Below, piece after piece: positions 1 to 64,000 of a DNA stretch of 64,000 nucleotides. Positions within the stretch are counted from its first letter, which is position 1, and each line of letters starts with the position of its first letter. The stretch is from Acetobacterium woodii DSM 1030 (GTDB taxonomy: Bacteria > Bacillota > Clostridia > Eubacteriales > Eubacteriaceae). Under the pieces are notes generated by a model that worked only from the letters and a program-made list of their open reading frames with translations, had not been told where the DNA came from and made no database searches. The DNA lies in the NCBI RefSeq assembly GCF_000247605.1, contig NC_016894.1, forward strand, positions 868,001 through 932,000, read 5' to 3'. A program made the translations under genes and the position numbers.

Positions 1-984
1 TCGACCTTATATCCTATTTTTAAAGAAAAAATTAATGGTCCGATCGGAAAAGTGGTTGATATACTGGCCCTTATTTTAACCGTTATTGGAGTGTCAACTT
101 CGCTTGGAATGGGGGCATTACAAGTAAACAGCGGTTTAAATACGCTGTTTAATATTCCCAATACGATCACTTCTCAAGTTGTGATCATTGCGATTATAAC
201 GGTTTTATTTTTAATATCGGCATCAACCGGATTAGATAAAGGAATCAAGATACTCAGCAACACGAATATTATTATTGCCGTGTTGCTTTTGCTATTTGTT
301 TTTTTCTTTGGACCGACAGTGTTTATTATTAATACCTTTGTTGTCAGTTTAAGTGGTTATATCCAGAATATTCTGCCAATGAGTTTAGCTTTAACTCCTT
401 TTGAAAATGATCCCTGGATTGGCACTTGGACGATCTTTTATTGGGCCTGGTGGATTTCATGGGGGCCTTTTGTTGGTACTTTTATTGCCCGAATATCAAA
501 AGGGCGAACAATAAAAGAGTTTATTTTGGGGGTTATTATCGTCCCCGCAATATTTTGTTGTATCTGGTTCGCTGTTTTTGGAGGAACTGCTTTACATTTC
601 GAAATATTTGATGGCATTGATATTGTCTCACCGATTATGGCAGATCAGGCGGTGGGCTTATTTGCAACTTTTTCTTATCTTCCAATCGGAAAAATAATTT
701 CATTGATTGCGACCTTATTAATCACGACCTTTTTTGTTACTTCGGCGGACTCGGCAACATTTGTAATTGGCATGTTTTCCCGAAATGGTGACTTAAATCC
801 GGATAATAAGATAAAAATAATGTGGGGTGTTGTCTTGTCATTAATGGCAATCGTATTGCTTTTTAGTGGTGGGCTGGTAGCAATGAAAAACACGTCGATT
901 ATCATGGCATTACCGTTTCTATTCATCATGATTTTGATGTGTCGGTCACTATATTTGGCTTTAAAAAATGAAAGTAAACGTTAG
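1..984 (+). CDS. BCCT-family transporter, C-terminal part (5' end outside window)
   Basis: The reading frame is open from base 1, so the gene starts upstream of the window; about 327 C-terminal residues are present. The protein is almost entirely hydrophobic with about seven membrane segments. The BCCT signature region is visible (WTIFYWAWWISWGPFVG followed by TFIARISKGRT), as is the earlier stretch GVSTSLGMGALQ typical of the family. BCCT carriers take up quaternary amines such as glycine betaine, choline or carnitine, driven by ion gradients. In acetogens such carriers often feed corrinoid-dependent demethylation; the substrate here cannot be read from the sequence. The chemoreceptor follows on the same strand after about 210 bases with no obvious terminator between. 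Confidence 0.9.
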   Translation, partial: STLYPIFKEKINGPIGKVVDILALILTVIGVSTSLGMGALQVNSGLNTLFNIPNTITSQVVIIAIITVLFLISASTGLDKGIKILSNTNIIIAVLLLLFVFFFGPTVFIINTFVVSLSGYIQNILPMSLALTPFENDPWIGTWTIFYWAWWISWGPFVGTFIARISKGRTIKEFILGVIIVPAIFCCIWFAVFGGTALHFEIFDGIDIVSPIMADQAVGLFATFSYLPIGKIISLIATLLITTFFVTSADSATFVIGMFSRNGDLNPDNKIKIMWGVVLSLMAIVLLFSGGLVAMKNTSIIMALPFLFIMILMCRSLYLALKNESKR

Positions 985-1197
985 CTTGATTTTGGGGAGA
1001 ATAAAATATTCGTTATAGTAAACATTAAATGATACAAACGATTATAAGGGGATTGCCATTTCAAATAAATATTGTTATGATAGTGATGATTTGATGATGC
1101 TTATTTTGAATAGTGATGAACTGTTTGTAGTAACTATTTTTCGAGATGGGGTAATATCTGAGTATGATCAAAAATTGTAAGAAGGGTGAATTTGCAG

Positions 1198-4100
1198 ATG
1201 GAAAAAGAAAATCAGGTTGGCAAATCAAAATCAATTAAGTTTAGATTATTGATTGTGCCATTAATTTGTGTGTTTTGTGGCGTTGTTCTAATTGGATTAA
1301 TCTCTTCCTATTTATCCAGAGAAAGTTTACTGACTGAAATGAGAGAAAATGGATTTGCTTCTTCACAGCGATTTGTCAACCGAATAGAAGGTAATCAAGA
1401 AGCGGTTAAAACCATGAATGAAATGATGGAAACGCAAATCCGTAGCATTGGCAATATTCTAATTGGCAATCGAGATAAAATTAATGATGCTTATCTAACC
1501 CAACTTGCCGCAGAAACGGGAATTGATCATATTTATTGGTATAACTCAACCGGAGAAATTATCAATGCCGCGAATGGCGAATATCTGGGATGGCAAGCGA
1601 CAGTTGGGGATCCAATTTACAATTTTATGATGAGTGGTGCACCAGAACTGATGGAAGAAATCCGCAAAAGCACCGAGTCGGACGAAACCTTTAAATACGG
1701 ATATGTGAGAAGCAGCACTGGCGAATTTGTTCAGGCTGGGGTTACCGCAAATCGGGTATTGGAATTGACTGAAAAGTTCGATTATCAGGCCTTAATTGAC
1801 GAATTGGCATCGGATGAAAGTGTTGTTTATGCCAGCTTTATCAATAAGGATTTAATTGATGTTGCCGATAGCAATAAGGATGATGTTGGAGTCAGTTATC
1901 AAGATGATGAAAACATCAAGAAAGTGGCAATTGATGGTGAAATGAGTGCCAATGAATATTACTATCAAGCAGCAGCGGCCAATGTTTATAATGTTATGTA
2001 TCCGGTTATTATTAATGGCGAATTAAAAGGGGCACTAAAGATTGGTTATTCGATGGAATCGGTGCAGGCAGCAATTACAAAAAATATCATGTTAATTGCA
2101 ATCACGGGATTGTTGATCTTTTTGATTTTAGGTGCGATCTTATATAAATTATCGACTTCAATTATTAAACCGATTGGTCGCATTAATCAGATGCTTAAGG
2201 AAATGGGCCAAGGTCATCTGGGATTACGATTGAATTTGACATCTCAGGACGAAATTGGAGAAATGGCAACGACTTTGGATAACTTTGCCGATGAACTTCA
2301 AAATGTCGTGATTGGGACGATGTATCAAATCTCCTCAGGCGATGTATCAGCTAATATTTGTGAAAAAGATGAATTGGATGAAATTAGCCCGGCATTAAAA
2401 CAGACCATTACAACAATTCGAAACCTGATCGAAGAAACGACTCAATTATCCTATGCGGCAGTGGCGGGTAAATTAGCGACCAGAGGGAATGTGGATGCTT
2501 TTGAAGGCGGTTTTAAAGACATTATCGCTGGGGTTAATGATACCCTTGATGCCGTAGTAGGTCCGCTGAATATGGCTGCCGAATACGTTGATCGGATCGG
2601 TCAGGGTGAAATTCCAGAAATAATTACGAAACACTATGAGGGTGATTTTGATCGCTTGAAACAAAGTATCAATGCCTGCATTAATGGTCTTGGTGCGCTG
2701 GAAGAAGGAAATCGGATTCTGGGATTAATGAGTAAAAATGATTTAAGTCAAAAAATAGAAAATCAATATCTGGGAATCTATGGCGAAATTGGTGAAGCTA
2801 TTAATGGCGTTTATGATCAATTGGTTCATGTTGTTAAAATAGCCAATCATATTGAAATCGGTGAGCTTAGTGATTTAGACGATCTAAAAGCCATTGCCAA
2901 ACGTAGCGAAAATGATACCTTGATTCCAAGTTTAATTGGTATGATGGAGAATATCACTTTATTAGTAGCCGAAACGCAGAATGTGGCACAGATCGCGGTC
3001 GAAGGAGATTTAAACTTTAGAGGTGATGTGACAAAATTTTCTGGTGAATATGCCAAGGTGATTGAGGGCTTTAATCAAACATTGGATGTTGTGATTCATC
3101 CGATCAAAGAAGCCTCGGCAATATTAGAAGAATTGGCGGCCGGAAACCTGGAAATAACAATGACCGGTGACTATCAGGGTGATCATGCGATTATTAAAGA
3201 AGCTATGAATACGACAATTGCTAACTTGAAACGTTATGTGAAGGAAATTACCGATACCCTTGAAGCGATGAGTTTGGGCAATCTGGATCAGGAAATTACC
3301 TCGGCTTATGGCGGCGATTTTCTGGCGATTAAAAATGCGTTGAATGGGATTAGTACGAGTCTAAGTACCACCATGACAGATATTGATACGGCCGCTGCCC
3401 ACGTCGAAATTGGTGCTAAACAAATATCCGATGGTGGTCAGGCATTAGCTCAGGGAACAACACAACAAGCAAGTGCCATCCAGGAATTAACCGCTTCCAT
3501 TGAAGAGGTTGCTGATGAAACTAAACAGAACGCTGTCCGTGCTAATAATGCCAATGAATTGACGGTAAGAGTCCGAAGAAATGCTGAAGTCGGTAATGAT
3601 CGAATGGAAAAAATGATGACTGCGATGCATGATATCGATGATTCATCGAATAACATTTCTAAAATTATTAAGGTTATTGACGACATTGCTTTTCAAACAA
3701 ATATCCTTGCTCTTAATGCCGCGGTTGAAGCCGCCCGGGCAGGACAACATGGAAAAGGGTTTGCTGTTGTTGCTGAAGAAGTAAGAACCCTAGCGGCAAG
3801 AAGTGCCGAAGCGGCCAAAGAAACCACTGGGTTAATTGAAGGTTCAATCGAAAAGGTTGATGTGGGGATAAAAATTGCTGGGGAAACGGCCGAAAGTTTA
3901 AAAGAAATTTTGAACGAAATTGAAAAAGTTACCGGTCTTGTTGGTGATATCACCACCGCCTCCAATGATCAGGCTGCGGAAATCGGCCAGATAACTTTAG
4001 GAATTGAACAGGTTTCGCAGGTTGTTCAAACGAATTCGGCCACCGCTGAAGAAAGTGCGGCATCCAGTGAGGAATTATCCGGTCAAGCTGAAATGCTAAA

Positions 4101-4239
4101 AGAAATGGTAGGCGCATTTCAACTGAAACAAAATATTGAAACACCGGGAGTTATTTCGTTTGATCAGCAAGAAGTTGGTAAAATGAGACCCGCACAGCCG
4201 CAGATTCGGTTGGATGATACGGAGATTGATAAATACTAA
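1198..4239 (+). CDS. Methyl-accepting chemotaxis protein with repeated HAMP-like modules
   Basis: Membrane chemoreceptor of about 1013 residues. One membrane segment lies near residues 15-37 and a second near 297-318, enclosing an extracytoplasmic sensor of about 260 residues. The cytoplasmic part begins with a HAMP domain and then has several further HAMP-like repeats (for example around [17 protein letters not shown] and [17 protein letters not shown]). The signalling domain ends the protein; its conserved hairpin tip ([20 protein letters not shown]) is near residues 827-846. The start is placed at ATG 1198 because the ribosome site GAAGGG lies about nine bases upstream; an in-frame GTG at 1186 would sit directly on that site. 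The large poly-HAMP spacer is unusual in length. Ligand unknown; a role sensing the solute of the preceding BCCT carrier is only a guess. Confidence 0.9.
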
Positions 4240-4275
4240 AAAATTATCAAACGATAATAATAGCAAATTTAAACG

Positions 4276-4315
4276 GCCACCTGAATGTCTATTTAAGACT
4301 CAGGTGGCTGTTTTG
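4276..4315 (+). terminator. Intrinsic terminator after the chemoreceptor
   Basis: Nine-base-pair arms GCCACCTGA and TCAGGTGGC followed by TGTTTTG. It lies between the convergent ends of the chemoreceptor and the glutamate-synthase-like gene and could serve both. Confidence 0.75.
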
Positions 4316-4329
4316 AAAAAATGGTTAAA

Positions 4330-5922
4330 TTAGCCTTTTAAAATAGCAAGGGCTTCGTCACGGCCACAATCCATCAGATATGGAATTTTTGTGACTTTGG
4401 CACATTCTTCAGTTAAGGACATCAGTTCGTTTCTGGTAATACTGTTGGTATTAAAACATCGGGCACCGGCCATTAATTGTTGTAGACCAACCCGAATTTT
4501 ATCGGCATAACTGTAGATTCCAATAGCACCCAGAGGGACGTTTTTGATTTCTTTAGCGCCAACGATATCTTTGACGGCTTCGTAACAAACAAAAATTTCT
4601 TCGGGAGTGGAGCCGAACTGGCTGACTGTTTTGGGGAGATTATTTTCTTTTATCCATTGCTCAATGTTTTTACCAACCATTCCGGGAATCATCAGGGCGC
4701 GCCCCATACAAACCGCTTTTACATACGGGGCTCCAAGAGCTAAAGCTTTGAAGACACCGTCTTCGCTGCTGAATCCGCCGGCAAAAGCCAGATCCGGAAC
4801 CCGTTCGCCTTGGGACTCAAGAATTTGAGCAAACTCAACTGCAGCTGAATGGAGGTAAATGGAGGGCATGCCCCATTCTTCCATCATTCGCCATGGGCTC
4901 ATGCCGGTTCCACCGGGTGCACCATCAATAGTCAGTAGATCAATTTTAGCTTTCGAACACCATCTTATGGCCATTGCCAGTTCTCTTAAACCATAAGCAC
5001 CGGTTTTTAAGGTAATCCGTTTGTAACCTAAGGTTCTTAAACGTTCAACTTCAGCGATAAAACTTTCTTCACTGATAAAGCCGAGTCGACTGTGTCGTTC
5101 GAATTCTTTAATGGCACCGTCATTGAAGGCCATCTGGATAACCGGATCCATTGGATCTGGGGTAACAATGTAACCGCGTTTTTGGAGCTCCAAGGCTCGT
5201 TCGATCGAATTAACCTTGATTTCGCCACCGATACATTTTGCGCCCTGCCCCCATTTTAATTCAATGGTTTCAATATGATGTTTGTTGATGATATATTCGG
5301 CAACGCCAAGACGAGTATCTTCAACATTCATTTGAATAAGGATTTCACCTTTGCCAGAATGGTATTTTCGGTAGGCTGCGATACGGCGATCCATATCCGG
5401 TGCTTCGATCACCAGATTGTTTTTATCAAGAACCAGATGGGGATCGATGCCGCAGACATTTTCACCACAAACGATGGTAACACCGGAGATGGCCGCACCG
5501 ACGGCAAAATGATCCCAGTTTTTACGGGCAATTTCAGTAGAACCCAGAGCGCCGGTAAAAATCGGAACATTCATGGCAACTTTTTTATCCCAGCCATAAG
5601 CACATTCGGTGCTGACATTCGGAAAACGGGCATTGTCCGGGGTTCCGACTTCACCATTAGGCATGCCTTTAGCTCCCAGGGCATAACCTTGAATATTAAG
5701 ATGTGAATAATCGACAGGATAATCTTTATCACCGCCGGCAGTTACATCGCCAAAGGGACCTGGATAAATCAGTTCCCGGCCTCTAAACGTCGCTTTAAAA
5801 ACTTCACAATTACCGCGACATCCATCCACACAGCGTGAACAAATACCAGAACAGGGTACAACACTTTTGGAACGGTTGAAGGTTTCAGTGGCATCGTTGC
5901 CATTAGGTCTTTGAAGATTCAT
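4330..5922 (-). CDS. FMN-binding glutamate synthase-family protein
   Basis: 530 residues matching the central FMN/synthase domain of glutamate synthase (GltS-type TIM barrel). Visible family features include LTIDGAPGGTGMSPW and SIYLHSAAVEFA plus a Gly-rich FMN phosphate region near LAFAGGFSSEDGVFKALALG. The N-terminus has a Cys-rich stretch (CSGICSRCVDGC, then NCEVF), suggesting an iron-sulfur or metal site. No glutaminase domain is present, so it resembles the stand-alone archaeal/clostridial form. The start ATG has a strong ribosome site (AAGGGGG) seven bases upstream. It is monocistronic here. Whether it makes glutamate or acts on another amino donor is not determinable from the sequence. 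Confidence 0.85.
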   Translation of the reverse strand: MNLQRPNGNDATETFNRSKSVVPCSGICSRCVDGCRGNCEVFKATFRGRELIYPGPFGDVTAGGDKDYPVDYSHLNIQGYALGAKGMPNGEVGTPDNARFPNVSTECAYGWDKKVAMNVPIFTGALGSTEIARKNWDHFAVGAAISGVTIVCGENVCGIDPHLVLDKNNLVIEAPDMDRRIAAYRKYHSGKGEILIQMNVEDTRLGVAEYIINKHHIETIELKWGQGAKCIGGEIKVNSIERALELQKRGYIVTPDPMDPVIQMAFNDGAIKEFERHSRLGFISEESFIAEVERLRTLGYKRITLKTGAYGLRELAMAIRWCSKAKIDLLTIDGAPGGTGMSPWRMMEEWGMPSIYLHSAAVEFAQILESQGERVPDLAFAGGFSSEDGVFKALALGAPYVKAVCMGRALMIPGMVGKNIEQWIKENNLPKTVSQFGSTPEEIFVCYEAVKDIVGAKEIKNVPLGAIGIYSYADKIRVGLQQLMAGARCFNTNSITRNELMSLTEECAKVTKIPYLMDCGRDEALAILKG

Positions 5923-6163
5923 TAATTTTCCCCCTTGAAAATTGTTTTTGGCATTAATCAGAGAACAAGCATCCGTTAATAATTGTTATCGCCATTGAAA
6001 ACAATCAATCCTTGATCGCTGAAAAAAGACTTACTTCACTATTATAAATCAAATCAATATATTGTCAATATATCTCATTTTAGTTCAGAATAATGTCAAA
6101 AATAAAAAAGAATCGGGATTGACTAACTTCTTAAACGAAGCTATTTTTGTGAATAAATTAAAA

Positions 6164-6204
6164 AACCAACCCCAGATGTATAATTCATACATTTGGGGTT
6201 GGTT
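6164..6204 (-). terminator. Intrinsic terminator of the sensor kinase operon
   Basis: Long inverted repeat AACCAACCCCAGATGTAT / ATACATTTGGGGTTGGTT; on the minus strand it is followed by TTTTTTAATTT. It lies ten bases after the kinase stop codon. Confidence 0.85.
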
Positions 6205-6213
6205 AACGTAATA

Positions 6214-7758
6214 TTATTTAATTTTTAACGAAAACCAGAAAGTTGAACCTTCGTTAAGGTTTGAGGTTACACCGTAGTCACCGTTGTGCACATCAAAGAT
6301 CGATTTTACGATTGACAGACCCAATCCAGTGCCGGTGATAGCTCTTTTATGGTTTTTATCGACCTTATAGTAACGTTCCCAAATATAAGGAAGATCCTCG
6401 GCGGCAATCCCTTCACCGGTATCGGATATGGCAATTTTGATCCAGTCAGAATTTTGATCCAAGGGGTTTTTAAAAACGCTTTGGATGACTGTGATCATTT
6501 TATCTGGGCCGGTGTAGTTGATGGCGTTGGTTAATAAATTGTAAAAGGCCTGTGATATCCGCGTCTCATCGGCCAAAACCATGATATCGTCGGCTGCTTT
6601 GAAAACGATCGTATAACCATCAGATTCCATCAGCTTATTCATCCGGTTAACGGTATCACGCAAGCTAACCGTTAGGCAATAGGGTTGTCGATTGATAGTG
6701 ATATTACCGGTTTGCAGTTTGGAAATATCCATGACATCATTGACAAGGGTCGTTAAACGTTTGGTTTCATCGACAATAATTTGGGCGTTTTCGGCATTAT
6801 TTTCATCCGGCAAATCGCGCATGGCTTCAGCATAACCGCTGATTAAAGTAAGCGGCGTGCGTAAATCATGGGAGATATTAGCAATAAGTTCCTGTCGTAG
6901 CAGTTCGACTTTGGAAAGCTCTCGGGCAGTATAGTTAAGGGTATTCGAAAGCTCTGAAATTTCCTTGTAGTCAGTGGCCTTAAAGCGGGTGGAGTAGTCA
7001 CCGGTTGCCAGCATCTTGGCACTGGCGTTAATGGCTTCAATCGGTCGTGATATCCATTTGGCAATAATCAGAGCCAAGATCACCGAAAACAAGATCATCA
7101 CAGCAGTAATATAATATAATTGCACCCGAAGGGTATTAACCGTAGCGTTCAAGGGTGAAATCATTGAGTTGAGAACCAAGGTTAATTTATTATTATTGGA
7201 ATCCGTTAAGATTTTTGAATAAATAATCGTATCATCATCTTTGTCATCTAAATCGTTATACGGCTTAACTGGAAGCTGGAGATGGTCAGTCGCGGTTGGA
7301 TTTTTCGTAGCATCAGATTCTCGTTGCCGGTTATTAAAATCCTCATGATTGTAATATTGAAACAATTCACCATCATTTTCCATTACGGTTAAAAGAAAGG
7401 ATTTTTCATCAAAAGCCGATTTGCTGTGGATTAAACAATCTCTGATAACGTGCGAAGAATACATAACTTCACCAGAATTTGATAAAACTTCGATACAAAT
7501 GTTGTTAGTTTCAGAAAGCTGAGTGATGATTGCTTCCAGATCATCATCATTGATGTTTTTTTCAATTGTGTGGGCAGTGTTTTTTATTTCATTGACTTTG
7601 ATGTTTTGATAAAAGCTATTTAAAAAAACAACCTGAAAAAGCCAAAGTAGAATTAGCAGCACACCACAAAAAGCGAGGAGAAAAAGAAAAATTTTCCATT
7701 TCACGCTGATTTGACGGGAACTATTTTTTTGATGGGAAGAGTAATTATTTTTTTTCAC
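6214..7758 (-). CDS. Two-component sensor histidine kinase
   Basis: About 514 residues. A first membrane segment near residues 22-45 (IFLFLLAFCGVLLILLWLF), an extracytoplasmic sensor of about 150 residues, a second membrane segment, a HAMP domain, then HisKA (phospho-accepting His in ANISHDLRTPL) and HATPase_c with G-boxes (ISDTGEGIAAEDL, TGTGLGLSIVK). The GTG at 7758 is chosen as start because AAGGG lies about eight bases upstream and it falls four bases after the stop of the response regulator gene; a longer frame would overlap the regulator. Operon partner of the OmpR-type regulator. Signal unknown. Confidence 0.92.
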   Translation of the reverse strand: MKKNNYSSHQKNSSRQISVKWKIFLFLLAFCGVLLILLWLFQVVFLNSFYQNIKVNEIKNTAHTIEKNINDDDLEAIITQLSETNNICIEVLSNSGEVMYSSHVIRDCLIHSKSAFDEKSFLLTVMENDGELFQYYNHEDFNNRQRESDATKNPTATDHLQLPVKPYNDLDDKDDDTIIYSKILTDSNNNKLTLVLNSMISPLNATVNTLRVQLYYITAVMILFSVILALIIAKWISRPIEAINASAKMLATGDYSTRFKATDYKEISELSNTLNYTARELSKVELLRQELIANISHDLRTPLTLISGYAEAMRDLPDENNAENAQIIVDETKRLTTLVNDVMDISKLQTGNITINRQPYCLTVSLRDTVNRMNKLMESDGYTIVFKAADDIMVLADETRISQAFYNLLTNAINYTGPDKMITVIQSVFKNPLDQNSDWIKIAISDTGEGIAAEDLPYIWERYYKVDKNHKRAITGTGLGLSIVKSIFDVHNGDYGVTSNLNEGSTFWFSLKIK

Positions 7759-7762
7759 GGGG

Positions 7763-8434
7763 TTACCCTTCAAAGCGATAACCAACGCCCCGGAGGGTGG
7801 TGATCAACCTGGCGTACTTACCCAGACTCTTTCGCAACAATTTAATATGTGTGTCCAGTGTGCGGTCGTCCCCATAAAAATCATAACCCCAAACTTCAGT
7901 AATCAGTTTTTCTCGGGTTAAGGCAATGTTTTTATTACGGATCATATAAAAAATTAAATCGAATTCTTTCGGAGACATTTCGATGTTTTCGTTATCGATA
8001 AGAATTCTTCTGGCAGTAAAATCAGCGGTCAAACTATCTTTTTGAAAGACATCATGCTCCTGCGGTTGAGCACGGGAAGAACGTTTCATAATGGCATCAA
8101 TACGCATCATCAATTCTTTGGGCGAAAAAGGTTTAACGACATAATCATCAATACCTAATTCAAAACCATGAATTTTGTCATATTCTTCACCTCGGGCAGA
8201 AAGCATTAACACCGGTGTGTTCTGAGTTTTTCTAATTTCCTTAACAGCCGAAAAACCATCCAGTTCAGGCATCATAATATCCATAATAATAATATCAAAA
8301 GATTCTTTACGACATAATTCAACGGCTTCCATGCCATTTGAAGCTTCGACGGCTGTATGGCCTTCAAAAATCGCATATTTTTTAATCAAAGCTCTAATTT
8401 TTTCTTCATCATCGGTTATTAATATTTTATACAT
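7763..8434 (-). CDS. OmpR/PhoB-family response regulator
   Basis: 223 residues: receiver domain with acidic pair Asp8/Asp9, phospho-acceptor Asp52 (IIIMDIMMPELDG) and Lys100 (DDYVVKPF), then a winged-helix DNA-binding domain ending in TTLRGVGYRFEG. The ATG has AGAGGTG about six bases upstream. It is the first gene of a two-gene operon with the kinase. A TATAAT hexamer lies on the minus strand at 8502-8507 but I see no convincing -35. Confidence 0.93.
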   Translation of the reverse strand: MYKILITDDEEKIRALIKKYAIFEGHTAVEASNGMEAVELCRKESFDIIIMDIMMPELDGFSAVKEIRKTQNTPVLMLSARGEEYDKIHGFELGIDDYVVKPFSPKELMMRIDAIMKRSSRAQPQEHDVFQKDSLTADFTARRILIDNENIEMSPKEFDLIFYMIRNKNIALTREKLITEVWGYDFYGDDRTLDTHIKLLRKSLGKYARLITTLRGVGYRFEG

Positions 8435-8588
8435 CTATTTCACCTCTTTAGCTCATTGTTATGGAAATAGCAAAGTTAACACCACTTTTTAATTAGCTAC
8501 TATTATAATATAAACAGCATAATATTGCTAAGTGTTTATCATGTGAACAAGTTATGATTAATATCTGAAATATTTGCAGAATCGTTAT

Positions 8589-8633
8589 TTTTTTATTTTT
8601 ATCTGTGACGTCGTCACAGATAAAAATAAAAAA
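8589..8633. repeat. Near-perfect palindrome in a divergent promoter region
   Basis: Two 21-base arms are perfectly complementary around a three-base centre (GTC at 8610-8612). The inner part reads ATCTGTGAC / GTCACAGAT and the outer part is T- and A-rich. It sits between the divergently transcribed response regulator and rhodanese genes. The 3' arm ends in A rather than T on either strand, so it is not a standard intrinsic terminator; an operator, or a hairpin at the 5' end of the rhodanese transcript, fits better. Confidence 0.8.
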
Positions 8634-8708
8634 GTAATGTAATATAAAGGCAGTTAGTAAAGAAGATAAAAATTTACAGGAATAAATAATATAAAGGAAG
8701 GTTTTATT

Positions 8709-9062
8709 ATGTTAAACTTATTATCAAGAAACTCAGGAAGCAAGAATTCAGTGAAAAAAATATCCCCGGTTGAGGCCAAAAAACGATTAGACGCAAATGA
8801 ACCAATTGTGCTGCTAGATGTTAGAGAGCAGGCAGAATATGTCGATCGACATATTCCCAACAGCATTAATGTGCCATTAAGCAATATTGCTTCAGTTGAG
8901 AAACGTTTAAAAGATAAAAATGCCACTATTTTTGTTTATTGTTTAAGCGGTGGGAGATCGTCTAGTGCAGCAGCTCAAATGGCTAAGATGGGCTATCAAA
9001 ATATTTATAATCTGGGTGGGATCAGCAGTTGGCGATATGAGACAGTGAGTGGACGAAATTAA
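8709..9062 (+). CDS. Single-domain rhodanese-like sulfurtransferase
   Basis: 117 residues. Rhodanese fold with VLLDVREQAEYVDRHIPNSI and the active-site loop CLSGGRSS, in which Cys78 would carry the persulfide. No signal peptide, so cytoplasmic. The start ATG has AAGGAAGG just upstream. It is followed after about 20 bases by an ASKHA-domain protein on the same strand, probably co-transcribed. Sulfur donor and acceptor are unknown. Confidence 0.88.
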   Translation: MLNLLSRNSGSKNSVKKISPVEAKKRLDANEPIVLLDVREQAEYVDRHIPNSINVPLSNIASVEKRLKDKNATIFVYCLSGGRSSSAAAQMAKMGYQNIYNLGGISSWRYETVSGRN

Positions 9063-9082
9063 AAAGAAATAATGAGGTGCTT

Positions 9083-10642
9083 ATGGGAAATTCTAAAATC
9101 AAGGCATTAACCATGAAAAAATTTATCAAAATATCACCGCCGGGAAATGGGGACATCATAGCCGATCAAGAACGTGTCCTTAAAGCCTTGCATGATGAGT
9201 TTGGTGAGGTACGGTTTTCCCATCAGCTTTTAAAAAAAATATACCCTCTGTGCCGACAGGCCAATTGGGAAGTTACGACAACGCTGATTAAAAATGGAAA
9301 ATATTGGGAGCTTGTTGAACTGGAAGCCGGCGACAAAAGCGCCTATCACCTTGGGATAGCAGTCGATCTGGGCAGCACTTCGGTGACGATGCGCGTGATT
9401 GATTTAAATACCGCGGCGGTGCTAGGAGAAGAAAGCATCTTAAATCATCAGATTAAATATGGTGATGATATTCTGACCCGAATATTTTATACGAAAGACA
9501 AAAATGAACACCTTAAAGCGATTCAACAAGCGACAGTTGATACTATCAACGTTTTATTTAATGAGTTTGTCAAAAAAATGGTAATTGATCCCCTGGAATA
9601 CACAGTTATGGTTATTTCCGGCAATACTACAATGGTTCATTTTTTAATGGGGATTGATCCCTGGCCTATTTTTGAATATCCTTATGCTCCGGTTTTTAAT
9701 CATACCGGTTATCGGAATTGTCAGGATTTTGGTTTGCTTGTCAACGGATGTTTTTATTGTCTGCCTTCAGTGGCTAATTATTTGGGGGGCGATACAATAA
9801 GTGGTTTATTGGTCGCAAAACTTGAAGAAAAAGATGAGCTGGGATTATTTATTGATATTGGGACCAATGGAGAAATGGTTCTGGGCAATAAAAACTTTCT
9901 CGTTGCCGGAGCGGGTGCTGCCGGACCGGCATTGGAAGGTGGGATCAGTAAACATGGCATGAAAGCGACAACAGGGGCGGTTGATACCGTTACAATTGTA
10001 GAAAATGAATTAAGGCTGACAACCATTAAAGGGGGTCGGCCTCTTGGTATTTGCGGATCAGGAATTGTCGATCTGATTGCGCAAATGCTGCTCAATGGAT
10101 GGATTGACTTTTCTGGCCGTTTTAACCCGGAAAAATCGCAGCGAATTGTTAAACGTGATGGCGAATATGGGGTTTTATATGCAAACCGTGATGAAGCTGG
10201 AAATGGTGAAGAATTATTATTTACCCAGACCGATATGAACCAGTTTATCGATACCAAAGCGGCAGCAAGTACCATGGTTGCTTATCTGTTGGAACGATTG
10301 GGGGTGACACCCATGGATGTCGAGCGGTTATATGTTTCTGGGGCTTTTGGCACCTATATCAATCTGGAGTCGGCAATCACGATTGGGCTTTATCCGGATT
10401 TACCGAGAGAACGTTTTGTTTCATTGGGAAATAGTTCCTTGAATGGGGCAAACGCGCTTTTAACCGACCGCGAAAAAATGACGACTGCGATTAAACTTCA
10501 GGAGCGAATCGAATATCTGGAATTTGGCGCGGCGACAGATTTTATTTCCAAGATGCATGCATCACGATTTTTGCCACATACCGATTTCGATTTATATCCG
10601 ACGGTTAAAGCAGAATTGATAAAGCGGGGTCGCTTTCGTTAA
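9083..10642 (+). CDS. ASKHA-domain protein, RACo/RamA-like corrinoid activator lacking the ferredoxin domain
   Basis: About 519 residues. The ATPase core of the reductive activator of corrinoid proteins is present: LGIAVDLGSTSVTMRVIDL (phosphate 1), FIDIGTNGEMVLGN, GPALEGGISKHGM, and ICGSGIVDLIAQML (adenosine side). Family members use ATP to reduce Co(II) corrinoids to Co(I). Typical RACo proteins begin with a plant-type [2Fe-2S] domain and RamA proteins end with two [4Fe-4S] motifs; neither is visible here, so reducing electrons would have to come from another protein. Start ATG 9083 follows GAGGTG by about six bases; ATG 9113 is an alternative. The operon with a rhodanese is unusual. Confidence 0.82.
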   Translation: MGNSKIKALTMKKFIKISPPGNGDIIADQERVLKALHDEFGEVRFSHQLLKKIYPLCRQANWEVTTTLIKNGKYWELVELEAGDKSAYHLGIAVDLGSTSVTMRVIDLNTAAVLGEESILNHQIKYGDDILTRIFYTKDKNEHLKAIQQATVDTINVLFNEFVKKMVIDPLEYTVMVISGNTTMVHFLMGIDPWPIFEYPYAPVFNHTGYRNCQDFGLLVNGCFYCLPSVANYLGGDTISGLLVAKLEEKDELGLFIDIGTNGEMVLGNKNFLVAGAGAAGPALEGGISKHGMKATTGAVDTVTIVENELRLTTIKGGRPLGICGSGIVDLIAQMLLNGWIDFSGRFNPEKSQRIVKRDGEYGVLYANRDEAGNGEELLFTQTDMNQFIDTKAAASTMVAYLLERLGVTPMDVERLYVSGAFGTYINLESAITIGLYPDLPRERFVSLGNSSLNGANALLTDREKMTTAIKLQERIEYLEFGAATDFISKMHASRFLPHTDFDLYPTVKAELIKRGRFR

Positions 10643-10654
10643 TTAAATCGGATA

Positions 10655-10697
10655 AAAAACACCCCTTCAGGCAATTAACTGTCTGAAGGGGTGTTTT
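10655..10697. terminator. Bidirectional intrinsic terminator
   Basis: Arms AACACCCCTTCAG and CTGAAGGGGTGTT with A-run before and T-run after, placed between the convergent corrinoid-activator-like and trpB2 genes. Confidence 0.9.
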
Positions 10698-10707
10698 TGG
10701 TCGTTGA

Positions 10708-12081
10708 TTATTTTTGATTAACCTGCGGCAAGCTGTCAAAACCCTTTTGCAGATCTTCATCGGTTGGGATATAGTCGGTCATATTACCAGAATTGTAGTT
10801 CGTATAAGCGGTCATATCAAAGTAGCCAGTTCCGGTTAAACCAAAGATAATGGTTTTCTTTTCACCGGATTCTTTACAGGCCAGGGCCTCATCAATGGCG
10901 GCCTTAATGGCGTGAGAAGATTCCGGAGCGGGGAGAATTCCTTCGATTCGGGCAAATTGGACTGCGGCTTCAAAGACCTCATTTTGAATATATGATTTGG
11001 CCCGGATATAACCGTCGTGGTAAAGTTTCGAAATAATTGGGCTCATGCCATGGTAACGTAATCCGCCGGCATGGTTAGGGGAGGGCATAAAGCCGCTGCC
11101 AAGGGTGTACATTCGGATTAACGGCGTTGTTTTACCAGTGTCGCCAAAATCAAGGGCATAACGTCCCCTGGTTAACGATGGACAGGAAGCGGGTTCAATG
11201 GCGACAAAATCGATATCGTTTTTACCTTCAATTTTATCTGCCATAAAGGGAGCAATTAAACCTAATAAATTGGAACCGCCACCGGCGCAGCCAATAATGA
11301 TATCGGGTTTGATATCATATTTATCGCAGGCTGTTTTTGTTTCCAGTCCGATGATCGACTGATGGAGGCCAACATGGTTTAAGACGCTACCCAAGACATA
11401 TTTACAACTATCGGTGGTAACGGCGACTTCAATGGCTTCACTGATGGCACAGCCTAAAGATCCATTCGTATCAGGGGTTTCGGCCAGAATTTTTCGGCCG
11501 ACGTTGGTGGTGTTGGAAGGTGAGGCAATCACTTTAGCCCCGTAAGTTTCCATAACTGCCCGGCGGTGGGGTTTTTGATCGGCAGAAACCTTAACCATAT
11601 AAACCGATAAGTCCAGATTAAAATGGGCGCAGGCCATGGAAAGGGCGGTTCCCCATTGTCCGGCTCCGGTTTCAGTGGTTAAGGAGGATAACCCTTGTTT
11701 TTTAGCGTAATAGGCCTGAGCGGCGGCGGAGTTTAACTTATGTGATCCGGAAGTGTTGGTACCTTCATATTTATAGTAAATTTCCGCGGGGGTATCCAAA
11801 GCTTTTTCTAAAGAATAGGCGCGAACCAATGGGGAGGGACGATACATTTTGTAATAATTGCGGATTTCTTCAGGGATTTCAATATATGTATCGGTGGTGT
11901 TCAGTTCCTGATCGACGAGATCTTCACAGAAAACGGGAAGCAGCTCCTCTTTGGTACAGTATTCGCCAGTTCCGGGATTAACAAAAGGTTCCGGCAGTTC
12001 TTTCATTTTTGACCGGAGATTAAACCAGTATTTGGGCATCTCATCTTCGCTTAAATAAATTTTGTAGGGAATCTTTTCCAT
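10708..12081 (-). CDS. trpB: TrpB2-type tryptophan synthase beta chain
   Basis: 457 residues, PLP fold II. The PLP lysine is Lys115 in SGSHKLNSA, and the phosphate-binding loop GCAGGGSNLLG is present. The long N-terminal extension and length identify the TrpB2 (TrpB-like) class, which converts indole and serine to tryptophan often without TrpA. No other trp genes are nearby. Expression is expected to respond to uncharged tRNA-Trp because a T-box with a TGG specifier lies directly upstream. Confidence 0.93.
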   Translation of the reverse strand: MEKIPYKIYLSEDEMPKYWFNLRSKMKELPEPFVNPGTGEYCTKEELLPVFCEDLVDQELNTTDTYIEIPEEIRNYYKMYRPSPLVRAYSLEKALDTPAEIYYKYEGTNTSGSHKLNSAAAQAYYAKKQGLSSLTTETGAGQWGTALSMACAHFNLDLSVYMVKVSADQKPHRRAVMETYGAKVIASPSNTTNVGRKILAETPDTNGSLGCAISEAIEVAVTTDSCKYVLGSVLNHVGLHQSIIGLETKTACDKYDIKPDIIIGCAGGGSNLLGLIAPFMADKIEGKNDIDFVAIEPASCPSLTRGRYALDFGDTGKTTPLIRMYTLGSGFMPSPNHAGGLRYHGMSPIISKLYHDGYIRAKSYIQNEVFEAAVQFARIEGILPAPESSHAIKAAIDEALACKESGEKKTIIFGLTGTGYFDMTAYTNYNSGNMTDYIPTDEDLQKGFDSLPQVNQK

Positions 12082-12221
12082 AATAATATTCTTTCGTATT
12101 GTTTTAGTTTAGGCAATTACGAAACTCACAAACGCCGCACAATTATGGCTTGGGTTGAATTTTCGCAATGATTGATGTTATATTTTTAATTATTAAAAGT
12201 AGCAGTTACTAATAATAAATA

Positions 12222-12485
12222 AAAAACTCGTCCTTTACATAAAGTAAAGGACGAGTATATTAAACCCGTGGTGCCACCTTTTTTTACAGAACTCGTCTGC
12301 CTCTGCAGAATACTAACATATTCTTCAACACTTACGTAGTTGTCACGTCATGGAATACTCGGCGATTAACCTTTGACCATGCCCTCAACGGTCCATTTGA
12401 TGGTTTGCGTACTACAAGGCTCTCAGCTTTCCTCGTTCTCTGTAAGTGCATCTTCCACCGTTATCTCCGTATCAACGGTTTTAAT
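12222..12485 (-). promoter_or_regulatory. T-box leader, tryptophan specifier
   Basis: On the minus strand the conserved T-box sequence AGGTGGCACCACGGG lies at 12264-12280 and is followed by a terminator hairpin (ACTCGTCCTTTAC / GTAAAGGACGAGT, 12226-12256) and a T-run. A Trp codon TGG at 12393-12395 sits in the context AAATGGACC expected of the specifier loop, and GAGAACGAGGAAAGC upstream resembles the stem I AG/GA region. Uncharged tRNA-Trp would stabilise the antiterminator and permit trpB2 expression. Confidence 0.92.
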
Positions 12486-12502
12486 TCATTTAATTAAATT
12501 AT

Positions 12503-12531
12503 ATTCTAAATGAATAATTAAAAAAAGTCAA
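12503..12531 (-). promoter_or_regulatory. Promoter of the T-box/trpB2 transcript
   Basis: Minus-strand TTGACT, 17-base spacer, TAGAAT. It would start transcription close to the beginning of the T-box. Confidence 0.7.
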
Positions 12532-12547
12532 TTAGAAAATTCTAATC

Positions 12548-12576
12548 TTGACAATAATTCAGAAATGAAGTACAAT
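12548..12576 (+). promoter_or_regulatory. Promoter of the 3D-domain protein gene
   Basis: TTGACA at 12548, 17-base spacer, TACAAT at 12571; close to the sigma-A consensus and about 37 bases upstream of the start codon. Confidence 0.8.
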
Positions 12577-12612
12577 CGACTTGTAAAGAAATTGTAACGA
12601 AACGGAGTGCTT

Positions 12613-13743
12613 ATGATCGAAAAGGAAAATACAGCTATAAAGAAACGCAAGAAAGCAATGCTCAAAATAGGAATGGCAAGTATTATTGTTACTTGTATGG
12701 TGGGAACAGCCAATTCATTTGTTTTTGCAAAGGAAATTAAGGTAACCGTTGATGATTCGGAACGCGTCCTTAGCGGCGGAATGTTTCAGAATGTTGGTGA
12801 AGTTCTAAAGGACAATGGTATTGAACTGGGAACCAATTATTCGGTTAATGTTGACACAAACTCAGTATTATTGACGGTCAACAACGTCGAAGTCAAGCGT
12901 AAAGCTTCCGGGGAACTGTCTTATGATGGAAAAACCATTGTATACCAAACTGAGGCCAAAACAGTTGGGGAGTTGTTGGAAGAAAACAATGTGAAATTGG
13001 GTGCCTTGGATCGGGTTATCCCGGGAAAAGCAACTGAGTTGGCAGATGTCGATAAAGTCACCGTCATTCGGGTTGAAGTGGCAGAACTGCCAAGTCGTCA
13101 AGTCATCCATTATCCCACCCAGAATAAAGATAATCCAGAATTGGAAAGCGGAGTAACTAAAGTTGTCCAGGTTGGAGTAGACGGCGTATCGAGTCAGGTT
13201 GAACGGGTAATGTATGAGAACGGTGTTGAAGTTAAACGCGAAAAGATCTATGATGAGATTGAAACGGAGCCGATTCCCGAGATCGTCGAAGTCGGAACCA
13301 AGAAAATTGTTCAAACCCCTGCACCGGTGGTTGAAGCGCCGGCAGCAGTTGTAACTCCAACCGTCGAGGCGCCGGCAGTAACACCGACACCGGTTGAGAA
13401 ACCTCAGGCTGCGCCGACCCAAACAACAGTCGTGACAACTGAAGCGGTTAAAACCAATACCATCCCAGAAGGTGCAATTCCGATGACAATTCAATGTACC
13501 GCCTATACGGCAACGGGAAATGCGACGGCATCCGGTGTGATGCCAACTGCAAATCATACGGTGGCAACATGGAGTGGATTACCGTTTGGGACGAAGATTT
13601 ATATTCCGGCAACGGGAATCACTTATACGGTTGAAGACCGCGGCGGGGCAGTAACACAAGGAATTGTTGATATTTATATGAACACCTATGAAGAATGTAT
13701 TCAATTTGGACGACAGAATTTAGAAGCTTATATTATTTTTTAA
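12613..13743 (+). CDS. Secreted YabE-like protein: DUF348, G5 and 3D domains
   Basis: About 376 residues. An N-terminal membrane/signal segment (IGMASIIVTCMVGTANSFVFA) precedes two ubiquitin-like DUF348 repeats, a G5 domain (about residues 155-230), a Pro/Ala/Thr-rich linker and a C-terminal 3D domain of about 85 residues. This order is that of B. subtilis YabE and of resuscitation-promoting-factor-like cell wall hydrolases, which cleave peptidoglycan outside the membrane. Two of the three Asp positions that name the 3D domain are visible (VEDRGG, VDIYMN); the first, normally in an AVDP context, is replaced by VATW. ATG 12613 is preceded by GGAG at seven bases. Confidence 0.87.
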   Translation: MIEKENTAIKKRKKAMLKIGMASIIVTCMVGTANSFVFAKEIKVTVDDSERVLSGGMFQNVGEVLKDNGIELGTNYSVNVDTNSVLLTVNNVEVKRKASGELSYDGKTIVYQTEAKTVGELLEENNVKLGALDRVIPGKATELADVDKVTVIRVEVAELPSRQVIHYPTQNKDNPELESGVTKVVQVGVDGVSSQVERVMYENGVEVKREKIYDEIETEPIPEIVEVGTKKIVQTPAPVVEAPAAVVTPTVEAPAVTPTPVEKPQAAPTQTTVVTTEAVKTNTIPEGAIPMTIQCTAYTATGNATASGVMPTANHTVATWSGLPFGTKIYIPATGITYTVEDRGGAVTQGIVDIYMNTYEECIQFGRQNLEAYIIF

Positions 13744-13764
13744 GATTAATTAAAACGTAAAAGC

Positions 13765-13807
13765 AAAATAAAAGAGAATGTGCATTTCGCACATTCTCTT
13801 TTATTTT
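13765..13807. terminator. Intrinsic terminator
   Basis: Nineteen-base arms around loop ATTTC, inner stem GAGAATGTGC / GCACATTCTC, with flanking A- and T-runs. Follows the 3D-domain gene. Confidence 0.88.
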
Positions 13808-13977
13808 GTAATGTTAGCAGCAGATCAAACAGCCAAACGATCTTTGGGGGACAATAAAGTAAGGAAATATTTTGATCGGGCAAGGTAAGAAACAAAGATT
13901 AAGAAACATTGAACTTTCTTAAAGCGTCGGTTGGTTCATAATAATGAACTATGTTTAACAACTTATTTTGCAATTAA

Positions 13978-14006
13978 AAAACAGAAACCCTAACAGTTTC
14001 TGTTTT
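13978..14006 (-). terminator. Intrinsic terminator of the degenerate GGDEF gene
   Basis: Arms AAAACAGAAAC and GTTTCTGTTTT; on the minus strand a run of Ts follows. The hairpin overlaps the stop codon. Confidence 0.75.
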
Positions 14007-15624
14007 ATTTTTTAAAATGTCTTAAAACTAGAGCACGATAGTCGAAAGGATTCGTGATATCTCGGGTATACGGGAGGGAAGCGATGTCGAGACACACATC
14101 AACATCGATCATCTCATATTGCTTAATCAGAACATGAAAGGCATCGGTAATTTCCTGGTTAATCAGTAATTGGTTTTTGACCGAGGTGTTTTCCATCAGA
14201 ATACTGAAAACACTACCATCCAGAATGTAAATTAAGTGAGTGCTGTAACAATGGTTTTTGATAATTTTTAAAGTTTTATAAAGAATTTCATCCCAAAGTC
14301 TGGAACCATGCATTGATTTGAGCTCATCTAAATGACAAACCGTAATCATCTCAAGCGTAAGAATTGTTTCGCCTCGGGACGCACGATCCATAGCATATTT
14401 TAAATCTTTATAATAGGCTTTTTCAATCGTCAGACCGGGACTTTCTTCCAGATTATCATAGGAGGCAATTTGTTGTTCTAAATGTTTTTTAAAATGGAAC
14501 AATTCTTTAATTTTTTTAATTAACAAAGCACTGCTCAACAAAACCATGGGAATAACAACAAGCCATCCGATTTGATACAATTGAAACGGTATTTCGAGGT
14601 ATAAAACAGAAATGAAGGATAAGACCACATAACTGCATAAAAGCAAGATCATAAAAAAGACACTGGCACCGTAAGGCATGGCAATGGTAAAAATCAGGCA
14701 GGTAAAGAGAATAAATACCACGGTATAATCGATAAAATTGAAATCGGAAGTCGCAAAAATAAGGAATGCGCCAAAAGCAATTAAGCCCATAAAGAAAAAA
14801 ACAAGTGGTGGAACCATACTCGCTAAGCTGGGTTTCTTAATAGTTGGTTTGCTGTCCTTTTTTCGGGTATTAGTTTGCTTCGGTTTGTTTGGTGAAACAT
14901 TTGGTTTTTTCTTTTTATCGAGTTCAACAAGTTTTGTTTTTTTATTGATTTGATCTTCAGAAGGCAAACTTGGTGGCTGATTCTGAAGATCATTCGTTTT
15001 TTCTAATTCTGGTTGAATTGTTATATTTTTTGTTTCAAAAACGTTGCCAGAAACTGTTTCGGGCTTATCCGCTGCGGATAATTGGGAATTGGTGATTTTT
15101 TCATCAATATCGTTTAAACGTGTTGATTCAGCGGTTTCTAACGCTATTTCTGGATCAGGTAAAGTTTCGGTAACGTCATCGGCGTAAGGAGTGGTTCGGC
15201 CAAGTATTTTCGATAAAGTCGGGAGTTCATCGTCATCATCGTCTTCGTTAACGGAGGGCCTGGATGGGATTGTTTCATAGTGACGTGATGTTTGACTAGA
15301 GAGCAGATCACCATTAAAAGCAAGTTGGCTTGACCGCTTTTCAAAAGGACGTGAATTAAGAACGGCTTGGTCGAGAGCATCATCATCGGTAATATCAATA
15401 CCAGAGAGAAAATGGTCACTGGGCTGATAGGAAGAATCCTGAATAGTTGTTTCAAAGAGTTCGGGACTCATTTCTTTGGAAACGAAACCATCATCTACTA
15501 ATGAAGTAAGCTTTGCATCGATTCGTATTTCACATTCTTGGATGGTCGCATCCAGATTTCGTTTTTTTTCGAGAATAATATCCAATTTACTCGGCTGGAT
15601 TTTGTCATTATTCATAGTATCCAT
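14005..15624 (-). CDS. Membrane protein with acidic disordered N-terminus and degenerate GGDEF-like domain
   Basis: 539 residues. Residues 1-~265 are polar, low-complexity and strongly acidic (a run NEDDDDDELP), turning into a basic Lys-rich stretch just before the membrane. Four or five hydrophobic segments follow (about 270-365). The C-terminal ~150 residues have the length and hydrophobic pattern of a GGDEF fold, but the catalytic GGDEF loop is replaced by DGSVFSILMENT, so it cannot be an active diguanylate cyclase. I do not recognise a named family. A non-catalytic nucleotide sensor or cell-envelope scaffold is possible. Second in-frame ATG at 15615 is an alternative start. Neighbours (3D wall protein, DnaA-box region) do not settle its role. 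Confidence 0.7.
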   Translation of the reverse strand: MDTMNNDKIQPSKLDIILEKKRNLDATIQECEIRIDAKLTSLVDDGFVSKEMSPELFETTIQDSSYQPSDHFLSGIDITDDDALDQAVLNSRPFEKRSSQLAFNGDLLSSQTSRHYETIPSRPSVNEDDDDDELPTLSKILGRTTPYADDVTETLPDPEIALETAESTRLNDIDEKITNSQLSAADKPETVSGNVFETKNITIQPELEKTNDLQNQPPSLPSEDQINKKTKLVELDKKKKPNVSPNKPKQTNTRKKDSKPTIKKPSLASMVPPLVFFFMGLIAFGAFLIFATSDFNFIDYTVVFILFTCLIFTIAMPYGASVFFMILLLCSYVVLSFISVLYLEIPFQLYQIGWLVVIPMVLLSSALLIKKIKELFHFKKHLEQQIASYDNLEESPGLTIEKAYYKDLKYAMDRASRGETILTLEMITVCHLDELKSMHGSRLWDEILYKTLKIIKNHCYSTHLIYILDGSVFSILMENTSVKNQLLINQEITDAFHVLIKQYEMIDVDVCLDIASLPYTRDITNPFDYRALVLRHFKK

Positions 15625-15824
15625 CGCTTTCGCAAATAATTTCTATTGCAATTTTTTTGGTTATTGACTTTAACCCCATAATCATGGATGATAAAGGGGC
15701 CTTTAGAGGTGACGAATCATTACAATAAATTAGAAATAGTCCTCTACAACTACACATTATAGCAAAGAATGTAGTTACAATAAAGGAAAAAACCAAAAAA
15801 TATGATTATTGTTAAAAAAATACT

Positions 15825-16142
15825 TTATCAACAGGTAATTACATTTGTAATTTAGCATAAAAAAATTCAAATCACCTGTTTTAGCGGCTCCGATAAGGGG
15901 AGAATAATTATTAACTTTTATTTGTGAATATGTTGATAAGTTTAAAAAAAATTAATCAACAGGCCGACAAAAAGACAGAGATTTAAAAAGCGCTGATTAA
16001 CGGCGTTTTAACAGAATTATTGAAATTTTTCACGAGTTATCCACAAACAGTGGACAATATTTCGGGAACTGTGGATAAAACGATTAATTTTCTGTAAAAA
16101 AACAAGAGAAACGTGTAAACAAAAGGAGTTAAATGTGGATAA
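15825..16142. other. DnaA-box cluster in AT-rich intergenic DNA
   Basis: The 510-base gap 15625-16134 holds no gene. It contains perfect DnaA boxes TTATCCACA at 16037-16045 (+), and its complement TGTGGATAA at 16070-16078 and 16134-16142. One-mismatch copies TTATCAACA occur at 15825-15833 (+) and 15931-15939 (-), and a further near-match (ATATTCACA on the minus strand) at about 15922-15930. A-rich tracts lie between. The last box overlaps the GTG start of the methyltransferase gene. This is either a replication origin or a DnaA-binding control cluster. Confidence 0.75.
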
Positions 16143-16890
16143 CTTTTTAAAAAAAGGTGAGAGAATTGAGGATTTGGGCTTAAATCAATTAAAGATTATT
16201 CAAAACCCGGATTTTTTTTGTTTTGGAATGGATGCTGTTTTATTATCCTGGTTTGTTTCGCAGCGAATCAAAGGTTTAGTGCATATCATTGATTTGGGAA
16301 CAGGAACCGGAATTATTCCGTTATTACTTTACGGAAAAACAAAAGCAGCATCGATTACCGGCGTGGAAATTCAACCACCACTCGTAGAAATGGCAAATCG
16401 AAGTATCACCCTAAATGGGTTGTCGGAAAAAATTAAGATCATTGAAGGGGATATCAAAAATCCCGGTGACGAAATGATTCCCAATTATTACGATGTAGTA
16501 GTGAGTAATCCCCCTTATATGCGGGCGAAGGCGGGGCTTAAAAATAATTGCGAAACAAAAACAATATCCCGGCATGAAGTTCTTTGTAATATCGAAGATA
16601 TTCTGATCTTCAGCAAACGCATGATGAAAGATCATGGGCGCTTATTTCTGATTCACCGGCCGGAACGTCTGGGTGACATTATGTCATTGATGCGCCACTA
16701 TAAAATTGAGGTTAAACAGTTGCAATTTATTTACCCATCGATAAAAAAGGAAGCGAACCTTGTTCTGATCGAAGGTCGAAAAAGTGGAAAACCAGGGTTA
16801 AAAACCGCGGCACCCCTGATTGTTTATCATGAAGATGGACAGTATACACCGGAAATTTATGATATTTATGGGATGAAAAGGCCGGAATAA
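16135..16890 (+). CDS. tRNA1(Val) (adenine37-N6)-methyltransferase-like protein
   Basis: 251 residues, class I SAM methyltransferase. Motif I is IDLGTGTGIIPLLL and the catalytic N6-adenine motif is SNPPYM (N-P-P-Y). This is the YabB/YfiC (TrmN6) family that modifies A37 of tRNA1(Val). The GTG start is supported by AAGGAG seven bases upstream, with the initiator inside a perfect DnaA box. In B. subtilis yabB also lies near the origin, close to yabE, as here. Confidence 0.87.
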   Translation: MDNFLKKGERIEDLGLNQLKIIQNPDFFCFGMDAVLLSWFVSQRIKGLVHIIDLGTGTGIIPLLLYGKTKAASITGVEIQPPLVEMANRSITLNGLSEKIKIIEGDIKNPGDEMIPNYYDVVVSNPPYMRAKAGLKNNCETKTISRHEVLCNIEDILIFSKRMMKDHGRLFLIHRPERLGDIMSLMRHYKIEVKQLQFIYPSIKKEANLVLIEGRKSGKPGLKTAAPLIVYHEDGQYTPEIYDIYGMKRPE

Positions 16891-17043
16891 GCTGGTTAGG
16901 GGTCGTACCGACCGCACAACGTAACCGCCAAGATCGTGTTATCCGATTAGGAGAACTGGTGGTAATAAACGTTAAGATCGATTAAAAAAGTAAGTTTTAA
17001 TTAAAGGTGTTCAGATTTTTGGTCCGAGACACCTTCAATTAAT

Positions 17044-18009
17044 TTAGGGACGGCCTTTTCGGGCTTTGATGATACGAATATCATCACCTTGAAAAGGCAT
17101 CGTTTTAAAATATCCGCGGATTCGGGAAGAAAGACGCTCATCATATAGTTCATTGATTTTAAGAAGGCTTAAATTACTGGAAATGATCATGTTTTTTTCG
17201 GCATTGAGACGGCTGTCGATGACTTCATAAAGTTGTTTTTGGCTGTATTCGGAAGAAAACTCAGCGCCAATATCATCGATGATCAGCAGGTCACAAAGAA
17301 GCAAAGGTTCGAAGATATGTGCGGCGGTTTTTTTTTCCTTGAAAATTTGATCCTGAATGCTGGAAACCAAATGAGCGGCAGTGACATAAACGATACTGTA
17401 GCCTTTTTCGGTGAGTTTATTAACAATACAATTGGACATAAAAGTTTTACCGACACCCGGAGGGCCGGTAAAAAGAAAATTTTCGTGGATTGTTTCAAAA
17501 GCTTGGCAATAACCGAGCATATTTAGCTTGATGTTTCGCGCGTTGGCGCGGGGACTGATTGATCCGGGACTGGTTGGTTGATCGGGATAATAGTTGAGAT
17601 CAAAGTTTTCAAAAGTTTCCAGCCGTGCTTGCGTTTTCAGATCGTAACTGGAAAAACTAATTTCTGCCAGACACTGGTTCAGACATTGACAGATACCATC
17701 GGGAAGAATTCCCGTATCTTTACAAATCGAACAATAATAGGAGTGCGACAATAACGGGTGATGGTTTCCTGATAAGGCAATTTTTTGAGCTTCAAGATCA
17801 TTCATCGTTTGCCGGATTTTGGCCGTTTTATCAAGATCATTGGCAATTGTAGCCCGGGTCAGGGCAACGCCCATGCGATTGATTTCGTTATCGAGGGCAG
17901 AAAGCTCAGGAATTCGCTGGTATAGAGCTGCCCTTTTTTTTCGTTGTTTGAATTGATAGGCAGCTTGTTTTTTAAGCAGTAAGGCAAAGGCTTCATTATA
18001 AGTCTTCAT
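17044..18009 (-). CDS. DnaI/DnaC-like helicase-loading AAA+ ATPase
   Basis: 321 residues. The N-terminal ~130 residues include a Cys-rich segment (CSICKDTG, then GICQCLNQCL) resembling the zinc-binding part of DnaI. The AAA+ domain has Walker A FTGPPGVGKTFMSN, Walker B LLIIDDIGAEF and a sensor (IISSNLSL). It probably loads the replicative helicase with the DnaD-like protein, whose gene overlaps it by 14 bases upstream in the same operon. Confidence 0.9.
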   Translation of the reverse strand: MKTYNEAFALLLKKQAAYQFKQRKKRAALYQRIPELSALDNEINRMGVALTRATIANDLDKTAKIRQTMNDLEAQKIALSGNHHPLLSHSYYCSICKDTGILPDGICQCLNQCLAEISFSSYDLKTQARLETFENFDLNYYPDQPTSPGSISPRANARNIKLNMLGYCQAFETIHENFLFTGPPGVGKTFMSNCIVNKLTEKGYSIVYVTAAHLVSSIQDQIFKEKKTAAHIFEPLLLCDLLIIDDIGAEFSSEYSQKQLYEVIDSRLNAEKNMIISSNLSLLKINELYDERLSSRIRGYFKTMPFQGDDIRIIKARKGRP

Positions 18010-19024
18010 CAGTTATCTCCAGTTCCGGCCATAATACTTCAGCAAATTCCTCTTCCATATCCAGGTAGGCCTGTTTTCGGGAATCGCTCATTGGTTCGAT
18101 GATATCCTTTTGGACCGATTTTGTTTTCGGTTTATCATTTTTTATATCGTCAAGCGTTTTAAAGCCACGTTCATGCCAATTTTTTAAAATACCATCGATA
18201 TATTTCATGTTGGGTTTGTTGGTTCGGGATAAGGCCTGAACGATGATTTCCATTGAAAAGCCGTAAGTATTAAACCAGGTATCCATCATCTGTCGTTCAG
18301 AAACCATCGGGTTGCGCTGAATGCCCAGATATTTAAAAATCTGATAATAAGCCGTTCGTTTATGGGCCGAGTCCTTAATATAAGCTTCCGCTTCAACATG
18401 ATCGCGAACTTCGGCGGCATGAAAACTTTTGGCGACGGTTTCCAGATAGGAGACCACCTGGGCCGGGGTAAAGGTGCGCTCTTTTTTATTGATCATATTG
18501 ATTGAATATTCGACAATTAGAATGACCGCTTCCGGGGTGAAATTATATTCATCCAACCAGCGTTTAAAAAGTAGCGTTTCTTTTTTGGTGATGGTGCGAC
18601 TTTCGTACATGTCCTGAATCGTTTCATACATGCGTCGAATGCGATCTTCAATAGTGTTTGAAGAATGGGAAGGCGTAGTGATGGTGGTTACCGGAACGTC
18701 TTCATTTTTATAAAGAATTGTCCCGGTAATGTTAAAAAAACGCACCAATGCGTCCCGGGTGCCGGTATATTCAACGGCAATAATTTTTTCAGAGGCCCAG
18801 TAGTCCCAAGCTTTTTTGACATCTGTTTCTAATAGATTCAGATCTTTGGCGATATCTTCGTTGCTGATCGGGGTCAGGCCTAGATTAAAGCACCGCTTTA
18901 AGCCGTAAAGATAGACCTTTACGTAGTCACCCCGAGCCATGGGCATATAGTGGTTAATAAAAATATTCTCAATGGGTGTAACACCCAGATCATCATGGCT
19001 GGAAACTAATTCAAAACGATTCAT
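17996..19024 (-). CDS. DnaD-domain replication initiation protein
   Basis: 342 residues. The N-terminal winged-helix DnaD domain (FINHYMPMARGDYVKVYLYG, with the recognition region following) is followed by a DnaB_2/DDBH2-type helical domain ending near YIDGILKNWHERG. These proteins remodel DNA at the origin and help primosome assembly. First gene of the two-gene operon with the DnaI-like ATPase; both lie within 3 kb of the DnaA-box cluster. Confidence 0.9.
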   Translation of the reverse strand: MNRFELVSSHDDLGVTPIENIFINHYMPMARGDYVKVYLYGLKRCFNLGLTPISNEDIAKDLNLLETDVKKAWDYWASEKIIAVEYTGTRDALVRFFNITGTILYKNEDVPVTTITTPSHSSNTIEDRIRRMYETIQDMYESRTITKKETLLFKRWLDEYNFTPEAVILIVEYSINMINKKERTFTPAQVVSYLETVAKSFHAAEVRDHVEAEAYIKDSAHKRTAYYQIFKYLGIQRNPMVSERQMMDTWFNTYGFSMEIIVQALSRTNKPNMKYIDGILKNWHERGFKTLDDIKNDKPKTKSVQKDIIEPMSDSRKQAYLDMEEEFAEVLWPELEITDEDL

Positions 19025-19211
19025 TTTTTACCTCGAGTTATTTAATTACTAAAAATCTTTAGTTCATATAAGTAATATGTTAAGATATTATATCATATCA
19101 AAATAAATTTGTGAAAAATTCCTGTTTTCTTTAGTTTGAGAAAAGATTTCTTAAAGACTACAAGAAACAAAGGATTTATCAGGGAAAAGAGCGTAAAAAC
19201 AAAGAGATTTC

Positions 19212-19239
19212 TTGATAATATAAAAAATTATGATATAAT
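19212..19239 (+). promoter_or_regulatory. Promoter of murA
   Basis: TTGATA at 19212, 16-base spacer, TATAAT at 19234; about 45 bases before the murA start. Confidence 0.65.
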
Positions 19240-19284
19240 TATCAATTGGATATTGCATATACGGATGCACTGAAAGGAATAAAT

Positions 19285-20562
19285 ATGGATGCTTTTATTA
19301 TAGAAGGAGGTAACCCGCTTCAAGGTGAGGTTACAATCTCCGGGGCCAAAAATGCCGTGTTGGGAATTATTCCGGCAGCGGTTCTTTGTGCCTGCTCAAG
19401 TAAAATAGAAAATGTTCCAGATATTAAAGATGTTAACAAGATGATTGTTATTCTTGAAAAATTGGGAGCTGAAATATATAGAGAAAATGATACTTTAATT
19501 ATAAATACTGAAAAACCGATTTCATATGATGTATCGGATTATGAAGAAGAAACCGGACAGATGCGGGCTTCGTATTATTTGTTGGGCGCATTGCTGGGAC
19601 GGTATCGAAAGGCGATTGTGCCATTGCCGGGAGGCTGTAATATTGGCGACCGCCCAATTGATCAACATATCAAAGGATTTCAAGCATTAGGGGCGACGGT
19701 CGTGATTGAACATGGTCAGGTGAAAATGGATGCTCCAAATCTTAAAGGTGCCCACATTTTTCTTGATGTCGTTAGCGTTGGGGCGACCATAAATATTATG
19801 TTAGCGGCCGTTCGTGCAGACGGAAAAACGATAATTGAAAATGCCGCCAAAGAACCCCACATTGTTGATGTGGCTAACTTTTTGAACCTGATGGGAGCAA
19901 ATATCAAAGGGGCGGGAACAGATGTAATTAAAATCGTTGGCGTGAGCGAAATGCATGGTTGCGAATATTCGGTAATTCCAGATCAGATAACGACTGGAAC
20001 GTATATGATGGCAGCGGCGGCAACGGAAGGTGATGTGTTAATTAAAAATGTTATCCCGAAACATATGGAAGCCATTACCGCCAAGCTTAACGAAATGGGC
20101 GTTGTTGTTTTGGAAGAAGATAATGGGATTCGGGTTAGGAGTAAACACCCGTTAAAGGCAGTGAATGTAAAAACCATGCCATACCCTGGTTTTCCCACCG
20201 ATTTGCAGCAACCGATGGCTGTTTTAATGACGATTGCCGAAGGTATCAGCACGATTACCGAAAGTATTTTTGAAAGCCGTTTTAAATATGTCGATGAACT
20301 GAGACGGATGGGCGCAAATATTTCCATTAATAGTCGGACCGCAAGTATTACGGGGGTGAAAAATTTATCGGCCACTAAAATTCGAACCACTGATCTGCGG
20401 GCCGGTGCGGCGATGGTAATTGCAGGCTTAATTGCTGATGGTGAAACTAAAATTACCGAAATTGTTCATATTGACCGGGGTTATGAAAATCTCCAGGAAA
20501 ATCTTCGCAACTTGGGTGCTGATATTCGGCGGGTTTCCGAAAAAGATGTTTCTGGTTGTTAG
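19285..20562 (+). CDS. murA: UDP-N-acetylglucosamine 1-carboxyvinyltransferase MurA
   Basis: 425 residues. First committed step of peptidoglycan synthesis: transfer of enolpyruvate from PEP to UDP-GlcNAc in the cytoplasm. Visible features: GAKNAVLGIIPAA near the N-terminus, the catalytic loop PGGCNIGDRPIDQH with Cys118 (the fosfomycin target) and DLRAGAAMVIAGL near the C-terminus. ATG 19285 is chosen because GAAAGGA precedes it at a proper distance; the upstream in-frame TTG has none. Followed by walJ and htrA on the same strand, an order like that near the B. subtilis origin. Confidence 0.95.
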   Translation: MDAFIIEGGNPLQGEVTISGAKNAVLGIIPAAVLCACSSKIENVPDIKDVNKMIVILEKLGAEIYRENDTLIINTEKPISYDVSDYEEETGQMRASYYLLGALLGRYRKAIVPLPGGCNIGDRPIDQHIKGFQALGATVVIEHGQVKMDAPNLKGAHIFLDVVSVGATINIMLAAVRADGKTIIENAAKEPHIVDVANFLNLMGANIKGAGTDVIKIVGVSEMHGCEYSVIPDQITTGTYMMAAAATEGDVLIKNVIPKHMEAITAKLNEMGVVVLEEDNGIRVRSKHPLKAVNVKTMPYPGFPTDLQQPMAVLMTIAEGISTITESIFESRFKYVDELRRMGANISINSRTASITGVKNLSATKIRTTDLRAGAAMVIAGLIADGETKITEIVHIDRGYENLQENLRNLGADIRRVSEKDVSGC

Positions 20563-20738
20563 ACAAATCAGGCTGATCGAGACAACGAAACGCGCGAAGA
20601 TATCTTAAGGACGATAAAGTTGAGTTAAGTCAGCTTTAAGCAAGATTCGCTAGGATAAACTCAACAATCCGGCAAGCCCTTGGCGCATTTAAATGGAATA
20701 ATTTTACGATGTTTTTAAAACGAACAAGGGAGCAACGA

Positions 20739-21527
20739 TTGAAATTTTGTAGTTTATATAGTGGAAGTTCTGGTAACAGTCTATTTGTCTCAAACAATAA
20801 CACCAGATTACTCATCGATGCCGGTCTTAGCGGGAAAAGGATTCAGAGCGCGTTAACTGCGATTGAAGAAAACCCAGCCGAAATAGGGGCAATCATCGTA
20901 ACCCATGAACATAGTGATCATATTCATGGGGTTGGTGTTTTGTCCCGGCGTTTTGACTTGCCGGTTTATGCCAACGACAAGACCTGGGCAGCGATGGAAA
21001 AAGATTTAGGAAAAATTGCACCACATAATATTAAAAATTTTAATTTCAAGCAATCATTTGTGATCGATGATTTTGAAATTGAAGCGTTTAAAACGTCTCA
21101 TGATGCCGCTGATTCATCGGGATTTGTCATTTATGATGGCAAAAAAAGAATTGGAGTTGCCACCGATTCAGGGATGATCACACCAGAAATGATGACGGCT
21201 TTGTCAGGCTGTGAGCTCGTCGTTTTGGAATCTAATCATGACGTGTCGATGCTTGAAGCGGGAAGTTATCCTTTTTATCTGAAACAGCGGATTAAAAGTG
21301 ACTTTGGCCATTTATCAAATGAGACGGCTGGTGATTTAGCTCTGGAGTTGGTTAAAAAAGGGACCCGGAGTTTAGTTCTGGCTCATTTGAGTCAGGAAAA
21401 CAATTACCCTTTATTGGCCTATGAAACAACCGCCCGGATATTGACTCAGGCTGGTGTTGCTTTGGAAAAAGATGTGGCATTATGTGTTGCAAAAAGAAGT
21501 TGTGTGAGTGAGACAATCAATCTGTAA
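20739..21527 (+). CDS. walJ: MBL-fold hydrolase, WalJ/YycJ family
   Basis: About 262 residues. Metallo-beta-lactamase fold with metal motif THEHSDHIHG (HxHxDH) and SSGFVIYDGKKRIGVATDSG. The N-terminus FCSLYSGSSGNSLFV is the family start signature. TTG at 20739 is preferred: AAGGGAG lies about six bases before it and it gives the usual family length; ATG 20709 would add ten residues and has only a weak ribosome site. WalJ is a putative nuclease linked in Firmicutes to the WalRK operon and coordination of replication with wall synthesis; no walRK genes are in this window. Confidence 0.88.
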   Translation: MKFCSLYSGSSGNSLFVSNNNTRLLIDAGLSGKRIQSALTAIEENPAEIGAIIVTHEHSDHIHGVGVLSRRFDLPVYANDKTWAAMEKDLGKIAPHNIKNFNFKQSFVIDDFEIEAFKTSHDAADSSGFVIYDGKKRIGVATDSGMITPEMMTALSGCELVVLESNHDVSMLEAGSYPFYLKQRIKSDFGHLSNETAGDLALELVKKGTRSLVLAHLSQENNYPLLAYETTARILTQAGVALEKDVALCVAKRSCVSETINL

Positions 21528-21555
21528 GGGCTTCGGCTAGGATTGAGGAGAATCA

Positions 21556-22659
21556 ATGAACGAAGATTTTAAACAGGAAAAAAAGCCCAATTCTTTTATC
21601 ATTGGCATTATCGGTGCAATTATTGGCGGACTGATTGTAGGGGTTCTTTTTCTTGGGGCCAACTATTTTCTCAATGATAGCTCGGTTATTCAAGGTGCGA
21701 AACAGGAAATTGTCGTTAATGGCGGTTCCGCTGATACTGTCGTTGAGGCGATTGCTCAAACGGTTCCACCATCCGTGGTTGGGATTGAGACCACCGGAGT
21801 AGCAATGACAAACATGGGACCGCAACAGCAAAAGGCGGTCGGTTCCGGTTTCATTCTGACCAGTGATGGCTATATCGCCACTAATCAGCATGTCGCCTCC
21901 GATGGGGTAACGTCGATGAATGTCTCACTGGCAGATGGTAGTGCTTATGATGGAAAACTGGTTTGGTCGGATTCAAGTCTGGATCTGGCAATTATAAAAA
22001 TTGATGCGAAAGATTTGCCGGTACTTGAACTTGGTGATTCAGACAATGTTGTTGTTGGTGAGCTGGCGGTAGCAGTCGGAAATCCCATGGGTCTTAATTT
22101 TGAACGAACTGTCACAGCCGGGATTGTTTCAGCATTAAATCGTAGCATCCCGCTGGAAAATGGGTTGGCAGAAGATTTAATTCAGACCGATGCATCGATC
22201 AATTCGGGCAATAGTGGGGGACCATTAATTGATAAGGCAGGTAAAGTCATCGGTATTAATACCTATAAATTAACGACTGGTGAAGGAATGGGATTTGCTA
22301 TTCCAATCAATATTCTTAAACCGATTTTGAATGAAATTGTTGCAACTGGTGGATTTAAGGCGACCGTAATGGGAATTACTGGTTATGATCGGGCGATTGC
22401 CGATTATTACCTGGCCGATAGTGATGTGAAATTTACTAATGGTATTTATATTGCTTCAGTTCAACAAGGCGGCGGGGCAGCGAATGCCGGTTTACAGGCC
22501 GGCGACATTATTACGGAAATTAATGGTGTCACAACCAATACCATGATTAAAATGAAAGAGATATTATACGCTGTTAATCCCGGAGATACTGTTACGGTAA
22601 CTTTTGAGCGTAATGGACAAAGTCAAACAAAAGATGTAACGGTGTCGGCGGGACAGTAA
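21556..22659 (+). CDS. htrA: HtrA/DegP-type membrane-anchored serine protease
   Basis: 367 residues. A single N-terminal membrane anchor (about residues 13-35) exposes the protease outside the cell. Trypsin-like triad is His112 (ATNQHVAS), Asp143 (SSLDLAII) and Ser220 (NSGNSGGPL), followed by a single PDZ domain (about 270-360; AGLQAGDIITEINGV). It degrades misfolded envelope proteins. ATG is preceded by GAGGAG. It follows walJ by 28 bases, the same order as yycJ-yyxA in Bacillus. Confidence 0.94.
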   Translation: MNEDFKQEKKPNSFIIGIIGAIIGGLIVGVLFLGANYFLNDSSVIQGAKQEIVVNGGSADTVVEAIAQTVPPSVVGIETTGVAMTNMGPQQQKAVGSGFILTSDGYIATNQHVASDGVTSMNVSLADGSAYDGKLVWSDSSLDLAIIKIDAKDLPVLELGDSDNVVVGELAVAVGNPMGLNFERTVTAGIVSALNRSIPLENGLAEDLIQTDASINSGNSGGPLIDKAGKVIGINTYKLTTGEGMGFAIPINILKPILNEIVATGGFKATVMGITGYDRAIADYYLADSDVKFTNGIYIASVQQGGGAANAGLQAGDIITEINGVTTNTMIKMKEILYAVNPGDTVTVTFERNGQSQTKDVTVSAGQ

Positions 22660-22690
22660 GGGTTACATTGTTTTAAAGTGAGTTTTACAA

Positions 22691-22724
22691 AAAGGAGTCA
22701 ATAATGCGATTATTGACTCCTTTA
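22691..22724 (+). terminator. Terminator hairpin after htrA
   Basis: Fourteen-base-pair arms AAAGGAGTCAATAA / TTATTGACTCCTTT around TGCGA. The right arm contains TTGACT, which is also the -35 box of the next promoter. Confidence 0.8.
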
Positions 22725-22741
22725 AAATGAAGTGCTATAAT
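22713..22741 (+). promoter_or_regulatory. Promoter of the first amtB-glnK module
   Basis: TTGACT at 22713, 17-base spacer, TATAAT at 22736 in the context GTGCTATAATTTA. The same sequence and spacing precede the second amtB. Its -35 lies inside the preceding htrA terminator stem. The remainder of the 467-base gap 22660-23127 is the amtB leader. Confidence 0.85.
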
Positions 22742-22819
22742 TTATGATACGAAATCAATGGATAATGATTTTATGAATGACTTAATGGATCAACCTAAAA
22801 TAAATAGCGAAAAGGTTTA

Positions 22820-22913
22820 CTAATCTTCGAGGATGACGATTAGATTAAGAAGGACTTTTAGCATGCGATCAGGATTATCAAAGGCGATAACTTTTTTTGT
22901 TGTCGCTTTTTTT
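22820..22913 (+). promoter_or_regulatory. Candidate ANTAR-type antiterminator/terminator leader, amtB1
   Basis: First hairpin: CTAATC / GATTAG (22820-22843) with inner loop GAGGAT. Second hairpin: TTATC-AAAGGC-GATAA (22875-22890), a six-base loop with A at position 1 and G at position 4. The 3' half of the second hairpin is the 5' arm of an intrinsic terminator (GCGATAAC / GTTGTCGC, then a T-run, 22884-22913). Mutual exclusion of hairpin 2 and terminator is the known layout of RNAs bound by ANTAR antiterminators. The first loop starts with G rather than A, which weakens the match. Confidence 0.65.
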
Positions 22914-23127
22914 GCGTGCGTCTGGAAAAATGAACCGATATAACAATGGGGTTATGAGTAGCGGTAGACAGGAATTGGATACTTAAAAAAAAGGTTGATC
23001 GGGTTAATCACTGGGACGTTTCAGTGATTTGCATATAAAAATAAAAAGAAAGGGTAAGATAATAGCAGAAAATGGGTAAGTAAATCGTTAGATAAGATGA
23101 TTTAAATTTAAAATTCAGGAGGAAAAA

Positions 23128-24381
23128 ATGATAAATTCTGGTGACATAGCATTTGTTCTAATCAGTTCAATGCTTGTTTTTTTTATGACCCCGGGTTTAG
23201 GTCTGTTTTATGCCGGGATGGTGCGTCGAAAAAATGTACTGAATACATTGATGTCGGTTGTATTCTGTTGCGGTCTGGCAACCGTCATGTGGTTTGTGGT
23301 CGGTTATTCAATCGCTTTTGGAACCGATGTCGGTGGCTTGGGCGTTGTGGGGAATTTAAGTAATGCTTTTTTTAATGGGGTCAGTGGAACCGATCCCGGA
23401 CCATATGCCAGCAATATCCCGGGAGCTTTGTTTGCCATATTTCAACTAATGTTTTGCATCATTACACCGGCAATTCTGGTTGGTGCGTTAACCGGCCGAA
23501 TGAAATTTTCGGCTTTGTTTATTTTTGTTACAGCATGGTTGTTGCTTGTTTATTATCCGCTTGCGCATATGGTATGGGGCATTGGTGGATTTATTGCTGG
23601 TCTGGGTGCGGTGGATTTTGCCGGTGGGAACGTTATTCATATTAGTTCAGGAGTATCCGGCTTGATTGCCTGTATCTTCCTTGGAACCAGAAAAGGTTAT
23701 GGGATTAAAGCCTATCATCCACATAATATTCCGATGTTTTTTATCGGCGGGGCGATTTTATGGGTTGGCTGGTTTGCTTTTAATGGCGGTTCCGCATTAG
23801 CAGCTAATGGCTTGGCAGTTCAAGCTGTGGTCAATTCAATGATTGCTTCAGCCAGTGCGATGTTAAGCTGGATGTTGATTGAAACCATCCTTTATAAAAA
23901 AGTAACGGTGATGGGGGCGATTACCGGGGCCATTATTGGATTAGTTGCAATTACACCTGGTGCCGGTTTTGTACCATTTTCGGCAGCTTTAGTGATCGGT
24001 GGATTAGTCAGCCCTATTTGTTTCTTTTTCATGACAAAGGTTAAACAAAAATTTGGATACGATGATGCTTTGGATGCTTTTGGTTGTCATGGCATTGGTG
24101 GTATTTGGGGCGGGATCGCGACGGGCTTGTTTGCCCAATCAGCCATCAATCCGGTGGCTCAATGGAACGGTTTGTTTTTTGGTGATACCCATTTATTTTT
24201 AGCTCAGCTGATGGCAGTCGGGATCTCCATTATATATTCAGCTGCGATGACTGCTTTAATTATGTTCGTTTTAAAGAAAATTATGGTCATTCGGGTGTCG
24301 CCTGAAGCAGAAGCCTTAGGTTTAGATATCAGCGAACACAGTGAAGAAGCATATCCCGCATTTTCAGGAATTGATCAATAA
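23128..24381 (+). CDS. amtB: Ammonium transporter, first copy
   Basis: 417 residues, eleven membrane segments, no signal extension. Pore residues of the Amt family are visible: Asp in GAVDFAGG, first pore His at residue 171 (VIHISSG) and second pore His at residue 321 (DAFGCHGIGGIWGG). Ribosome site AGGAGG. It conducts ammonium into the cell and is expected to be blocked by GlnK under nitrogen sufficiency. glnK follows after about 130 bases. Confidence 0.96.
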   Translation: MINSGDIAFVLISSMLVFFMTPGLGLFYAGMVRRKNVLNTLMSVVFCCGLATVMWFVVGYSIAFGTDVGGLGVVGNLSNAFFNGVSGTDPGPYASNIPGALFAIFQLMFCIITPAILVGALTGRMKFSALFIFVTAWLLLVYYPLAHMVWGIGGFIAGLGAVDFAGGNVIHISSGVSGLIACIFLGTRKGYGIKAYHPHNIPMFFIGGAILWVGWFAFNGGSALAANGLAVQAVVNSMIASASAMLSWMLIETILYKKVTVMGAITGAIIGLVAITPGAGFVPFSAALVIGGLVSPICFFFMTKVKQKFGYDDALDAFGCHGIGGIWGGIATGLFAQSAINPVAQWNGLFFGDTHLFLAQLMAVGISIIYSAAMTALIMFVLKKIMVIRVSPEAEALGLDISEHSEEAYPAFSGIDQ

Positions 24382-24513
24382 ATGGTGTCAAATAAAATAC
24401 TGTTTAAGGTTTGTAAGCAAGTATAAAACTGATCACAAAGCTCATCACAGTTTTGCAATTACCTAGTTAAAGTTAGCATTAGAAGGCTTTCATCAAGCCA
24501 GGAAAGGATTATT

Positions 24514-24852
24514 ATGAAATTAATTGAAGCAATTATTCGTCCTGAAAAATTGGAACCGCTAAAAGATGCATTTTTAGAAGCGAAGGTTAGAGGAATGAGC
24601 GTTCGCCAAATTTTAGGCTGTGGAAACCAGTATGGTTGGGTAGCCCATAATCGGGGGACCGAAGTCATGATGAATATGATTCCCAAAATTGAAATTAAAA
24701 TTGTCGTCGCAGACGATAAGGTCGAAGAAACCGTCCAATTGATTATGACAGTTGTTCGAACGGGTGAAATTGGCGATGGAAAAATTTTCATCAAACCCGT
24801 TGAAGAATGTATTCGGATTCGCACAGGCGAACGAGGCGATATAGCGTTGTAA
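24514..24852 (+). CDS. glnK: PII nitrogen regulatory protein GlnK, first copy
   Basis: 112 residues. PII fold with C-terminal signature TGEIGDGKIFIKPVEECIRI. The T-loop reads GCGNQYGWVAHNRGTEVMMN: Gln39 and the loop length are kept, but position 51, the uridylylated Tyr of proteobacterial PII, is Val, and position 46 is Asn. Control is therefore by ATP/ADP/2-oxoglutarate binding rather than uridylylation. Paired with amtB, it most likely gates that channel. Confidence 0.95.
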   Translation: MKLIEAIIRPEKLEPLKDAFLEAKVRGMSVRQILGCGNQYGWVAHNRGTEVMMNMIPKIEIKIVVADDKVEETVQLIMTVVRTGEIGDGKIFIKPVEECIRIRTGERGDIAL

Positions 24853-24872
24853 AAACGAAAATAACTTATTTA

Positions 24873-24917
24873 AAAGGTCGTTTTATCTACTTAGATGGAT
24901 GAAATGGCCTTTTTTTA
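24873..24917 (+). terminator. Intrinsic terminator after glnK1
   Basis: A 15-bp stem with G-U pairs (AAAGGTCGTTTTATC / GATGAAATGGCCTTT) followed by Ts. Confidence 0.75.
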
Positions 24918-24964
24918 ATGGGATGCTAAGGAAAAAAGTTAAGTAGTGCGGTTTAATTTACAGA

Positions 24965-24993
24965 TTGACTCATTTCAAAGTGAGTGCTATAAT
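24965..24993 (+). promoter_or_regulatory. Promoter of the second amtB-glnK module
   Basis: TTGACT, 17-base spacer, TATAAT in context GTGCTATAATTTA, matching the first module's promoter. The 767-base gap 24853-25619 holds this promoter, a leader terminator and an inserted palindromic element. Confidence 0.87.
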
Positions 24994-25097
24994 TTACCGA
25001 GTTAAGCTAAATGAGAGTCGGCTATTAGATAGTTCTAGTAGCATGGCGTTTTTTTAGTAAATAAGAGAATTAATCTTAACCAGTGCGAAAAGGTTCA

Positions 25098-25193
25098 GTC
25101 GGGTAGTCAATGAAGACGATCGACGCTAAAAAGAACGTTGTGGCATGATTAAGATTTATCAAAGGCGATAACCTTTTTTTGTTATTGCCTTTT
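25098..25193 (+). promoter_or_regulatory. Candidate ANTAR-type antiterminator/terminator leader, amtB2
   Basis: First hairpin 25098-25124: GTCG/CGAC outer pairs and GTC-AATGAA-GAC inner, six-base loop with A1 and G4. Second hairpin TTATC-AAAGGC-GATAA (25156-25171), again A1 and G4. The terminator GGCGATAAC / GTTATTGCC plus T-run (25164-25193) uses the same bases as the second hairpin. Both loops fit the ANTAR RNA consensus, and the second hairpin is identical to that of the first amtB leader. Confidence 0.72.
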
Positions 25194-25310
25194 TTTGCGT
25201 CAAACATCAGAAATATTTGTAAACAAACCAAATAAAGGGCAATATTTAAGGGAAAGCAGAGAATTAAAAAGTTGAAACAAACAACCATGAAACTGTTTTC
25301 GGGGAGGCAG

Positions 25311-25504
25311 ATATAATATAGTAGGTAATTGCGAATGTGCCATGAGCTTTGGGCCCAGTTTCGCACGAAACAATTTCTACACGGTACGGCGGACAGTTCG
25401 ATGAACTGTTCGCCTACACGTTACGAAATCGTTTGTGGAAACTGCACTCAAAGCAACCGTTGTTCGATGTTTTTTAATTTCGCAAACGCCTATATATAAT
25501 ATAG
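25311..25504. mobile_element. MITE-like palindromic insertion in the amtB2 leader
   Basis: Perfect 11-base direct repeats ATATAATATAG at 25311-25321 and 25494-25504 enclose 172 bases. Near the ends are inverted TTGCGAA (25329) and TTCGCAA (25479). The core 25346-25454 is an imperfect hairpin of 109 bases centred on GAT at 25400-25402 with stems GCTTTG/CAAAGC, CAGTTTC/GAAACTG, ATTTC/GAAAT and ACAGTTC/GAACTGT. No coding capacity. It shares AACTGTTCGCCT with the element near 49.0 kb. Confidence 0.6.
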
Positions 25505-25619
25505 AAATGAGAGGGAAAGGAGTCGTGTTAAATAGATTGTAACCGAATGGATTAGGTAATTGAAAAATCAGTAAAATATGTAAGTAATAATTAAAAATTT
25601 TAGGGGATATAGGGGAAAA

Positions 25620-26873
25620 ATGATTAATTCTGGAGATGTGAGTTTTATTCTCATTTGTGTAATATTGGTGTTTTTTATGACACCGGGGCTGGGACTATTT
25701 TATGCCGGAATGGTTCGTCGAAAAAATGTTCTTAATACGATGATGTCGGTTTTATTTTGTTGTGGGCTGACGACGGTTATGTGGTTTGCTTTTGGCTACT
25801 CGCTTTCATTTGGTCCGGATATGGGTGGCTTTGGAATTGTCGGCGACTTAAGCAATGCCTTTTTTCATGGGATCAATGAAACTCAAGCTGGTCCCTATGC
25901 CAGTAATATTCCTGGTATTTTGTTTGCACTATTTCAGCTTGTTTTTTGTATGGTTACGCCAGCGATTGTTGTTGGTTCACTGGTTGGAAGAATGAAATTT
26001 TCGGCATTATTTATTTTTGTGGCAGCTTGGTTAATGTTTGTTTATTATCCAATGGCTCATATGGTTTGGGGACAGGGTGGATTAATTGCCGGATTCGGAG
26101 CGGTGGATTTCGCGGGAGGTTATGTTATTGAAATCAGCTCAGGGATTTCAGGTTTGGTTGCCTGTATTATGCTTGGATCACGTAAAGGATACCGTGTCAA
26201 ATCGTATCATCCACACAATATTCCCTTATTTGTTTTAGGGGGTGCGATTCTCTGGGTTGGATGGTTTGCATTTAATGGCGGTTCTGCTTTGGCAGCGGAT
26301 GGATTAGCGATTCACGCAGTGGTTACAACAATGATCGCATCAGCTGCAGCGATGCTGAGCTGGATGTTGGTTGAAATGATTTTATATACGAAGGTCACAA
26401 TTATGGGTGCGGTAACGGGGTCTATTGTTGGATTGGTTTCGATTACACCTGGGGCCGGTTTTGTTCCTTATGAGGCGGCATTGTTTATTGGCGCAATAGT
26501 TAGTCCGATATGCTTCTTCTTTTTAACAAAGGTAAAGGTCAAATTTGGATATGATGATTCATTAGATGCGTTTGGATGCCATGGGATCAGTGGTATTTGG
26601 GGAGTAATCGCAACAGGTTTATTTGCACAATCTGCGATTAATCCAGTTGCTAAATGGAATGGCTTGTTTTTTGGTGATACGCAGTTATTTACCGCTCAAA
26701 TTATAGCGCTTTTGATTGCAGTGATTTATTCCGGCGTGATGACAGGCGTGATTATGTTAATACTTAAGAAGGTGATGGTGATTCGAGTTTCGCCAGAAGC
26801 AGAAGCTCTTGGTTTGGATATCAGTGAACACGCGGAAGAAGGTTATGCAGCATTTTCAGGAATTGACCAATAG
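25620..26873 (+). CDS. amtB: Ammonium transporter, second copy, with Glu at the first twin-His position
   Basis: 417 residues, same length and topology as the first copy and very similar throughout. The second pore His (residue 321, FGCHGISG) and the pore-entry Asp are kept, but the first pore His is replaced by Glu171 (VIEISSG, codon GAA at 26130-26132). In fungal Mep1/Mep3-type transporters the same position carries Glu and alters pH dependence and selectivity. Ribosome site AGGGGAA. glnK2 follows after 82 bases. Confidence 0.95.
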   Translation: MINSGDVSFILICVILVFFMTPGLGLFYAGMVRRKNVLNTMMSVLFCCGLTTVMWFAFGYSLSFGPDMGGFGIVGDLSNAFFHGINETQAGPYASNIPGILFALFQLVFCMVTPAIVVGSLVGRMKFSALFIFVAAWLMFVYYPMAHMVWGQGGLIAGFGAVDFAGGYVIEISSGISGLVACIMLGSRKGYRVKSYHPHNIPLFVLGGAILWVGWFAFNGGSALAADGLAIHAVVTTMIASAAAMLSWMLVEMILYTKVTIMGAVTGSIVGLVSITPGAGFVPYEAALFIGAIVSPICFFFLTKVKVKFGYDDSLDAFGCHGISGIWGVIATGLFAQSAINPVAKWNGLFFGDTQLFTAQIIALLIAVIYSGVMTGVIMLILKKVMVIRVSPEAEALGLDISEHAEEGYAAFSGIDQ

Positions 26874-26955
26874 CATATTATAGTCTAAAATACTCTTTAA
26901 AGATTAAGTTGAATTGATATGGTTAATATAAAATAAAAAAAGATAGGAAAATGTG

Positions 26956-27294
26956 ATGAAGCAAATCGAAGCAATTATTCGTCCCGAAAAGTTGGAACCG
27001 TTAAAAGATGCATTCTTAGAAGCAAAATTCAACGGAATGAATATCCGTCAAGTCTTAGGTTGTGGAAACCAGTATGGCTGGGTAGCCCATAATCGGGGGA
27101 CCGAAGTCATGATGAATATGATTCCCAAAATTGAAATTAAAATTGTCGTCGCAGACGATAAGGTTGAAGAAACCATCCAATTGATTATGACAGTTGTTCG
27201 AACGGGTGAAATCGGCGATGGAAAAATTTTCATTAAACCCGTCGAAGAATGTATTCGGATTCGAACGGGCGAACGAGGCGATGTGGCCCTCTAA
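26956..27294 (+). CDS. glnK: PII nitrogen regulatory protein GlnK, second copy
   Basis: 112 residues, differing from the first copy at only a few positions near the N-terminus (AKFNGMNIRQV versus AKVRGMSVRQI) and nearly identical at DNA level over the last 230 bases, which points to recent duplication or gene conversion. The T-loop again lacks Tyr51 (Val) and Tyr46 (Asn). ATG 26956 is preferred to the adjacent GTG because AGGAAAA is correctly spaced. Probable partner of the second amtB. Confidence 0.95.
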   Translation: MKQIEAIIRPEKLEPLKDAFLEAKFNGMNIRQVLGCGNQYGWVAHNRGTEVMMNMIPKIEIKIVVADDKVEETIQLIMTVVRTGEIGDGKIFIKPVEECIRIRTGERGDVAL

Positions 27295-27324
27295 AAGATC
27301 AAATAGCGAGTTATATAAATAGTC

Positions 27325-27367
27325 AAAGCCTCTTATATTTGCTTATGCAAATATAAGAGGCTTTTTT
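27325..27367 (+). terminator. Intrinsic terminator after glnK2
   Basis: Eighteen-base perfect arms (inner GCCTCTTATATTTGC) around TTAT, followed by a T-run. Confidence 0.92.
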
Positions 27368-27381
27368 ACGACCTATCTTTG

Positions 27382-27429
27382 ACAAAATGTAATAAAAATG
27401 ATTGACATTTTGTTAAATAATCATATAAT
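27382..27429 (+). promoter_or_regulatory. Promoter and candidate operator of first SorC regulator
   Basis: TTGACA at 27402, 16-base spacer, TATAAT at 27424. An inverted repeat ACAAAATGT (27382-27390) / ACATTTTGT (27405-27413) overlaps the -35 box, so a bound regulator would block the promoter. A related half-site recurs at the second SorC gene. Confidence 0.6.
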
Positions 27430-27498
27430 AAAATTAATGATTCCATAATTTCAGCTATGAATGAAAATAAAAATGCAAATTAATAAGGTGGTCAGGAA

Positions 27499-28470
27499 AT
27501 GAAAAAGGTAGTTGATGATGAGCGGTTAATGGTAAAAATTTGTGAGATGTATTATAACCAGGATATAAATCAAAAGTTAATTGCAAAAGAACTGGGCTTA
27601 TCGCGCCCGACAGTATCGAGAATCCTTCAAAATGCCAAAGAACGGGGCATTGTCAAAATAATTATTGATCCAATTTTAGGAAATAACTATGTTGATCTTG
27701 AAAAAAAGTTAGAATGCCGATATGGCCTAAAAGAAGTTTTTATTGTTGATTTTAAACAGGATAATCGGGATCAAAAAGATGAGTTAGCCAGGGCGACGGC
27801 AAGTTATCTGGAACGTCTGATCAAAGATGACAGTATTGTTGGGGTTTCGATGGGATCTTCGATTGGGCAGATCCATCGTTTTATAACGAAAGGGATAGCT
27901 AAAAAAGTAACATTTATTCCGCTTATTGGTGGAATCGGACATTTGGGAATGGAGCTTCACTCCAATACAATTGCTGAAGCGCTGGCTAAGGCTTTTGGCG
28001 GGAATTCTTATCTGCTTCACGCACCAGCCAGAGTGTCCGGGTTGATGATTAAAGAAGAATTAATGAAAGAAGCAGATATTAAACGCATTATTAAAATGGG
28101 CGATAGTTTGGATGTTGCGATTGTTGGTATTGGGGTTCCTAATCGTGGTTCGGCCATTATGGCCACCGGTTATTATGACGAAAAAGAGATGGAAATGATG
28201 CGCCGGAAAAAAGTAGTGGGTGACGTATGTATGCAATTTTTTGATATCAACGGGAGCACTGAACCTTTTGAGGCGGATAATTGCGTCATTGGCATTGATA
28301 TCAAAAAATTGCGACGGGTGCCGCATTCCATTGGGGTTGCAAGCGGAAGAGAAAAATCCGCAGCGATTCAGGGCGCAATCAAAGGTGGCTATATCAATGT
28401 ATTAGTCACCGATGTTGAATGTGGCAAAAAATTGTTGGAAATAGATGAGCCAGCGGATGAAAACTGCTAA
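27499..28470 (+). CDS. SorC-family transcriptional regulator, first copy
   Basis: 323 residues. N-terminal helix-turn-helix (QKLIAKELGLSRPTVSRIL) and a C-terminal sugar-phosphate-binding SorC domain (about 60-320). SorC proteins respond to phosphorylated sugars and control carbohydrate operons. It stands first in the likely operon SorC-AraM-AraL-HPr. ATG follows CAGGAA. Probably autoregulated through the inverted repeat at its promoter. Confidence 0.9.
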   Translation: MKKVVDDERLMVKICEMYYNQDINQKLIAKELGLSRPTVSRILQNAKERGIVKIIIDPILGNNYVDLEKKLECRYGLKEVFIVDFKQDNRDQKDELARATASYLERLIKDDSIVGVSMGSSIGQIHRFITKGIAKKVTFIPLIGGIGHLGMELHSNTIAEALAKAFGGNSYLLHAPARVSGLMIKEELMKEADIKRIIKMGDSLDVAIVGIGVPNRGSAIMATGYYDEKEMEMMRRKKVVGDVCMQFFDINGSTEPFEADNCVIGIDIKKLRRVPHSIGVASGREKSAAIQGAIKGGYINVLVTDVECGKKLLEIDEPADENC

Positions 28471-28497
28471 TCAATTAAAAGCGGGAAAGGATATCAA

Positions 28498-29679
28498 ATG
28501 AATGAAATTTTAAGGATGTCAATGAATGAGATGGCAGAGGCAGATTTTGACTGCTCCTGTGGCAGGCATCACAGCTTGCCAATAAAAAAAATTGCCATTG
28601 GTAAAGGGGTCATTAACCAGCTTCCCGAGGTTGCGGCAGCATTTAAAGGCAAACAAGTTTATATGATCAGTGATAACAATACCTGGAAAGCCGCCGGCGA
28701 AAAAGCCAATCGCATGATGACTGAAGCCGGTTTTGAAATTAAAAACTATATCTTTGAACGGGGTAAAGAAATTCTTATTCCCGACGAATTGGCGATCGGC
28801 AGAATGTTACTTGAGATGCCCCTTGACACCGCTTTAATTGTTTCGGTCGGTTCCGGAACACTTAATGATATGGCGAAATACCTTTCATCACGAACCGGGG
28901 TTCCTTATATTATTGTTTGCACAGCGCCCTCAATGGATGGGTATGTCGCCGATGGCGCCCCGTTGATTTGCAATGGCCAAAAAATATCGTATGTGGCAAC
29001 CTTAGCTTACGGCGTTGTTGGTGATACTGATATTATGAAAGCAGCACCAATGCATATGATCCATGCCGGATTAGGTGATGTGTTAGGTAAATTAACGGCT
29101 TTGACAGATTGGTCATTGGCGGTTGCAATGATTCATGAATATCGTTGTGATACCTGTGTTAAGTTAGTTGAAGAAGCGCTTCAAAAATGTATCACCAACG
29201 CGCCGTTGTTAAAAGAAAGAAATGAAGAAGCCATTTTATATTTAATTGAAGCATTGACATTAACCGGGGTTACAATGGCGATTGTAGGGGTTTCTCGACC
29301 GGCGTCAGGTTCAGAACATTTGCTTTCTCATTATTGGGAGATGGATTTTATTGCCCGTCACAAATACCCGGAACTGCATGGCATTAAGGTGGGAATCGCG
29401 ACGCCGATTGTAGCCGAAATTTATGAGCTGTTAAAAGATGATTTACCAGCGGAAACAAAAGCACTTGTGCCGCGACGGGAATTTGTTGAAAAGTTGTTAC
29501 GCAGTGCCGGTGCGATGATTTCGCCCAAAGAGGTTGGGATTGAACGGGAACTTTTCTATCGGAGTTTGATGGAAGCGAACACTGTTCGTAAACGTTATAG
29601 TGTTTTTCAATATGCAAAAGATCAGGGCCGATTGGAAGAAGTGGCAGAGATAATCACCGAAAGGATTTATGGAAAATGA
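28498..29679 (+). CDS. sn-Glycerol-1-phosphate dehydrogenase (AraM/EgsA-like)
   Basis: 393 residues, Fe-ADH_2 family of metal-dependent, NAD(P)-linked dehydrogenases that reduce dihydroxyacetone phosphate to sn-glycerol-1-phosphate. The dinucleotide site (SVGSGTLNDMAKY), the metal region beginning PSMDGYVADGAP and a metal His in MHMIHAGLGDVLGK are visible. The N-terminus CSCGRHH is typical of bacterial AraM. The stop overlaps the start of the next gene, which encodes an AraL-like phosphatase; araL-araM also pair in the B. subtilis arabinose operon. Confidence 0.88.
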   Translation: MNEILRMSMNEMAEADFDCSCGRHHSLPIKKIAIGKGVINQLPEVAAAFKGKQVYMISDNNTWKAAGEKANRMMTEAGFEIKNYIFERGKEILIPDELAIGRMLLEMPLDTALIVSVGSGTLNDMAKYLSSRTGVPYIIVCTAPSMDGYVADGAPLICNGQKISYVATLAYGVVGDTDIMKAAPMHMIHAGLGDVLGKLTALTDWSLAVAMIHEYRCDTCVKLVEEALQKCITNAPLLKERNEEAILYLIEALTLTGVTMAIVGVSRPASGSEHLLSHYWEMDFIARHKYPELHGIKVGIATPIVAEIYELLKDDLPAETKALVPRREFVEKLLRSAGAMISPKEVGIERELFYRSLMEANTVRKRYSVFQYAKDQGRLEEVAEIITERIYGK

Positions 29680-30470
29680 TCAAACCCAAAAATGACGTGT
29701 TAAAGGATATTAAATTATTTGCGCTGGATATGGATGGGACCGTTTATCTGGGAAACGGACTCATTGAGGGCGCTTTGGATTTTATTAAAAAGCTCCAGGA
29801 ACTAAATAAAGAGTTTATTTTTTTTACCAATAATTCCTCGCGAGTCCCCAGTTTTTATCAAGAAAAGTTAGCTAAAATGGGATGTTTTATCGACGAAGAT
29901 CGCATCATCACCTCAGGGGAGGTAACCATTGAATATTTAAAAACCTATTATCCCGGAAAAGCGGTGTATTTAATGGGGACCCCTTTATTGGAAGAAAGCT
30001 TTCGAAAACAGGGGATCAATCTGGTTCAGGATCAAGCGGATGTGGCGGTAGCCAGCTTTGATACGACCCTTACCTATGAAAAACTCAATAAAATTTGTAC
30101 CTTTATTGCCAATGGGGCGACGTTTTTATCCACTCATCTGGATTTGGTTTGTCCGACCGAAACTGGTTTTATGCCGGATTGCGGTTCGATGTGTGCGCTG
30201 ATTACTAAGTCCACCGGGGTCGAACCTAAATATTTAGGTAAACCTTTTCCAGAAACGATGGACATGGTAGTATCGATCACCGGGCATAAAAAGGAAGACG
30301 TAGCATTTGTCGGAGATCGTCTTTATACCGATGTGGCAACTGGCGTTAAAAATGGCGGCAAAGGTTTTTTGGTATTAACCGGGGAAGCAACGATGCAGGA
30401 TGTGGAGACCTCCGATATTGTTCCCGACGGCATTTTCAACTCATTACAAGAAATGATGGACTATTTATAA
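29676..30470 (+). CDS. HAD-IIA sugar phosphatase (AraL/NagD-like)
   Basis: 264 residues. HAD motif I LDMDGTVYLGNG with catalytic Asp, motif II FFTNNSS, motif III Lys and motif IV FVGDRLYTDV; the C2-type cap lies between. Such enzymes dephosphorylate sugar or polyol phosphates with broad specificity. The ATGA overlap with the AraM-like gene implies coupled translation, fitting a role in removing phosphate from glycerol-1-phosphate or a pentose phosphate. Confidence 0.9.
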   Translation: MIKPKNDVLKDIKLFALDMDGTVYLGNGLIEGALDFIKKLQELNKEFIFFTNNSSRVPSFYQEKLAKMGCFIDEDRIITSGEVTIEYLKTYYPGKAVYLMGTPLLEESFRKQGINLVQDQADVAVASFDTTLTYEKLNKICTFIANGATFLSTHLDLVCPTETGFMPDCGSMCALITKSTGVEPKYLGKPFPETMDMVVSITGHKKEDVAFVGDRLYTDVATGVKNGGKGFLVLTGEATMQDVETSDIVPDGIFNSLQEMMDYL

Positions 30471-30661
30471 AAATATACTTTAGTCAATTTAGAGACATGA
30501 TTGCCGGTCTTAAAGTAATTGAAATTTATGGCTTTGATAAAGAATATCGAGGGCTTTTTTATAAAAATGTTTAATTCAAATAAAAAAGGGAAAAAACTAT
30601 ATAAACAATCGTAACTTAAATTGAGCCGATGGCTCAGGAAAGGGATGAGGGATTCATAAGG

Positions 30662-30937
30662 ATGCATTCTAAAACAATAACGATCATTAATCCAACAGGA
30701 TTACATGCAAGACCGGCGGCAGAGTTTTGTCAGAAGGCAGAGGAATTCGGAGCCGATATCAAGATCAAAAAAGTAGCAGAGCCGTCTAAAACAGGAGATG
30801 CAAAGTCGCTACTGGGGATTATGTCAATTGGTTTAGGTCAAGGTGATACCATTGAAATTATTGCCGAAGGCGAAGATGAAATGCTTGCGGTCGAAACGTT
30901 GGCGGCTCTAGTTGGCAGTGGCTTTGGAGAAGTTTAG
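30662..30937 (+). CDS. HPr-family phosphocarrier protein
   Basis: 91 residues. Active-site His15 in GLHARPAAEF and a Ser49 in AKSLLGIMS that corresponds to the regulatory Ser46 of Gram-positive HPr. ATG 30662 gives the normal HPr length; an upstream in-frame ATG would add 11 unrelated residues. Its place behind sugar genes suggests a dedicated PTS or catabolite-control carrier rather than only the housekeeping HPr; no PTS permease is in the window. Confidence 0.92.
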   Translation: MHSKTITIINPTGLHARPAAEFCQKAEEFGADIKIKKVAEPSKTGDAKSLLGIMSIGLGQGDTIEIIAEGEDEMLAVETLAALVGSGFGEV

Positions 30938-30948
30938 AAAGAATAAAT

Positions 30949-30985
30949 AAAAAAAGTTTTGCTGTAAAGCAAGGCTTTTTTTATT
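30949..30985 (+). terminator. Intrinsic terminator after HPr gene
   Basis: Stem AAAAAGTTTTGCT / AGCAAGGCTTTTT with G-U pairs and a T-run. Confidence 0.75.
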
Positions 30986-31033
30986 TTAAAAGGGAATGAA
31001 ACAGGAACAACAAATAAATTTTATAAATAATGA

Positions 31034-31103
31034 TTGACATTTGGTTAAAGAAATTGTATCTTTAAATAAAGTTACATATGTAATATTAAAATACAAATGT
31101 AAC
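31034..31103 (+). promoter_or_regulatory. Promoter and candidate operators of second SorC regulator
   Basis: TTGACA at 31034, 17-base spacer, TATCTT at 31057. GTTACAT (31071-31077) is inverted as ATGTAAC (31097-31103), with palindrome TTACATATGTAA at 31072-31083. ACATTTGGT over the -35 resembles the half-site at the first SorC promoter, and both promoters share ATGATTGACATTT. Confidence 0.55.
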
Positions 31104-31138
31104 TATCGGACGTTAATATGATGGTTAGGGGAAAGATC

Positions 31139-32077
31139 ATGGAAAGAAAATCGCTGCATATCAAAATTGCTCATTGGTATTATAATCTGGGAATGACGCA
31201 AGATGAGATTGCCAAACGTTTATCTTTTACGCGACAGCGTGTGAATCGGATTATTAGTTCACTGTCAGAATCAGGGATTGTGACAATTAAAGTAAATGGT
31301 TATGAAATGAGCAATGTAAAATACGAAACGTTAATTGAAGAACATTTTGATTTACAACGGGTGATTATCGCCGATAGTTATGGCGAAAGTGATAAATACC
31401 TCCCGTCTTTAGCGAGCGTGGCGGCGCAATACTTGGATGATTATATCCAAGCCAAGATGACTATTGGCGTTTCTTGGGGAATTACACTGGCAGAAACGGT
31501 TTCGCGCCTTTCTTTTAATAAAAAATCGGATTGTATGGTTGTTCAAATGGTGGGCGCCCAGAACCTTGATCAGGATGTCCTGAAGTCTGATGAAATTGCC
31601 AGAGCTTTAGCCGACAAATTAGATTGTGCCTGCTATATGTTATATGCCCCGGTAGTGGTTGATCAAGCCGCGACGAAAACAATGTTAATGCAGGAAAAAT
31701 CGATAAAAAAATCATTTGAGCATATTAAACGGTGTGATCTGGGAATTTTTGGAATTGGACAACTTTCCGAGAATTCAACGATGTGTAAACGTGGCTTACT
31801 TAAAACCGCAGATATCAAAAAATTAAGGGATGATGGATTTATTGGTGATCTGTGTGTTAATCCGATTCGTTCAGATGGAACGTGGAATGATTGCTATATT
31901 AAAGAGCGGGTGATGACCGTTGATATGGAAGTATTAAAAGAAATTCCCAATGTCGTAGCGATTGCTGGCGGGGAAGATAAAACAGAAGCGATCATCGGTT
32001 GCCTGAAATCTCAATGCATTAATACATTAATTATTGATGATGCAACGGCGAAACGTATTGTTGAAAAACTAAGTTGA
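31139..32077 (+). CDS. SorC-family transcriptional regulator, second copy
   Basis: About 312 residues. Helix-turn-helix near residues 18-40 (MTQDEIAKRLSFTRQRVNRI) and SorC effector domain. The ATG at 31139 follows AGGGGAAAG and is preferred to the upstream ATG 31118. It precedes FGGY kinase, dehydrogenase and aldolase genes on the same strand and probably controls them in response to a sugar phosphate. Confidence 0.9.
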   Translation: MERKSLHIKIAHWYYNLGMTQDEIAKRLSFTRQRVNRIISSLSESGIVTIKVNGYEMSNVKYETLIEEHFDLQRVIIADSYGESDKYLPSLASVAAQYLDDYIQAKMTIGVSWGITLAETVSRLSFNKKSDCMVVQMVGAQNLDQDVLKSDEIARALADKLDCACYMLYAPVVVDQAATKTMLMQEKSIKKSFEHIKRCDLGIFGIGQLSENSTMCKRGLLKTADIKKLRDDGFIGDLCVNPIRSDGTWNDCYIKERVMTVDMEVLKEIPNVVAIAGGEDKTEAIIGCLKSQCINTLIIDDATAKRIVEKLS

Positions 32078-32153
32078 TTTAAGCGAGAAATTCTCGTTTA
32101 AATAAAAAAGGATTATGTGTGATGATCCGATGTTAAAAACAATGGAGGTAAAA

Positions 32154-33680
32154 ATGGATTATATCATTGGAATCGATGCGGGGACATCAAATGTTAAAGC
32201 GGTGTTATTTAACCTTGACGGAGCAGAAGTTTTAGTAGAATCACTGGAAAATGAACCGATCTATATCGGTGATAACCTGGTTGAACAAAATATGAATACC
32301 TTATGGGAAAAGGTTGTTTTATGTCTTCAAAAGTTATTAAAAAATGGTCCGGCAACCGCAGATGAAATCAAAGGAATTGGTGTAACTGGACAAGGGGAAG
32401 GCTGTTGGTTAATTGATGCGGCCGGAGAGCCGGTTCAAAATGCATTACTTTGGTGTGATGGCAGAGCTAGCGATGAGGTGGCAAAGGTTACAGAGGAACA
32501 TCCTGAATTAGGCGAACTTATTTACCAAACGACAGGGACTCCGGCGTTAACCGGAACACAGTTGATGTTGCTCAAATGGATGAAAAACAATCGCCAAGAC
32601 ATCCTGGATCGAGCCAGTACCAGTTTCTTTTGTAAGGATTGGGTACGTTATAAATTAACGGGAAAAATTCACGGCGATTTGACCGATACCGGGACATCGT
32701 TAGTTAATGCAAAAACCGGTGAAGTGGCCGAAGCGCTTTTAAAAAAACTTGATCTTGAAGCCTATATTTCTTATATTCCAGAGCTGGTTACTTCGGATAC
32801 GATTGTTGGGATGGTAAGTCCGGAAATCGCCGATACATTGGGATTAAATTCCCATACGCCTGTAATTGCGGGCGCAATTGATGTCATTGCCGCCGCAGTC
32901 GGAATTGGTGCCGTTGAAGATAAAAACATTTGTGTCATTTTAGGAACAACGTGTGCGAATGAGATTTTCAAGAAAAAAGAGGATTGCCATTTTGGTGAGC
33001 CGGGGACGCGGTATGAGAAACATGCGGTGGGGGATTTGTATGTTAATTTATTAGCGACAATGAATGGAACCCCAAATATCGATTGGGCATTAGAAAATAT
33101 CGCAACAACAAAAGATTTTAAAGAAATAGATCGCCTGATCAATGAAGTGCCGGCGGGCTGCGGGGGCGTTCTTTTTCATCCGTATATCAGTGCCGCGGGG
33201 GAACGCGCACCTTTTTATAATCCTTTTGCCAAAGCTAATTTTTTTGGAATCGGAGCGGGAACCACCCGGGCTACTTTGCTTAGAGCCGTCTATGAAGGGG
33301 TAACCATGTCGATTAAAGATTGCCTTCAGGATGCTGACCGCGACAGTAAAATTTTCATTGCCGGGGGAGGTGCTAAAAGTAGTGTTTGGGCGCAAATGAT
33401 TTCGGATGTCACCGGAATGGAAGTGGTAGTGTCATCGGGAAATGAATTTGGCGCCAAAGGTGCAGCGATGATGCTGGGAGTAGCAACCGGAATTTATGAC
33501 AACTATGAAGATGCGGCAAAAAAAAGCTGTAAATTTGAACGGAGTTATAAACCAATCGCCGAACATGTCAAAGTATATGACGCCCTTTATGAATTGTACA
33601 AGGAGATCCGCATCAGTAATGAAAAATTATGGTATAAAAGAGCGGATTTATTAAAACAACTTAATCCCAAAAGTTTATAA
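32154..33680 (+). CDS. FGGY-family carbohydrate kinase (xylulokinase-like)
   Basis: 508 residues. N-terminal phosphate-binding motif IIGIDAGTSNVKAVLF, the FGGY_N core (GVTGQGEGCWLID), and the C-terminal FGGY signature region (TTRATLLRAVYEGVTM) with the adenosine motif FIAGGGAKSSVWAQM. It phosphorylates a pentulose, tetritol or related polyol; the sugar cannot be told from sequence. ATG 32154 is chosen because of GGAGG six bases upstream. The class II aldolase and 2-hydroxyacid dehydrogenase that follow would act on the phosphorylated product. Confidence 0.9.
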   Translation: MDYIIGIDAGTSNVKAVLFNLDGAEVLVESLENEPIYIGDNLVEQNMNTLWEKVVLCLQKLLKNGPATADEIKGIGVTGQGEGCWLIDAAGEPVQNALLWCDGRASDEVAKVTEEHPELGELIYQTTGTPALTGTQLMLLKWMKNNRQDILDRASTSFFCKDWVRYKLTGKIHGDLTDTGTSLVNAKTGEVAEALLKKLDLEAYISYIPELVTSDTIVGMVSPEIADTLGLNSHTPVIAGAIDVIAAAVGIGAVEDKNICVILGTTCANEIFKKKEDCHFGEPGTRYEKHAVGDLYVNLLATMNGTPNIDWALENIATTKDFKEIDRLINEVPAGCGGVLFHPYISAAGERAPFYNPFAKANFFGIGAGTTRATLLRAVYEGVTMSIKDCLQDADRDSKIFIAGGGAKSSVWAQMISDVTGMEVVVSSGNEFGAKGAAMMLGVATGIYDNYEDAAKKSCKFERSYKPIAEHVKVYDALYELYKEIRISNEKLWYKRADLLKQLNPKSL

Positions 33681-33719
33681 GGTTAGCACAATAAAAAAAG
33701 AATTTGAGAAGGAAATAAG

Positions 33720-34754
33720 ATGAAAATATTTTTCACAGCAGAATACAGCGAATTAGAATTAAAACCATTATATGAATTAGGTGAAGTAAAACTCGATGGT
33801 TGGGCAATTGGTTTGCCTAAAATGCCAGAGGCCGAGTTGATGGAAAAAACAAAAGATGCGGATATATTGATCACAAGTTATGATGACATTACCCGTAATG
33901 TTATTGAAAACGCCAAGCAGTTAAAGCTGATTGCTTGTACCCGGGCAACACCGGTTAACATTGACATTGAAGCGGCCCGGGAAAAAGGGATTCCGGTAAT
34001 TTATACACCAGGACGAAATTCTGACACGACCGCAGAATTTACCATTGGCTTAATGTTGTCGATCGCCCGCAAAATTCCGATGGCTTACAAAGCCCTAAAA
34101 GACGGAAAATTTACCGGCGCCGATGAAGTGGAAAAGGTCACAAAAGAAGGTTTGAAAGTTGACATGATTTGGGATATGGACGAAAATTCGCCATATATGA
34201 TTTTTAAGGGAACGCAATTAAAGGGAAAAACCCTTGGAATCATTGGGTATGGAAGTATCGGTCAACGAGTGGGAAAAATCGCCAGAGCTTTTGGAATGGG
34301 TTTATTGATCTATGATCCTTTTCAAAGTGAAATTGATATTGAAGAAATTGGCGTTGAGAAAGCGGAATTACTTGAAGATGTCATGAAAAAAGCAGATTTC
34401 ATCACTTGTCATATGAAAGTCACGCCGGATACAAAAGGGATAATAAGTGCTAAAATGATTGGTTTGATGAAACCAACGGCTTATTTTATTAACAGTTCCC
34501 GGGGGGCAATTTTAGATGAACCGGCATTGATTGAAGCACTTCGCCATAAACGGATTGCCGGAGCCGCTTTTGACGTTTATGCAAAAGAACCAATCGCCGC
34601 TAATCATCCCTATCTAACAGAGCTGGACAACGTTGTTGTGACGCCTCACATTGCCGGTGCGACGGATGATGTGTTAGTTAATCATACCAGACAAATTGTG
34701 TCAGAGTTAAAACGATTTATTAACGGCGAAAAATTGCTTTACGAATATCGCTAA
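33720..34754 (+). CDS. NAD-dependent D-2-hydroxyacid dehydrogenase
   Basis: 344 residues. Rossmann motif GIIGYGSIGQRVG, catalytic Arg in NSSRGAILDEPAL, Glu in VYAKEPI and His in VVTPHIAGAT. The family (phosphoglycerate/erythronate-type dehydrogenases) oxidises D-2-hydroxyacids. Between kinase and aldolase genes in one operon, so likely part of the same sugar-acid or polyol pathway. AAGGAA precedes the ATG. Confidence 0.9.
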   Translation: MKIFFTAEYSELELKPLYELGEVKLDGWAIGLPKMPEAELMEKTKDADILITSYDDITRNVIENAKQLKLIACTRATPVNIDIEAAREKGIPVIYTPGRNSDTTAEFTIGLMLSIARKIPMAYKALKDGKFTGADEVEKVTKEGLKVDMIWDMDENSPYMIFKGTQLKGKTLGIIGYGSIGQRVGKIARAFGMGLLIYDPFQSEIDIEEIGVEKAELLEDVMKKADFITCHMKVTPDTKGIISAKMIGLMKPTAYFINSSRGAILDEPALIEALRHKRIAGAAFDVYAKEPIAANHPYLTELDNVVVTPHIAGATDDVLVNHTRQIVSELKRFINGEKLLYEYR

Positions 34755-34816
34755 GGTTGATAAAGATTGATAATTGAAAAAATAATTCATAGTAAAATAT
34801 AAAGTAGGAGAAAATA

Positions 34817-35485
34817 ATGATTTTAGAAAAAGAAAGAATGGACGTTGTCAAATTTTGTCAAAAGTTAATCACCTCAGGATTAACAAAAGGCACCGGTGGA
34901 AATATTAGTATTTATAATCGGGAACAACAATTAATGGCAATCAGCCCTAGTGGGATTGACTATTTTGAAACTGAACCGGAAGATATTGTTATCATTGATA
35001 TCAACGGCCAGATCGTTGATGGCAAAAGAAAACCTTCCAGTGAACACGAAATGCACCGGATATTTTATCAAAAAAGAACGGACATCAATGCTGTGGTGCA
35101 TACGCATTCTATTTATGCGACAGTTTTAGCAACCTTAAGACAACCACTACCGGCATCCAGTTATTTGGTGGCATTTTCGGGACTCGATGTGCGGTGTGCC
35201 GATTATGCATCATTTGGAAGTATGGAATTGGCGGAATTGACTTATGAAGCGATGATTGACCGTTATGCTGTGTTGATGGCAAATCACGGTTTGTTAACAG
35301 GGGGAAGTGATATTCTCAATGCCTTTAATATTGCCGAACAAATTGAGCATTGTGCCGAAGTTTATGTCAAAGCCAGAGCGATTGGGGAGCCGGTTATTTT
35401 GGATGAAGCCGAAATGAAAAAAATGATAATAAAGTTTAATAAGTCTTATGGGCAGCGGACAACCAAAGCTGATTTAGATGACTAG
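34817..35485 (+). CDS. Class II aldolase (fuculose-phosphate aldolase/ribulose-phosphate epimerase family)
   Basis: 222 residues. N-terminal TKGTGGNISIYNRE, catalytic Glu in KPSSEHEMH, zinc-binding HTHS and a later His in MANHGLLTGG. The family cleaves or epimerises phosphorylated sugars using zinc. Last gene of the operon; a strong bidirectional terminator follows. Confidence 0.9.
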   Translation: MILEKERMDVVKFCQKLITSGLTKGTGGNISIYNREQQLMAISPSGIDYFETEPEDIVIIDINGQIVDGKRKPSSEHEMHRIFYQKRTDINAVVHTHSIYATVLATLRQPLPASSYLVAFSGLDVRCADYASFGSMELAELTYEAMIDRYAVLMANHGLLTGGSDILNAFNIAEQIEHCAEVYVKARAIGEPVILDEAEMKKMIIKFNKSYGQRTTKADLDD

Positions 35486-35511
35486 GTTTTTTAAGTCGTT
35501 TTAAATAAACT

Positions 35512-35577
35512 AAAAAAGCCGGAATGGTTTCGAATAACCGGGTTATTATGGTTATTCAATCATTCCGGCTTTTTTTT
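35512..35577. terminator. Bidirectional terminator between the sugar and nif operons
   Basis: Outer arms AAAAAGCCGGAATG / CATTCCGGCTTTTT with an inner hairpin GAATAACC / GGTTATTC; A-run and T-run flank it. Serves both convergent operons. Confidence 0.9.
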
Positions 35578-35599
35578 AGGGTTTAAGTTCAAAACAGAA

Positions 35600-36415
35600 T
35601 CAGGCATAGAGACGATCATCTTTAAAAATAAGCGGTTTTAAAAGGGCTTGTCGCCACTGAAGTTCTTCTAAGTTGATACCAAAATCCATTTTTCCCTGGG
35701 TGGCGATGAGAAGATGTTCCAGATTGCAGTTGCCAGCCCGTTCGCCAATGCCAAAAAGCGTCGAATCGGCATATTTTGCGCCAGAACGCAAACCCTGAAT
35801 CGAATTGGCGACGGCCATGCCTAAATCATTATGCATATGAACTTCAATATCAATATCGGTTGGAATGCGGATGATTGCTGATTTACACAGAAGCGGAGAC
35901 ATGATTCCCACGGTATCGGAAAAACGGAGCGTGGTTGCCCCAAGATCACGAGCGGTTTCGATTAATTGCGTGACAAAATCCCAATCCGCCCGGGAAGCGT
36001 CTTCTAAGCCAATGGTTAATTCCTTTTGAGCAGCTTGAATAACATCAGAACAAGCGACTAGCGTTTCTAATACCTGAATTTTTGTTTTTCGCAGTTTTTC
36101 CCGAATCAATAGATCCGAAGCGGGGACGCAAACATGAATAATATCGGCACCACAATTAATCGATTGTTGAATATCCGATAGATTCATGCGATTCCAGCCA
36201 ATGATCTGTGCTTGTTGACAAGCCAATTTAATTTTTTCAAAAGCGCGGCATTCGTCACGGCCCATCGCCGGGGTTCCCGCTTCAATGCGGCTAACACCAA
36301 GGGCATCGAGAGTTTGGGCAATGGTCACTTTTTCGGCGATTGTAAAAGCAATACCGGGACTTTGTTCGCCGTCTCTTAACGTTGTGTCAACAACATATTT
36401 TTTGTTTATAGTCAT
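35600..36415 (-). CDS. nifV: Homocitrate synthase, catalytic subunit NifV-alpha
   Basis: About 271 residues covering only the TIM-barrel catalytic half. VVDTTLRDGEQSPGIAF is the acceptor/catalytic motif; metal ligands appear in VHMHNDLGMAVANSI; GIGERAGNCNLE closes the barrel. It condenses acetyl-CoA and 2-oxoglutarate to homocitrate for FeMo-co. The ATG at 36415 has GAGG close upstream; the longer frame starts at a TTG. It overlaps nifV-omega by 29 bases, so the subunits are translationally coupled. The split alpha/omega form is known from Clostridium pasteurianum. Confidence 0.92.
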   Translation of the reverse strand: MTINKKYVVDTTLRDGEQSPGIAFTIAEKVTIAQTLDALGVSRIEAGTPAMGRDECRAFEKIKLACQQAQIIGWNRMNLSDIQQSINCGADIIHVCVPASDLLIREKLRKTKIQVLETLVACSDVIQAAQKELTIGLEDASRADWDFVTQLIETARDLGATTLRFSDTVGIMSPLLCKSAIIRIPTDIDIEVHMHNDLGMAVANSIQGLRSGAKYADSTLFGIGERAGNCNLEHLLIATQGKMDFGINLEELQWRQALLKPLIFKDDRLYA

Positions 36416-37340
36416 TTTGAACCTCACTGGCAAGGGTGCGTAATTCCCAATCAGACAGGTTTCTTCCCAACTGGGTGCAACGGCCTTTTATTTGTTTTAA
36501 GAGATTACGCGTCGCCGTTTCTGATAAATTCTGTTCTTTTAACTTATACAAGATACTTTGACGGCCCGAATGTTTACCCACCACAATTTCGCGTTGATTG
36601 CCAACCATCTGAGGATTAAAGGGTTCGTAAGTCTGAGGGTTTTTTAAAACCCCGTCAACATGAATTCCGGATTCGACCTTGAATATATCGGTGCCGATGA
36701 TCGCTTTATTTTGGGCAATACGATCATTACTTATCTTCTCGTAGAGGCATCGAAGCTCATTTAGAACCGATAAATCGCCTGAAAATAAGGTGCTGTCGTG
36801 GAGTTTAAGCGCCATTAAGACTTCTTCCAACGGAGCAAAATCGTGGTTGCTGGCAAATTGACAACTGACACTGGTGCCGCCAGCAATAAGCCATTCCAAT
36901 GCAATGGCAGTAGCGCAGTAATTGTGATTGCCAGGACATAAATCAAAGGTGTCAGCACCGCTATTTAAAAGGTTAGAAAAAAAGCTGGGATAGTCCTGGG
37001 TCATTAAATCATCTAAGCCGATTAAGCGTATTTTTTGATTGTGAAAGCTGGAAAAATTGTCGATAGGCAGTGATTTTTCAAGCAGTTCATTAGGCTCCAA
37101 GCGCCAGATTTTTTGATGTTCAGGATCAACTGCTTGAACCAGAAAAAAGTTTCCAGGATGGTTTAACATGTTAGCATCGCCAGCTAAAGTAGGGGACTTT
37201 AGCTGGGAAACCAACGCCGAGGTCAATTCGATTTTTGTGACCCCACAATTAAAAAGAAGGTCACAGAAATGGTTAAGATCCTGAGAATTAATTTCATTGG
37301 TTTTTAAATTTGTGAGTGTGCGATCAATGATTGTAACCAT
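36387..37340 (-). CDS. nifV: Homocitrate synthase, NifV-omega subunit
   Basis: 317 residues. The N-terminal two thirds resemble an eroded TIM barrel (TIIDRTLTNLK lacks the catalytic DGEQ). The C-terminal part keeps the linker and communication domain (KVESGIHVDGVLKNP, VVGKHSGRQSILYKL) missing from the alpha subunit. Together the two genes make one homocitrate synthase. Order omega then alpha matches C. pasteurianum. Confidence 0.9.
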   Translation of the reverse strand: MVTIIDRTLTNLKTNEINSQDLNHFCDLLFNCGVTKIELTSALVSQLKSPTLAGDANMLNHPGNFFLVQAVDPEHQKIWRLEPNELLEKSLPIDNFSSFHNQKIRLIGLDDLMTQDYPSFFSNLLNSGADTFDLCPGNHNYCATAIALEWLIAGGTSVSCQFASNHDFAPLEEVLMALKLHDSTLFSGDLSVLNELRCLYEKISNDRIAQNKAIIGTDIFKVESGIHVDGVLKNPQTYEPFNPQMVGNQREIVVGKHSGRQSILYKLKEQNLSETATRNLLKQIKGRCTQLGRNLSDWELRTLASEVQNDYKQKICC

Positions 37341-37387
37341 TTGTGTGCCCCGCTTTCTTAAAGTTTGAATAAATTTTATTTGGTAAT

Positions 37388-37436
37388 GATTGCTAAGATT
37401 GATGCGGCCATAAAAACAGCATTAATCTCAGCAATC
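37388..37436 (-). other. Intercistronic hairpin between fdx and nifV-omega
   Basis: Eighteen-base arms GATTGCTAAGATTGATGC / GCATTAATCTCAGCAATC with two G-T or mismatch positions and a 13-base loop. No T-run follows on the minus strand, so a processing or stability element is more likely than a terminator. Confidence 0.6.
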
Positions 37437-37460
37437 AAAGCAAAGGAAAAAAATAAAGTG

Positions 37461-37769
37461 CTAGATGACCAGATCCTGAACGACATGACCACCTTCGATA
37501 TGTTCATCCATAATTCGCTCGACATCGTCAACGGTAACATTACCATACCAGACCCCTTCAGGATAAACAACGACAATCGGACCTTTATCACAGATGCCAA
37601 AACAACCGGTATTGGTCAGCATGATGTCGCCGGATAAATCCCGTTCGTCAATTTCTTCCAGGAATGTTTGCAAAACTTTAACTGAATCCTGTTGAAAACA
37701 ATACCCTTTTTGAGTGCCGTTGATACGACAACTGGTGCAGATAAAAATATGATGTTTGGGACTAATCAT
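37461..37769 (-). CDS. Thioredoxin-like [2Fe-2S] ferredoxin associated with nitrogenase
   Basis: 102 residues. Cysteines at positions 11, 14, 24, 56 and 60 coincide with those of the C. pasteurianum 2Fe-2S ferredoxin, which also is 102 residues and binds nitrogenase MoFe protein. HHIFICTSCR, TNTGCFGICDKGP and VVVYPEGVWYGNV are characteristic. It lies two bases after the nifN-B stop codon with GGAGGAA overlapping the preceding gene, so it belongs to the nif operon. Confidence 0.93.
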   Translation of the reverse strand: MISPKHHIFICTSCRINGTQKGYCFQQDSVKVLQTFLEEIDERDLSGDIMLTNTGCFGICDKGPIVVVYPEGVWYGNVTVDDVERIMDEHIEGGHVVQDLVI

Positions 37770-37771
37770 CT

Positions 37772-40492
37772 TTAAATTCCTCCTGATACATTTAATAATT
37801 TTTCGGATTTTGATATTTCCTGAGCGGCTGTTTTTACCGCATCTTCGATACGATCATAGGTTGAAAATACTTTAATGCCTTTACATTCAAGGCGTTTGGT
37901 GGGCAGATCGCCAATCCGCATCGTGATCACGCCATCACAATCGGTTAAGGCGCGCAGAATAGTTCCGATTTTATCGTCTTTATCGTCACAGTTTTCTTCA
38001 CCGCTGCAATATTTGCCGATGACGCGCTTTTCCTTAAACTGTACTTCATTGTCTAGGTAGTCATAAATATAAAGATCGGTGGCTTGACCGAAATGTTGAT
38101 CAACCAGCATGCCGCCTTTGGAGACGATAGCAAAACGTAACCTGTTTGCATTGGCGACTTCCATCTCTTTAGCTTTTTCTTCACTATCTCTAAAATTGAT
38201 GGAAATGTCACTGTCGAGTTTACCAATAGCATCGGCTCGGCATTGTTTGCAATGATACATTTGTTTCAGATGAACACCGCATTTATCGCGAATGGCATTA
38301 ATTTCATGATTGGTGGCAATTTGCAAATCCTCAAAAGCACTACCTTTAACCGGGATAAGTGGCATCACATTGGAGATAAAACAACCGAGATCTTTAACGG
38401 TTTTAACAACTTCTTCAATATGTTCATCATTGATTCCCATCAGCGTAACGGTATTGATTTTGACAATGATGCCTTCATCAATAAGCAGTTTAATCCCAGA
38501 TAGCTGATTAGCTAACAGGATTGAAGCAGCCGCTTCGCCATGGTAACGGTTCCCCATAAAATCGACATGTTTATAAATTTTGGCACCGATAGCAGGATCA
38601 ACGGCATTCACCGTTACAGTGACATGCGAAACATGGAGTTTAGCCAGATCTTTGGCGTGGTAAGGAAGCATTAAACCATTGGTCGAAACGCAGAAGGTGA
38701 CTTCCGGATCATATTCCTGGATTAGCGTCAGTGCTTTTTTAGTTTCCTCAAAGTTTGCCAACGCATCGCCCGGTCCGGCAATTCCAACGACGGTCAGGTT
38801 AGGCACTTTGGCTTTAACTAATTTGTATTTTTCAAAAGCTGCTTCAGGGGTCAGAATTTCAGTAGTAACACCTGGTCGACTTTCATTGGGACAATCAAAT
38901 TTGCGGACGCAATAATTACATTGAATATTGCATTTAGGGGCAATCGGCAGGTGCATGCGGGCATTTTTTTGGGCAGAACCGCAGCTATAGCAAGGATGGT
39001 TGGCCGTTTTTTCTTCGATGGTCATGGTTTGAGCGATTGCCGGTTTGGTTTGGTTTGGGCTGTCCAGTACTTTCATTTTTGCCTCCATTTCCGGCTCCAA
39101 TCCATATTTCGATTTGGGTCCTTCGTTATAATAAGTATTATATAAGGTTTCACGGAAGCCGCCTTCGACAGCTTTGAGAATCGTGTTGGTGATTTGATCT
39201 AAAAGGAGCTGCGATCCTTCATAACCAAGGGTTCTAACCCGTTGGCCGCCGATACGATCATGAATCGGGAAAGCGCAACGAATGAGAGGGATGTCATGTT
39301 TTTCTTCAATTCGGCGTCCGTCAGAATTACCAATCATGATATTGGCACCTAATCGTAGGGCTTCTTCTTCAATGGTTTCAAAATCAACATCATTTAAAAT
39401 GACATAGTCTTCGACATAAAGGATTTCGGCTAATTTCGAGAGTTCTTTTTCAATTTTCTCTTTTAAGTGCGGGCAATTCGAGCCGGTGGCGGCAATGACG
39501 GGCATTACGCCATTTTCACAACAAAGTCGGACGGCTGAAACGACGAAATCGGGTTCGCCAAAGATGGCTATTCGGCCCTGGGCATTGTATTTATGGGAAT
39601 CGACCATGCCATCGAGATAGCGGCCCCGTTCCTTTTTTATTTTTTCAGGAATTGGTTTTTTAGCAAGTTCCGATAAAAGCTCCATTAAGGCATCCGTGTC
39701 GCGAAGCCCCATTGGTAAGTTCAAACGTTTATACGGGACGCCATAGTTTTCATAGAGGTAAACACCGGCTGATTCCTCAGGTTTAATCGTATCAGAGATC
39801 TCGATGGTTGCTCTGGCGCCAGCCATTTTTTGAATTTCGGATATAGGGGTACCATGCATCGGCAAACGATGATAACTACTCTGGTGAACACCGTCCAAGT
39901 TTTCGGAAAGATCGGGCAGGAGGATGTATTCTAACCCGAACTGCTCCAAGGTATCTTTTAAATAACGGGTATCTGCTGGTGAAATCATGCTGCTGATGAT
40001 ATTAATTTTTTCGTGTTTGGTGGAATCCATCTCCACATGCGAGACGATTGCGCGTAACGCTTTGGTAAAACCTTCAAATTGAGTGCCGCCGTAACCGGCC
40101 GATTTAACCGGAATAATTTTAACTTTTTCGTCAGGATGTGCTTCGTAAAATTTATGGATGATAAATTCAATATCTTCGCCAATGGTTTCAGCCAGACAGG
40201 TGGTTGAAACACCGATAACTTCAGGCGAATAGAGTTTAATCAGATTTTCAAGGCCAATGATGAGATTTTTTTCACCACCATAAACAGTGCCTTCTTCGGT
40301 CAAAGAAGAGGAGGCAATATCGACCGGTTCGTTATAATGGGTGGCCATGTGACGTCGAATATAGGTACTGCATCCCTGTGAACCATGAAGGATGTTCATA
40401 CATTTTTGAATACCATAAAAGGCGTTCGCAGTTCCCATCGGCATGCACATTTTACAGGGATTAACATTTAAGTTGACAAGATCTTTAGACAT
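37772..40492 (-). CDS. nifB: NifN-NifB fusion with C-terminal NifX-like domain
   Basis: 906 residues in three parts. Residues 1-~450 are NifN-like (CKMCMPMGTANAFYGIQK, HGSQGCSTYIRRH), the FeMo-co scaffold partner of NifE. Residues ~505-740 are the NifB radical SAM domain with cluster motif CNIQCNYC (near 520), which makes NifB-co. Residues ~780-895 are a NifX/NafY-type cofactor-binding domain (VDQHFGQATDLYIYDY). The NifN-B fusion is known in clostridia; all three steps are here on one polypeptide. Its start overlaps the end of nifE by eight bases. Confidence 0.94.
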   Translation of the reverse strand: MSKDLVNLNVNPCKMCMPMGTANAFYGIQKCMNILHGSQGCSTYIRRHMATHYNEPVDIASSSLTEEGTVYGGEKNLIIGLENLIKLYSPEVIGVSTTCLAETIGEDIEFIIHKFYEAHPDEKVKIIPVKSAGYGGTQFEGFTKALRAIVSHVEMDSTKHEKINIISSMISPADTRYLKDTLEQFGLEYILLPDLSENLDGVHQSSYHRLPMHGTPISEIQKMAGARATIEISDTIKPEESAGVYLYENYGVPYKRLNLPMGLRDTDALMELLSELAKKPIPEKIKKERGRYLDGMVDSHKYNAQGRIAIFGEPDFVVSAVRLCCENGVMPVIAATGSNCPHLKEKIEKELSKLAEILYVEDYVILNDVDFETIEEEALRLGANIMIGNSDGRRIEEKHDIPLIRCAFPIHDRIGGQRVRTLGYEGSQLLLDQITNTILKAVEGGFRETLYNTYYNEGPKSKYGLEPEMEAKMKVLDSPNQTKPAIAQTMTIEEKTANHPCYSCGSAQKNARMHLPIAPKCNIQCNYCVRKFDCPNESRPGVTTEILTPEAAFEKYKLVKAKVPNLTVVGIAGPGDALANFEETKKALTLIQEYDPEVTFCVSTNGLMLPYHAKDLAKLHVSHVTVTVNAVDPAIGAKIYKHVDFMGNRYHGEAAASILLANQLSGIKLLIDEGIIVKINTVTLMGINDEHIEEVVKTVKDLGCFISNVMPLIPVKGSAFEDLQIATNHEINAIRDKCGVHLKQMYHCKQCRADAIGKLDSDISINFRDSEEKAKEMEVANANRLRFAIVSKGGMLVDQHFGQATDLYIYDYLDNEVQFKEKRVIGKYCSGEENCDDKDDKIGTILRALTDCDGVITMRIGDLPTKRLECKGIKVFSTYDRIEDAVKTAAQEISKSEKLLNVSGGI

Positions 40493-41846
40493 TTTCTTTA
40501 CCTCCTTGGGATATTGTTTCCCAGACAGGACTATTCATCGATAAATTAATTTCTGATGCAAAGTTTAAGGTGCCTTCATATCCGGCGAGGGGATGTTTAC
40601 GTTCATGGTTGTGATCACAGAAAGCAACACCTAATTTATAGGCAAGTGGTCTTTCTTTGACCCCACCAACTAAGATGTCCGCACCCATTTCTTTCATAAA
40701 TGCTTCCAGTTCAGCCGGGTTGGCATCATCCAGGATGACGGCATCGTCATCAACCAGACTTTGGATGACTTCATAATCATCTTTGCTACCGGTTTGGGTA
40801 CCCACCATCACGGTGTTCATCCCGAATTCGCTAAATTGTCGGATGAGTGAGATAGCTTTAAATCCGCCGCCCACATAGATGGCGGCTTTTTTTCCGATAA
40901 GATTTTTTTTGTATTTATCTAAAAGAGGGAGTACTCTATTTTTTTCTTCTTCAATAAAAACTTTGGCACGCTGAATGACTTCTTTATCACCAACGGCATA
41001 AGCAATTCGCATCAGCGAATCGGAGGTATCGGTGACACCGAAAAAGCTGACTTTAATAAAAGGAATATCAAAGACTTCTTCCATTTGTTTGGCCAGATAG
41101 GTCATTGAACCGGCACATTGGACCAGATTCAGTTGGGCCGTTGGGGCTTTTTTCAGATCGTCAACTTTGGCATCGCCGGTAATGTTGGCGACGACTTTAA
41201 CACCAATGCGGCGTAAATAATTTTTAATAATCCACATTTCACCGGCCAGATTAAAATCGCCGAGAATGTTAACACCGAGTGTTTTTTCAGGTAAAAATTC
41301 TGGAGTGACCAAATTCATGATGGCATTGCAGGCCATTTTATAACCGGTTTTCTTGGTTCCCGAGAACCCTGGTGATTTAACCGGAATCACACGAATGCCA
41401 TATTTTTCTTCAGCATCGCGGCAGACCGCATCAATATCATCGCCGATTACCCCAACAATACATGTGGCATAAATAAAAATAACTTTGGGTGAGTGGGTGG
41501 CCACGACTTCGTCAACCGCGGCAGCTAATTTTTTTTGTCCGCCAAAGATAACGTCGCGTTCGCGCAGATCAGTCGAATAACTGTTTCGATAACCTTCTTC
41601 TTGACTGGATAAACTACCGCGGATATCCCAGGTATAACTGGCACAGCCAATCGGGCCGTGGATAATATGAAAGGCATCGGTGATCGGGTTTAAAACAACT
41701 CGGGCCCCACAGAAAACACAGGCACGTTGACTGACAGCGCCGGAGATACTTTCTGCTTCACATTTAATTCCGCTACCGTCTCCACTACATTCAGAATAAC
41801 GAATAGATTGGGCTCGTTCTGGTAAAACAGCATTTTCGTTTCCCAT
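40485..41846 (-). CDS. nifE: Nitrogenase cofactor scaffold NifE
   Basis: 453 residues. VVLNPITDAFHIIHGPIGCASYTWDIRG and conserved Cys residues place it in the NifE family (paralogue of NifD). It forms the NifEN scaffold on which the FeMo cofactor matures, with the NifN part of the downstream fusion. Strong site AAGGAGG before the ATG. Confidence 0.95.
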   Translation of the reverse strand: MGNENAVLPERAQSIRYSECSGDGSGIKCEAESISGAVSQRACVFCGARVVLNPITDAFHIIHGPIGCASYTWDIRGSLSSQEEGYRNSYSTDLRERDVIFGGQKKLAAAVDEVVATHSPKVIFIYATCIVGVIGDDIDAVCRDAEEKYGIRVIPVKSPGFSGTKKTGYKMACNAIMNLVTPEFLPEKTLGVNILGDFNLAGEMWIIKNYLRRIGVKVVANITGDAKVDDLKKAPTAQLNLVQCAGSMTYLAKQMEEVFDIPFIKVSFFGVTDTSDSLMRIAYAVGDKEVIQRAKVFIEEEKNRVLPLLDKYKKNLIGKKAAIYVGGGFKAISLIRQFSEFGMNTVMVGTQTGSKDDYEVIQSLVDDDAVILDDANPAELEAFMKEMGADILVGGVKERPLAYKLGVAFCDHNHERKHPLAGYEGTLNFASEINLSMNSPVWETISQGGKENV

Positions 41847-41894
41847 TTTACAGCCTCCTTTCGAATAAAGGGGAGGAAAACCTCCCCTAAGTAA

Positions 41895-43259
41895 TTACAT
41901 AATCATTTCCATATCTTCATCAGCACAATCACGATCTTGACGATCCATGAGGGCATTTAAGATCATTTCAGCTAAACGCATGCCACCTTTATAACCAACC
42001 AAAGGCAGGTAAGAGTGAACATAACGGTCAACGATGGGGAAGCCAGCCCGAACCAGCGGAATATCTTCGGCTTTGGCAACATATTTGCCATGGGTGCCGC
42101 CGATCATCAGATCGACACGGTCGTTTTTAATCCATTGATGGAGTTCAAACAAGTCAGCATTACCTTTAGCGGTACAGCCTTCCATACCATATTTTTCAAA
42201 AAGGGCCGTGGCTTTTTCTTCAAAGGCCTTGCCGGGAGTTCCGGTGACCAGATATTTGGGAATCATCCCCATTTCTAAAGTGAATTGTGCCAAAGCTAAG
42301 ACGGTATCGGGATCGCCGTAAATAGCAACCGACTTATTTTGAGAGTATTTATGTGAATCTAACAGGATATCGACTAATTGACCACGTTCTTCTTCAATGG
42401 CGTAGGGGACTTCATTTTTAGAAAAATGGTTTAAAGCCATGATGAATTGATCGGTTAATTCGATCCCAATTGGCAAGGGCAGGGTCTGAAAAGGAACCTT
42501 ACATTTGCTTTCTAACGATTCGGCTGGTGGGGTCGAAGTGATTTCCCCTAAGGCTAAGGAAAGTTCGCAATTGCCCAGATCTTTGATATCGGCAATCGTC
42601 GTGCCACCTTTGGGATACATGGTGTATTCGCCAGTCATTGGCGAGTCCATCACAGCACTGGTGTCAGGCAGCATCGTATACGCAACCCCCATAAGGGTCA
42701 TCAGTTTTTTCATTTCACGCATATCACCGGGATTGACAAAGCCGGGGAAAAGCGCCAGTTTGCCATTTTTTTCACCGGTGTTTTGTGATAAATAATGCAT
42801 TAAGCCAGTGATCATGCTGGAAAAGCCAGTAATGTGCGAGCCGACATAACTAGGCGTATTTGCATGGACAACGATTTTTCCTTCGGGAATCTTTGCGTCG
42901 GTGATATAAGTAACCAGGTCGTCTCCGATGGTTTCGCTTAAACAAGTAGTGTGAACAGCAATTATATCAGGATCGTAAAGGTCAAAGATATTTTTGATCG
43001 CTGTTTTTAAATTGGAACCACCGCCAAAAACGGAAGCACCTTCGGTAAATGAACTTGATGCGGCAATCGCCGGATCTTTAAAATGTCGCGTTAAAAACAT
43101 TCGATGGTAGGAACAACATCCTTGTGAACCATGACTGTGGGGCATGCAATTATGGACTCCTAGAGCAGCATACATGGCGCCAACTGGTTGACAGGTTTTT
43201 AATGGGTTAATCCGTAGCGCCGATCGTTCGGCTATTTTTTTTGGTGTAACATCTAACAT
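41895..43259 (-). CDS. nifK: Nitrogenase MoFe protein beta chain NifK
   Basis: 454 residues, the short form without the proteobacterial N-terminal extension. P-cluster Cys residues are visible in LKTCQPVGAMYAALG, HGSQGCCSYHRM and HTTCLSETIGDD. Start overlaps the nifD stop by one base (TAATG), so expression is coupled to the alpha chain. Confidence 0.96.
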   Translation of the reverse strand: MLDVTPKKIAERSALRINPLKTCQPVGAMYAALGVHNCMPHSHGSQGCCSYHRMFLTRHFKDPAIAASSSFTEGASVFGGGSNLKTAIKNIFDLYDPDIIAVHTTCLSETIGDDLVTYITDAKIPEGKIVVHANTPSYVGSHITGFSSMITGLMHYLSQNTGEKNGKLALFPGFVNPGDMREMKKLMTLMGVAYTMLPDTSAVMDSPMTGEYTMYPKGGTTIADIKDLGNCELSLALGEITSTPPAESLESKCKVPFQTLPLPIGIELTDQFIMALNHFSKNEVPYAIEEERGQLVDILLDSHKYSQNKSVAIYGDPDTVLALAQFTLEMGMIPKYLVTGTPGKAFEEKATALFEKYGMEGCTAKGNADLFELHQWIKNDRVDLMIGGTHGKYVAKAEDIPLVRAGFPIVDRYVHSYLPLVGYKGGMRLAEMILNALMDRQDRDCADEDMEMIM

Positions 43260-44845
43260 TATTCCATACCTCCTAAATTGCCAATTAACGTCGGCTCACT
43301 TTTCCAGGGAGCTTGAACTAAATTAAAAGCGGGCGTATTAACAGCTAAAGTTACATCTCTGGCAAAATTTAACGCCCCTTTAAATCCAGCATAGGGACCG
43401 CTGTAGTCATATGAGTGTAATTGCCGTGAGGGAACGCCTGATCGTTGCACGATGTATTTGTCCTTGATCCCTGAAAAGAAGATGTCTGGTTTTAATAGTT
43501 TTAAGAACTCTTCGGTTTCAAATTGGTTGTAGTCATCGGTGATCATGGCATTATCGGCGATATCGGCCCATAAACCATCATAAGATTCAATTGGTAAACC
43601 GGCATCTTTTAATTCCTGAATACGTTCTTCACTGTGGAAAGTTCGGTATTTATCAGGATCTTTTTCGACCGTAATACTTTCGATATTTTTAGAATCGGCA
43701 TCCATTTTAAGCGGTAATACCTGACGGCCTTCGTAATCATCACGATGGGCAAATTCATAACCGGCTAAAATAACTTCAACACCAAGGCTTTTTAATAAAT
43801 TAATATAATGGTGCGTTCTTGAACCACCAACATAAATGGAAGCGGTTTTACCTTCAAGTTTAGCTTTATATTCGCTGATTGCTTCTTTGATTTCATCTTC
43901 TTCATCAGCGATGACGGCTTCTGTTTTGGCAGTTAGAGCCGGATCATTAAAAAATGCGGCAACGTCTCTTAGTGATTGTTTAATGCCTTCAATACCAATA
44001 AAATTGACTTTCAGCCATTCGGTACCATATTTTGTTTTTAACATTTCAGCAATATAGTTAATGGAACGATGACATTGAACAAGATTCAGATCGGCGGTAT
44101 GGGCATTTTTAATTTCAGCGTAACTGCCATCACCAGTCATGACGGAGACGACGTTATAACCGATCCGTTTTAGAACCCGGCAAATTTCCCAACCATCACC
44201 ACCAATGTTATATTCACCTAAAAGATTAATGGAATAGTTAACATGTTCGGCATTACCGGTACCAATAACATTTTTCATTAAGCCGTTATTCGCAATATGA
44301 TGTCCACCTGACTGACTGACACCTTTGTAACCCTCACAACTGAAAGAAACAACTTTAATATTGTACATTTCTTCCGCTTCAGCGGCGACAGCGTGAATAT
44401 CATCGCCAATCAGTCCGACGGGACAGGTTGAGGCAATCATAATACAGGCCGGATCAAAGATTTCAACCGCTTCTTTAATCGCTTTTTTTAATTTCTTTTC
44501 ACCACCAAAAACAATGTCAGTTTCTTGCATGTCCGTTGAAAAACAATATTCTAAGAAGTTTTTGGTGTTTTCATCGCCTTTACCTTTATTTCGTCTGGTT
44601 CCCCAAGCGTAATAACTACAGCCGATGGGGCCATGAACAATTTGAACAACATCTTTTAATGGGCCAATAACAACCCCTTTACAGCCGGCATAACAACAAC
44701 CACGGTTAGTCATAATTCCGGGGATTGCCCGGGTATCGGCAGCAATGACATTTGGTTCGCCAGCTTCTATTTGAATAACGTGTTCTTTTCTGTTTTTATA
44801 TATTTTAGAGCTATATTTATCGAGTACTTTTTCTCTTGAATCCAT
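43259..44845 (-). CDS. nifD: Nitrogenase MoFe protein alpha chain NifD
   Basis: 528 residues. P-cluster Cys in CCYAGCKGVV, GPIGCSYYAW and STCPVGLIGDD; FeMo-co ligands Cys in LVQCHRSINY and His in LHSYDYSGPY. An extra segment of roughly 50 residues between the EFAHRDDYEG region and the C-terminal domain is the insertion typical of clostridial NifD. No nifG/anfG-type gene is present, so this is a molybdenum enzyme. Confidence 0.97.
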   Translation of the reverse strand: MDSREKVLDKYSSKIYKNRKEHVIQIEAGEPNVIAADTRAIPGIMTNRGCCYAGCKGVVIGPLKDVVQIVHGPIGCSYYAWGTRRNKGKGDENTKNFLEYCFSTDMQETDIVFGGEKKLKKAIKEAVEIFDPACIMIASTCPVGLIGDDIHAVAAEAEEMYNIKVVSFSCEGYKGVSQSGGHHIANNGLMKNVIGTGNAEHVNYSINLLGEYNIGGDGWEICRVLKRIGYNVVSVMTGDGSYAEIKNAHTADLNLVQCHRSINYIAEMLKTKYGTEWLKVNFIGIEGIKQSLRDVAAFFNDPALTAKTEAVIADEEDEIKEAISEYKAKLEGKTASIYVGGSRTHHYINLLKSLGVEVILAGYEFAHRDDYEGRQVLPLKMDADSKNIESITVEKDPDKYRTFHSEERIQELKDAGLPIESYDGLWADIADNAMITDDYNQFETEEFLKLLKPDIFFSGIKDKYIVQRSGVPSRQLHSYDYSGPYAGFKGALNFARDVTLAVNTPAFNLVQAPWKSEPTLIGNLGGME

Positions 44846-44860
44846 TCAAATCACCTCTTT

Positions 44861-45244
44861 CTAAAATGCATCCGCATTTTTTTCGCCACTACGCACCCGA
44901 ATGGACTCTTCAATTGGGATGACGAAAATTTTACCATCGCCGGGATTTCCGGTTTGATTGGTGTCAATAATAATGGAAACGACTTTATCGACATCTTCAT
45001 CTTCAACAATTAAGGTAAAAAATCTTTTTGGAATCAAGCGGGTTGGTTCCGTTAAAGCTTCGCCAACTGTTGAGATCGGCATTTCTCCAGCGTCAACGAT
45101 ATCTTGAACGATCGATAAATCAATCGTTTTTTTGCCACGGCCAAGCACCTTTAAACAGGTAAAAGCGGGATAACCATCTTTGACAAGGGCTTCTTTGGTC
45201 TGGTTTACTTTATTCTGTCGAATAATTGCCATAACTTCTTTCAT
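44861..45244 (-). CDS. nifI2: Nitrogenase PII regulator NifI2
   Basis: 127 residues, PII-like with extended T-loop and C-terminal GDGKIFVIPIEESIRVRSG. NifI1 and NifI2 form a complex that inhibits nitrogenase after ammonium addition and releases it when 2-oxoglutarate rises. Position between nifH and nifD is the usual one in strict anaerobes and methanogens. Confidence 0.95.
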   Translation of the reverse strand: MKEVMAIIRQNKVNQTKEALVKDGYPAFTCLKVLGRGKKTIDLSIVQDIVDAGEMPISTVGEALTEPTRLIPKRFFTLIVEDEDVDKVVSIIIDTNQTGNPGDGKIFVIPIEESIRVRSGEKNADAF

Positions 45245-45259
45245 ATCATTTCCTCCTTC

Positions 45260-45586
45260 TTAAAGGCCGGGTTTGCCAGTACTGATTGTATATGCTTCTG
45301 TTACAGGAGAAATAAAAATACGACCATCTCCAAAAGTACCTTCCTTGCCAGTTTTTGCATTTTTCATAATTATTTTTACAACATCATCTTTATCTTCATC
45401 GTTGACAATACACAGGAGCATTACTTTGGGGATTTCATCATAATGAACATCACCAACTTTAATTCCTTTTTGCTTGCCGCGTCCGTAAACATCTAATTTA
45501 GTAACCGCGGAGTAATCAGCGGATAACATTTCGGATAATACAACCCCAACTTTTTCGGGTCTGATAATTGCTCTGATCATTAACAT
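45260..45586 (-). CDS. nifI1: Nitrogenase PII regulator NifI1
   Basis: 108 residues. PII fold with GDGRIFISPVTEAYTI; the T-loop differs from GlnK (RGKQKGIKVGDVHYDEIPK). Works with NifI2 in direct post-translational control of the MoFe protein. AAGGAAG precedes the ATG; a second in-frame ATG follows two codons later. Confidence 0.95.
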   Translation of the reverse strand: MLMIRAIIRPEKVGVVLSEMLSADYSAVTKLDVYGRGKQKGIKVGDVHYDEIPKVMLLCIVNDEDKDDVVKIIMKNAKTGKEGTFGDGRIFISPVTEAYTISTGKPGL

Positions 45587-45614
45587 AATTTTTTACTTCC
45601 TTTCACTTGATAGA

Positions 45615-46460
<846 letters not shown>

Positions 46461-46489
46461 TTATAGAATTCAATGAACTGACCAACCAA

Positions 46490-46690
46490 TATAAAAAAAG
46501 ATCCTAACCCGTCACTCTAATGTAGTGGGTTAAGACCTCTTCGTCTAAGGATTAGGTATAAAAGAAGTCTTAATTCATCACCGAAAAGTGAAAAATTAAG
46601 ACTTCTTTGTCTAAAGGGGGAGGATTGCCATAAACAAAAAAGAAGTCTCATCCAGTTACACATTGGTAACGAGTTGAGACGACATTGTCT
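46490..46690 (-). promoter_or_regulatory. nif leader: three tandem hexaloop hairpin/terminator units
   Basis: On the minus strand each unit has a hairpin AGAC-N6-GTCT whose 3' strand begins an intrinsic terminator. Unit 1: loop AATGTC at 46677-46690, terminator 46645-46680. Unit 2: loop AAAGAA at 46599-46612, terminator 46565-46604. Unit 3: loop GAAGAG at 46533-46546, terminator about 46501-46536. T-runs follow each. Loops 1 and 2 have A1 and G4 as in ANTAR RNA; loop 3 has G1. The whole gap 46437-46981 holds these units, the promoter and upstream repeats, and no gene. Confidence 0.75.
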
Positions 46691-46726
46691 TGGTGAAATC
46701 CATATTGCATTGTTTTCTATGGGCTA

Positions 46727-46755
46727 ATTATCCACGGAACGAGTGGATAAGTCAA
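46727..46755 (-). promoter_or_regulatory. nifH promoter with palindrome between -35 and -10
   Basis: Minus-strand TTGACT (46750-46755), 17-base spacer, GATAAT (46727-46732). An inverted repeat TTATCCAC-N7-GTGGATAA (46728-46750) fills the space between the boxes and overlaps both, so a protein bound there would compete with RNA polymerase. The half-site resembles a DnaA box, but the symmetrical arrangement is more operator-like. Confidence 0.75.
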
Positions 46756-46820
46756 GTTTCTTTAATTGTAAACCCTTTTCAGTCTTCCGATGTCTTAAGA
46801 ATAGGAGAATTGAGCACGGC

Positions 46821-46865
46821 TTTGTTTTGATGGTGAAATCCGGATTGTACTTTGTTTTAATGGTG
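46821..46865 (-). repeat. Direct repeats upstream of the nif promoter
   Basis: TTTGTTTTGATGGTG (46821-46835) and TTTGTTTTAATGGTG (46851-46865) are spaced exactly 30 bases, about three helical turns. The block 46831-46863 is imperfectly repeated at 46691-46722, just downstream of the -10. Possible activator sites. Confidence 0.55.
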
Positions 46866-46981
46866 GCAGTATCATCTGATAGGTAGGATGAAATCATTTT
46901 CAGGGTTTAAAAATGTTTTTAAGTAAAAATGACTGATAAAAACTTAAATAAAACTTAAACAATTCTTAAAAAATGTTGAAA

Positions 46982-47932
46982 TCAACCACAACTGGAACAG
47001 GAAGCGCAATCTCCACAGGATTTTTTCATTGGATCATGAACCAGAATTGCCCGGACCGTAGCAGTATTTAGATCAACGACGACAATATCATCTTGAATGA
47101 TTTCCATTTTGTCAGTGCTGAAAACAATGGTCATCGGCTCGGGAACCATGACATCCGGGTCCAAAGTACCTGGTTTCATTAAAGGCTGGACAAATTGCTT
47201 GCCATCTGGCGTTGTAATCATCAATCCGTTATTGCTGGTGATTAAAGATCTTAAAATACCACCAGATGAATAGGTTACCGAATTTTGGTCACAATTGATA
47301 CCGTGGGCCGTGCTGTCATAGGCAATCACTATTCCGACCGGAGTAACAATTGGTTCCGGAAGGGCTGGTTCAAAACTTTTCAAGGTGCCGTTTTCATAGA
47401 GTGAAAAGCCATAACGCACTTTCACCAACCCATCAGGACCAGTAATTTCAATGGTTTCCTGAGGCCACATCGTTAAACTTTTCAAGGTGCCGCTTTCATA
47501 AAAACAAATACTGATTACTTTGGCTGAAAAGGAGCCCACCGGTAAATCAAAAGAAATCGGCTTGGCTAGTTTATATTCATCATTTTCGGTCCAGAAGCCG
47601 TTGATTCGACCATTGAGTGGAAATAATCGTTGGATTCGGCCGTTTTCATAAAAGCTGATCCGTTCAGCGGATAAATTTCCCTGAGACGTGATTACTTCAG
47701 TGGCATTTTCCAGGTCAATACTTTTGATTTGACCGCTTTTGAAAAACTCCAGGGAGAGACCTTGTCGATTTCTTAAATTAGCGGCACCGTGACTGGGCGT
47801 CAGAATGCCAATGGGAGTATTGATGTTATTTGGTTCTTCAAAGGCACAACCTTTTATTGAGCTATCGGCATAAGTTTCTAAAAACGTAATGCCATTAAGC
47901 GTACCGTATTTTTCAGTTTTGTATGTTGTCAT
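46982..47932 (-). CDS. MORN/YwqK-like repeat protein with C-terminal CxxCxxCxxC tail
   Basis: 316 residues. Repeated units of about 20-50 residues with the pattern (F/Y)YE(N/S)G.(L/I)(K/R)SL, for example ISFYENGRIQRLF, ICFYESGTLKSLT and FSLYENGTLKSFE, as in MORN-like beta-hairpin repeats. The last residues are CGDCASCSSCG, four Cys spaced by two, suited to a metal or Fe-S site. No signal peptide or membrane segment. It follows the AnfO-like gene by 12 bases and precedes the nif promoter, same strand. I do not recognise a characterised family; a nitrogenase accessory or metal-handling role is inference from context. Confidence 0.75.
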   Translation of the reverse strand: MTTYKTEKYGTLNGITFLETYADSSIKGCAFEEPNNINTPIGILTPSHGAANLRNRQGLSLEFFKSGQIKSIDLENATEVITSQGNLSAERISFYENGRIQRLFPLNGRINGFWTENDEYKLAKPISFDLPVGSFSAKVISICFYESGTLKSLTMWPQETIEITGPDGLVKVRYGFSLYENGTLKSFEPALPEPIVTPVGIVIAYDSTAHGINCDQNSVTYSSGGILRSLITSNNGLMITTPDGKQFVQPLMKPGTLDPDVMVPEPMTIVFSTDKMEIIQDDIVVVDLNTATVRAILVHDPMKKSCGDCASCSSCG

Positions 47933-47944
47933 GATAAACTCCTA

Positions 47945-48583
47945 TTATTCACACACAACAGGGGTGATAATGACATGTTGTGTAGAATCATTTTTATTTT
48001 GGATGGTATAGCTAAAATTTAGTTCCGATAATTTGTGTTCAAACCATGGCGGGATGTGTTCACAGACTACTTCCAAGGCGTAAAAAGGGGTATCTTTTAA
48101 AAATGGCAATAGTGCCATTTTTGAACTCATTTCCGGGTGTTTTTTCTGTACCTGGGTTAAATCAATAAAATAATGTCCCGGTTGATCGGTTTCTTTAGGC
48201 GTATTCGCTAACAGCAGTTCATCTTCTTTTATTTCAGCATCAATTTTGGCTAAATCGGATTGAATGGTATCCAACAATTCCAGATCAAAAACTTCTGATT
48301 CGCAGATGATGAAACCGGCTTTGTCAAAAACCTGATAAGGGATTCCGGTTAAGGATTTGGTGATGATGATTTTGCAGTTATTAAAAACATTTATCATTTG
48401 ATGGATATTTTCGCGGATCGCAGTCATGCCCCCCGATAAATCTGGCTTACAAGGAATCATGTCAGATTTTTGCCAGATGGATTTTTCCTTGGTGTAAAAA
48501 ACAAAATTGGTCATTTCGTCGAACCGGGCAATCCGCTTGGCATCATCACAAAAAACAGCCATTACGTTTACATTTTCTTTCAT
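47945..48583 (-). CDS. anfO: AnfO-like nitrogenase accessory protein
   Basis: About 212 residues. N-terminal region resembles AnfO, found with Fe-only nitrogenase: FCDDAKRIARFDEMTNFVFY, followed by CKIIITKSLTGIPYQVFDKAGF. The start ATG 48583 has GAGGTG seven bases upstream. AnfO function is poorly known. Here it is beside a Mo-type nif operon, with no anfD, anfG or anfK in the window. It is the first gene of a pair with the Cys-tailed repeat protein. Family assignment is by recognition of the sequence pattern and should be confirmed by profile search. Confidence 0.75.
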   Translation of the reverse strand: MKENVNVMAVFCDDAKRIARFDEMTNFVFYTKEKSIWQKSDMIPCKPDLSGGMTAIRENIHQMINVFNNCKIIITKSLTGIPYQVFDKAGFIICESEVFDLELLDTIQSDLAKIDAEIKEDELLLANTPKETDQPGHYFIDLTQVQKKHPEMSSKMALLPFLKDTPFYALEVVCEHIPPWFEHKLSELNFSYTIQNKNDSTQHVIITPVVCE

Positions 48584-48872
48584 TTGTTCACCTCGTTTTA
48601 ATTGAATCATGGCTTTATTACCCGTTTTGAGCCTAAGTGTTGCTTAGCGGTAGGCATGAGAAAACAGTAATAAGACCGGTTGCGATTGAGTTTTAAATTT
48701 ATCACTAACGCAGGGGATCATTTTAAAACAGAATTGCTTAAAATTAGTTGTAGTATAGCATAGAAATGAAAAAGTACGACTTAATTAAGCGTAAAAGCAA
48801 AAAAAAACGATTGCAGAAAATTTAAGCGAAAAATAGGGGGACGTTTTTTGATGCAAAAAAGAAAAATAAAAA

Positions 48873-49092
48873 AACTCCTGAAAAATCAGGAGTAGCGGTT
48901 GTCGATAAACGACCGTACCGATCAATTATTAATCTGTTGCATGCACGCAATTCGTACAGTTGCAAGCAAAGCTTTGACTAAAGACAACCTTTTCGCTGCA
49001 ACTGTTCGCCTTGAGGCACACAACATGATCTAACAATTGTCGGTACTACGTTATCTTTTTTGACAGTCTCAACTCCTGAAAAATCAAGAGTA
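48873..49092. repeat. Palindromic element bracketed by 22-base direct repeats
   Basis: Direct repeats at 48873-48894 and 49071-49092 differ at one base; each is a small hairpin (ACTCCTGA-AAAA-TCAGGAGT in the first). They enclose 176 bases with imperfect inverted ends: GATAAACG...GTACCGATCAATT (48904 on) and AATTGTCGGTAC...CGTTATC (to 49055). An inner stem ACAGTTGCAAGC / GCTGCAACTGT lies at about 48956-49004. No coding capacity. The rest of the 538-base gap 48584-49121 has only a weak minus-strand -10 (TATACT at 48752-48757) for anfO. Confidence 0.6.
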
Positions 49093-49121
49093 AATTTGAT
49101 TGTAATATAAAAAATTTGGAG

Positions 49122-49604
49122 TTATTGCGGATCATTATCGGTGAATTCGTCGGCTAGTTTTTGTTGTCGTTTTTTGATCATTGAACCACTAATGAAAAAG
49201 ACCACAAACATGATGATAAATAACATGACAAAAATAAAAAGGGTCATAAAAACGAGAACGAGTAGGTCGTTTTTGAGATAATCATTATTAAGCGCTAATG
49301 AAATTGCAACAATAATCGCAAAGATACCTGAGCCGATCAAGCTGTAAAGTAAGTAACTTTTAACACTCGGTTTACTGTAATAATCCCATTGTCCTTTACG
49401 GTAATAACCGATAAAACTGCCGATACAACAAATCATAAAAATAAACCACTCAAAACCCCATTGGCTAAAAGGCGCATTTAAGAAGAAAGCCTGGATGATG
49501 ATGCTTCCTAGAAGCAGCCAGAAAACGATCCAGAACCAGATATGTTCCACTTTGTATAATTCCATTTCCTGACGTTCATCGATTACTTTTTTAAATTTTT
49601 TCAT
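49122..49604 (-). CDS. Small membrane protein, DUF6773-like
   Basis: About 160 residues with four hydrophobic segments and a polar N-terminus. No catalytic motif. Its start overlaps the end of the upstream XRE gene; ATG 49604 is preferred because GGGAGG is nine bases away, against three for ATG 49610. Small XRE regulator plus multi-spanning protein pairs are common in Firmicutes, and the regulator usually controls the pair. Function unknown. Confidence 0.8.
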   Translation of the reverse strand: MKKFKKVIDERQEMELYKVEHIWFWIVFWLLLGSIIIQAFFLNAPFSQWGFEWFIFMICCIGSFIGYYRKGQWDYYSKPSVKSYLLYSLIGSGIFAIIVAISLALNNDYLKNDLLVLVFMTLFIFVMLFIIMFVVFFISGSMIKKRQQKLADEFTDNDPQ

Positions 49605-49803
49605 AGTCATTTTCCTCCCAAAACAAATCGTTTAAAGTTTTTCCTAGCGCTTTGCAGATACCAATGCACAATTGTAGAGACGGATTAAATTTACCCGCTT
49701 CAATCATGCCGATGGTTTGGCGGGTGACACCGACCCGTTTTGCCAGCTCTTCCTGAGAAATGTCATTTTCGACTCGAGCGACTTTCATTTTTAAGTTTTT
49801 CAT
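49591..49803 (-). CDS. XRE-family HTH regulator (YozG/HipB type)
   Basis: 70 residues, a single helix-turn-helix (ISQEELAKRVGVTRQTIGMIEAG then FNPSLQLCIGICKALGKTLNDLFW). Overlaps the downstream membrane protein gene by 14 bases. AAGGAGTG precedes the ATG. Probably autorepressing. Confidence 0.92.
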   Translation of the reverse strand: MKNLKMKVARVENDISQEELAKRVGVTRQTIGMIEAGKFNPSLQLCIGICKALGKTLNDLFWEENDYEKI

Positions 49804-49825
49804 TTAATCACTCCTTACAGTGACT

Positions 49826-49854
49826 ATAGTATAATATATATTAATAAATGTCAA
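49826..49854 (-). promoter_or_regulatory. Promoter of the XRE/membrane protein operon
   Basis: Minus-strand TTGACA, 17-base spacer, TACTAT. Confidence 0.75.
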
Positions 49855-49935
49855 GTATATATTGCATTAAGGAAAATATAAAAACATTATCACCGTATTT
49901 TATTTTGGGCCGAGTGAATTTTAAGAAACGATAGT

Positions 49936-50820
49936 TTATGGTAAAAAGGATAATTGCTGACCGCCATGTTTTATTTTATATTGATTAACAATGTCAGGCA
50001 TTTGGTAGAGGAGTTGATGACGTTGACATTCGCGGGTAAAAGTTGTCCACAGCAGTTTCGCATTGGGACTGGAACAACTGTACTGATTTCCAAAGTATTT
50101 GAGATATTCTTTTTTTATCCCGGGAAAATGTCGATCTAATTGATCATAAAAAAAGAGCCGTTGTTGGTCACGAAGGGTTACCCCAAAAGCGGGATAAATA
50201 AATTGGGCGCCATGTTGGGCGGCTAATTCGATGATTTTTTTAATATTATCGACGGTATCGTTAATAAAGGGGAGTATTGGCATCAGTAGAATACCAGTAA
50301 AAACAGCGTTTTCGGACAATTCTTTAATGGCCGTGAAACGCTCACTTGTCGGTGCAACCCGGGGTTCAATTATTTTGGCCAGAGAATCTTGGGCACAGGT
50401 AATCGTGAGTTTTACAATGACTGGAGAATGTTTCTGGATGGTTTTTAGCAGATCCTTGTCTCGTGCGACAAGAGGACTTTTGGTGGCAATTGCCACCCCA
50501 AAACCATGGGTTTTGAAAAGTTCCAGAGCTTGTCGGGTCAGCTGGTGTTTTTGCTCTAACGGGTTGTAAGGATCACTCATCGCACCCGTACCAATGACAC
50601 CTTTTATTTTTTTGTGGCGCAGATTGTCAGAAAGAATCAAAAGGGCATTCTCTTTAGCGCGAACCTGATTAAAATCGGCAATCCCATAACATTCACTGCG
50701 ACTGTCACAATAAATACAACCATGGGAACAGCCACGGTAGATATTCATCGTATAATCGGTGCTAAACCAAAAATCGTTTTTAGTTCGTATTAACATGTTT
50801 TTGGTCGGAATCGTTTCCAT
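49936..50820 (-). CDS. SplB-like radical SAM protein
   Basis: 294 residues. Radical SAM cluster motif CSHGCIYC (CxxxCxxC) near residue 31, preceded by MNIYRGC as in the Rv2578c/spore photoproduct lyase-like group. Later TGAMSDPYNPLEQ and LTRQALEL are typical. No C-terminal Cys of true spore photoproduct lyase is evident, so DNA repair activity is uncertain. GAAGG precedes the ATG. Monocistronic between unrelated genes. Confidence 0.87.
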   Translation of the reverse strand: METIPTKNMLIRTKNDFWFSTDYTMNIYRGCSHGCIYCDSRSECYGIADFNQVRAKENALLILSDNLRHKKIKGVIGTGAMSDPYNPLEQKHQLTRQALELFKTHGFGVAIATKSPLVARDKDLLKTIQKHSPVIVKLTITCAQDSLAKIIEPRVAPTSERFTAIKELSENAVFTGILLMPILPFINDTVDNIKKIIELAAQHGAQFIYPAFGVTLRDQQRLFFYDQLDRHFPGIKKEYLKYFGNQYSCSSPNAKLLWTTFTRECQRHQLLYQMPDIVNQYKIKHGGQQLSFLP

Positions 50821-50874
50821 GAGTTAACCTTCTTTTTTTAATGATTAGGATTTTGCGGGCTTCCAAGGTTGTCT

Positions 50875-51546
50875 TTATCGTACAATCAAACCTAATAATT
50901 TAGCAAGTTCCGCAGCTTGAAATGACGAGACAATAGCACCGTTTAATGCTTCAAGAGAGACACTGATGCCATCAATTTGGCTGGTTGTGAAGTCCAATCC
51001 TTTCAAAGGTGTTTTGAAAAAACTGGCGGTTTTTAAATTAACCCGATCGAACACAATTTTGGAAAGTTTACACTCACTAATGGTGGTATGGCTTAAATCA
51101 CATTCATCAATTTTAATTTCTTTGATGGTGGCTTTACTAAAGTTTCCATATTGTAAATTGGTGTCGGTAAAAAGAATATTTTGCAAGAGTGCTTGATGGA
51201 AATCGACGCCTATTAATTTTCCTAAAACAAACTCGCAGCGATTAAAAAAGCCATCAGTAAAGTCGCTGTTAGAGAGATTACAGGACTGTAAACGGAGGTC
51301 ACGAAAATCTATTTTTTCAAAATTACAGTGGATGAAACTACAATTTTCAAAAATAGAGTTACGGAAAGATAATTGCGAAAAATCTATTTCGGTCAGGTTC
51401 AGGTCTTTAAAATGTTTGCCTTCAATATCAAGTTCTTCTGCTCGGGCCCAATCGAGCAGAACGTTGAGTTCGATTTCGTTGCGGATCGGCTCAAGACAGG
51501 TTGACAATTCTGGTGGGGTGATTCTAACGACGGGATTTTTTTTCAT
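50875..51546 (-). CDS. Pentapeptide repeat protein
   Basis: 223 residues. From about residue 45 to 195 the sequence follows A(D/N)Lxx-type five-residue repeats forming a right-handed beta-helix (FKDLNLTEIDFSQLSFRNSI, SNSDFTDGFFNRCEF). No signal or membrane segment. Members include DNA-mimic gyrase protectors, but most have no known role; nothing in the context decides. Confidence 0.88.
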   Translation of the reverse strand: MKKNPVVRITPPELSTCLEPIRNEIELNVLLDWARAEELDIEGKHFKDLNLTEIDFSQLSFRNSIFENCSFIHCNFEKIDFRDLRLQSCNLSNSDFTDGFFNRCEFVLGKLIGVDFHQALLQNILFTDTNLQYGNFSKATIKEIKIDECDLSHTTISECKLSKIVFDRVNLKTASFFKTPLKGLDFTTSQIDGISVSLEALNGAIVSSFQAAELAKLLGLIVR

Positions 51547-51928
51547 GATGGGTACCTTTCATTTATATTGAGCATCTTTATATCATCGTGACGTTTGAAA
51601 ATAATAATTAAAATGCTATTAGCTGATTAGAAGGAATTATTCGCAGTTTGACAAAAAAATTTATTGGCAAAGGTTAATAATTTATTTGTTATTATATCAT
51701 ATTAATACGGGCAGTTCAGCAAAAAAAAACAATTGTTCGTGGGGCATAAAGAGTAAGAACCGCTTGCAATGGTGATAAATGACCGGATGAAGCTGGTCTG
51801 GGGTTTGCTTTTTTTTATAATAAAGTTTATAATTTCAACAGACCAAAAAGTTGAGTCAAACGATATGACGGACAATGAATTCGACAGGACTCGGCAACGT
51901 GAAATATAAAAAAATAACAGGAGAAAAA
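51547..51928. other. Intergenic region, no gene seen
   Basis: A 382-base divergent gap between the pentapeptide and aminotransferase genes. It is AT-rich, with a possible -35 TTGACA at about 51648 but no well-spaced -10. No RNA structure or repeat that I can support. Confidence 0.6.
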
Positions 51929-53137
51929 ATGGAAACGTCTGAACGTATAAAAAAAATGGGAGAACCAGCCCTGCTCAAATACTATCCTCTGGTGAATGAG
52001 GCTCAGAAAAAGGGGAAAAAGGTATATTTTTTAAATATTGGGCAACCGGACATTAAAACCCCGGAAAGTTTTTTAAATAGCATCAATTGTCTTGACCAGA
52101 AAGTTTTATCCTATCAAGCCCCGGAAGGGATTATTGAGCTCCGGGAAGCGGCCTGTGATTATTACCGACGGCTGGGTCTGGATTATGGAATTGATGATCT
52201 GTTTGTGGCTAACGGTGGGAGTGAAGCATTGCTTTTTACGTTTATGGGGATTTGTAATGCCGGAGATGAAATCCTCACGGCGGAACCTTTGTATAGCATT
52301 TATAAAGAAATGGCGGCGGCCACCGATGTTAAGCTGGTCGGATTTAAAACCTATGCTGAAGAGGGCTTTGCTTTGCCCGATATAGCGGTCATTGAAGCAG
52401 CAATTACGCCCAAAACAAAGGCTATCTTGATGACAAACCCCGGGAATCCGACCGGAAAAGTATTTTCGAAGGAAGAAATCGAAATACTGGTAGGGTTAGC
52501 GATTAAATATAATCTTTATTTGATTTCCGATGAAGTTTATCGGGAATTTGTCTACGACAATCAGGCTTATCTCAGTCCGGCAATGTATGATGAACTGGCT
52601 CAGAATTTTATTTTAATTGACAGTATCTCTAAACGTTACAGTGCTTGTGGCGCTAGAATTGGGTTTATCGTCTCAAAAAATAAAGGGCTGATGGGGCAAT
52701 TAAAAAAACTGGTGCAGATGCGCCTTTCCGTATCCACTGTCGATCAGATCGGCGCGATTTCGTTACTGAAACTCGACGGTCATTTTTTTGACGGAATATT
52801 AAAAGAATACACCAGGCGTCGGGCGGTTGTTTTTGCGGCCCTTAAGGAAATTCCCGGGATCATCTGTGCAGAACCGCGCGGAGCTTTTTATTTTATGGCG
52901 AAATTGCCGATCAGATCGGCCTGCCATTTCATAGAATGGATGATTACGGATTTTGATGATCAGGGAGAAACCGTGTTATTGTCGCCAGCCAATGATTTTT
53001 ATTTAGATCCCCGAGATGGTGCCGATGAAGTGCGAATCGCCTATGTGCTAAACAGCGACGATATGAAAAAAAGTATGGAAATCCTTAAACATGGTTTAGC
53101 CGCCTATGCACAGATATTTCCGGAAAAATGCAAATAA
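51929..53137 (+). CDS. PLP-dependent class I/II aminotransferase
   Basis: About 402 residues, fold type I. VYFLNIGQPDIKTPE is the family N-terminal motif; NPGNPTGKVFS and the PLP lysine in SISKRYSACGARIGF are visible. ATG 51929 is chosen for CAGGAG upstream; the longer frame adds 18 unlikely residues. Aspartate/tyrosine-type aminotransferases of this group accept several amino acids. Followed on the same strand by a YhaM-like gene. Confidence 0.9.
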   Translation: METSERIKKMGEPALLKYYPLVNEAQKKGKKVYFLNIGQPDIKTPESFLNSINCLDQKVLSYQAPEGIIELREAACDYYRRLGLDYGIDDLFVANGGSEALLFTFMGICNAGDEILTAEPLYSIYKEMAAATDVKLVGFKTYAEEGFALPDIAVIEAAITPKTKAILMTNPGNPTGKVFSKEEIEILVGLAIKYNLYLISDEVYREFVYDNQAYLSPAMYDELAQNFILIDSISKRYSACGARIGFIVSKNKGLMGQLKKLVQMRLSVSTVDQIGAISLLKLDGHFFDGILKEYTRRRAVVFAALKEIPGIICAEPRGAFYFMAKLPIRSACHFIEWMITDFDDQGETVLLSPANDFYLDPRDGADEVRIAYVLNSDDMKKSMEILKHGLAAYAQIFPEKCK

Positions 53138-53195
53138 CAACATCAGGCGACAATAAAAGAGTAAGGGTTATTAAAAAAACAACAAGGAGAATAAA

Positions 53196-54143
53196 GTGAA
53201 AATTAAGTCAGTACAGAAAGGTCAGGATTATCTTGGCTTTTTATTTATAAAATCGCAAATGACAAAAACAGCCACCAATGGCAGTCGTTACTTTAATATG
53301 GTATTAAATGACGCTGATTTTGATGAAATCGACGGAAAAAAATGGGATGTTAAACCCGAAGATGAAGAAATTTTTACTAATGGTAAATTGGTGAAAATCA
53401 AAGGAAAGGTTCAGGAATTTAATAATCGATTGCAACTTATTGTCGAACGAATGCGTTTAGCGGATGATCGTGATGATGTGAACATTGATGATTATATCGA
53501 AACGGTGCCGGTGAATACTGATGAAATGCTGGGCTATATCAACGATACGATCGACGACTTTCAAAATAAGGATATTGCGGCGATCACAAAAAAAATATTT
53601 AATGATCAGACCCAGGCGCTGGCCTATTTTCCAGCTGCAAAAAAACACCATCATGCCATTAAAGGCGGGTTATTGTACCATTTGTATACGATGTTGAAAA
53701 TTGGAAAAGGGTTGGCCGGAATTTATCCTTTTATTAATCGGGAGCTTCTTTATGCCGGAATTATTCTGCACGATATTGGAAAAATAAACGAAATGGTATC
53801 GGACGAAAATGGCGCAGTATCGGATTATACCCCTGAAGGAAAACTGTTGGGACATATTACGCAGGAAATTGTGGAACTGGAACTGGTAGGTACTGAACTG
53901 GGGACAGATCCTGAGGTTTTAATGCTACTTAAACATATGATCCTGTCGCATCATTATCAGCCGGAATTTGGGAGTCCTAAACGGCCAATGTTTCCGGAAG
54001 CGGAACTATTGCATCATATCGATATGATCGACGCCCGGATGTATACAATGGAACAGGCATTAAACCGGGTTGAACCGGGAAGTTTTACAGAACCTAATTG
54101 GAGTCTTGATGGGATTAGTTTATATCGTCGAAGTTTTGAATAG
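53196..54143 (+). CDS. YhaM-like 3'-5' exoribonuclease (OB fold + HD domain)
   Basis: 315 residues. An N-terminal OB-fold nucleic-acid-binding part (about 1-90) precedes an HD domain with HHAIKGGLLYHLYTM and ILHDIGKI, then LSHHYQPEFG. This order is that of YhaM, which trims single-stranded RNA and DNA. GTG start with AAGGAG upstream. The thioesterase gene follows after 11 bases. Confidence 0.9.
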   Translation: MKIKSVQKGQDYLGFLFIKSQMTKTATNGSRYFNMVLNDADFDEIDGKKWDVKPEDEEIFTNGKLVKIKGKVQEFNNRLQLIVERMRLADDRDDVNIDDYIETVPVNTDEMLGYINDTIDDFQNKDIAAITKKIFNDQTQALAYFPAAKKHHHAIKGGLLYHLYTMLKIGKGLAGIYPFINRELLYAGIILHDIGKINEMVSDENGAVSDYTPEGKLLGHITQEIVELELVGTELGTDPEVLMLLKHMILSHHYQPEFGSPKRPMFPEAELLHHIDMIDARMYTMEQALNRVEPGSFTEPNWSLDGISLYRRSFE

Positions 54144-54154
54144 GGGTTAAAATC

Positions 54155-54883
54155 ATGAGTATTATATCATCTGAAATAAAAAGAGTCGCTTGTTATGAGT
54201 CGGACTCGACCGGGAAGATGTTACCGACGACAGCAATGAATTATTTTCAGGAAGTTTCAACGAATCAGGGAAACCAACTGGGAATTGGCGGCGATTTTTT
54301 AAATCAAAAGAAGTTAGCCTGGTTTTTAGTCAAATACGATATTAAATTTATCGATTACCCACTTTATCAAGATCAGGTTACGGTGACAACGCAAGCAACC
54401 GGGATGGAAAAATTTTGTGCAACCCGACGCTTTACGATCCTTGACAAAAGCAACACGGTTAAAGTGATTGCGGATACCCAATGGTTATTGATTAACAGAG
54501 AAACAGAAAAGATGGAACGCATTGACGAATATCCCGAAATGAACGCTTATGAATGTCATGATAAAGGGGAACCGATTTTTAAAAAAATGAGAAAGATCAA
54601 TCACATCGATGTGGAAAAAAAATTCGGGGTTCGCTTCTTGGATATTGATTTCAATCGTCATGTTAACCATGTCAAATATCTGGCTTGGGCGATTGAAGTA
54701 TTGCCGTTGGAAGTTGTTTTAGTAAAGCGTTTAAAAGAAGCCAAGATTGTTTATAAGGCGCAGTGTTTTTATGGTGATCTGATTAGGGCAACCGGTGAAC
54801 GGTTGAATGACGATCACTACCGCGTTGATATAGTTAATCAGGAGAATATAATATTATGTCAGTTGGAGCTGACCCTTGGATAA
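54155..54883 (+). CDS. Acyl-ACP thioesterase
   Basis: 242 residues, two hot-dog domains of the FatA/FatB-like bacterial family. Conserved DFNRHVNHVKYLAWAIEVLP lies in the C-terminal domain and contains the Asn-His pair. It releases free fatty acids from acyl carrier protein. Co-transcribed with the YhaM-like gene, then terminated. Confidence 0.9.
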   Translation: MSIISSEIKRVACYESDSTGKMLPTTAMNYFQEVSTNQGNQLGIGGDFLNQKKLAWFLVKYDIKFIDYPLYQDQVTVTTQATGMEKFCATRRFTILDKSNTVKVIADTQWLLINRETEKMERIDEYPEMNAYECHDKGEPIFKKMRKINHIDVEKKFGVRFLDIDFNRHVNHVKYLAWAIEVLPLEVVLVKRLKEAKIVYKAQCFYGDLIRATGERLNDDHYRVDIVNQENIILCQLELTLG

Positions 54884-54885
54884 TG

Positions 54886-54925
54886 AAAAAACCTTTGTCG
54901 TATCAAGACAAAGGTTTTTTTATAC
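54886..54925 (+). terminator. Intrinsic terminator after the thioesterase gene
   Basis: Arms AAAAAACCTTTGTC / GACAAAGGTTTTTT around GTATCAA, ending in Ts. Confidence 0.9.
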
Positions 54926-55195
54926 AATTAATTGTAATGAAAAAGAAAATGAAAAGATTTGTTCAATTAATTTTAAAATATTGGACAATGTTGAGGATAC
55001 ACATTATTCAGGCGTAGTTTATTTATTAAATGAATAAACAAACTTGGAGTTGTCAAAATAGTGTAAATATTAGACGTGAAAATCAGATAAAATTCAAATT
55101 ATCGTTAAAAAAAACACAATATATTACCCGAGCAAAGATTGTTTGTATAATAACAAACGATAAAGGAAAATATATGGATAAAAAATAGAAAAATA

Positions 55196-55224
55196 TTGAC
55201 ATCATAGATAAAAAATGATAATCT
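55196..55224 (+). promoter_or_regulatory. Promoter of fhs
   Basis: TTGACA at 55196, 17-base spacer, TAATCT at 55219. Transcription would begin around 55230, about 500 bases before the fhs start. The 849-base gap 54884-55732 holds the preceding terminator, this promoter and a structured leader, and no convincing gene. Confidence 0.7.
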
Positions 55225-55228
55225 GAAC

Positions 55229-55332
55229 ACAGATTTGTATATACAAGTAGATAGTTGAATAGTTTTTCAATTATCAAAGTATATAAGGTGTAGTAAATTG
55301 GGTCGCTGAAATAAGGCAGGTGCAAAATCTGT
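55229..55332 (+). promoter_or_regulatory. Structured fhs leader RNA, family not recognised
   Basis: Closing stem ACAGATTT (55229-55236) / AAATCTGT (55325-55332). Inside it, TATATAC (about 55238-55244) / GTATATA (55279 on) leads to a ten-base-pair hairpin GATAGTTGAA / TTCAATTATC (55250-55275, loop TAGTTT). The 3' part before the closing stem, around TTGGGTCGCTG, is unpaired or weakly paired. It begins at the predicted transcription start. No known riboswitch consensus that I can match; no terminator identified downstream. Confidence 0.5.
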
Positions 55333-55732
55333 TAAGGTGTAAATATGGTTCGGAGGTGAAGAAACAAGATTATTATAAGAAGTTACAGATAACAAAGAAA
55401 AACAATGAAAAATATTTGTAAATTATACTAGAATTACTAATTTCAAGAAATGAATCAAAAAAAAGAAAGTATTGAATATTAATGATCATTTTAATAGCGG
55501 TAAAAACATTATATAAGATTGAAAATGCTATAGATTGATAAGGAAAATGGATATTTTTACGTATAGAGTAAAATATTGTTCGAATTATTAACGAAAAACA
55601 ATAATTGTAAACGTTATTGCTAAAATTTTCAGTAAAAAATTGTCATATATATTGTTTGATTTTTATCACAGAATGATTTAAACTAAAGTTAGTTAGTTGT
55701 TAAAAATTTATCAAAGTATTGGAGGAAATAAT

Positions 55733-57412
55733 ATGGGTTTTAAATCAGACATTGAAATTGCACAAGAGGCTACACCACAGGATATCCGTGAGATAGCAAA
55801 GAAATTGGGTTTAACCGAAGACGACTTGGATTTATACGGTAAGTATAAAGCAAAAGTGGACTACAATCTATTAAAAAAAGAAACCGGTAAAAAACCAGCA
55901 AAATTAATTCTAACAACCGCCATTAATCCGACACCAGCCGGCGAAGGAAAAACAACAACCACAATTGGGGTTGCCGATGGTTTGGCAAAATTAGGGAAAA
56001 ATACCTTAGTAGCGTTAAGAGAACCTTCTTTAGGGCCAGTTTTTGGTGTTAAAGGCGGAGCTGCCGGCGGCGGATACGCTCAAGTTGTGCCAATGGAAGA
56101 TATTAACCTTCATTTTACCGGAGATTTCCACGCTATTGGAGCAGCCAACAATTTATTGGCAGCCATGCTTGATAATCATATCAAACAAGGTAACGAACTG
56201 AAGATCGATGCCAAAAAAATTACCTGGAGACGTTGTGTTGACATGAATGACCGTCAACTGCGAAACATTGTTGATGGTTTAGGCGGATCTGGCGATGGCG
56301 TTGTTCGTGAAGACGGATTTGATATCACAGTTGCGTCTGAAGTAATGGCAGCGTTCTGTTTATCCAGTGATATTTCAGATCTGAAAGCACGTTTGGGCCG
56401 TATTATTGTTGCTTATAGTTATGCCGGCGAACCGATTACAGCCGAACAATTAAAAGCTAATGGTGCAATGGCCGCGTTATTAAAAGATGCTTTAAAACCA
56501 AATCTGGTACAAACCCTGGAAGGCACCCCAGCTTTCATTCATGGTGGACCATTTGCCAATATTGCCCACGGTTGTAACTCTGTGATCGCAACTCGAATGG
56601 CAATGCATTTTGCTGATTATGTGGTAACTGAAGGTGGTTTCGGTGCTGACCTTGGCGCTGAAAAATTTCTGGATATCAAATGCCGAATGGCCAACTTGAA
56701 ACCGGATGCAGTAATTATTGTAGCAACTGTACGAGCCCTTAAATATAATGGCGGCGTTGCCAAAGCAGATTTAAACAACGAAAACCTGGAAGCTTTAAAA
56801 GCCGGCTTACCGAACTTATTAAAACATGTTGAAAATATTACCCAGGTCTTTAAATTACCAGCTGTTGTTGCAATCAATGAATTCCCACTGGATACAGAAG
56901 CAGAATTACAACTGGTTAAATCTGAATGTCAGAAACTGGGCGTTAACGTTGCAATTTCTCAGGTATGGGCAAAAGGCGGAGAAGGCGGAGAAGAACTGGC
57001 CAAAGAAGTTGTTCGTCTCATTGACGAAAGCGAAGGAACCTTCGAATACTGCTACGATCTGGATATTCCAATCAAAGAAAAAATTGAAACGATTGCCACC
57101 CGGATTTACGGTGCTGACGGCGTAGATTTCACACCCGCAGCTGCTAAAGAAATGGATCGTCTAACCGCACTGGGTTTTGACAAGGTGCCAATTTGTATGG
57201 CAAAAACACAATACTCATTAACCGATGATGCAACGAAACTGGGTCGTCCAACCGGATTTAAAATTACGGTTCGTCAATTGACCATTTCAGCTGGGGCTGG
57301 TTTCATTATTGCCTTAACCGGAGAAATCATGAAAATGCCTGGTCTTCCTAAAGTTCCGGCAGCAGAAAAAATTGATGTTGATGAAAACGGTGTAATTGCC
57401 GGTTTATTCTAG
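55733..57412 (+). CDS. fhs: Formate-tetrahydrofolate ligase
   Basis: 559 residues. ATP-driven formation of 10-formyl-THF from formate, second step of the methyl branch of the Wood-Ljungdahl pathway. P-loop-like [13 protein letters not shown] and [20 protein letters not shown] are family signatures. ATG 55733 follows GGAGG by six bases; an earlier in-frame ATG at 55697 lacks one. Codon usage (GAA, AAA, GCC-rich) suggests strong expression. Confidence 0.98.
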
Positions 57413-57439
57413 AAATAATTTGAAATTCAAATAAAAATT

Positions 57440-57465
57440 GAGGGGAAGCTTAAAAAGTTCCCCTC
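57440..57465 (+). terminator. Hairpin between fhs and the formate channel gene
   Basis: GAGGGGAA / TTCCCCTC with a ten-base loop. No clean T-run, so it may be an attenuator or RNA-end stabiliser rather than a full terminator. Confidence 0.5.
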
Positions 57466-57559
57466 TTAAATTGCTATAATAATTGCTATAATTTTTTTAA
57501 GATGACTCAAAATTAACTTGTTAAAATTTGAAAACAAAAATATGAAGGAGGAGAAAAGC

Positions 57560-58339
57560 GTGAATAATTTTTTTAGTCCAGCAGAAATTTGTGAAAATAC
57601 TATTAAGGGTTGCAATAATAAAGCCAAACTACCAATTGGCAAGATGATAATTTTAGGTATTTTTGCTGGGGTATTTATTGGTTTCGGGGCATATGGTTTT
57701 ACCATCATTTTAGCAGGAGCTGGTACCGGTTTTGAAGCTACCTTTGCAAAATTAGTTGGAGCCGGTGTTTTCCCGGTCGGTTTGATGCTTGTGGTACTAT
57801 GTGGCGCCGAACTGTTTACCGGTAACAATCTGATGACTTTATCAGTATTCAAAAAAGAAATAACCTTAGGTGCAATGCTTCGTAACTGGGGCGTCGTATG
57901 GGTTGCAAATTTAATTGGTTCAGTTCTATTAGCGTGGTTACTGTCTCAAAGTGGTTTGTATGGAGAAGCGATGACAGCTAAAGCAATTGGAATTGCTGAA
58001 GCAAAAGTTGCGATTCCACTGTTTTCCGTTATTATTCGTGCAATTTTTTGTAATATGCTTGTTGTTTTGGCAGTATGGATGCAATCAGGCGCAAAAGACA
58101 TCGTCAGTAAGATTTTTGCAATCTGGTTTCCGATTATGCTTTTTGTATTGTCCGGATTCGAACATAGTGTCGCGAACATGTTTTTTATTCCCATGGGTAT
58201 TTTCTGTGGCGCAAATATAACTTGGGGACAAGCCTTTATTAACAATATTTTACCAGTAACAATTGGCAATATCATTGGCGGCGCTCTAATTGTTCCAATT
58301 GCTTATTATTACACTTATGCAAAAAAAAGCTTAAATTGA
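57560..58339 (+). CDS. Formate/nitrite transporter-family channel (FocA/FdhC-like)
   Basis: About 259 residues, six membrane segments. FNT family motifs: FAGVFIGFGAYGF, CGAELFTGNNL and GFEHSVANMFFIP, the last carrying the central His. Gene position behind fhs indicates formate as substrate, supplying or releasing formate for the methyl branch. GTG 57560 is chosen because AAGGAGGAG lies seven bases upstream. Confidence 0.93.
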   Translation: MNNFFSPAEICENTIKGCNNKAKLPIGKMIILGIFAGVFIGFGAYGFTIILAGAGTGFEATFAKLVGAGVFPVGLMLVVLCGAELFTGNNLMTLSVFKKEITLGAMLRNWGVVWVANLIGSVLLAWLLSQSGLYGEAMTAKAIGIAEAKVAIPLFSVIIRAIFCNMLVVLAVWMQSGAKDIVSKIFAIWFPIMLFVLSGFEHSVANMFFIPMGIFCGANITWGQAFINNILPVTIGNIIGGALIVPIAYYYTYAKKSLN

Positions 58340-58378
58340 TCAGTAAAATCAGATGAATTTTAAAAATAACTGATTATA

Positions 58379-58414
58379 ACAAAACCCTTGCGTGAATTCA
58401 CGCGAGGGTTTTGT
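58379..58414. terminator. Bidirectional terminator between formate channel and fbp genes
   Basis: Arms ACAAAACCCTTGCGTG / CACGCGAGGGTTTTGT around AATT. Confidence 0.9.
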
Positions 58415-58435
58415 GTTTCTTTAGGTTTGTGTTTC

Positions 58436-60430
58436 TTAAAATTGTTTTTCTTTGATCAGACCTTTGCGGTAAGCCGTAATTAACATTTCCAGATCTTCGA
58501 CCTGATTCATCAATGCTTTGCCGGTATCGGTATCGCGAACCCGCTTTCGTTCAGTTGATTTTTCGACAACCATTAAAGTAGATTTAATGTCGACACCATC
58601 GGCAATCGCTTTTTCAACCGATTCGAAGGGATCGTGACTAATCAAGATTAAACCATAAGAATTGTAAGTTAAGGTATAACCGGCAATACCCGTTGTTTTT
58701 TGATAGGCTTTGGCAAAACCGCCGTCAATCACTAACTGTTTACCTTTGGCACGGATCGGGCTTTCTCCAGACGTTGCTTTAACGGGAATATGTCCATTGA
58801 TCAGATGACCTTCTTCGGGATCAACACCAAATTCAACTAAGATTCTTTTAGCCAGCTCATCGTCGTCGTCAATCAATAAATAAAAAGGCGCATAACGTTC
58901 TTTATGGGGCTCTTTATCATCGATAAAATATCGTTCGAAGGTGGCCATTTTGTCTTTTCCAAAAAGAGGAGAATCTTCATGACACCATAAGAACCAGAGA
59001 AAATCGGTTCGCGTCTGATTGTTATCTTTGTCAGTTTGACCAAAATAAGCTTCTCGAGCCATCTGGTCGAATTTATCCATCAAATTTTTTCCGGCGTATT
59101 TTTTTCCGGCGATTTCTTTAGCTTTAAAGCTTCCATCAGCGTTAATTAAAAGGCAGGCATGAAACAGCAAATTACTATTAAAAACCTTATACATACTTCC
59201 TTTGGCATACATAAAACGAATATGCTTCTGAAGTTTTTCACTGTGTAAAAAGGCATAAATCAGGCGATCAATCACCAGGTTTTCTTCTTCGGTTAACGTG
59301 TAGGGACTATCGGGGTCAAGGGTGGGAAAATTAGTATCATTAAGCGGGTAAACAATGCCTTCAACGGTCACCGTTTTATTTTCAAAATCGATACAGCGAA
59401 GCAGTTGACGTTTTTCCATATGATAATCAGGATGATTATCAATCAATACTTCTTCAAGTTTAAATTGAATAATCGCAATGGCTTTATGCATCTTCGCCAT
59501 CAGGGAAATTTCCTGGTCGGAAACGCTATGATTATCCGAGAGTTTAGGGGTGAACTTAGCACAGGGGTCATCGCTGTAAACCCGGTTGGCAAAGGAAGCT
59601 AGCGGTAAGAGATTAATACCATATCCGTTTTCCAGAACGTCCATATTAGCATACCGTAAGGCGATTCGAACGGCATTGGCAATACAGGCGGCGTTGCCGG
59701 CAGCGGCACCCATCCAGAGAATATCATGGTTTCCCCATTGCATATCAAGGGAATGATGACGCATCAGGGTGTCCATTACTTCATCAGGTCCGGCACCACG
59801 GTCGTAGATATCCCCGATAATATGAAGGTGATCGATCGTCAGTCGTTTGATGACGCCAGAGATCTCCACGATAAAGTGTTGAGCGCGTTCCAATTTGACC
59901 AGGCTCTCAATAATTTCCTGATAGTATTCACGTTTGTTAAAACGATGCTCATCTTCTTGCAGTAATTCTTCCATGATGTAAGCAAAATCTTTTGGCAATG
60001 CTTTACGAACCTTAGAGCGGGTGTATTTTGAAGCCGCGGCCCGACAAACTTTAACCAGGCGGTAAATGGTCAGTTTATACCAGTTATCCAAAGACTCCTG
60101 GCTACGCTCCTTTTTAATTAAGTCAATTTTTTGTTCAGGATAATAAATAAGGGTGGATAATTCTTCCAAATCTTCAAATGCAATCGTATTTCCCAGCTCT
60201 TGATGAACCTTTCGTTTGATCGCTCCAGAAGCGTTTTGCATGACATGATTAAAGGCTTCATGTTCCCCATGGATATCGGTAAGAAAATGTTCCGTTCCTT
60301 TCGGGAGGTTTAGAATCGCCTTAAGGTTAACAACTTCTCCCACGGCACTGGTAATGTTGGGAAAACTTTGTGACAGTAGTTCGAGATATTTTTTGTTTTC
60401 TTGGAGTTGTACTTTTGTATAACCGTTCAT
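58436..60430 (-). CDS. fbp: Fructose-1,6-bisphosphatase class III
   Basis: 664 residues, the usual length of the Firmicutes-specific class. Metallophosphoesterase motifs are visible: FLTDIHGEHEAF, IIGDIYDRGAGPDEVMD, QWGNHDILWMG and LINGHIPVKAT. It hydrolyses fructose-1,6-bisphosphate in gluconeogenesis, needed during autotrophic growth. GAGG upstream of the ATG. Monocistronic. Confidence 0.97.
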   Translation of the reverse strand: MNGYTKVQLQENKKYLELLSQSFPNITSAVGEVVNLKAILNLPKGTEHFLTDIHGEHEAFNHVMQNASGAIKRKVHQELGNTIAFEDLEELSTLIYYPEQKIDLIKKERSQESLDNWYKLTIYRLVKVCRAAASKYTRSKVRKALPKDFAYIMEELLQEDEHRFNKREYYQEIIESLVKLERAQHFIVEISGVIKRLTIDHLHIIGDIYDRGAGPDEVMDTLMRHHSLDMQWGNHDILWMGAAAGNAACIANAVRIALRYANMDVLENGYGINLLPLASFANRVYSDDPCAKFTPKLSDNHSVSDQEISLMAKMHKAIAIIQFKLEEVLIDNHPDYHMEKRQLLRCIDFENKTVTVEGIVYPLNDTNFPTLDPDSPYTLTEEENLVIDRLIYAFLHSEKLQKHIRFMYAKGSMYKVFNSNLLFHACLLINADGSFKAKEIAGKKYAGKNLMDKFDQMAREAYFGQTDKDNNQTRTDFLWFLWCHEDSPLFGKDKMATFERYFIDDKEPHKERYAPFYLLIDDDDELAKRILVEFGVDPEEGHLINGHIPVKATSGESPIRAKGKQLVIDGGFAKAYQKTTGIAGYTLTYNSYGLILISHDPFESVEKAIADGVDIKSTLMVVEKSTERKRVRDTDTGKALMNQVEDLEMLITAYRKGLIKEKQF

Positions 60431-60631
60431 TTCGCATCCTCTATCTTTAAATTCGAATCAAAAAAATGTAAATGTTTACGTCTAGATTATACACTTGAAC
60501 ACATTAAAAAACCATTAAAAAATATATCATCATCATAAAGACAAAAGGTGGATTCCATGATAAAATTAACAAAGCGAAAAAATTATGATAAATGTCAAAA
60601 TTTTAGTTTTAAAACGAACAGGTGAAGATTA

Positions 60632-61261
60632 ATGGAGACAAAAATTATTTCTGCAGTTGAGGCAATTGACGAAAAACGGGCGATCGCATTGGTAAAAACT
60701 GAAATTGAGTTGGGAAAAGACAAAAAGGAAATAGCAAATCAGTTAAATTTTGCTTTACAACGGGTTGCAATCCATTACGAAGAAGGTGAATACTATATTG
60801 CCGACCTTATCATGGCTGGTGAATTGGTATCCAATCTCCTTAAAATGATGGGAATGGACAGTACTCAATTAGTAGATGGCAGAGTGTTAGGAAAGATTGT
60901 GGTCGGAACGGTTTTTGATGATATTCATGATGTGGGAAAAAATATTTTTATCAGCATGCTAAGATCAGAGGGGTTTGAAGTAATTGATATGGGGACGGAT
61001 GTTGCAGCGCAACGGTTTATCGAGATCATCAGAAAAGAAAAACCTGATATCGTTGGAATTAGTGGAATACTGACATCGGTAGTGGAAAATATTAAGGAAG
61101 TTATCGATGAAATAAAAGCGCAGGGCCTTCGGGATGATGTGAAAATCATTCTTGGCGGCGCATTGGCGGGAACCGACTATGCAAAATACGTTGGTGCAGA
61201 TGGCTACTCGAGCGATGCAATTGAAGGCGTCAGTATTTGTAAGCAATGGCTTAGACAATGA
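60632..61261 (+). CDS. Corrinoid (B12-binding) protein of methyltransferase systems
   Basis: 209 residues. N-terminal helical B12-binding-2 domain (about 1-85) and a Rossmann-type cobalamin domain. The cofactor motif DxHxxG is Asp97-Ile-His99-Asp-Val-Gly102, so His99 would be the lower cobalt ligand; GILTSVVENIKEV and ILGGA(L)AG complete the site. Such proteins carry methyl groups from methoxy or methylamine substrates. No methyltransferase gene flanks it. A GntR regulator follows directly. Confidence 0.92.
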   Translation: METKIISAVEAIDEKRAIALVKTEIELGKDKKEIANQLNFALQRVAIHYEEGEYYIADLIMAGELVSNLLKMMGMDSTQLVDGRVLGKIVVGTVFDDIHDVGKNIFISMLRSEGFEVIDMGTDVAAQRFIEIIRKEKPDIVGISGILTSVVENIKEVIDEIKAQGLRDDVKIILGGALAGTDYAKYVGADGYSSDAIEGVSICKQWLRQ

Positions 61262-61274
61262 ATGGGTGATGGTC

Positions 61275-61979
61275 ATGAGAAAAATTCTATATCTTGATAT
61301 TGTTAATGATATCAAAGGGAAAATTGAAAAAGGAATATTAAAGCCAGGAGATCTGCTTCCATCAGAAAATGAAATGTCGGATCAATTTGACGTCAGCCGA
61401 ACGACGTTGCGCAAAAGCCTGGCTTTACTTGTTAATGAAAAATATATTTATACCATACCTGGCAAAGGAAATTATGTGTGTGAACCGACAGCCAACCAAT
61501 ATCAGTTTTATTTTGATGAAATTGATAGTTTAAAAGGGGAAGTTGATGAGGTTAAGCTTGTTAGTGTCGGGGTTATTACACCGGGCCGAAAACTGATGCG
61601 GGAACTCAAAATAGGGTCTTTCGAAAAAGTGATTAAAATTCAGAAAGCCGTAAAAATAAAAGACGAAATCATCCAGTATTCGACAATTTTTTTACCGTAT
61701 CAGAAGGGGAATCCGATTGTTGAAGATGTTATTAATTTTGCCAATTTTCATGGATTTATGGAAAAGGGAAAACTACAATTTCAAGTAAAAAAAATGCTGA
61801 ATATTGATCTTGTTCACCCACCACTTGAAATTCGAGAAAATTTGCAAATTGACCATGATGAAAGTTGTTTTTTAATATCGCAAAATATTATCTCAATGGA
61901 AGACAATATGCCGATCAGCTACAACGAGTTTTATATCAAGCGCAATTACTTCACTTTAAATGCTGAAACAACATTTTAA
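61275..61979 (+). CDS. GntR/HutC-family transcriptional regulator
   Basis: About 234 residues. N-terminal winged helix (LLPSENEMSDQFDVSRTTLRK) and a C-terminal UTRA effector domain. ATG 61275 follows GGGTG by six bases and is 13 bases after the corrinoid gene stop. Likely regulates the methyl-transfer function with which it is co-transcribed. Confidence 0.9.
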   Translation: MRKILYLDIVNDIKGKIEKGILKPGDLLPSENEMSDQFDVSRTTLRKSLALLVNEKYIYTIPGKGNYVCEPTANQYQFYFDEIDSLKGEVDEVKLVSVGVITPGRKLMRELKIGSFEKVIKIQKAVKIKDEIIQYSTIFLPYQKGNPIVEDVINFANFHGFMEKGKLQFQVKKMLNIDLVHPPLEIRENLQIDHDESCFLISQNIISMEDNMPISYNEFYIKRNYFTLNAETTF

Positions 61980-62036
61980 AAAAAGCTTTACTTTTTGAAA
62001 AGAATCATGTAAAATTATAAAGCAGCAAAAAAATGT

Positions 62037-62112
62037 GATCTCGTAGCTCAGCTGGCAGAGCACTACCTTGACATGGTAGGGGTCGATGGTTCAAGTCCAT
62101 TCGGGATCACCA
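62037..62112 (+). tRNA. tRNA-Val (anticodon GAC)
   Basis: Acceptor stem GATCTCG / CGGGATC, D arm GCTC...GAGC, anticodon stem CTACC / GGTAG with loop TTGACAT (anticodon GAC at 62070-62072), T arm GATGG-TTCAAGT-CCATT, and an encoded CCA end. Confidence 0.97.
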
Positions 62113-62125
62113 TTTATGAGAGTAT

Positions 62126-62149
62126 AGCGTCCTTTGGGGCGCTTTTTTT
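62126..62149 (+). terminator. Intrinsic terminator after tRNA-Val
   Basis: AGCGTCC / GGGCGCT with a short TTTG-type loop followed by seven Ts. The remaining bases to 62344 show no gene. Confidence 0.8.
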
Positions 62150-62344
62150 ATGTCCTTTTTAAGATTCCCCGAATGTTTTTCGCAAGCATTTTCACACGGT
62201 CTGACAACTATCAAGAACTAAGAGGAAATACCGGATAGCCTAATAAGGCTAATAACAGAGTTGTGCCAAAGCTATTGTAGTTATTTAACTTTTCATATAA
62301 AATGAAGTAACATGAAAATGAAAATTGATAAGGGGCATGGAAAA

Positions 62345-63322
62345 ATGGTTAAAATTAAAGATTTAGGTAAATGCATATTATGGAAGGAAACCATTGTTTT
62401 TACACTGATATGCTTATCTTTGTTTGTATTTTCAGGTTGCAGCGGGCTTTCGGTAGAAAATAAACCGGATTTTGAAGGGTATAACCTTATTCAAGTTGAT
62501 GGTGGTGATCAATCGGGACAACGCCAGCCCAATGTGGTGGTGGATATTGGTTTTGGCGATCGCGAGTATTATGGTTATACTAATGAATATGGGCAACTAA
62601 TCAAAGTAACGGCAGCCAAAATTATTTTACAGGATGAGACAAAAGAACCAGTTCTTTCCATGGGAAGATATTATTCGGATGAAGCAAAAGTACCTGGGGT
62701 TGAAAGTCCAACTCTGGATGAAGGGCATGTCATCGCCGATTCTCTTGGCGGTGTTTCAAATGCTTATAATATCACCCCACAGGATAGTACCCTGAACAGA
62801 CATGGGGATCAAGCTTATATGGAAAAAGTCATTCGTGATGCTGGTGGTTGTAGCAATTTTACCGCGGTGATCACATATCCAAATACGACAACCCAGATTC
62901 CAAACCATTATAGTTATACCTACACTTTAAAAGGAAAGGTGATTCATGATGAGTTTGATAATGTCAATCCCGATAAAGTAAATGAGAAACTGGGCATCAC
63001 TAGTCAAGATAGACAGGCCAGTTCTGGTGTCACGATTAGCGAACTGGATAAAAAAGCCGAATATATTGTGATCAAAAATTCCGGCGGAAATGCTGTTGAC
63101 TTAACTGGTTGGAAAATTGTATCGGTGTTAGGGAATCAGTCGTTTACTTTTCCGGCGTTTAGTTTAGCGGCGGGTGCCACAGTTAAGGTTGGTGATTCAG
63201 CTAATAATTCAGGAATCGATTTTCATTGGCTGGATGGTGGCGGCACCTGGAATAACAGCAAGAGTGACCCGGCTGAGTTATATGACAGCAGCGGACAATT
63301 AGTTGATACCTATAATGATTAA
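62345..63322 (+). CDS. Lipoprotein with DNA/RNA non-specific endonuclease-like and lamin-tail domains
   Basis: About 325 residues. A lipoprotein signal (TLICLSLFVFSGC) anchors it outside the membrane. The central part has DEGHVIADSLGG and later Asn-rich ITPQDSTLNRHGDQAYME, the layout of non-specific endonucleases of the NucA/DUF family (DRGH-type motif with E in place of R). The last ~100 residues form a lamin-tail (LTD) beta-sandwich (YIVIKNSGGNAVDLTGWKIV). It may digest extracellular DNA. ATG 62345 has AAGGGG upstream; ATG 62312 is an alternative. Confidence 0.82.
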   Translation: MVKIKDLGKCILWKETIVFTLICLSLFVFSGCSGLSVENKPDFEGYNLIQVDGGDQSGQRQPNVVVDIGFGDREYYGYTNEYGQLIKVTAAKIILQDETKEPVLSMGRYYSDEAKVPGVESPTLDEGHVIADSLGGVSNAYNITPQDSTLNRHGDQAYMEKVIRDAGGCSNFTAVITYPNTTTQIPNHYSYTYTLKGKVIHDEFDNVNPDKVNEKLGITSQDRQASSGVTISELDKKAEYIVIKNSGGNAVDLTGWKIVSVLGNQSFTFPAFSLAAGATVKVGDSANNSGIDFHWLDGGGTWNNSKSDPAELYDSSGQLVDTYND

Positions 63323-63769
63323 AGAAAAAAAGAGAACTATTAATAGAAGGAGCCTTTTGCAATGCGTTTAAACGATATTATTGTACGATCGCTTGATAGA
63401 AGAAATTATTAACGAGAAGGTGAATAAAAGGCGTGTGCGTGGCGATAAAATGGATATTTAGTCTGGCAAATAGTTGGGTTGTGGCGTATAATAAAAAGGA
63501 TAGCACCAAACAAGTGCAGTATGACGTAGATAAAGTTTTAGTTAAATGACCTTTAGAAGTCTGATCATGAGTTATGATAAAGAAAAGCATATTGATTCTC
63601 AGAAAATTAAAAAACGGAGCATTTAATTTTTTGTTATTAAATAGCAAGATTTATGAATTTGTTTTTGATATAAACACTATAGTTAAAGGGAAAAATTTAG
63701 AATGCTATGCAAAATATTAATGAGCAGTTTCTAACGCTGTTCAAAGGTTTTCTTTAAGGGGGGCTTTTT
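63323..63769. other. Gap with possible decayed coding sequence
   Basis: A 447-base stretch without an intact gene. A 16-codon frame with a good ribosome site (AGAAGGAG, ATG 63362) stops at about 63411. Short plus-strand frames continuing after it (ending around 63420-63550) read like protein fragments, for example AIKWIFSLANSWVVAYN, and might be a frameshifted remnant. Nothing can be named. Confidence 0.35.
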
Positions 63770-64000
63770 GTGAATCAACAGGACGAACGATACTTTGAGG
63801 CGTTGACAAAGTATCGAGCTAGTGGGGCCGATTTACTTGAACAACCATATATGCGTGGGGTAAAAACCAGTGTAGTGGAAAAATATTCCGATCAAGCACA
63901 TTTTATTTATGAACTGCTTCAAAATGCTGATGATGCAGGGGCTACATCCGTAAGATTTGAGTTGCACAAAGACGAGTTGATTTTCGCTCACAACGGAACG
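63770..64000 (+). CDS. Sacsin-type GHKL ATPase, N-terminal part (cut by window end)
   Basis: 77 residues, open to the last base. GTG start with AAGGGGGG six bases upstream. Residues 32-77 carry the HSP90-like ATPase N-box (FIYELLQNADDAGATSVRFE) and LIFAHNG, which is the sacsin/NOV-type ATPase fold found in large bacterial proteins, often in accessory or defence regions. Downstream domains are outside the window. Confidence 0.8.
   Translation, partial: MNQQDERYFEALTKYRASGADLLEQPYMRGVKTSVVEKYSDQAHFIYELLQNADDAGATSVRFELHKDELIFAHNGT

Follow-up and report, generated by a model that had tools for sequence, protein, structure and literature searches.

The nitrogenase operon of Acetobacterium woodii DSM 1030 lies on the minus strand of the window, the 64,000-nucleotide stretch of DNA that we analyzed from a genome of 4,044,777 bases in a single contig. 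The first gene of the controlled operon, nifH (45615..46436; TIGR01287, 458 bits, above cut-off), is followed by two P-II-like genes in the nifI1 and nifI2 position (44861..45586, minus strand; P-II matches below cut-off) and preceded by a leader of about 280 nt. A sigma-70-type promoter, TTGACT-N17-GATAAT (46727..46755, minus strand; 10/12 in a promoter scan), predicts a transcription start near 46720. It is separated from the first leader element by a 36-nt stretch conserved in the genus (CCCATAGAAAACAATGCAATAYGGATT; 46691..46726, minus strand). Further upstream stands a conserved box, GAAAAGGGTTTACA (46767..46780, minus strand), that begins exactly 25 bp before the start of the -35 in all 15 leaders of the genus, one of which carries GTAAAGGG (GTAAAGG); it is likely a site for a DNA-level regulator. 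The next gene upstream of the promoter (46982-47932) encodes a protein that matches MORN_2 below threshold and is rich in Cys at its C-terminus, and a similar-looking protein closes a second nitrogenase cluster of the genome (L070 314-1261). An AnfO-like gene (PF09582, 201 bits; 47945-48610) adjoins the nifH operon, away from that second cluster.

The leader holds three units, each made of a weak hairpin, AGAC-N6-GTCT, whose GTCT arm doubles as the 5' arm of a strong intrinsic terminator. An initial annotation had described these shared-arm units, and we found them where it placed them, all on the minus strand. Unit 1 comprises the putative antiterminator hairpin AGAC-AATGTC-GTCT (46677..46690) and a terminator at about 46680-46645 with its U-tract at 46644-46636 (46636..46680 overall). 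Unit 2 comprises AGAC-AAAGAA-GTCT (46599..46612) and a terminator at about 46607-46562 with its U-tract at 46566-46560 (46560..46607). Unit 3 comprises AGAC-GAAGAG-GTCT (46533..46546) and a terminator at about 46542-46495 with its U-tract at 46499-46493 (46493..46542). The hairpins were located by sequence and by a unit detector, and the terminators are supported by the detector and by folding, that of unit 2 also by two-sided changes. The description of the terminators as serial also agrees with the sequence, in which three terminators, each overlapping its own hairpin, end in U-tracts.

A chance origin of the three nif units is excluded; among 2000 dinucleotide shuffles of the leader, 1980 held no unit, 20 held one and none held two or more. 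The detector asks for a stem of at least 4 pairs, a loop RNNGNN and a terminator 5' arm overlapping the hairpin 3' arm. Run over both strands of the whole window (128 kb), it returned six matches: the three nif units, two amtB leaders and one match at 29485, which sits within coding sequence and was dismissed as chance. Its U-tract rule misses real units, as it recovered 34 of the 46 units of the hairpin pattern in the nif leaders of the genus. The fold of the nif leader has a z of -4.99, that is, 5 standard deviations below its own shuffles. Folded alone, units 1, 2 and 3 reached -14.9, -24.2 and -21.9 kcal/mol with the terminator versus -7.7, -10.5 and -11.8 kcal/mol with the hexaloop enforced, while the hexaloop hairpins by themselves gave -2.3, -2.3 and -3.2 kcal/mol. 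Folding in the absence of protein prefers the terminators by 7-14 kcal/mol, and enforcing the hexaloop leaves a shortened terminator stem that no longer adjoins the U-tract. Because the terminator states are the more stable by folding, termination is the predicted default and some factor must hold the hairpin. The three nif terminators all escaped a simple terminator scan, probably because it accepts no interrupted stems and no loops outside 3-8 nt. Rfam gave no match in the nif leader at the gathering score, the only one in the window being a tRNA at 62037; below gathering, leader matches had E values of 0.2 or worse, none convincing.

We searched 19 genomes of the genus, 15 of which gave a nifH at least 89% identical together with its leader. 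Among the others, the gene was split over contigs in G006, whose leader was left out of the count, the best copy in G009 was 64% identical and G007 had nothing close. The closest named NifH relatives belong to A. paludosum, A. tundrae, A. bakii, A. dehalogenans, A. fimetarium and A. wieringae. Comparison with other acetogen nif leaders, which the initial annotation had proposed as a check, showed at least three hairpins in 15/15 leaders, with three in 14 of them and five in that of A. fimetarium (L015, named from the matching record L084). All 15 carry a TTGAC-GATAAT promoter with a 17-bp spacer; a start downstream of the units had been named as what would speak against the switches, and this conserved predicted promoter lies upstream of every unit. 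The stretch between the -10 and unit 1 measures 36-38 nt in 14/15 leaders, is strongly conserved in most and contains a hairpin with a G4 hexaloop in none of the 15.

Conservation of the loops is specific. Across 47 hairpins of the genus, position 1 is A in 39 and G in 8, position 2 is A in 46, and position 4 is G in 46. The first hairpin of L015, with the loop AACAGG, lacks G4. In the window all three loops have G4 and two have A at position 1, the third having G; GAAGAG, which had been thought to fit the ANTAR consensus only at G4, is by the genus counts an ordinary loop variant. Detector units scored by loop position 4 gave G 34, A 1, C 2 and T 0 in the 15 genus leaders, and G 16, A 4, C 2 and T 1 in 65 nif leaders outside the genus; by position 1 the counts were A 29, G 5, C 0 and T 0, and A 12, G 4, C 0 and T 0, respectively. 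Units were present in 13 of the 65 outside leaders versus 0-3 (mean 1.0) in ten shuffled sets. The detector found none at nifH copies 77-79% identical (L019 in G011; L073-L075 in G015 and G018), none in seven leaders of named Clostridium species (L087, L089-L091, L093, L095, L097) and none at a 67% copy in G005 (L077) apart from one match taken as chance. The same view was taken of other-strand matches in L004, L010, L015 and L016, and of matches in L031, L037, L042, L043, L057, L064, L065, L206, L209, L207 (at 2502) and L211 (at 398).

In the terminator stem of unit 2, aligned over 10 of the 15 leaders (L010, L011, L015, L016 and L017 left out), 95.5% of cells are paired and two-sided changes occur in 5 of 20 pairs. 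Such changes fill 12 cells, a count reached in 0/500 shuffles; five changed pairs were reached in 47/500, and the further pair types in 426/500. The hairpin stem of nif unit 2 is invariant and therefore yields no covariation. Between operons, the hairpin 5' arm reads AGAC, TATC or TAAC, and in other genera AAGC, GGAC, GGGC or AGGC, with matching partner arms. In an alignment of 16 units, arm pairing is circular, since the units had been found by pairing, and selection imposed the purine at position 1 and G4; the loop-closing pair alone was not imposed, and it is C-G in 16/16. Seven more nif units also close with C-G (L092, L094, two in L098, two in L099, and L137).

Units of the same type precede other operons. 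Both amtB leaders in the window carry TTATC-AAAGGC-GATAA followed by a terminator on the plus strand, at 22875..22910 for amtB1 (detector 22880) and 25156..25192 for amtB2 (detector 25161). Elsewhere in the genome, units stand before amtB3 (L002 1997), in a group reading as glnN-glnK-amtB3, before the second nifH (L070 6330), and before two corrinoid-protein/mttB clusters (L033 5285 and 11108); judged by this motif, methylated-amine use may belong to the nif/amtB regulon. By our reading of gene labels, the second nifH cluster has a small gene between its D- and K-like genes, a feature in which it resembles Fe-only nitrogenase clusters. The corresponding NifH type, 63-64% identical, has a unit in 5/5 genus loci (L020, L070, L071, L072, L076), and tandem units also occur at amtB of other species (L207, L208). 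The set of nif, second nif, three amtB and mttB is a lower bound for the regulon.

Genome-wide, the pattern AGAC-N6-GTCT occurs at 22 places, 11 of which we examined (three nif, two in L033 and one each in L034-L039); six have a detector unit, namely the three nif places, the two in L033 and one in L036. At least two of the other 11, at 208167 and 3396905 on the minus strand, have A1 and G4. The unit in L036 (1372, minus strand) reads AGAC-AAAGTT-GTCT with a terminator and lies ahead of a 387-aa open frame. The pattern TATCAAAGGNGATA is present in 17/19 genus genomes and its reversed control in none; two of its five places in the A. woodii genome, 1761083 (within an open frame) and 2753543, have no terminator unit and were dropped. 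A unit with an amtB-type stem, TATC-AAAGGT-GATA, stands at the start of a membrane-protein-like frame (L211 2090, minus strand), and this 14-mer recurs in several genus genomes.

ANTAR targets as described join a first hairpin, P1, to a second, P2, and the linker between them spans 2 to 25 nt in a curated collection (PMC8164766); for EutV, P1 is reported to be obligatory in vivo (PMC8934654). No P1-like hexaloop lies within 25 nt of any of the 47 nif hairpins of the genus (7.7% expected from shuffles), and none precedes unit 1 in the 15 leaders. Within 48 nt, 3/46 have one versus 14.6% in shuffles, unit 3 of the window being among the three (TTC-GGTGAT-GAA, at 27 nt). The proposal in the initial annotation of an ANTAR-type switch is supported by the loop, with G4 in 46/47 and a purine at position 1 in 47/47, and is corrected in that a described target has two hairpins, of which the nif units have only the second. 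With one defining feature absent and the others present, the nif leaders would be ANTAR-like in their working but a variant.

The idea that the whole regulon lacks P1 was rejected after P1 was found in part of the amtB leaders. The amtB2 leader has the hairpin GTC-AATGAA-GAC (25106..25117, plus strand) 38-39 nt before P2. Among 16 amtB leaders of the genus, defined by a detected unit and an AmtB start downstream, a hairpin with a G4 hexaloop lies 36-41 nt upstream in 8, that of amtB1 having U as its first loop base; in 3 others the sole candidate is a three-pair stem at 32 nt, and 5 have no P1 in the 25-45 nt interval, some of these possibly being second units. The missing P1 is therefore claimed only for the nif, second nifH, amtB3 and mttB units. 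In the 13 unit-bearing nif leaders outside the genus, P1 is found within 25 nt in four (L120, L128, L131, L136), a weak candidate in one (L099, second unit) and none in eight; when the search was extended to 60 nt, candidates also appeared in L099 (at 34 nt) and L098 (at 46 nt). The predicted -10 in L092, L094 and L101 lies just 11-13 nt before the hairpin, which leaves no room for P1; L104 looks alike by eye, and its promoter failed the scan.

The initial annotation had raised the possibility of one factor for the amtB and nif leaders, and a search of the genome with PF03861 found a single ANTAR protein (55.3 bits, over cut-off), in keeping with that idea. Its gene (L002 7133-7714) begins 27 nt after glnA (L002 5738-7105). 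Analyzed by itself, the protein has an ANTAR domain (PF03861, 53.3 bits) and a receiver domain (PF00072, 31.3 bits), both over cut-off, and matches the structure chains 1s8n and 6wsh. By alignment, it lacks the phospho-acceptor, with Asn at the position of EutV Asp54 and Val at Ser82. Of the other EutV residues, Arg142 is missing as well, Lys143 is replaced by Gly, Tyr164 by His and Arg177 by Ser; as EutV contact residues are changed in the sole ANTAR protein, its binding to the units is not assured. In an alignment of 48 ANTAR loci, two of which (L055, L058) entered as a wrong frame or fragment, Asp54 is absent from 18 proteins of the host family, all encoded after a glutamine-synthetase-like gene, and from two of uncultured Clostridia (L168, L169). 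These 20 all have His at Tyr164, none has Arg142, and Lys149, Glu160 and Met172 are kept throughout. Asp is retained in two further glnA-linked ANTAR proteins (L167, L173), and two more Asp-less ANTAR proteins belong to other kinds (L158, L166). ANTAR proteins are present in 38/40 genomes of the host family. The genome of L099 (a 2.0 Mb MAG with two units) gave no ANTAR match. A tie between the missing P1 and the pseudo-receiver was rejected, as four Negativicutes with one-hairpin nif leaders have complete ANTAR receivers; three of their four ANTAR genes adjoin a kinase-like gene by our reading.

Other explanations for the leader are far less probable. The arms AGAC and GTCT form a perfect inverted repeat and could be a DNA operator for a dimeric DNA-binding regulator, next to terminators that coincide with it, and a separate conserved DNA box does stand upstream of the promoter. 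An operator would keep its arms and leave the loop free, whereas here the arms vary between operons and the loop is constrained and asymmetric (purine at 1, G4); the loop runs in the sense of transcription, and hairpin and terminator are fused, so that we regard this reading as very unlikely. Just as unlikely is that the units are plain, unregulated terminators for the gene ahead of them (46982-47932), serving to insulate nifH, with the nifH promoter downstream. Serial terminators are able to insulate, and a weak promoter-like match occurs at 46515-46488 (9/12), but in 15/15 leaders the units come after the conserved promoter, and the preference for G4 would be left unexplained.

The strong structure, the terminators and the metabolic operon would also suit a ligand-binding riboswitch or a T-box type leader, which we hold to be still less probable given the Rfam results and a conserved pre-terminator part that is a 14-nt hairpin, presumably too small for known aptamers. 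Attenuation by a ribosome translating a leader peptide seems the least probable of the four. An ATG does lie between the -10 and unit 1 in 14/15 leaders, opening frames of 7 to 56 codons, but the length and sequence of these frames vary, no ribosome-binding site is apparent ahead of the ATG, and L015, which lacks this ATG, still has the units.

Taking the sequence evidence as a whole, we hold with considerable confidence that the nif leader is a series of three ANTAR-type, protein-dependent antiterminators within a nitrogen regulon, with termination as the default. Each switch most likely stops transcription unless a nitrogen-linked RNA-binding protein opens it. RNA polymerase would start near 46720 and, when nitrogen is plentiful, halt at one of the three strong terminators; given the weakness of each AGAC-N6-GTCT hairpin, these would be the structures that form unaided. 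Under nitrogen shortage, the glnA-linked ANTAR protein would grip each hexaloop through G4 and stabilize the hairpin, removing the GTCT arm from the terminator and parting the leftover stem from the U-tract; with all gates open, polymerase would read through into nifH. We infer that sensing goes through glutamine synthetase or P-II and not through phosphorylation. The effects of the three gates would multiply, so that leakage would be low and the response steep. Arithmetically, if each gate lets little pass without the protein and most with it, leakage is the product of the three and full expression is little hurt, which would account for the tight shut-off of a costly operon. At units 2 and 3, the protein would most likely be recruited by the hairpin of the unit before, which in most leaders lies 50-70 nt upstream; this suggests a relay in which each antiterminator would serve as the recruiting P1 for the next terminator. 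We rate independent gates and a relay as equally open. A fuller proposal, in which a lone hexaloop is a complete antiterminator, the protein is relayed from unit to unit and the regulator is coupled to glutamine synthetase, cannot be phosphorylated at the usual Asp and uses RNA contacts of its own, is tentative and somewhat more likely to be wrong than right.

To our knowledge, no established nif regulator is known for acetogens and clostridia, and a limited literature search named none. The leader offers a concrete candidate for nif control in acetogens: an RNA-level switch, one protein and a set of shared operons (nif, second nif, three amtB, mttB). In Geobacter sulfurreducens, the ANTAR protein GnfR reportedly controls nif genes by antitermination and is said to be phosphorylated by histidine kinases, unlike the presumed mode of the candidate described here. 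The NitR gene of Clostridium acetobutylicum reportedly follows glnA, a gene order as in A. woodii, and we know of no nif role for NitR. NitR is described as an antiterminator for ammonia assimilation (PMC4676874). A precedent for a non-phosphorylated pseudo-receiver is AmiR of Pseudomonas aeruginosa, an ANTAR protein controlled by a partner (PMC3369936); that partner is the amide-binding AmiC, whereas the neighbor of the A. woodii ANTAR gene encodes glutamine synthetase.

ANTAR targets have been predicted before nitrogenase genes (Ramesh 2012, PMC3369931), so the novelty here lies in the one-hairpin form and not in ANTAR control itself. The same source predicts nitrogen regulons, with nitrogenase for Pelobacter and others for Desulfotomaculum reducens and acetoxidans, in which such targets stand ahead of genes for nitrogenase, for ammonium transport and for glutamine/glutamate synthase; all were found with a two-hairpin model, unlike the nif units. 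For D. acetoxidans it counts 13 ANTAR attenuators, spread over six transcription units (PMC3369931); the initial annotation knew of no described leader with three such units, but several attenuators within one transcription unit are already on record. Within the open-licence literature, screened by titles and abstract starts, and the available portions of PMC12316311 and PMC2700814, nothing appeared on Acetobacterium nif leaders or one-hairpin ANTAR targets.

Among the closest known counterparts is EutV/EutVW at the eut genes of Enterococcus faecalis, which shares with the nif leader a G4 hexaloop in a hairpin overlapping an intrinsic terminator and several units in one gene cluster, there before four genes (PMC3369931, PMC8934654, PMC3369936). 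The two systems differ in that EutV leaders have P1 and P2 whereas the nif units have the P2 equivalent only, and in that the EutV receiver is phosphorylated while the candidate protein lacks the phospho-acceptor Asp. ANTAR proteins are reported to contact G4 and the stem backbone whatever the stem sequence, and the same work asks why a target should require a second hairpin if a EutV dimer binds just one (PMC8934654). Natural leaders with one hairpin per terminator, three of them with a predicted -10 only 11-13 nt before the hairpin, make this question testable.
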